In this document: piece after piece, positions 1-20,780 of the stretch
How the letters are laid out: each line of letters starts with the position of its first letter
How positions within the stretch are numbered: the stretch's first letter is position 1
Source of the DNA: a virus
Virus record (IMG/VR): IMGVR_UViG_3300017717_000117
Coordinates: 1 to 20,780 of that record
Length of the DNA stretch: 20,780 bases
Reading direction: 5' to 3' (one strand)
Made by a program: the position numbers and the translations under genes
The notes under the pieces: model-generated
What the model was told of the DNA's origin: nothing
Database searches by the model: none
Seen by the model: only the letters and a program-made list of their open reading frames with translations

Positions 1-336
1 CAAAGGCTGCCCAGTTACGTCGTATCCAGCTCCTGCTAGTGCCGCATCCACAGCGTCTCTAGGTATACCCAACATTTGAGTAACAACGTCTGAGCTGAAG
101 CCAGACTCTCTTAAAAACTCCGCAGTTACATCGGCTTGCTGTTCTGGAGGCACAAGTTCCTGTATCTGAGACAAAACCATATAGGCGTTATCAGCCAATG
201 CTTCGTCCCGCACAAACTGCCCTTCTGTGTCGGTGGGTTGTTGGAGCTGATATAGGATGTCATCAAGCAAGTTATCAAAGGCAGGGTCATTCCCTTTATA
301 GCCCTTGCGTTTATAGCTCTCAGCAGTAATAGACAT
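1..336 (-). CDS. Hypothetical phage protein, N-terminal 112 residues (runs off left edge)
   Basis: The reading frame opens with ATG at 336-334 and stays open to the window edge, so only the N-terminus is seen. A Shine-Dalgarno-like AGGTGAG lies just upstream, and the preceding gene stops only a few bases away at 344, so it continues the same transcription unit. The visible part is mostly helical in character, with an acidic stretch (FDNLLDDIL, about residues 20-28). It ends with a module of about 35 residues (LRESGFSSDVVTQMLG, then IPRDAVDAALAGAGY) that reads like a small helical repeat ending in a glycine turn. Such modules occur in very long phage virion proteins, so a large internal-virion or tail protein is possible. 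I do not recognise the family. Confidence 0.8.
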   Translation of the reverse strand, partial: MSITAESYKRKGYKGNDPAFDNLLDDILYQLQQPTDTEGQFVRDEALADNAYMVLSQIQELVPPEQQADVTAEFLRESGFSSDVVTQMLGIPRDAVDAALAGAGYDVTGQPL

Positions 337-343
337 ATCTCAC

Positions 344-997
344 CTACGGTGTCGGCAGTGTTTCAGGCAATGCTGAAATCAAATGTACGGTTACTAGAGT
401 AGACGGTACGGCAGGGCGGGGACTTGAAGCCGCTGCATAATCTATTGTTACACCTGTATCGTCTGTTGCCCACATAAGTTCTATGTACTGCCCTGCTGTT
501 ATATCTATGGTAAAACTGTATTCAAAATCATCTACGCCGCCAGAACCCGCTATGACGTGCATTCTGCCAGTGTTTGCTATGTCTACTCCACTCCTTCGTA
601 CCCAGAAGGACAGCTCCTTAGAGTTAGCATTGGTACTAGTTAACTCTACCGAAAGCTCAAAGTTGTAAACCCCTGAATACGTTGGAGTTATTCTTGTCTT
701 TGGGGTGCCTGTTACACTTATGGCTTCCCCTAAATACGTATTCTCAAACTGCAAAGCATAGGCCGTGCCTGTTGACGCAGCGTTCTGATCCACCGTGGAA
801 AAGAACTTACCGTTCGGAGATTCTATAAACTGTCCCCCATAAGCACCGGTTAACAAGTTTACATTATTAGCTAACCTATTGAAAAACAAACGCAAAATAT
901 TATTCAGGTCATCTAAGTATGTCCGCAGAATATTCGTTTCAGGTGGTATGGGCAGGGCGGGAGCTTCTACCTTATTTATACTATCCCGCGATGCCAC
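344..997 (-). CDS. Virion protein with jelly-roll-like C-terminal domain
   Basis: This 217-residue protein starts with GTG (997-995). The start overlaps the TAG stop of the upstream gene by one base (TAGTG), and an AGGAGG sits five bases ahead inside the end of that gene, which fixes the start. Residues 1-50 carry a proline-rich leader (APALPIPPE) and a short helix rich in Leu and Asn. From about residue 60 onward the chain alternates beta-strand-like segments typical of C1q/TNF-like jelly rolls: TPTYSGVYNFELSVEL, KELSFWVRRSGVDI, YSFTIDITAGQYIELMWAT. Domains of this kind are common at the tips of phage fibres or as virion decoration. There is no signal peptide or membrane segment. The virion role is inferred from context; the exact function is unknown. 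Confidence 0.75.
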   Translation of the reverse strand: MASRDSINKVEAPALPIPPETNILRTYLDDLNNILRLFFNRLANNVNLLTGAYGGQFIESPNGKFFSTVDQNAASTGTAYALQFENTYLGEAISVTGTPKTRITPTYSGVYNFELSVELTSTNANSKELSFWVRRSGVDIANTGRMHVIAGSGGVDDFEYSFTIDITAGQYIELMWATDDTGVTIDYAAASSPRPAVPSTLVTVHLISALPETLPTP

Positions 998-2886
998 TAG
1001 CCCCTCCTACCGTCAGGCCGCATATCCATCCTAGGTGCGCCTAGCTTCCACGTTACTCCGGCTGCTGTAGACTCAATCTTAATCGACATCTGCCTACCCC
1101 GTACCCGTGTAAAGACCTGCCCGGTAAACTCCTCTATGGGCACTGTGGCTGTTCTAGTAACAGTAGCGTTGCTGTCTCCACCCACAGAAGCTGGGTTATA
1201 CCGCCCAGAACCCGAGTCTTTCAAAGGGTTTAGAGTCATCGTAGCTGCCGGGGCACCGGTTGTAGAACCTTCAAAGGTCATGTCTGGTAACATCTTGTTG
1301 ACCAGCATAAACCGATCCCCGTCATCCAGATCAAACTGTGTAGAAGTTATACTGGCTGCTATAGCCGCAGGAACGCCTGTCTCGTTGTCGTCCACGCCTT
1401 TCTCATGGTTGACTAGTTTGTTGGTAAAAGTAGCTGCTAGGGGGAAATCACGTAGGTCAGAGTCGAGCCATGCAGACCGCGCCAGATTACCGTAGTACCA
1501 GATGTTTTGTACGTAGTTATACACCACGTAGCGGTCATTCTGAGTAGCTCCTCCAGAACAATAAAACCACCATATCTCGTCAAACTGCTCGTTGGAGCCA
1601 CAGATTACTTGGTCAGCTTGACCTTGGTTAAAGTCATCAAATATATAACTACGCAGCTCGCAGGGTAGTGTCTTAACAGTACCGTCGTAGTAGTAAAACT
1701 TATTTATGCCCATCCAGTAAGCAATGTTGTTTGAGTACACAGCCGAATTCGGCCCAGCTATAGTGATGTTTGAGCCAAGAAGCTGCGCTCCCCATACCTC
1801 TGGGGCACCTAGATACTGTAGGCCGTACAGGGCTGCATCTGACCAGACCAACACTTCCTGACGTGCTTGGATAGCGTCTATGATTTCTGTACCTTCTGAC
1901 AGGCGTAGACTACCCGCTTGATTAGTAGCCGCAGGTGTCCAGTTAGTTACATCTTCTTGGTCTGACCACCGGATGAGCATTGGGTCAAGCGTAGAACCGC
2001 CCAAATCGTTTGCTCCAAAACAGAACGCAAAACGAAATATGTCAGACACAAACGCTAGATTTACTACAGTAGGTACACCAGACGCACCTCCCAAAGAACT
2101 TACAGCAACAGCGCGTGTGTTAACCCCGTTGCTTGCGTCCCAGTAGTATGGTGCCCCACCTCTGTGGGCAAAGAATAAGTCCTCACCGAAGTTAGCTTGG
2201 CTCCAAATACGCATGGGAGCCAGTGTTGTACCGCCTGTGCCCCATGTGCCATTACCCCAACGCCCTGCACCCCAACCAGTGAACGGTACCTCAATCTCGT
2301 TACCCGTATTGATCTGGTAGGTGCCTACTACGCTACCCCCGCCGTTGCCTGTATCTGACCCGTTAGCCAGCACAGTATTACCGGAAGTGTCTTTGGCCTC
2401 TACAGTGTAGGAGTTGCCGTTGATTATGGTAGCTATCTGATACTCTTGATTAAGCACCGCCGCAGTAATATTGCCGCCTAGAGAAGCAGCTCCAGAGAAA
2501 GTTACAAAGTCATTCTGGAGGGCACCATGAGAAGAATCGGTTATAGTAAGAGTGGCATCGCCGTTTACGGCTGCAAACGTAACATCGCCCGCTGCTGTGG
2601 TTGCTCTAATAGGGGTAACGTCAAAGTAAGCCCCACCTCGCTCAATGTAGTATTTGAGGTGAGTACCTACAGAAACAAGATTTTGGAGACTGAGAGTAGC
2701 CCAGTTGAATAGCGAACGTGCTACACCTAGGTAAGTATTAGCAGAGAGCTGCTCCCACCCGCCTATTTTCTGGGGTAGGCCACGTCTGAAGCGCACCTTA
2801 TCAGTCTCGTACCACTGACCTTCGGCGGCATACCGGGTAGTTTCTCTGTTTACTCCCGGTTTGAATTGTAATTTTCTAACTGCCAT
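997..2886 (-). CDS. Phage tail/virion protein (possible P22 gp10-like hub)
   Basis: This 629-residue protein begins with ATG at 2886, with TGAGGT just upstream. Its N-terminus (KLQFKPGVNRETTRYA, then W-Y-E/D-x-D-K-V-R-F-R-x-G, then K-I-G-G-W) is a signature I know from many marine podovirus-like phages, where it starts a large structural protein. The body is beta-rich with many Trp and Tyr (WGAGRWGNGTWG, MRIWSQANFGEDLFFAHRGG, NEQFDEIWWFYCSGG), consistent with a propeller-like tail-hub fold. The closest named role is the P22 gp10-type tail accessory (DNA stabilisation/hub) protein, but that assignment is an inference from context and fold. Its stop overlaps the GTG start of the next gene. Confidence 0.75.
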   Translation of the reverse strand: MAVRKLQFKPGVNRETTRYAAEGQWYETDKVRFRRGLPQKIGGWEQLSANTYLGVARSLFNWATLSLQNLVSVGTHLKYYIERGGAYFDVTPIRATTAAGDVTFAAVNGDATLTITDSSHGALQNDFVTFSGAASLGGNITAAVLNQEYQIATIINGNSYTVEAKDTSGNTVLANGSDTGNGGGSVVGTYQINTGNEIEVPFTGWGAGRWGNGTWGTGGTTLAPMRIWSQANFGEDLFFAHRGGAPYYWDASNGVNTRAVAVSSLGGASGVPTVVNLAFVSDIFRFAFCFGANDLGGSTLDPMLIRWSDQEDVTNWTPAATNQAGSLRLSEGTEIIDAIQARQEVLVWSDAALYGLQYLGAPEVWGAQLLGSNITIAGPNSAVYSNNIAYWMGINKFYYYDGTVKTLPCELRSYIFDDFNQGQADQVICGSNEQFDEIWWFYCSGGATQNDRYVVYNYVQNIWYYGNLARSAWLDSDLRDFPLAATFTNKLVNHEKGVDDNETGVPAAIAASITSTQFDLDDGDRFMLVNKMLPDMTFEGSTTGAPAATMTLNPLKDSGSGRYNPASVGGDSNATVTRTATVPIEEFTGQVFTRVRGRQMSIKIESTAAGVTWKLGAPRMDMRPDGRRG

Positions 2887-2893
2887 TTAGACC

Positions 2894-3319
2894 TCAATCC
2901 GCGTACTCACCACTAGCAATCATGTCAGTCAGCTCTAAAGCACGGCCACCAACTTGTTTTGCCCACCTAGAGTCCAAGAACTCTGTAGAGGCTTCTGTGT
3001 AGTTCCCCGCTTCCATAGCGGTTAATGCGCGTCGAAAGCCACGTAAACGCGTAGCTCCGAGGTTAAATGCAATGTCAATAATAGCATCTTTTCGTACATC
3101 ATCAAGGCTGTTAAACCACTCATACTCTGTAGCTAATTCCTTGATTACACGCTCAATGTCGTTCTGTAGGAGGTAATCTATCTCGTCCTCAGACAGCCCC
3201 ATACCGCCTTTCTGGTCGATATTACGGCCTACACCTACAGTGACCTTACCTTCGGAGCATTCATACGCATGAGTTTCTGTACCCTCATGGCGCTTCAGCA
3301 TCTTAATTAGCTTTTCCAT
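2894..3319 (-). CDS. Endolysin, GH24 (T4-type) lysozyme
   Basis: This 141-residue muramidase hydrolyses the MurNAc-GlcNAc bond of peptidoglycan at the end of infection. The N-terminus aligns by eye with T4 lysozyme: Glu12 in RHEG is the catalytic acid, Cys21 takes the place of Asp20, and Thr27 in KVTVGVGR matches Thr26. This fits the known Glu-8-Asp/Cys-5-Thr triad spacing of the family. The C-terminal lobe keeps the helices DAIIDIAFNLG and RRALTAMEAGNY, followed by W-A-x-Q-V-G-G-R. It is slightly shorter than T4 lysozyme (164 residues). There is no signal peptide or N-terminal anchor, so it must rely on a holin. Its start overlaps the stop of the holin gene by one base (TAATG). Confidence 0.93.
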   Translation of the reverse strand: MEKLIKMLKRHEGTETHAYECSEGKVTVGVGRNIDQKGGMGLSEDEIDYLLQNDIERVIKELATEYEWFNSLDDVRKDAIIDIAFNLGATRLRGFRRALTAMEAGNYTEASTEFLDSRWAKQVGGRALELTDMIASGEYAD

Positions 3320-3795
3320 TATTGACCTCGGTTATTACTACTACCAAAGAAGAAGGCGCTGATACCGCTAATAAGACCACCTAAATATCCCAAGATAATG
3401 TTAGCCAAGGCATCATCCACCGCTTCAGCACGGAAAGTTACTAGAAATATGTATGCCAAGAACCCCATCAGACTAATAATGGCAAATATCTTTGGGGTGG
3501 GGTCTTCCCCGAATATCTCTCTGGCAGCTTGTCTGTCCTGCACCTCGACCTTAAAGTTTTCTAGGTCTATCTTGCGTTCTTCTAGCGTCTTGGCAAACTC
3601 TAGCTCTGCCTCTTGTAAGGCACTAATGGAATCTGGATGCTCTTCGATGTATTTCTCGATCTTGGCTGGATCAGTCGTGTTGCTTACGCCTAGCTTGTCA
3701 GCGACTAGCTTCACAGCCATACCGCCCATAGGCCCACCAATGGCTTTGCCCACTGTTGGTGCAAGCGTAGATAGGAGTCCTTTTAACTTACTCAT
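3319..3795 (-). CDS. Holin, 3TM gene-transfer-agent type
   Basis: This 158-residue membrane protein probably forms the inner-membrane lesion that lets the lysozyme reach the cell wall. The N-terminal 35 residues are glycine-rich and mildly hydrophobic (TVGKAIGGPMGGMAVKLVADKLG). A charged helical region with coiled-coil character follows (about 45-95). Two clear membrane segments come next, at about 103-122 (IFAIISLMGFLAYIFLVTF) and 130-150 (ANIILGYLGGLISGISAFFF), with a short polar tail. This layout matches the 3TM holin family first described for gene-transfer-agent release. The gene lies directly upstream of the lysozyme with a one-base overlap, the classic holin-endolysin pair. Confidence 0.85.
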   Translation of the reverse strand: MSKLKGLLSTLAPTVGKAIGGPMGGMAVKLVADKLGVSNTTDPAKIEKYIEEHPDSISALQEAELEFAKTLEERKIDLENFKVEVQDRQAAREIFGEDPTPKIFAIISLMGFLAYIFLVTFRAEAVDDALANIILGYLGGLISGISAFFFGSSNNRGQ

Positions 3796-4695
3796 CTAAA
3801 CCTCGATCATAAACGTGCTTTTGGGCGGGTTTTCCACCCTGTCTCTTGGATAAGGGGCAATGCCCAAATGGTCTATAATTATACCAAAGCTCTCTATTTT
3901 CTGAGCAACATCGTTAATGTTCTGCTTTGCGTAGGCTGCTGTACCAACATTGTCGAACCACATGTTAAAACGTCCGTGGTTATCGCTGACCCTACCTTGC
4001 AACCAAATGTGATCTCTATTGCCTATCTCTGTATCTATGTTGATTTCCCAATCATCATCACTGCCTAGTAACTGATCAAAGCCCATCCATTCTTCTTCAC
4101 CAGCATTTATCTCGCCATCACCGAAGTCAACTGAATTACTGCCCTCCGCACCCTCCTCAAACTCTCTGGCTTCTGGCGCTTCCCAGAGGAAGCTGGACGG
4201 GTCAGACTTTTCAAACTCAATTTCGACAGGAGGTAAGTCAGCAAACAAATCTAGCTCGCCAGATACAGAGCTTTCCCCGCTTTCTATTGCCGCTTTTAAA
4301 TCTGTGAGCAGTTTTTCAACATCTGCGCTGTCATCTACTTTGGCAGATGTATTTTCAAATATTTGGTCTAGCTTGGACTGTCTTGTCGGCTCTTGTCCTT
4401 CTGTCTTTGGCCCTTCTTTTACTTCTGTGTCAGCAGGAGTTTCTGTTGACGTGACCCTGACATTTACATCTTCACCAGAAACCTGTGCGAAACTGCCTAC
4501 TAAATTTACTGTACCGTTTTCAGTCTCTAGCGTTATAGACTTGCCGTCTTCAGATACCGTCCCTTTTACTACCTGTCCTTCCGGTAGGTCTAGCTCTTGA
4601 ACCGCATCAGACGATAACGCTATCGTCAAATTCTGAGGGGCGTCTACCTGCGTTGCTGTATAGTTCGCAACGGAGTTTTCTGGCGATATAATCAT
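3796..4695 (-). CDS. Acidic protein resembling flagellar hook-length control protein FliK
   Basis: This 299-residue protein is in three parts. Residues about 20-75 form a small beta domain with GQVVKGTVSEDGKSITL, like the N-terminal beta region of some FliK proteins. Residues about 85-215 are low-complexity, acidic and rich in Glu, Asp and Ser. The C-terminal 75 residues (IWLQGRVSDNHGRFNMWFDN, then AQKIESFGIIIDHLGI) have the strand-strand-helix pattern of the FliK C-terminal domain. FliK sets flagellar hook length and switches export specificity; whether the phage protein does anything similar is unknown. It sits directly before the holin (TAG then ATG, no gap) and after a lipoprotein gene. 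The family call is my reading of the pattern only; a plain phage protein of unknown role is the alternative. Confidence 0.7.
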   Translation of the reverse strand: MIISPENSVANYTATQVDAPQNLTIALSSDAVQELDLPEGQVVKGTVSEDGKSITLETENGTVNLVGSFAQVSGEDVNVRVTSTETPADTEVKEGPKTEGQEPTRQSKLDQIFENTSAKVDDSADVEKLLTDLKAAIESGESSVSGELDLFADLPPVEIEFEKSDPSSFLWEAPEAREFEEGAEGSNSVDFGDGEINAGEEEWMGFDQLLGSDDDWEINIDTEIGNRDHIWLQGRVSDNHGRFNMWFDNVGTAAYAKQNINDVAQKIESFGIIIDHLGIAPYPRDRVENPPKSTFMIEV

Positions 4696-4733
4696 CCATC
4701 ACAACGTCAACAAATAGAGCCTAGTCAGGGCAT

Positions 4734-4964
4734 CTAGGTTTCGGATGACTTTCCCTCAGTATCCTCCTCGACGATTTCGTCGATGGTTTCACATACATCA
4801 GGAACAGCTACGCCTGTAGTTACTTCAGTAGCCACACGCCCCACAGCCCGAATGCCTTTATAAACACCAGAGCAATACAGGTCTTTATTAGCGATCATAT
4901 CCTCAGATACGGTGCATCCGGTGAATACAAATAAACTACTCAGGACTAGGGAAATCAATTTCAT
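4734..4964 (-). CDS. Small lipoprotein, possible outer-membrane spanin subunit
   Basis: This 76-residue protein has a short positively charged start (MK), a hydrophobic stretch (LISLVLSSLFVF) and a lipobox-like FTGC. That predicts cleavage before Cys17 and lipid attachment. The mature part is about 60 residues, with two further cysteines (C31, C58) and an acidic tail (EIVEEDTEG). Its start lies inside the 3' end of the lipase gene (29-base overlap), so the two are translated in sequence. In a lysis block, a small lipoprotein suggests an o-spanin (Rz1-like) role. However, it lacks the proline-rich body common in Rz1, so it could instead be another envelope lipoprotein. Confidence 0.72.
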   Translation of the reverse strand: MKLISLVLSSLFVFTGCTVSEDMIANKDLYCSGVYKGIRAVGRVATEVTTGVAVPDVCETIDEIVEEDTEGKSSET

Positions 4965-5709
4965 GCTCGATCCTCTTTAGCTCTCTTAGTTCGCCTTTAG
5001 TCAGGGGGACAACTTTCTTAGCTTTTCGTTCTTGCTCGTCAAGGAACAGCTTCAGCCTTTCTTTATAGCCATCCATCATGTGGTCTGCTATACGGTCTTT
5101 CAGATCGCCCCTGTCAGCAACTCTGGTTTCTTTGCTGGGGTTTATGTAATCAGGGCCAGTATTGCTGAAATACAGCATAGTCTGTGAGCTTGAAGGGCCG
5201 TAGCAAAAGCGTGGGATTCTAGCCACCATATCGCTGCCCTGCACACAGGATATTTGGTTATCCAGCGTCATTGGCTTCTTAAAGCCCTTGAAAAACACGT
5301 TTGGCTTACCAAAGGTAATCAAGTTTATGTTGTCGTGTTTGCCATTCAGCATAGAGGCAGATAGCTCTGCCAGCGCACCACCAAGACTATGGCCGCAGAT
5401 CAAAGTGCGTTTCTTAGGGTCTATGTGTTTTTTGACTTCTTTCCAAACTGACCTATGTGCCATAGCAAACCCGCCGTGGCACAGTCTACCCGCATATGGC
5501 ACGGGGACTACGAGCGCGTCTGTTAGCCAATCCCTGCCCTGCTGTGTGCCCCTGAAGGCTATGATGTCTATGGTCTTACGCTTTGCTACATATACTGTAG
5601 TAGATGTCCACTTGCTCTCTATCTTAATAGCGTCTACTTTGTTCTGCTTTTTGTAGGCGCTCATCGCCCAGCTACAAGCCATATTGAGAAGGACAGGATC
5701 GAGTTTCAT
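4936..5709 (-). CDS. Class 3 lipase (alpha/beta hydrolase)
   Basis: This 257-residue protein is recognisable as a fungal-type class 3 lipase. An oxyanion/strand motif (IIAFRGTQQGRDWLTD) lies at about 49-64, and HGGFA at 78-82. The nucleophile elbow GHSLGGAL has Ser108, the next strand reads ITFGKPNV (131-138), the acid is Asp160 in QGSDMVARIPR, and the base is His210 in DHMMDGY. All three catalytic residues are present, so it should hydrolyse acylglycerol or phospholipid esters. No signal peptide is seen; it would act in the cytoplasm or on membranes once the holin has fired. It overlaps the upstream small membrane protein (ATGA) and the downstream lipoprotein gene. Its place in the lysis block suggests a part in envelope breakdown, or host lipid turnover during infection. 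Confidence 0.9.
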   Translation of the reverse strand: MKLDPVLLNMACSWAMSAYKKQNKVDAIKIESKWTSTTVYVAKRKTIDIIAFRGTQQGRDWLTDALVVPVPYAGRLCHGGFAMAHRSVWKEVKKHIDPKKRTLICGHSLGGALAELSASMLNGKHDNINLITFGKPNVFFKGFKKPMTLDNQISCVQGSDMVARIPRFCYGPSSSQTMLYFSNTGPDYINPSKETRVADRGDLKDRIADHMMDGYKERLKLFLDEQERKAKKVVPLTKGELRELKRIEHEIDFPSPE

Positions 5710-5933
5710 TTATCAGCCTTGTTGTCTAGTCGCTTGAAGATTGCACCCAGCAAGTCTTTGATCTCGCGTATGTCCTCGCGGTAATCGTCTTTGGCAACGT
5801 ACTTCTCAGGTATCTGCTTCATGTCCGAGTCAATACGGTCTAGCAGGGTATAGATGCGGGTGTACGCCCACGCTGCCAGAAAGCCACCGATCAGGATAAT
5901 TACGTCAAAGACTATCTGACCCGTAAGCTGCAT
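5706..5933 (-). CDS. Small membrane-anchored coiled-coil protein (possible i-spanin or holin accessory)
   Basis: This 75-residue protein has one N-terminal membrane segment at about 7-24 (IVFDVIILIGGFLAAWAY). A charged helical tail with heptad character follows (LLDRIDSDMKQIPEKY, then REDIREIKDLLGAIFKRLDN). Type II membrane proteins with a coiled-coil ectodomain are typical of inner-membrane spanins and of XhlA-like lysis accessories. The start overlaps the stop of the preceding gene (TAATG), and its own stop overlaps the lipase start (ATGA). The lysis role is inferred from topology and neighbours; no family signature was recognised. Confidence 0.75.
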   Translation of the reverse strand: MQLTGQIVFDVIILIGGFLAAWAYTRIYTLLDRIDSDMKQIPEKYVAKDDYREDIREIKDLLGAIFKRLDNKADK

Positions 5934-6205
5934 TACTCAGACTCTTCCTCTTCTTCAATTCTTGGGTCTACCCAACCTTCTACCGCCGTGAACGTGCCGT
6001 CAGACGCGCATGTATATTTGCACCCATACCAGTCGGTTGGCTCGCTAACTCCAGTGATAAGAGTGGCGTTGCCGCTGTTGAGGTCACCAATGATAAACTC
6101 AGCAGGATCGCCAACAGTGATCGTGTCGCTTCCCATCGTGACTGACTTGTCATCAGCAAAGAGGTATCTGGATGTATTTGTTGCATTGTCTACGATTGTC
6201 TTCAT
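5933..6205 (-). CDS. Small hypothetical protein following the tail fibres
   Basis: This 90-residue acidic protein has an N-terminal MKTIVDNATNTSRYLFADDK and a central part of short strands (TITVGDPAEFIIGD). Near the C-terminus there is a W-Y-G-C-K-Y-T-C segment, then GTFTAVEGWVDPR and a run of glutamates. Short proteins starting in this style and ending near a Trp-x-Asp-Pro motif often follow fibre genes in marine phages. A chaperone or fibre-associated role is possible but not shown. It starts three bases after the 850-residue fibre gene stops, so it belongs to the same transcript. Confidence 0.7.
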   Translation of the reverse strand: MKTIVDNATNTSRYLFADDKSVTMGSDTITVGDPAEFIIGDLNSGNATLITGVSEPTDWYGCKYTCASDGTFTAVEGWVDPRIEEEEESE

Positions 6206-6208
6206 GCC

Positions 6209-8761
6209 TTACCCTTTCAATAGAAGTGTTGTGTTTGCTAAAGCCTTGCCAGCCGTCACGCTGGAAGACGTTGTTGCGAGTGTGCCATCGTCTTGGACGT
6301 AGTAGGTTGAGCCTATGGTCAGACCAACAGTTTTGCTAGAAGTTTGAACAACCGCACGACCTTGATCGGAAGCACCGCCGTCATTAAAAGCGACAACAAA
6401 TTTGTCTGCGTTAGTGTCGTAAACTGTACTTGTATATTCTGTAGAACCTGTCTCAAAAACCACGGAAGCACCAAAGGAAAAAGTTGAGCCGCTAACTATT
6501 GCCGGAACACAAGTGCCAGCATTGCCGCTATTATTTTTAAAATTTAATGCAACTATTCCATTATCAGGATCATACGCAGAACTTAGCCAACCACCTACCG
6601 CCAGACTTTCTGGAAAAGCAACTGGCGTACCAAAGGTAATGTTAGTTCCAGACACTGTACCAATAGCAACTTTTCCAGCGTTACTGTCTGAAACATCTTG
6701 GTAGGAAACAATAATTTTTTGATTTCCAGAATCATAAGTAGTTGCTATATACGAACCTGAGACATTAGCGATCACTGTCTCTGAACCAAACGATATAGAT
6801 GTTCCGCTTACGGTTCCTACTATAGAAGTTGGGTAATTTGAGTTACCTGCATCAGAATAACTTATGACAACTTTATTGTTAGTAGAATCGTATGCAGCAG
6901 CGCATTTCGTGGTTGCTGCGTTGTTAAACGTGACCGCTGTGCCAAAACTCAAAGTAGTCCCAGACAAAGTTCCAACGACAGCCTTTCCGAGTTGACTTTC
7001 ACTGCCCGGCAATTTGTAAGCAATGACCATCTTTTCAGCGTTTGTGTCGAAAACAACTTGCATTTCACTTATGTTGTTAGAATCAAATTGTGTAACAGTG
7101 TAGGACGAAAAGTCTATGGTTGTCCCAGATACAGCCCCGTATATGGCCTTCCCTGTCGAACCAGCACTGTTAAAAGCAACCATTACTTTCTGCGCTGTTG
7201 AATTATAAGCGGCAGTGCATTCAGTAGTACTAGCAGAATTAAAAACAACAGGGGTTCCAAACGTAATTGAAGTGCCGCTTACAGTCCCAACAGCAGACGT
7301 ACCGTAGTTAGAGTTGTTGTTGTCTCTATAAAAAGTAACAACACGCTGGGCATTCGCGTCATAGGCCGCAGCCATATGTTGCCCTGTGTCACTAGTGTCT
7401 CCCGCTGTTCCGACTGAGATAACAGGCACATCAGGGACAAGACTACTGTTAGTAATCACCCCGCCCTCGACAACCACTTCGCCTGATGCAGAGTTGTTGA
7501 TAGCTTGGTTGGTGATGCCTGCGAAGTCGGATGAGTTTGTCGCAGTGTAAGCGGGAGTAATAGTAATAGCCGTTCCATAATTAGAATTACCAACATCCCT
7601 ATAAGCGACCACCACCTGTTCCTCAGTAGAGTCATATGCAGAATATCCGTTTTCGTCCCCTGAATTTGCTAACTTAATATCAGACCCTTTAGAAAAAGTA
7701 GTACCGCTCACTGTGCAAATTATAGCGGTTAGTTCGACGTTACTTTTCCTACCAGAGTAAACAACTTTTTGTGCTGCGGTGTGATATGCCAATGATGCAA
7801 AATTAGTTGTTCCAGCAGTCATCATACTGTCTCTTGTTCCGAACGAAATAGAAGTGCCTGAAACAGTTCCTATGATCCCAAATACATCCGCGCTTTCTCT
7901 GTAAGCAACGAATATTTTATTTTGACCAACATCGTGAACGGCTCGGTTTACTCTAGTTTTTTCATTAGAGCCATAAGTCCCTGCGCTGCCCCACGAAATA
8001 GACGTTCCAGACACAGTGCCGACCTGCGCTCTTCCCGTATTTGTGCTAGAACTACCATACACGACAACGACCTTTCCACTTGTGGAGTCGTAAGTTAAAC
8101 CCGGTTGAAACACGTTACCATTGTTGTACTCGACTGCTGATCCAAAAGTAATAGATGTTCCACTTACAGTTCCCACCGCTGAATATCCGTGGTCGCTTTG
8201 CGACCCGTCTCCATATGTAACTACAACTTTATCGTTTCCAGAATCATAAGCAGAATCGTGGTAGTCTAAATTATTGGAACTCCATTGAGTAGTTGAACCA
8301 AAGCTAACTGTAGTTCCAGACACCGTGGCTACAATAGAATTGCCACCACTTCCCGGTTTATACGTCACGACAAATTTTCCCGCGCCAGAACTGTATACAG
8401 CCGTTATAAATGAACAACTAGCACTGTGAAATACAGCGGGAGTTCCATAAGTCAATGTACTACCCGATAACGTAGCAACCACCGCTGTTCCGTAGCCAGA
8501 ATTGCCCGCATCTGAGTACACAATTAAAAGTTTCTTATTGGTGGGATCATAGGCAACTGAGTTATCATCACTTGTCGCAGATTCGTAAACAGCAGCAGTG
8601 CCTACCGCTTCACTTATAGACCTCGCAGTAGACGAAACACCCTTCACAGTCCCATTGCTCTGTAAGGCTACAGTCTGACCCGTAGTTAAATTACCGTCAG
8701 CCGTGGCCGTTATTACTTTTGCGCCGCCACCTGCTGGCAGTAAATCGCTTAGATTGCTCAT
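6209..8761 (-). CDS. Tail-fibre-like protein with two seven-repeat beta-propeller modules
   Basis: This 850-residue protein shares its N-terminus (MSNLSDLLPAGGG, then TADGNLTTGQTVALQSNGTV) and C-terminus (GLTIGSTYYVQDDG, then AGKALANTTLLLKG) with the next two fibre genes. Between them are about 14 repeats of about 50 residues with the pattern (A/V)YDSxxxKVVVxYxDxGNSxYGTAxVGTVSGTSISFG. I count seven before the linker SDFAGITNQAINNSASGEVV (about residues 400-420) and seven after it. Seven repeats are what a seven-bladed beta-propeller needs, so two propellers in tandem are likely. The linker resembles the fibre-shaft domain that closes each paralogue. No enzyme motif is seen. A receptor-binding or fibre role is inferred. 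Its start overlaps the stop of the upstream paralogue (ATGA). Confidence 0.85.
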   Translation of the reverse strand: MSNLSDLLPAGGGAKVITATADGNLTTGQTVALQSNGTVKGVSSTARSISEAVGTAAVYESATSDDNSVAYDPTNKKLLIVYSDAGNSGYGTAVVATLSGSTLTYGTPAVFHSASCSFITAVYSSGAGKFVVTYKPGSGGNSIVATVSGTTVSFGSTTQWSSNNLDYHDSAYDSGNDKVVVTYGDGSQSDHGYSAVGTVSGTSITFGSAVEYNNGNVFQPGLTYDSTSGKVVVVYGSSSTNTGRAQVGTVSGTSISWGSAGTYGSNEKTRVNRAVHDVGQNKIFVAYRESADVFGIIGTVSGTSISFGTRDSMMTAGTTNFASLAYHTAAQKVVYSGRKSNVELTAIICTVSGTTFSKGSDIKLANSGDENGYSAYDSTEEQVVVAYRDVGNSNYGTAITITPAYTATNSSDFAGITNQAINNSASGEVVVEGGVITNSSLVPDVPVISVGTAGDTSDTGQHMAAAYDANAQRVVTFYRDNNNSNYGTSAVGTVSGTSITFGTPVVFNSASTTECTAAYNSTAQKVMVAFNSAGSTGKAIYGAVSGTTIDFSSYTVTQFDSNNISEMQVVFDTNAEKMVIAYKLPGSESQLGKAVVGTLSGTTLSFGTAVTFNNAATTKCAAAYDSTNNKVVISYSDAGNSNYPTSIVGTVSGTSISFGSETVIANVSGSYIATTYDSGNQKIIVSYQDVSDSNAGKVAIGTVSGTNITFGTPVAFPESLAVGGWLSSAYDPDNGIVALNFKNNSGNAGTCVPAIVSGSTFSFGASVVFETGSTEYTSTVYDTNADKFVVAFNDGGASDQGRAVVQTSSKTVGLTIGSTYYVQDDGTLATTSSSVTAGKALANTTLLLKG
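6330..7430 (-). repeat. Second seven-repeat propeller module of the 850-residue fibre
   Basis: Seven further repeats of the same type, from AYDANAQRVVTFYRDNNNS to VYDTNADKFVVAFNDGG. They are separated from the first module by a fibre-shaft-like linker. The presence of a second full set of seven suggests duplication of a whole propeller domain. Boundaries are approximate. Confidence 0.75.
7550..8620 (-). repeat. First seven-repeat propeller module of the 850-residue fibre
   Basis: Seven repeats of about 50 residues, each centred on (A/V/T)-Y-(D/H/S)-x4-K-(V/L/F)-V-V-x-Y. The strand VSGTSISFGS closes most of them. Repeats five and six are the most divergent (VHDVGQNKIFVAY; AYHTAAQKVVYSG). Boundaries are approximate. 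Confidence 0.75.
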
Positions 8762-11010
8762 GTGCTGTAATCCAGATTAATGCTTGTGGTGGACATCGCT
8801 TTGCCAGCTTCTACGGTAGTTGAGTTTGTGGCGGTGGAAGTAGTTGCGTACTGATTAACATCGTCCCCAGTATCACCACAAACATACATCTTGCTGCCAT
8901 CCGCGCTAAAGGCTAATCCTTGAGGGCTGGTTTCTTGAGAACTAACGGAAAACTCTACGCTGGCATATGATGCGCTTGATACGTCAAAACCAGTGGTCAA
9001 TGTATATTTGTAAACTTTCTGGTTATCTCTAGCAAGCACATACAGCTCTGTTCCGTCTGTGTTAAAGACCCCTTCTTTAGGCTGTGTAGTTTGAGAAGCC
9101 AGACTAAAGCTGTCTACAAATGATGCGCTTGATACGTCAAAGCCAGTAGACAGTGTGTACTCGTTAATATCATTTCCAGTATCACCGACAATAAACATCT
9201 TAGTCCCATCGGTATTAAAAGTTATACCTTGTGCCTCTGTTTCCTGTCCCGATATATCAAACGCTTGAGTGTAGGAGGCGCTAGATACATCGAAGCCCGT
9301 GCTTAAAGCATACTGAGCCACAGTGTCCTCTGTCTCGCCAACAATATACATTTTAGTGCCATCAGTGTTGAAAGCTACACTCATAGGTGCTGCTTGTTGC
9401 CCACTTACACTAAAGCTATCCACGAATGATGCGGTGCTTACGTCAAAGCCCGTGCTTAGGGTGTACTCGTTTACGTCATCTCCAGTATTACCGACAACAA
9501 ACATCTTAGTACCCGCAGGGTTAAAGGCCACTCCTGTCGGAAAAGTATCTTGTGATGAAACACTGAATGCTTGTGTATAAGAGCCGTTGGCAATATCGTA
9601 ATTAACGGCAGAAGTTGCCGTGTTTAGTGAGCCGTCATCCTGCACATAGTAAATAGCGTTAGGGGTAAGACCACTCAACCCGTTAGCTGCAATCCCGCCC
9701 TTCATCGTGATGTTGCCGCTTGCTGCGTTGGATATTGCTGCGTCTGCTATGCCGAGGAAAGAAGAGACGTTGGTGAAGGCAGGGGTAAATGTATTTGCCG
9801 CAGCACTCGCATACCCAACCGCATGTGCAACAATGTGTTTGTCTGCGGAGGTATCGTAAGTTACTCCTAGAGTCCCTGAGTTCACTGTGCCTTCTATTTC
9901 TGAAGTGCCATCCACTGTAATAGACGTACCACTCAAAGATAGTGTCAAGGCTTGTACCTTGTAAGACTTGTCTACATAAAAGAAAACTAACTTCTTGCGG
10001 TCAGGATCATATTGCATTACGGGTCTTAGGCTGTTTTGCGCACCACCGTAAATACCGTTATCAATAATTTCAGTGATTGACTCTGCTGTTACGCTGGTTC
10101 CTGAAACACTGCACACAATTGCATGCGCGTCATTCGAGCTATCTTCAATTTGGAAAACAATCTTGTTTTCAGCAGAGTGATACGCTCCAGTAATAGCATC
10201 TTGAACGTTTATAGAATTGTTCAATACCGTGCTGGAGCCGAATGAAATACTTGTCCCCGAAATAGTGCTGACCGCAGCATTTGCATAATCTCCACTTTTA
10301 AACGCAACCACAGTTTTTTGCACTACGGGGTCGTACACGACTGCGTGACCAATACTATTATTGTCTGAAGCAATAACGGTGGGAGTGCCAAAGCTTATAG
10401 ACGTACCACTGATCGTGCCTACCACACCAGTAACGTATTGGTTGTTTGCTGCGGCTTTGTATACAACGACTATTTTTCCAGAAGCAACGTCATACCCAAT
10501 GGCAGTACCATTTTCTGTGCTTGCTGCTTCTACAGAAGTTGCTGAACCGAATGAAACAGTCGTACCAGAAATTGTTGCGACAACCATCTTTACGCCAGAA
10601 GATGTACCTGTTCTGTAGCCAAAAACAATTTTATTATTACTGCTATCAAAAACTGCATTGGTTATATCGTAAAATTGGCCGGACTCTACAACAACTGGAG
10701 TTCCATAAGAAATAGATGTACCACTAACAGTGCCTACGACTCCGTATAATCCGTTGTCACCAGAGGTGTCTGAGTTGTATATAATTAAAACTTTATTTGC
10801 ATTAGAATCGTAAGCGGCGGCATTCAAATTAACTCTTGACGCATGATATTGCTGTGCGCTGCCAACAGCAGCAGCAAAGTTACCTACCGCCTTCACCGTT
10901 CCGGCAGTTTGTAATGCCACAGTCTGACCGCTTGCAATGGCCCCATCAGCAGTAAAACTTAGCTGCTTACTGGCCGCACCTGCTGGTAAAAGATCGCTTA
11001 GATTTGTCAT
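8758..11010 (-). CDS. Tail-fibre-like protein: seven-repeat propeller plus a different five-repeat module
   Basis: This 750-residue paralogue of its two neighbours has the shared N-terminus (MTNLSDLLPAGAASKQ). Seven repeats of the YDSxxNKxVxxY/TVSGTSISFG type run to about residue 400. The shared linker/shaft follows (SSFLGIADAAISNAASGNITMKGG, in two halves; GLTPNAIYYVQDDGSL). It then carries an unrelated set of five repeats of about 51 residues: AFNxDGTKMFVVGxTGDDVNEYTLSTGFDVSSAS. That second set resembles YVTN/NHL-like propeller repeats in surface proteins. The protein ends with the common motif (VEAGKAMSTTSINL). The mixed make-up points to module exchange among fibres. Function as a host-recognition fibre is inferred. 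Confidence 0.85.
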   Translation of the reverse strand: MTNLSDLLPAGAASKQLSFTADGAIASGQTVALQTAGTVKAVGNFAAAVGSAQQYHASRVNLNAAAYDSNANKVLIIYNSDTSGDNGLYGVVGTVSGTSISYGTPVVVESGQFYDITNAVFDSSNNKIVFGYRTGTSSGVKMVVATISGTTVSFGSATSVEAASTENGTAIGYDVASGKIVVVYKAAANNQYVTGVVGTISGTSISFGTPTVIASDNNSIGHAVVYDPVVQKTVVAFKSGDYANAAVSTISGTSISFGSSTVLNNSINVQDAITGAYHSAENKIVFQIEDSSNDAHAIVCSVSGTSVTAESITEIIDNGIYGGAQNSLRPVMQYDPDRKKLVFFYVDKSYKVQALTLSLSGTSITVDGTSEIEGTVNSGTLGVTYDTSADKHIVAHAVGYASAAANTFTPAFTNVSSFLGIADAAISNAASGNITMKGGIAANGLSGLTPNAIYYVQDDGSLNTATSAVNYDIANGSYTQAFSVSSQDTFPTGVAFNPAGTKMFVVGNTGDDVNEYTLSTGFDVSTASFVDSFSVSGQQAAPMSVAFNTDGTKMYIVGETEDTVAQYALSTGFDVSSASYTQAFDISGQETEAQGITFNTDGTKMFIVGDTGNDINEYTLSTGFDVSSASFVDSFSLASQTTQPKEGVFNTDGTELYVLARDNQKVYKYTLTTGFDVSSASYASVEFSVSSQETSPQGLAFSADGSKMYVCGDTGDDVNQYATTSTATNSTTVEAGKAMSTTSINLDYST
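8830..9605 (-). repeat. Five-copy repeat module of a second type
   Basis: Five copies of about 51 residues with FNxDGTKMxxVGxTxDDVNEYxLSTGFDVSSAS. At DNA level the copies are close: the 21-base string beginning tgatgcgcttgat is identical at 8968-8988 and 9121-9141, 153 bases (51 codons) apart. This points to recent duplication or conversion between copies. Confidence 0.85.
9775..10900 (-). repeat. Seven-repeat propeller module of the 750-residue fibre
   Basis: Seven repeats from AYDSNANKVLIIYNSDTSG to TYDTSADKHIVAHAVGYAS, the last three more divergent than those in the 491-residue paralogue. Boundaries are approximate. Confidence 0.72.
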
Positions 11011-12482
11011 GTCAAATCCATCATGTTAATTGTTGTGGCAGTGACAGCCTGTCCTATCTTCACCGCTGGGCTTGTGCTGGTAGTAGAGACGCTGCCATTA
11101 CTTTGGACGTAGTAATCAGAACCTATAGTCAGCGAAGACTGCTTGCTGTTGATGCTGCCCTTGACGTTGATCTTGCCTGACGCAGTATCTGAAATTGCAG
11201 CATCTGCTAGACCAAGGAAATTTGTCGAAGTGAGATTTGTATTCTCATACGCCACTTGAAACACAACGGCTGTTCCGTAGTATGAATTACCTTGATCTCG
11301 ATAACCAATAACAACTTTGTTTAGGTTGGAATCAAATGTTGATGCTATATAAGCGGTGCTTCCGGCATTGAAAACTACTTCTGATCCAAATGAAATGCTC
11401 GTTCCGCTAACCGTACCCACAACAAGAGTGCCGTGAAACGAATTCCCATCATCTCTGTAACAAAGCACCACTTTGTTTGCATTCGAGTCAAATGTTGCAG
11501 ACTGCCAAGCAGTGGCAGCACTATCAACGGTTACAGGTGTACCAAACGATATTGACGTTCCACTGACAGTACCAACTACCGCCGTTCCTTTGCCTCCATC
11601 TCCACTTCTATAAAAAATAACTACCTTATTTGAATTTGAATCGAACGTTAACGATGCATAGGTATCGACAGGGTACGAAGTATCAAAATCCACTGACGAG
11701 CCAAACGATATGCTCGTTCCGCTTACCGTTCCTATAATAGCGCCAGCAGCATCAGCACTATCTTTAAAAGCAATAACGATTTTATTTGAATTTGAATCAA
11801 ACGTTGCAGATATAGGGTCGGTATCAGTGCTATTAAATGCTTGTTTAGTACCAAAGGATATGCTCGTACCGCTCACCGTTCCTACGATAGCCGTACCTCT
11901 ACCACTATTACCATCGTCTCCGAACACAATAACGACTTTATTATTAGATGAGTCAAATACTGCTGATATGTTTTCGGTTTGAGCTGTGTTAAATACTGCC
12001 TCAGAACCAAAAGATATAGATGTACCACTTACGGTGCCTACTATCGCTGTACCGTAGCTTGAGTTTCCGTCATCTTGATAAGCAACTACAACTTTATTAT
12101 TAGATGAATCAAACGTTACTGCATTCATATCACTCTGATCAGAGTTATATACAACAGGCGTACCAAAAGTAATAGAGTTATCACTAGCTGGAGTACCTAC
12201 AACTGCGGTTCCGTAACCGGAGTTCGAAGCATCTCTATAGACAATAACAACTTTATTATTACTGGAGTCAAACGTTGCACCTGACCATACAATATTACCA
12301 CCGGATGATTTAAGCAGCGTTTCTGGCCCAATCGCTTGATCGGCTGAAGTTCCTGCTACCTGCGTAACCGTACCGTTATCATTCAGAATGACAGGCTTAC
12401 CAGAAGCGATAGTGCCACTGGCCGTGAACTCGACAATGTTCTGCCCACCACCGCTGGGCAGCAGATCAGAAAGATTACTCAT
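11007..12482 (-). CDS. Tail-fibre-like protein with one seven-repeat beta-propeller module
   Basis: This 491-residue protein is the shortest and most regular of the three paralogues. After the shared N-terminal strand region (MSNLSDLLPSGGGQN; ASGTIASGKPVILNDNGTV) come exactly seven repeats built on TFDSSNNKVVIVYRDDGNS, YGTAVVGTVSGTSISFG and a variable strand ending in F or V. The C-terminal part (NFLGLADAAISDTASGKINV; SLTIGSDYYVQSNGSVS) is the common fibre-shaft domain. The N- and C-terminal parts together look like one complete domain into which the propeller is inserted. The gene starts immediately upstream of the 12483 stop and overlaps the next gene by four bases (ATGA). A fibre/receptor-binding role is inferred from context. 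Confidence 0.85.
   Translation of the reverse strand: MSNLSDLLPSGGGQNIVEFTASGTIASGKPVILNDNGTVTQVAGTSADQAIGPETLLKSSGGNIVWSGATFDSSNNKVVIVYRDASNSGYGTAVVGTPASDNSITFGTPVVYNSDQSDMNAVTFDSSNNKVVVAYQDDGNSSYGTAIVGTVSGTSISFGSEAVFNTAQTENISAVFDSSNNKVVIVFGDDGNSGRGTAIVGTVSGTSISFGTKQAFNSTDTDPISATFDSNSNKIVIAFKDSADAAGAIIGTVSGTSISFGSSVDFDTSYPVDTYASLTFDSNSNKVVIFYRSGDGGKGTAVVGTVSGTSISFGTPVTVDSAATAWQSATFDSNANKVVLCYRDDGNSFHGTLVVGTVSGTSISFGSEVVFNAGSTAYIASTFDSNLNKVVIGYRDQGNSYYGTAVVFQVAYENTNLTSTNFLGLADAAISDTASGKINVKGSINSKQSSLTIGSDYYVQSNGSVSTTSTSPAVKIGQAVTATTINMMDLT
11270..12330 (-). repeat. Seven-repeat propeller module of the 491-residue fibre
   Basis: Seven repeats, each with (T/V)FDSxxNK(V/I)V, spaced 46-53 residues. 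The intervening GTVSGTSISFG is identical in most copies, making this the most regular module of the four. Confidence 0.85.
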
Positions 12483-13439
12483 TTACACGCTCCAGCCGAT
12501 TGTTCCGTTGATGTAGGTCATTACGATCTCAGCGAAGTTCTTGTCAAACGTCAGGTCGCTTGCGCTACTGGCAATGTTTGAGCTGTTCCTAGCCACCGTA
12601 AAGTTCGTAGTCTCTGCGGCACCCGTGCCGTCTTTAATTACCACGACATCTCCTGCACTAGGGGATGAAGGCAGCGTAATCGTTATACTACCGGCAGTTA
12701 CTACAACATAGTCCCTGTTACTCGCTGTATAGTTGCCGCTCTTCATCAGAGGGACTATCGCGCCAGAGCCACCATTAGCAAAAGGCAACACACCTGATAC
12801 GTTTGCAGTCAAACTACAGTAAGTAGTGGCTGTAGAGCCGGTGCCACCGTTGCCTGTGGGCAGGGTGCCTGTAACTTGTGAGGCTAAGTTTACATTGGCT
12901 AACGTACCCCCAAGGGTAAGGTTGCCCGAGCTGGTGACCGTGCCGGTAAGTGTTATGCCATTTACTGACCCTGTACCGCCTACACTAGTAACAGTGCCAT
13001 CGCCCACATCAACTTGGCCCAAGGCGTCTACTACAGCAGCCCCGGAACCCGCGCCATCGAGATATACAATCTTGGCTGCGCCAGTGGCTATGGTGACATT
13101 AGCCCCAGAGCCTTGTGATATGTTTATGGACTGACTTCCGCTAGTAGCGTTCTCTATCCACATCACCCGCGAAACGGTGTTTGGCCCGATAGTCAAGGTT
13201 CTGGTTGTCGTGAGAGATGCGCCAGAAGTGACCTTTAAATACAGCGCACGAGCCGGGTCAGCTACGCCGTCGGCCACCGTCGTAGTAGCATCAGCGTCTG
13301 AACTAAACGCAGCTTGAGTGTTGTATCCAAGAGCTTCACCAATAAGCTCTAGATTTGTATTTGTACTTGTGCCCCAAGTGCCGTCTTCATCACCTGTGGT
13401 TATTTCTTTAAGTCTTAAATTGTTTACATAAGTAGCCAT
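12483..13439 (-). CDS. Tail fibre protein
   Basis: This 318-residue protein begins MATYVNNLRLKEITTGDEDG followed by TWGTSTNTNLELIGEA, an N-terminus I know from many marine phage tail fibres. The middle is rich in Gly, Thr and Ser with short strands. It contains two copies of a G-x-(L/V)-P-x-x-NGG(T/S)G element (GTLPTGNGGTG; GVLPFANGGSG) typical of trimeric fibre shafts. The C-terminal 90 residues (YTASNRDYVVVTAGSITITL, then PSAGDVVVIKDG) resemble a small beta knob at the tip. There are no catalytic or membrane motifs. It precedes the three propeller paralogues and likely forms part of the same fibre apparatus. Confidence 0.85.
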   Translation of the reverse strand: MATYVNNLRLKEITTGDEDGTWGTSTNTNLELIGEALGYNTQAAFSSDADATTTVADGVADPARALYLKVTSGASLTTTRTLTIGPNTVSRVMWIENATSGSQSINISQGSGANVTIATGAAKIVYLDGAGSGAAVVDALGQVDVGDGTVTSVGGTGSVNGITLTGTVTSSGNLTLGGTLANVNLASQVTGTLPTGNGGTGSTATTYCSLTANVSGVLPFANGGSGAIVPLMKSGNYTASNRDYVVVTAGSITITLPSSPSAGDVVVIKDGTGAAETTNFTVARNSSNIASSASDLTFDKNFAEIVMTYINGTIGWSV

Positions 13440-13449
13440 TCGTCAGCTC

Positions 13450-14373
13450 CTAGGCGGCTTTATCTATATCCACCCATCCGGGCGTCTGTGTGTCTGTTAC
13501 GTTTGTCCAGTTAGGTGTTTGACTGTCGTCTATTGTAGTCCATATAAAAAAGTTTACATCCCCAACTGCACCGGTTCCAGCTACTCCCGTAGGGGTAATT
13601 GTCTCGTCTACCGAAATCGCTACGGTGCCTATTGCACCAGTTCCTGCTACACCTGTTACTGCTGGAACTACAGTAGCGCCATCTGCACCTATCTGTCCTG
13701 TGCCTGATACGCCTATTGGAGTAACATTTCTATCGTAGGCCGGTGTTATTGTGCCTATGGCACCTGTGCCGGATACGCCTGTGATTGCAGGCACTACTGC
13801 ATCCGTTGCAGTCCCTACAGCTCCGGTTCCGCTGACCCCAGTAACATTAAGAGCTACTTGGGTTGTTACATTCCCTACAGCACCTGTGGCACTTACGCCA
13901 TCTGGTATAACAATGTCGGCAATGAAAATATTTACAGTACCAACCGTGCCGGTGCCCTCGACACCTACCGGGATCACCACATCGTCTACAGCAACGACGA
14001 AGCCTCCCATTTCTCCTACGCCCTGTACCCCTGTGGGTATTTGGACGCTGCTGTAGTTAGTTACTACAGTCCCTACAGCTCCGGTGCCTTCCACTCCTGT
14101 GGGAGCTACGTTATCGCCTAATACGATAACTGCGGTGCCTATTGCACCTGTACCTGCCACGCCTACCGGAACAACACTATCCGATATAGCAAATGTTACA
14201 GTCCCTACTGCTCCGGTGCCGGAAACGGAGACATTAACATTCTCACCCCAAGCACCTTCGCCCCAAGCACCGTTTCCCCAAGTCGCCCCGAGGTCTAGGA
14301 TGGTACCTACACCACCCCAGCTATTACTGCCCCAGCCTCGCTCACCAAAGCCGCTTGTTGGCCCTGAATACAT
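13450..14373 (-). CDS. Repetitive virion protein with eleven GTGAVG-type repeats
   Basis: This 307-residue protein has three parts. The N-terminus (residues 1-48) is rich in Trp and Gly (GWGSNSWGG; WGNGAWGEGAWGEN). Residues about 50-275 hold eleven repeats of 20-25 residues, each with V-x-G-T-G-A-(V/I)-G-T-V and most followed by a variable strand and a (T/V)P-x-G-V turn. The C-terminus is short and polar (WTTIDDSQTPNWTNV; TPGWVDIDKAA). One repeat is divergent (VQGVGEMGG). It is almost entirely beta in character with no cysteines, as in elongated fibre or collar-attached structures. The gene lies between a small structural gene and the tail fibre. The virion role is inferred; I cannot name the family. 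Confidence 0.78.
   Translation of the reverse strand: MYSGPTSGFGERGWGSNSWGGVGTILDLGATWGNGAWGEGAWGENVNVSVSGTGAVGTVTFAISDSVVPVGVAGTGAIGTAVIVLGDNVAPTGVEGTGAVGTVVTNYSSVQIPTGVQGVGEMGGFVVAVDDVVIPVGVEGTGTVGTVNIFIADIVIPDGVSATGAVGNVTTQVALNVTGVSGTGAVGTATDAVVPAITGVSGTGAIGTITPAYDRNVTPIGVSGTGQIGADGATVVPAVTGVAGTGAIGTVAISVDETITPTGVAGTGAVGDVNFFIWTTIDDSQTPNWTNVTDTQTPGWVDIDKAA
13555..14235 (-). repeat. Eleven-copy GTGAVG repeat
   Basis: Eleven in-frame copies of V-x-G-T-G-A-(V/I)-G-T-V, at roughly 60-75 base intervals, inside the 307-residue virion protein. The intervening segments vary, so copies differ in more than point changes. Confidence 0.85.
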
Positions 14374-14385
14374 GAGGCTGTCCTA

Positions 14386-14841
14386 CTAAGCTATGCGAAT
14401 AATCGCAGTAGAGGCGCCAGCAGCGGGAAACTGGATTTGGAAATCGCCAGTGCTAACAGTTTGATCGCCACCAAAACTTAATACCGCACAAGCAGAATTA
14501 GAGTTGTTAGTGTTATAGATCATCGCGCCACTTGTAGTGAAAGACGCACTTGACCAAGTAGTGTCAGCAAAATCGCAGACAGCAGTAGTGCCACTAGCCA
14601 CAGGAGTTACGTTAGTCAGAGTGTTACCGCCTGCGCTGTATCCTGTACCGCTGGTCTCATCGCTGTTGCCAGTGATGTTAGAGTAATTAGTGCTTGCAGC
14701 ACCATAGGTTCCACTGCCTGAAGCAGTTGCCTTTAATAGCGCAATCTTCAATGTATCAGCGCCATTTTGCAGGTCGTGTAAGCCCTTAAGCAGCTCAACT
14801 TTAAAGCTGGTTGGCATCGCTGTAGTGACGGTAATAGCCAT
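14386..14841 (-). CDS. Conserved phage structural protein
   Basis: This 151-residue protein starts MAITVTTAMPTSFKVELLKG and continues with LHDLQNGADTLKIALL. It then has the recurring marine-phage motifs DETSGTGYSAGG and FADTTWSSASFTTSGAMIYN, followed by LSFGGDQTVSTGDFQIQFP. It is nearly all beta strand, without a signal or membrane segment. Proteins of this pattern are found next to fibre and tail genes in marine phages and are usually treated as virion components. A minor tail or fibre-attachment role is a guess. It is separated by one base from the gene upstream. Confidence 0.8.
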   Translation of the reverse strand: MAITVTTAMPTSFKVELLKGLHDLQNGADTLKIALLKATASGSGTYGAASTNYSNITGNSDETSGTGYSAGGNTLTNVTPVASGTTAVCDFADTTWSSASFTTSGAMIYNTNNSNSACAVLSFGGDQTVSTGDFQIQFPAAGASTAIIRIA

Positions 14842-14842
14842 G

Positions 14843-15130
14843 TTAAATCTCCAATAATTTTACAAGTTCCGAATGCCCAACATCACGGAACCTATTTGCC
14901 AAAGTAGTGCGGTCAGATCGTATAGCTTGTTTCATGCTTTCCACTAACACACCACGAATTTGATTTTTGAAAGCCTCTGCCTGCTCCTGTATGGCCGGAT
15001 GGCAGTTGCCTCCTACATAAATAATCTTGTCTAGCGCCTGTTCAGCCAGCTCTTCGGGAGTAAAGCCTCTGCTAGAAACTGTCTTTACTGTGACGTTGCC
15101 TACCTCAACTATGCTCTGCGAACCGATCAA
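14843..15130 (-). CDS. Small conserved phage protein (helical)
   Basis: This 95-residue protein starts at TTG (15130-15128). The start overlaps the TGA of the previous gene in the TTGA arrangement and has AGGAGA eight bases upstream; the only later in-frame Met is far downstream, so the TTG start is favoured. It has a beta N-terminus (SIVEVGNVTVKTVSS) followed by a helical body: RGFTPEELAEQALDKIIYVG, a Cys-His pair in GGNCHPAIQEQAEAFK, and a tail ending GHSELVKLLEI. The RGFTPEELAE and GH..L..LL elements recur in marine phage small proteins between connector and tail genes. The function is unknown. Confidence 0.78.
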   Translation of the reverse strand: MIGSQSIVEVGNVTVKTVSSRGFTPEELAEQALDKIIYVGGNCHPAIQEQAEAFKNQIRGVLVESMKQAIRSDRTTLANRFRDVGHSELVKLLEI

Positions 15131-15753
15131 GCGACTTCTCTCCTAACCTGCCCAGAACGATAAGTATCCTCACGGAGTTTGCCGTCACCAAGGTTCTTCA
15201 ACAGGGCCAATGCTTGCACATACATTTTTTCGTACAACGCCACCATATCAGGCTCACCCTTCTGAAAGCGTATTGCTTCTACCAGCGTGCCGTTTAACAA
15301 CGCTGAATCAAAATTAGTGCCTAGCCAAGTAGTACCAGCAGTCACAATCGACTGTGGGTAGTACCCAAAATGTATTTCGGCAGCGTAATTAGCATCTGGT
15401 GTTGGCCCTATAATAAAACTTGTTTCGTCAAATATAGCGTAATGTTGGGGTGTACCTGTGGTTGCAGGGTTAGGATAGGCTTCACGAATAAAGTTAGAGT
15501 CTTTGTCCAACAAGTAGGTGTAGTTGTTCCCACTAATAATTGCTAAAGAAAACACGTACAACATACCGCTAGGCATCGTCAGATACTTATTCCCAGTAGT
15601 TAAAGTACCTGTTTGATTTTTACGCAACGCAGGAATCTGCACCGTGCTGTATATCTTCTGCTCGGCTTGCTCTGCAAACATGGCGTGTTGATCTGCCGTA
15701 AACGTCTGCTCACAGATATCTTCTACATTTGCTTTTAGCTCAGTGTAATTCAC
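15127..15753 (-). CDS. Head-tail connector-region structural protein
   Basis: This 208-residue protein starts at GTG (15753-15751), overlapping the TAG of the preceding gene (TAGTG). The N-terminal half reads NYTELKANVEDICEQ, FAEQAEQKIYSTVQIPALRK and TGNKYLTMPSGMLYVFSLAI. This conserved pattern (A-E-x-x-I-Y ... L-R ... Y-L-x-x-P) is known in marine phages from genes beside the head-tail adaptor. The middle has YLLDKDSNFIREAYPNPATT, and the C-terminus is helical (EAIRFQKGEPDMVALYEKMY). It is likely a virion protein acting at the head-tail joint, by position. The precise name is uncertain. Confidence 0.75.
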   Translation of the reverse strand: MNYTELKANVEDICEQTFTADQHAMFAEQAEQKIYSTVQIPALRKNQTGTLTTGNKYLTMPSGMLYVFSLAIISGNNYTYLLDKDSNFIREAYPNPATTGTPQHYAIFDETSFIIGPTPDANYAAEIHFGYYPQSIVTAGTTWLGTNFDSALLNGTLVEAIRFQKGEPDMVALYEKMYVQALALLKNLGDGKLREDTYRSGQVRREVA

Positions 15754-15926
15754 TACGCCATTGGCCCCCGTGCCATTGTGCCTTTAGTAGCAGCACCAGT
15801 ACCGCGAATTTTAACGCCACTAGTTTTCATATCTTTAGGCGGTTGGTTAATGGTGTCCACCTTGTAAGCCACAGGCTCGTTGGGGTGTTCAATAACACTT
15901 GGTGCCTTTTTGTTTGATCTTTTCAT
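15753..15926 (-). CDS. Small basic phage protein
   Basis: This is a 57-residue protein. The reading frame is open further upstream to 15983, but an AAGAGG ribosome-binding site seven bases before the ATG at 15926 and the stop of the preceding gene at 15938 favour this shorter form. It starts MKRSNKKAPSVIEHPNEPVA and ends SGVKIRGTGAATKGTMARGP. The last part, RGTGAATKG...ARGP, is a motif I recall from small proteins of marine phages near connector genes. It is basic and probably disordered. The role is unknown. Confidence 0.75.
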   Translation of the reverse strand: MKRSNKKAPSVIEHPNEPVAYKVDTINQPPKDMKTSGVKIRGTGAATKGTMARGPMA

Positions 15927-15937
15927 TTGCAAACCTC

Positions 15938-16585
15938 TTACGGTGTATTTGCTTGCCCACCCATACCTGAGTGGTTTGAACAATAGTAATATAAAGTAGG
16001 AGCGCCAACAGCTACGACTATCTGTGTGTACGCTCCAGCATTACCCGGTACGCCTGCATAAGTCACTCCTGTTGTATACTCGCTTCCCCCGCCCCACGTA
16101 CCATCAGATGTAGTAGAAAATCTCAAAGGATGCCCGCTATTTGAGTTATCGCTCTGGTCTATTCTGTAAGTGCTACCTTCACTTAAACTCATCGTAGCTT
16201 GTAACGCTCCTTCAACATAATACCTATTTCCAACTCCGGGGTTAGCAACTGTTACAACAAGTGCATTAATAGCCCCTACTATTACAACTTGACCTATCTG
16301 TCCTGACCCTAAAACTAACGAGGGGTTTATAGGCTGTATATGTGCTCTACTAGCTGCAAGCTCCGCAGCGTCTGATCTAGGATCGCGCACTGCCTGTGGG
16401 TCGTCTATTGGAAACTCCCCCAACCTGTTTTGTGGCTGGTCTGGGTTCCAACATTCGGGACAAGCTTTTAAATTTGTCTTGTTCCCTTTTACAATTAGTT
16501 GTCTAAGCTCTCTAAGTTTGTACTGAAACCCGCAAATATCGCATATCGCTATTGCGTTCTGAGCCGAGGCAAATCTCTGACTCAT
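15938..16585 (-). CDS. Zinc-ribbon protein with a cupredoxin-like C-terminal domain
   Basis: This is a 215-residue protein. At the N-terminus, C15-x2-C18 (CDICG) and C42-x2-C45 (CPEC) form a probable zinc ribbon. Residues about 95-130 are a short beta segment. Residues about 132-212 read like a plastocyanin-type fold: YRIDQSDNSNSGHPLRFS with His152, VTYAGVPGNAGAYTQIVV, then YYYCSNHSGMGG with Cys202, His205 and Met208. The H...C-x2-H-x2-M set has the spacing of amicyanin's type 1 copper ligands, so copper binding is possible. The domain also occurs in cyanophage and other marine phage virion proteins, as far as I recall, so it may be a structural descendant that binds no metal. There is no signal peptide. 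It is placed between the head-tail adaptor candidate and other connector-region genes. Confidence 0.8.
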   Translation of the reverse strand: MSQRFASAQNAIAICDICGFQYKLRELRQLIVKGNKTNLKACPECWNPDQPQNRLGEFPIDDPQAVRDPRSDAAELAASRAHIQPINPSLVLGSGQIGQVVIVGAINALVVTVANPGVGNRYYVEGALQATMSLSEGSTYRIDQSDNSNSGHPLRFSTTSDGTWGGGSEYTTGVTYAGVPGNAGAYTQIVVAVGAPTLYYYCSNHSGMGGQANTP

Positions 16586-16587
16586 GT

Positions 16588-17292
16588 CTACCTCACGCCA
16601 TAGCTACGAGGTACTAAACTAATAGAAGCTTTTTCTCTGTCTTCTCCTGCCGCTAGTTCAAACTGCCTTTCATACTCTGCTTGTATCATAGGTATTCTAG
16701 GCATCAGTTCTGGGTCTTTTTGCGCTATATAATACGCAAGCCCTGCAACTAGGCAGGGTAGGAATCTAAAGTTGACATCGGCGGTGTTCACACCCGTTCC
16801 CGAATCCTCAATACGGCGCATACGGTAATACTTTAAAATATAGTAAGGAGCAAGCGCAGTGCCCTGATCTGGGACGGGCCATACAGTGACGGAGGGGTTT
16901 GCTTGGCCTCTGTCTATATACAGTTGTATAGGGCGCCCCTGAGAAAGTTTGTTAGGGATACTAGAGTAAGTAGATACACTTATGCGCGTAATGTTGAGAT
17001 CAGACTGAGTAGTAACATTACCGCTACCAGTACGTACAACGTGCTCAAGCAAATCAATGGTGTCTGCCGGTAGAGCGTACGTCGCCGTTCCTTCCACAAG
17101 GTTGACAGTGCCTTCATCTATAGTCCACATGTTAATGCCACGGTTCTGCCACTCAATAGTAAGCAGGTTCATAGACCTACGTGCAGTACGCAGGTCATAT
17201 CCCGAACGCATCTCACGGCCAGCACGTTCCCACGCTTCTTCAGCGATCTCCGTGAAGTCCATATTGAATGTGGCAGTTCCCGAGGTAGTCAT
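16588..17292 (-). CDS. Head-to-tail adaptor, P22 gp4-like / tail tubular A-like
   Basis: This 234-residue protein is helical at the N-terminus (FTEIAEEAWERAGREM, LRTARRSMNLLTIEWQNRGI). It has a central beta segment (TVNLVEGTATYALPADTIDL, RPIQLYIDRG, VTVWPVPDQG) and a helical C-terminus (RFLPCLVAGLAYYIAQKDPE, QAEYERQFELAAGEDRE). The order helix bundle, Y-x-L-P-x-D strand, W-P-x-P, helix matches adaptor proteins that sit under the portal ring and join head and tail in podovirus-like phages. It starts three bases after the stop of a small basic gene. The assignment rests on pattern and position; no search was possible. Confidence 0.8.
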   Translation of the reverse strand: MTTSGTATFNMDFTEIAEEAWERAGREMRSGYDLRTARRSMNLLTIEWQNRGINMWTIDEGTVNLVEGTATYALPADTIDLLEHVVRTGSGNVTTQSDLNITRISVSTYSSIPNKLSQGRPIQLYIDRGQANPSVTVWPVPDQGTALAPYYILKYYRMRRIEDSGTGVNTADVNFRFLPCLVAGLAYYIAQKDPELMPRIPMIQAEYERQFELAAGEDREKASISLVPRSYGVR

Positions 17293-17295
17293 AGA

Positions 17296-17433
17296 TTACT
17301 TCTTCTTCTTGCGTCTCATGCCTGCTTTCTTTTTGGCTTTGCCGCCTTTTTTAAAGCCCATTGGACCTTTCTTCTTAGCCATGCCGCCACCGCGCATACC
17401 TTTTTTCATAAAACCTTTTTTAGCACCTGCCAT
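17296..17433 (-). CDS. Tiny lysine/glycine/methionine-rich basic protein
   Basis: This 45-residue ORF starts at ATG 17433 with AGGAGG seven bases upstream and stops at TAA 17298-17296, three bases before the adaptor start. It overlaps the end of the previous gene by 14 bases. It is made almost only of Lys, Gly, Met, Ala and Arg (MAGAKKGFMKKGMRGGGMAK, then a lysine-rich half ending RRKKKK). With nearly half its residues basic, it could bind nucleic acid or anionic surfaces. Its ribosome-binding site and snug fit between genes support that it is real. No function can be assigned. Confidence 0.72.
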   Translation of the reverse strand: MAGAKKGFMKKGMRGGGMAKKKGPMGFKKGGKAKKKAGMRRKKKK

Positions 17434-17992
17434 CTTTCAGCCTCCTGTAAAAGTTTGTACGAAGTTCGTACATGTCAGCTACATCATACTCTTGAAAATA
17501 CTTATCGTAATAACCAAGAGGTCTTAACTTCTCTGCGGCTTTCTCTAACTTGGATAACCGCTGCACAAACAATAGTGCGTATTCAGTATCTGCTTGGGGT
17601 TCAAACTCCCCCTCGTCGAACAACTCGTTAGCTTCATCCTCTGGGTGAAAACCCATAACCCACATGTCTTTGTCTCTAAACACGTTGTTTGCGATGGCTT
17701 CGTTTATGCTATCTACAAACTGATGAAACTCGTCTTGGTCTTCTATGAACTCCGTATCCGCTATGATTACTAAGTCTTTTCTGTCGTCCCAGTTGTGGAG
17801 CGCCATGTACAGTTTTTTGTAATCTTCAGCCTCAAACTTAAAAACTATGTCTACTTTACTCTCTTGCCACGCTGCTTTTGCATATGGGCACGGGGGTAAA
17901 TCGTTAAATTCTGGGTTGCTAACCTCTAAAGTATGCTTTGACCACTCTTTTATTTCTTCAACTATGTCGTTACGTTCAGTCCAAGTAATCAT
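17420..17992 (-). CDS. Acidic protein of unknown function
   Basis: This 190-residue protein is strongly acidic (EDQDEFHQFVD, HPEDEANELFDEGEFEPQAD), in contrast to the basic genes around it. It has a conserved-looking N-terminus (IVEEIKEWSKHTLEV) and a Cys motif (PPCPYAKAAW, about 33-42). Further elements are VDIVFKFEAEDYKK, DLVIIADTEF and a C-terminal helical part (YALLFVQRLSKLEKAAEKL, GYYDKYF). The W...CP(F/Y)A pattern slightly recalls the DUF1415 family, but I am not confident of this. It overlaps its upstream neighbour by four bases (ATGA), so it is co-translated with a lysine-rich protein. No function is known. Confidence 0.75.
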   Translation of the reverse strand: MITWTERNDIVEEIKEWSKHTLEVSNPEFNDLPPCPYAKAAWQESKVDIVFKFEAEDYKKLYMALHNWDDRKDLVIIADTEFIEDQDEFHQFVDSINEAIANNVFRDKDMWVMGFHPEDEANELFDEGEFEPQADTEYALLFVQRLSKLEKAAEKLRPLGYYDKYFQEYDVADMYELRTNFYRRLKDGRC

Positions 17993-18288
17993 TTCTTTTT
18001 CTTAACAACTTTCTTTTTCTTCTTCCGTAAAGACTCTACTCTTCTGGGCTTACCTGCCGGTTGCCCCAGCCGTTTTTTCTGGGCTATCCGCTTCTTTTTC
18101 TCTGCTGCGGTCATCTCTCCAGAGGTCTTAGGGGTCTTACTAGAGACCTTTTTACTGGGCCTACAGTAAGGTGTACCGCGCTTTTCACCCTTTTTCCGGC
18201 CACACGCTTTACCAGTACGGACATCTTTCCAATCTTCCTTAAACCAGCGTTTTAACGCTGCACCTTTTTCTGTCTTACGAACGGCCAC
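17989..18288 (-). CDS. Lys/Arg-rich small protein
   Basis: This is a 99-residue very basic protein. The start is GTG (18288-18286), lying 14 bases inside the previous gene with GGGGA just ahead. The N-terminal half holds a patterned motif, KGAALKRWFKEDWKDVRTGK then ACGRKKG and PYCRPSKKVSSKTPKT, with two cysteines about 13 residues apart. The C-terminal half is a charged helix followed by a poly-lysine tail (KKKKKVVKKKK). I recall this WFKE.W.DV.TGK.CGR...PYCRP pattern from small proteins in marine phages and algal viruses, without an established role. DNA or capsid-interior binding is plausible from the charge. Confidence 0.78.
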   Translation of the reverse strand: MAVRKTEKGAALKRWFKEDWKDVRTGKACGRKKGEKRGTPYCRPSKKVSSKTPKTSGEMTAAEKKKRIAQKKRLGQPAGKPRRVESLRKKKKKVVKKKK

Positions 18289-18463
18289 TGTTTCCCCAGT
18301 TCTTAGCGCCGACCTTACGGCACTTAGCTATGGCACCAGAAGCATAAGCGGATGGAAAGACTTTATAGCGCGACTTCACTTTGTTGTAGCACGCATCTTT
18401 AACCGACCCACCTTTCTTTAGGGCTACGGGTTTCATTTTACCCATACCTCTACACTTCATCAT
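18275..18463 (-). CDS. Small basic protein with KSRYKVFPSAYASGA motif
   Basis: This 62-residue protein starts at ATG 18463, overlapping the preceding gene by four bases (ATGA), with GGAAGA upstream. Its core is DACYNKVKSRYKVFPSAYAS, followed by GAIAKCRKVGAKNWG. The spacing Cys-x3-V-K-S-R-Y-x-V-x-P-S-A-Y-A-S-G-A...C-R matches a small domain I recall from marine phages and large algal viruses. The role is unknown. The N-terminus has a further cysteine (KCRGMGKMK). It is likely co-expressed with its basic neighbours. Confidence 0.8.
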   Translation of the reverse strand: MMKCRGMGKMKPVALKKGGSVKDACYNKVKSRYKVFPSAYASGAIAKCRKVGAKNWGNSGRS

Positions 18464-18759
18464 GCTCGTGTTCTTCCACGTTGCGCTATGCCATCACGGG
18501 GGCACTTCTTCATACCTTTGACGTTACCGCCTTCAGCCATAAACCCCATTTTGTTGCGTACAGGTTCAGGCAGTTTGCCCAAGGAACTTTTCTTATCTTC
18601 AGGTACTTCTTTCATCAGACCACCTCCTGCAAAACGGCCTTCATCGGCCTTCATGTACTCGCGCCCTACGCTCTGGGGGACGCCTGCTTCGCTGGCAAAC
18701 TCTGGGTTATTAGCCACCGCTGCCATAAACTTGTGCTGCTTCTTGGACTTGCTAGGCAT
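18460..18759 (-). CDS. Small basic protein with SKKQHKFMAAVANNPEFA motif
   Basis: This 99-residue protein directly follows the PqqA-like ORF: the last base of that ORF's TAA is the first base of this ATG (TAATG), so translation is probably coupled. The N-terminus SKKQHKFMAAVANNPEFA, then GVPQSVGREYMKADEG, is a widespread marine-phage motif. The middle is disordered. The C-terminus, MKKCPRDGIAQRGRTR, resembles the short RDGIA.RG.TR tails seen in other small marine-phage proteins. No enzymatic motif is present. A virion or DNA-associated role is a guess. Confidence 0.82.
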   Translation of the reverse strand: MPSKSKKQHKFMAAVANNPEFASEAGVPQSVGREYMKADEGRFAGGGLMKEVPEDKKSSLGKLPEPVRNKMGFMAEGGNVKGMKKCPRDGIAQRGRTRA

Positions 18760-18830
18760 TAACGATTCTTGAAGTACATAGTGACTTCAAAACCTAAGCG
18801 AATCTTTTCGTATGTTGGTTTAGTCCACAT
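18759..18830 (-). CDS. pqqA: PqqA-like pyrroloquinoline quinone precursor peptide
   Basis: A 23-residue ORF begins at ATG 18830 with a strong AGGAGG (18836-18841) five bases upstream and ends in TAA at 18761-18759. The peptide starts MWTKP, has R11-L-G13, then E15-V-T-M-Y19, and ends KNR. This matches canonical PqqA (for example the 23-residue Klebsiella peptide, with Met-Trp start, Arg-x-Gly, Glu-Val-Thr-x-Tyr and Asn-Arg end). In PQQ synthesis the radical-SAM enzyme PqqE, helped by PqqD, links Glu15 and Tyr19, the two residues that become the cofactor. Both are present in the right spacing. The stop overlaps the next gene's start (TAATG). No other pqq gene is visible here, so maturation would depend on the host. 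Identification is by motif and length; function in the phage is inference. Confidence 0.88.
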   Translation of the reverse strand: MWTKPTYEKIRLGFEVTMYFKNR

Positions 18831-18835
18831 AATAA

Positions 18836-18841
18836 CCTCCT
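18836..18841 (-). promoter_or_regulatory. Strong ribosome-binding site of the pqqA-like ORF
   Basis: Read on the minus strand this is AGGAGG, followed by a five-base spacer (TTATT) and the ATG at 18830. It is a perfect Shine-Dalgarno core at the ideal distance, which supports translation of an ORF too short to be judged by length. Confidence 0.85.
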
Positions 18842-18848
18842 ACCGTGT

Positions 18849-19139
18849 TTAACATTTCCACCGTTTTCTGGCTTGCCGCAGCCTAGAATTAGGGTCTTTA
18901 GCTGCTTTTGGAAACTGTTTCATCTGCCCAGCAGAACGCGCACAAAAAGACTTACGACGCTTTGCTGCTTTACTGCCCTTCTTTACTTTACCAGTAACGG
19001 CTGTCTTTAGCTTAGAGCCGGGGTTGTCTCTACGATATTTAGCCACACCCTTCTTGGTCATACCTGCGCCAGACTTAGTTGGACGCTTATGACCACCTTT
19101 AATGGTGTGGCCTTTCATAGTTCCCTTTTTCTTAGCCAT
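18849..19139 (-). CDS. Small basic protein with RRKSFCAR...RKRWKC motif
   Basis: This is a 96-residue protein. I place the start at ATG 19139 (MAKKKGTMKGH), which overlaps the end of the upstream gene by eight bases. A longer reading to 19184 would add a hydrophobic stretch lying wholly within the upstream gene and is not favoured. The N-terminus is a Lys/Gly/His tail. The core reads MTKKGVAKYRRDNPGSKLKT, then AKRRKSFCARSAGQMKQFP, KDPNSRLRQARKRWKC. This SFCAR...(K/R)DP.SR...RW.C pattern is that of a small domain (DUF6321, as I recall it) found in phages and algal viruses. Two cysteines near the C-terminus may bind metal or form a disulphide. The function is unknown. Confidence 0.83.
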   Translation of the reverse strand: MAKKKGTMKGHTIKGGHKRPTKSGAGMTKKGVAKYRRDNPGSKLKTAVTGKVKKGSKAAKRRKSFCARSAGQMKQFPKAAKDPNSRLRQARKRWKC

Positions 19140-19536
19140 AGAGCTTTTGCACAGTAAATATGAAAGAGTAAGTATCACCAGCACTGGGAGATACAGTAGT
19201 CGCTACTATGTCTCCCGTTTTGCCAGAACCAGAATTGTTGGGTATCCCGTAGTCAGAGAAGTCATACTGCTCTGTCCAATTAACCGGGAAGTCAAATAGA
19301 AGGACGTTAGTCGAGGCATCCCATTCTAATTTGACCCCAACACCCACACCAAGGTAAGTAAGTCCCAGCAAAGTCACGCCAGTACAGGCTCTCCTGCTAA
19401 TGGGGTCTGCACTCAACGCAGATACATCCACCATCGTAGACGTAACTACATCTGTGTTACCCACAGCAGTGTTGACTTTAATGATCGCTTGACGTGCCCC
19501 GTCTTGGATTATTTGAGTCGTTACTGTATCAGCCAT
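19132..19536 (-). CDS. Probable virion structural protein (capsid-associated)
   Basis: This is a 134-residue beta-rich protein. It starts MADTVTTQIIQDGARQAIIK, continues with CTGVTLLGLTYLGVGVGVKL and WDASTNVLLFDFPVNW, and ends with DTYSFIFTVQKLYG. The opening (MAD.VTTQ...DG.R.A..K) and the central L.WDA are a pattern I know from small structural proteins next to capsid genes in marine phages. AGGAGA lies upstream of the ATG. It is likely a decoration or head-surface protein. The assignment is by pattern and position. Confidence 0.78.
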   Translation of the reverse strand: MADTVTTQIIQDGARQAIIKVNTAVGNTDVVTSTMVDVSALSADPISRRACTGVTLLGLTYLGVGVGVKLEWDASTNVLLFDFPVNWTEQYDFSDYGIPNNSGSGKTGDIVATTVSPSAGDTYSFIFTVQKLYG

Positions 19537-19570
19537 TTAAATCTCCTACTTTAGAGGTCAATAACCCAAT

Positions 19571-20044
19571 TTAGGCGAGATTAATGTTTTGTTGATACAG
19601 AACAGTCGCTCTAATTTCCCCGGCATCAGTAGCTCCGGTGGTAGTCCAAGTCAGCTTCTTATCCGCAGTGCCAGTATCTGCCCAAGCAAGAGCGCCGCCA
19701 GCCTGAGTAGTCGGGTACTTTCGACCTGCACCGGAAGCAACTGTAATGTTAAAGGCATTGATAAACGTAGCATTGCCACCAACAGTATCGCCAATACTCA
19801 GCACTGCTGTAGCGTTGCCCATAGCGGTGGGGCAATCTATTACGATATCAACAATTTGAGAGTTGGCTGGAATAACTACAGTAGTCTCATTTGCAGCGGA
19901 AGCTCCGCCAGCAAGACTGCCGGTTGTAAAAGTCTGAGCCATAACAACTTGGCCCGTGTTCTTTACGTCTTCACCGAGAGTTGTTCCGGTAGTATTTGAA
20001 ATAGTGCCCGCTTTGACGGGGCCAGAAAAGGTAGTAGTACCCAT
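19571..20044 (-). CDS. Probable capsid decoration or head-fibre protein
   Basis: This 157-residue protein begins MGTTTFSGPVKAGTISN, an opening seen in small proteins encoded beside capsid genes in marine phages. The body is Gly/Ala/Thr-rich and beta in character (TTVVIPANSQIVDIVIDCPT, NATFINAFNITVASG, KKLTWTTTGATDAGEIRATV). It is the first gene after the capsid terminator and has GAGG seven bases ahead of the ATG. No membrane segment or signal peptide is present. It may bind the capsid outer face; the evidence is contextual. Confidence 0.78.
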   Translation of the reverse strand: MGTTTFSGPVKAGTISNTTGTTLGEDVKNTGQVVMAQTFTTGSLAGGASAANETTVVIPANSQIVDIVIDCPTAMGNATAVLSIGDTVGGNATFINAFNITVASGAGRKYPTTQAGGALAWADTGTADKKLTWTTTGATDAGEIRATVLYQQNINLA

Positions 20045-20078
20045 TTTAATTCCTCACATGCGAGTTAGTTTGTGGGGC

Positions 20079-20117
20079 GTATCTGTCTGCATGTCGTCAG
20101 CCGAGACTGTCAGATAC
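20079..20117 (-). other. Inverted repeat in the leader downstream of the capsid terminator
   Basis: On the minus strand GTATCTG (20117-20111) is repeated inverted as CAGATAC (20085-20079) with a 25-base loop. If transcription starts near 20136, this would be a 7-bp stem in the 5' leader of the 20044 gene, 35 bases upstream of its ATG. It could be an RNA structure or a protein-binding site; no known riboswitch is recognised. Confidence 0.35.
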
Positions 20118-20132
20118 ACCGAATGACCTCGG

Positions 20133-20171
20133 TATACTCTAGTATATATCACGTAAACTAGTTTTGTACAA
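20133..20171 (-). promoter_or_regulatory. Possible sigma70-like promoter with an overlapping palindrome
   Basis: On the minus strand TTGTAC (20171-20166) and TATATA (20148-20143) are 17 bases apart, an imperfect but correctly spaced -35/-10 pair. The -10 region overlaps a small palindrome, TATACT-AG-AGTATA (20146-20133), which could be an operator. It lies just behind the capsid terminator, where a new promoter would be useful. AT-rich sequence alone can mimic this. Confidence 0.35.
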
Positions 20172-20197
20172 ACAAAAGAAAGGGGGCCGAAGCCCCC
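20171..20197 (-). terminator. Rho-independent terminator after the major capsid gene
   Basis: On the minus strand the sequence forms GGGGGC-TTCG-GCCCCC (20197-20182): a six-base GC stem closed by the very stable TTCG tetraloop, followed by a T-rich run (TTTCTTTTGTT). It begins 27 bases after the capsid stop. It would end or reduce transcription after the capsid gene, separating its level from that of the genes that follow. Confidence 0.88.
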
Positions 20198-20224
20198 AAT
20201 CCACCCACAATTACCTTTTGCTTA

Positions 20225-20780
20225 TTAAGCGCCGGGTGAACCGAAAACGCCCAGTGGGTCAGATACGCCGAAGCTATATCGCTCACGAGCCTTATATCGG
20301 CTGTTACCTGTGTCAAAGTCTGCATCCATGCTAGTTGCCATGGGTGAGCGGACAAAGTGCTTCAGGCCATTCGGGATGTCAGTCATCAAGAACCAAGCAT
20401 TGGTATCAGTAAGGTAGTTGTTAACTGTATAACCACCCGGAACTGTACCGTTGTTGTTCATGGCATTGATGTCGTTATCCGCTGTACCCGGACGAAGCTC
20501 GGAATCCAACAGGCGAGTAGCAACGAATTGCAACGCAGGTGGGATAACCAGCTTAGAAGGCTTAGCTGCGATAAGCAGACCACGCTCATCAGTCCAACCA
20601 GCGATCTGGATAACAGCCGCTTCAAGAGAAGCTTCGTTAAGGTCAGCCGCAACAGCAGGACGGTTTGAGTTAGTACCACCAGATACTAGAGGGTGAGCAG
20701 TAGAACAGAGAGTCTGTCCATCACCATATGTAGTACCGGCAGCAAAAGCGTTGTTAAGAATAGCAGCGCCTTTGGTTTGC
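20225..20780 (-). CDS. Major capsid protein, Mu gpT-like (C-terminal part; runs off right edge)
   Basis: The frame is open from the right window edge (codon at 20779) to TAA at 20227-20225, giving about 184 residues. It shows the pattern of Mu gpT-like/HK97-fold capsid proteins in marine phages: CSTAHPLVSGGTNSN, LNEASLEAAVIQIAGWTDER, LVIPPALQFVATRLLDSE, ADNDINAMN, YLTDTNAWFLMTD and a C-terminal ERYSFGVSDPLGVFGSPGA. The start codon lies outside the window; an internal TTG at 20533 is not the true start. It forms the capsid shell. A strong terminator follows, as expected for a highly expressed gene. Confidence 0.88.
   Translation of the reverse strand, partial: QTKGAAILNNAFAAGTTYGDGQTLCSTAHPLVSGGTNSNRPAVAADLNEASLEAAVIQIAGWTDERGLLIAAKPSKLVIPPALQFVATRLLDSELRPGTADNDINAMNNNGTVPGGYTVNNYLTDTNAWFLMTDIPNGLKHFVRSPMATSMDADFDTGNSRYKARERYSFGVSDPLGVFGSPGA

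Follow-up and report, generated by a model that had tools for sequence, protein, structure and literature searches.

A class 3 lipase gene beside an overlapping lipoprotein gene in a viral lysis block: a candidate lysis-stage enzyme

Introduction

What does a lipase do among the lysis genes of a virus? In the window analyzed here, which is the whole 20,780-nt stretch of the IMG/VR virus record IMGVR_UViG_3300017717_000117, a gene for a predicted class 3 lipase overlaps the genes on both of its sides and lies upstream of genes for a holin-like protein and a lysozyme. Lipolytic enzymes of phage lysis cassettes have already been described. One is LysB of mycobacteriophages such as Ms6, whose gene belongs to the lysis cassette; this lipolytic GxSxG enzyme removes the outer lipid barrier besides the action of holin and endolysin, its target being the ester between mycolic acids and arabinogalactan (PMC8309991). 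The Pseudomonas syringae phage psageB1 and its relatives encode a GDSL lipase upstream of the holin and endolysin (PMC12173070; gene order of psageB1, PMC8537276), and the active site of this GDSL lipase was required for the antibacterial effect of a chimera (PMC12173070). GDSL lipases also occur as variable genes in phages (PMC7468147).

Methods

A search of IMG/VR gave 172 stretches related to the window, of which 80 were kept; one search for class 3 lipase relatives kept the best 80 of 581, and further loci were gathered via the lysozyme and the neighboring structural protein (phrog_3287). After removal of near-duplicates, the lipase alignment comprised 96 rows, namely the window, 93 IMG/VR loci, P-SSM2 and the marine virus AG-345-O18. 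A lipase-neutral sample was built from loci found with the lysozyme or the structural protein as query, deduplicated from 148 to 103, and the 53 with at least 2600 nt upstream were kept for comparison. A separate count, which started from the lipoprotein, covered 73 contigs with at least 750 nt upstream.

Results

Gene content of the lysis block

The genes running from 6205 to 2886 share one strand, and most of them overlap or abut their neighbors. They encode, in this order, orf90, a membrane protein read as a transmembrane (TM) segment plus coiled coil, the lipase, a lipoprotein, a 299-aa protein, a holin-like protein and a T4-type lysozyme. The features of the block are as follows.

5933-6205, minus strand: 90-aa protein; 1-nt overlap with the coiled-coil gene
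5706-5933, minus strand: membrane protein, 75 aa; phrog_462 match (1.4e-6); N-terminal hydrophobic segment and a stretch read by eye as coiled coil
4936-5709, minus strand: predicted class 3 lipase, 257 aa; ATG start; Pfam, PHROG and PDB sequence matches
5386-5388, minus strand: codon of lipase Ser108, within GHSLGG
5230-5232, minus strand: codon of lipase Asp160, within GSDMVARIP
5080-5082, minus strand: codon of lipase His210, within DHMMDGY
4734-4964, minus strand: lipoprotein, 76 aa; lipobox FTGC and two further conserved cysteines (31, 58)
3796-4695, minus strand: optional 299-aa protein, between the lipoprotein and the holin-like gene
3319-3795, minus strand: holin-like membrane protein, 158 aa; phrog_1544, a family of function not known (7.5e-21)
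2894-3319, minus strand: T4-lysozyme-type endolysin, 141 aa; PF00959 Phage_lysozyme (2.1e-15) and phrog_7 endolysin (3.9e-23)

The start of the lipoprotein gene lies within the lipase gene, behind a Shine-Dalgarno-like AGAGGA. The lipoprotein resembles an o-spanin in being a small lipoprotein with a lipobox, in which Cys17 is invariant among the nine aligned sequences and is preceded by a hydrophobic stretch; its AlphaFold model was too poor for use (pLDDT 56), and no homolog was found in named phages at E values up to 0.1. The product of 3319-3795 is termed holin-like by its position and hydrophobic segments only, two of which are C-terminal in several relatives. No signal sequence was recognized in the lysozyme by reading. 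The 299-aa protein had no Pfam match and no PHROG match better than 0.099, and its gene was present at 28 of 228 loci, a count made before deduplication, in which L081, itself a slice of the window, is included. The 90-aa protein had no family match in Pfam or PHROG, and the distance of its gene from the lipase varies among relatives. In a scan for promoters and terminators, the values fell inside the spread of shuffles. Ahead of the block, three consecutive repeat proteins of 850, 750 and 491 aa occupy positions 6209-12482, with recurring VSGTSISFG-type motifs (by reading), and possibly contribute fiber or adhesin diversity.

Identity and predicted fold of the lipase

The product of the 4936-5709 gene matched the Pfam family PF01764 (Lipase_3) with E=5e-19 and 69 bits, above the cut-off of 22, and the esterase/lipase family phrog_21992 with 6.9e-21, and a phmmer search of the PDB returned the Thermomyces lanuginosus lipase 5ap9 (8.3e-9). 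In NCBIfam, the sole match was SA1320, far under its cut-off. The motifs FRGT, HGGF and GHSLGG, which are usual in class 3 lipases, are all present, and no second domain was found within the 257 residues by Pfam and PHROG searches. The AlphaFold model was of moderate quality (pLDDT only 66), and its top Foldseek matches were feruloyl esterase A (1.2e-7) and the Thermomyces lipase (3.1e-6), with TM-scores of 0.5-0.6 at best; the modeled fold is consistent with an alpha/beta hydrolase like the fungal lipases. Judged from its sequence, the gene product is thus a predicted enzyme, an alpha/beta hydrolase of class 3, the fungal-lipase type, in which the triad is intact.

A first-pass annotation of this DNA had described an intact class 3 lipase inside the lysis block, and the database matches, the triad and the lysozyme neighbor bear this out. 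Its placement of Ser108, Asp160 and His210 was confirmed by alignment, and its reading that the protein has no signal peptide agrees with our own reading of the N-terminus, MKLDPVLL. The two overlaps it reported were likewise recovered, at 4 nt with the membrane gene 5706-5933 and 29 nt with the lipoprotein gene 4734-4964.

Conservation of the lipase among relatives

Among the rows of the alignment with a residue at the respective position, Ser108 is kept in 93 of 93, Asp160 in 94 of 94 and His210 in all 96; the gaps at the triad belong to ORFs of 55-101 aa that are truncated at contig ends. Loss of the catalytic residues in relatives, which had been named beforehand as evidence against an active enzyme, was therefore not seen, the triad being invariant wherever it is covered. 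Two pairs with the window had dS below 1 and gave dN/dS values of 0.057 and 0.114, the remaining pairs being at or near saturation. The lipase is under strong purifying selection in these two measurable pairs. One copy, that of L140, has 12 residues gone including the HxGF motif and is possibly a decaying gene or an assembly variant, so that not every copy of the lipase need be active.

The window had no DNA match to named phages, and the 14 named-phage records with a lipase match were all below 60% identity. DSL-LC04, CRP-901, Pag-Yong1, HTVC023P and HTVC027P, which are relatives via the neighboring structural protein, were absent among these 14 records, and no annotated lipase was found at the structural protein in any of the five. 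The hosts of the named relatives of this structural protein are Gram-negative, Roseobacter, Pelagibacter, cyanobacteria and Pseudomonas being among them.

Gene order around the lipase

Synteny was counted among loci close to the query (65% identity or more), so the following counts hold for this clade and not for the class 3 lipases of phages at large. Downstream of the lipase, a holin-like and/or lysozyme gene was found in all 75 of the 94 deduplicated loci whose downstream sequence reached at least 1900 nt and, before deduplication of the 116 loci fetched by the lipase query, in 91 of 91. The lipase is in this sense encoded with holin and endolysin, the former being labeled holin-like from its position. 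The lipoprotein gene directly followed the lipase in 88 of 88 deduplicated loci and in 109 of 109 with at least 300 nt before deduplication, and the two genes overlap by 1-53 nt in 79 of 79 loci when the lipoprotein start is set by a fixed rule. The coiled-coil gene was adjacent to the lipase in 52 of 83 deduplicated loci (66 of 102 before). In a separate count of loci with both ends set, the overlap between the two was 4 nt in 52 of 52. Eight exceptions without an adjacent coiled-coil gene were inspected, and most of them have other membrane proteins upstream of the lipase.

The suggestion of the first-pass annotation that the three overlapping genes act together agrees with the constant pairing of lipase and lipoprotein but not with the coiled-coil gene, which is a neighbor in only 52 of 83 loci. 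The conserved synteny of lipase, lipoprotein and holin that it had proposed as a check was recovered when counted from the lipase (75/75 and 88/88) but was incomplete when counted from the lipoprotein, which has no adjoining lipase in four of 73 contigs. A strict three-gene unit was rejected on these two counts.

In seven loci (L319, L321, L330, L331 and L335-L337), the lipase, lipoprotein and holin-like genes are present and a lysozyme of the window's family was not found after them, so the endolysin may be encoded elsewhere or be of a different kind. In L330, the gene after the holin-like gene encodes a collagen-type tail-fiber-like protein.

Transfer of the block to an unrelated backbone

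The contig L229 / G018:C76, of 49.6 kb, lies in a gammaproteobacterial bin and has a backbone unrelated to the window's lineage. Of the 61 ORFs of at least 60 aa on 42 kb of G018 (a span that includes the repeated part), eight match G013 and nine match G016 at 1e-5, compared with 42 of 75 shared by G013 and G016, both of the window's lineage. The matches are copies of the lipase, the holin-like gene, the lysozyme, the coiled-coil gene (G016 only) and one SNase, and nothing else. Across the lysis block the identities are 63-86%, and the G018 lipoprotein is present at 58% identity to that of the window. The occurrence of the same lysis block on an unrelated backbone indicates that the block, including the lipase, is exchanged as a unit, and of the arguments for assigning the lipase to lysis, this exchange is the strongest. 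The first part of this contig recurs after about 34.3 kb, which points to a circular or terminally redundant phage genome some 34 kb long.

Loci without the lipase and lipases without a lysis block

The 53 comparable loci of the lipase-neutral sample comprise 38 with both lipase and lipoprotein, two with a lipase and without a match to the window's lipoprotein family, and 13 with neither. Eleven of these 13 have a lysozyme of the window's family (two at weak scores), and L183 and L226 have none. No Lipase_3 match was found anywhere in the 12 lipase-free records that were searched whole (the longest 60.2 kb; some may be incomplete). Absence of the gene beside normal lysis genes in close relatives had been set in advance as grounds against the first-pass interpretation, and this was observed for part of the relatives, since 13 of 53 are without lipase and 11 of these have the lysozyme. 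The lipase gene is therefore accessory and not universal.

Class 3 lipases also occur outside lysis blocks. In a sister lipase clade of 15 loci (L367-L381), no lysis gene was found within the fetched stretch of any locus, and the triad is intact in the 14 rows covering the sites. One member that was compared is 48% identical to the window's lipase, and in L367, the one locus annotated, the lipase is flanked on one side by genes for a helicase and DNA polymerase A, and its neighbor on the opposite side is a small-terminase-like gene. The 62-kb contig G014 carries both kinds of lipase, the sister type at G014:C1:32951-33604. Likewise, no annotated lysis gene was seen within the 4-8 kb viewed around the class 3 lipases of P-SSM2, a Cylindrospermopsis virus, XacN1 and vir526; in P-SSM2 the surroundings are nucleotide-metabolism and hypothetical genes. 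These occurrences lower our confidence in a lysis role.

They would fit an auxiliary metabolic gene, whose product frees fatty acids from host lipids inside the cell during infection and whose position in the block would be due to late expression or to the convenience of the insertion site. The location of the sister lipases near replication genes, the surroundings of the P-SSM2 lipase, the signal peptide that is absent by reading and the 13 of 53 relatives without the gene are all in keeping with such an intracellular lipid mobilizer. Nevertheless, we consider this explanation unlikely, because in near relatives the lipase lies just before the holin-like and lysozyme genes without exception (75/75), because it overlaps both neighbors (by 4 nt and by 1-53 nt), and because it has been transferred together with the lysis genes.

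The lipoprotein and its relation to the lipase

Counted from the lipoprotein, the lipase adjoins it in 69 of 73 contigs, and the remaining four, which are not near-duplicates of one another, keep the holin-like gene and the lysozyme. In three of the four, all fragments, the lipase is nowhere in the contig. The lipoprotein is thus a component of the lysis block that is usually, not always, accompanied by the lipase. In L171 and L176, where the lipase occurs without the window-type lipoprotein, a different lipoprotein follows it. In G032, the lysis block contains the lipoprotein and no lipase; a lipase 39% identical to that of the window is encoded about 11 kb from the lysis block, near a small-terminase-like gene (G032:C1:53762-54508, L460:15763-16509). 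In L206, a DUF1353 protein (2675-3046) takes the place of the lipase between a DUF6127 gene and a lipoprotein gene, a placement hinting at a lysis-related role for DUF1353; the PHROGs label for the family of this protein is tail assembly chaperone.

Type VI lipase effectors are paired with lipoprotein immunity proteins, and the lipase and lipoprotein might by analogy form an enzyme-inhibitor pair, in which the lipoprotein restrains leaked lipase until lysis or guards against the lipases of other phages. Their adjacency in 88 of 88 loci, the gene overlap, and the lipobox and conserved cysteine pair of the lipoprotein are as such a pair would have them. An immunity protein is expected only with its lipase, however, and the lipoprotein stands without an adjoining lipase in four of 73 contigs, three of them (fragments) with none in the contig; in addition, the lipoprotein after the lipase is a different one in L171 and L176, and a similar-looking one occurs without lipase in L206 (by reading). 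We regard the pair as improbable, and in its strict form it is weakened by the unaccompanied and the exchanged lipoproteins.

The enzyme could also act outside the cell after lysis, clearing membrane debris or vesicles that trap progeny or stripping ester-linked groups off neighboring cells. Its place in the lysis block would suit this, and another phage lipase is described as degrading extracellular polymers (PMC12173070). Given that no second domain was found in the lipase and that the sequence data are fitted no better than by action at lysis, this explanation has little chance of being correct.

Topology of the coiled-coil protein and the spanin question

In all 56 coiled-coil proteins scored, more lysine and arginine residues follow the hydrophobic segment than precede it, which predicts an N-out/C-in orientation, the reverse of the N-in/C-out TM segment and periplasmic coiled coil of an i-spanin. 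The predicted cytoplasmic coil argues against an Rz/Rz1-type spanin pair. As in two-component Rz/Rz1 systems, the lysis block of the window does contain a small lipoprotein close to a protein with a TM segment and coiled coil; the difference lies in the opposite predicted topology of that protein. No i-spanin candidate was found among the lysis-block ORFs of the window, a 20.8-kb record, and a spanin may be encoded elsewhere. No tendency of the lipase and a longer Rz-like TM-coiled-coil protein to exclude each other was seen, the latter being present in 8 of 55 loci with the lipase and in 3 of 10 without it. It is very improbable that the coiled-coil protein is an i-spanin and the lipoprotein its o-spanin, with the lipase as a passenger between them. 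The gene order would match, and the farthest that two spanin genes were separated in Kongari et al. (PMC6139136) was about 1 kb, but the charge bias places the coil in the cytoplasm (56/56), and in 31 of 83 lipase loci the coiled-coil gene does not adjoin the lipase, with other membrane proteins upstream in most of the exceptions inspected.

Discussion

We give an even chance to the reading that the lipase is an optional lysis-stage (phospho)lipase, which would work like mycobacteriophage LysB and belongs to another family. The earlier interpretation, in which the enzyme may disrupt membranes at lysis or mobilize host lipids, is supported in part, by the triad, the purifying selection and the transferable block, but not in its three-gene form, and 13 of 53 relatives do without the gene. 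From the computed family, triad, conservation, gene order with its overlaps and block transfer, we infer an activity, a substrate, a time and place of action and a type of host envelope. The lipase would be part of a transferable late lysis module, and the hosts of the phages bearing it are probably Gram-negative; one such block lies in a gammaproteobacterial bin. The lipase has no signal peptide, like the lysozyme, and may therefore build up in the cytoplasm until the holin-like protein opens the inner membrane and gives it access to the envelope. There it would cleave membrane lipid esters, those of phospholipids in the inner membrane and in the inner leaflet of the outer one, and so weaken the last barrier while the lysozyme cuts the peptidoglycan. 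The lipoprotein would probably be an outer-membrane lysis component itself, and perhaps a docking or regulating partner of the enzyme.

The likeness to LysB is one of role, both being lipolytic GxSxG enzymes within a lysis cassette, whereas the enzyme of the window is a Lipase_3 protein whose gene overlaps a lipoprotein gene, and the hosts of the named relatives are Gram-negative. With psageB1, the window shares a lipase gene upstream of holin and endolysin, there in a Gram-negative phage, and the action suggested here would also resemble the role that has been proposed for the GDSL enzyme (PMC12173070); the psageB1 lipase differs in being of the GDSL family with a carbohydrate-binding domain and not of class 3, and the accessible parts of the sources mention no lipoprotein overlap. 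A likeness of family exists with PSSM2_200 of P-SSM2 and the protein of the marine virus AG-345-O18 (phrog_21992), which have 27-29% identity and the triad columns in common with the window's lipase; they are shorter (204-207 aa), the P-SSM2 gene has no annotated lysis gene within 8 kb, and the AG-345-O18 record carries no annotation. In the literature searched, which was covered in part, no description was found of a class 3 lipase in the lysis block of a Gram-negative phage.

A more tentative and rather doubtful extension is that Gram-negative phages devoid of spanins use a class 3 phospholipase, set free by the holin and guided by the outer-membrane lipoprotein, to digest the inner leaflet of the outer membrane, as a Gram-negative counterpart of LysB. 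In Kongari et al., no spanin was found in 91 of 677 phages, and another route of outer-membrane disruption was asked about (PMC6139136). The conserved, transferable block described here combines a lipase that looks intact with a lipoprotein of its own, and no spanin was seen in the window; it is a testable candidate for this question and occurs in many contigs of uncultured viruses (172 relatives in IMG/VR). If the extension is true, enzymatic breach would be a further route of outer-membrane disruption besides those by spanins and disruptins.
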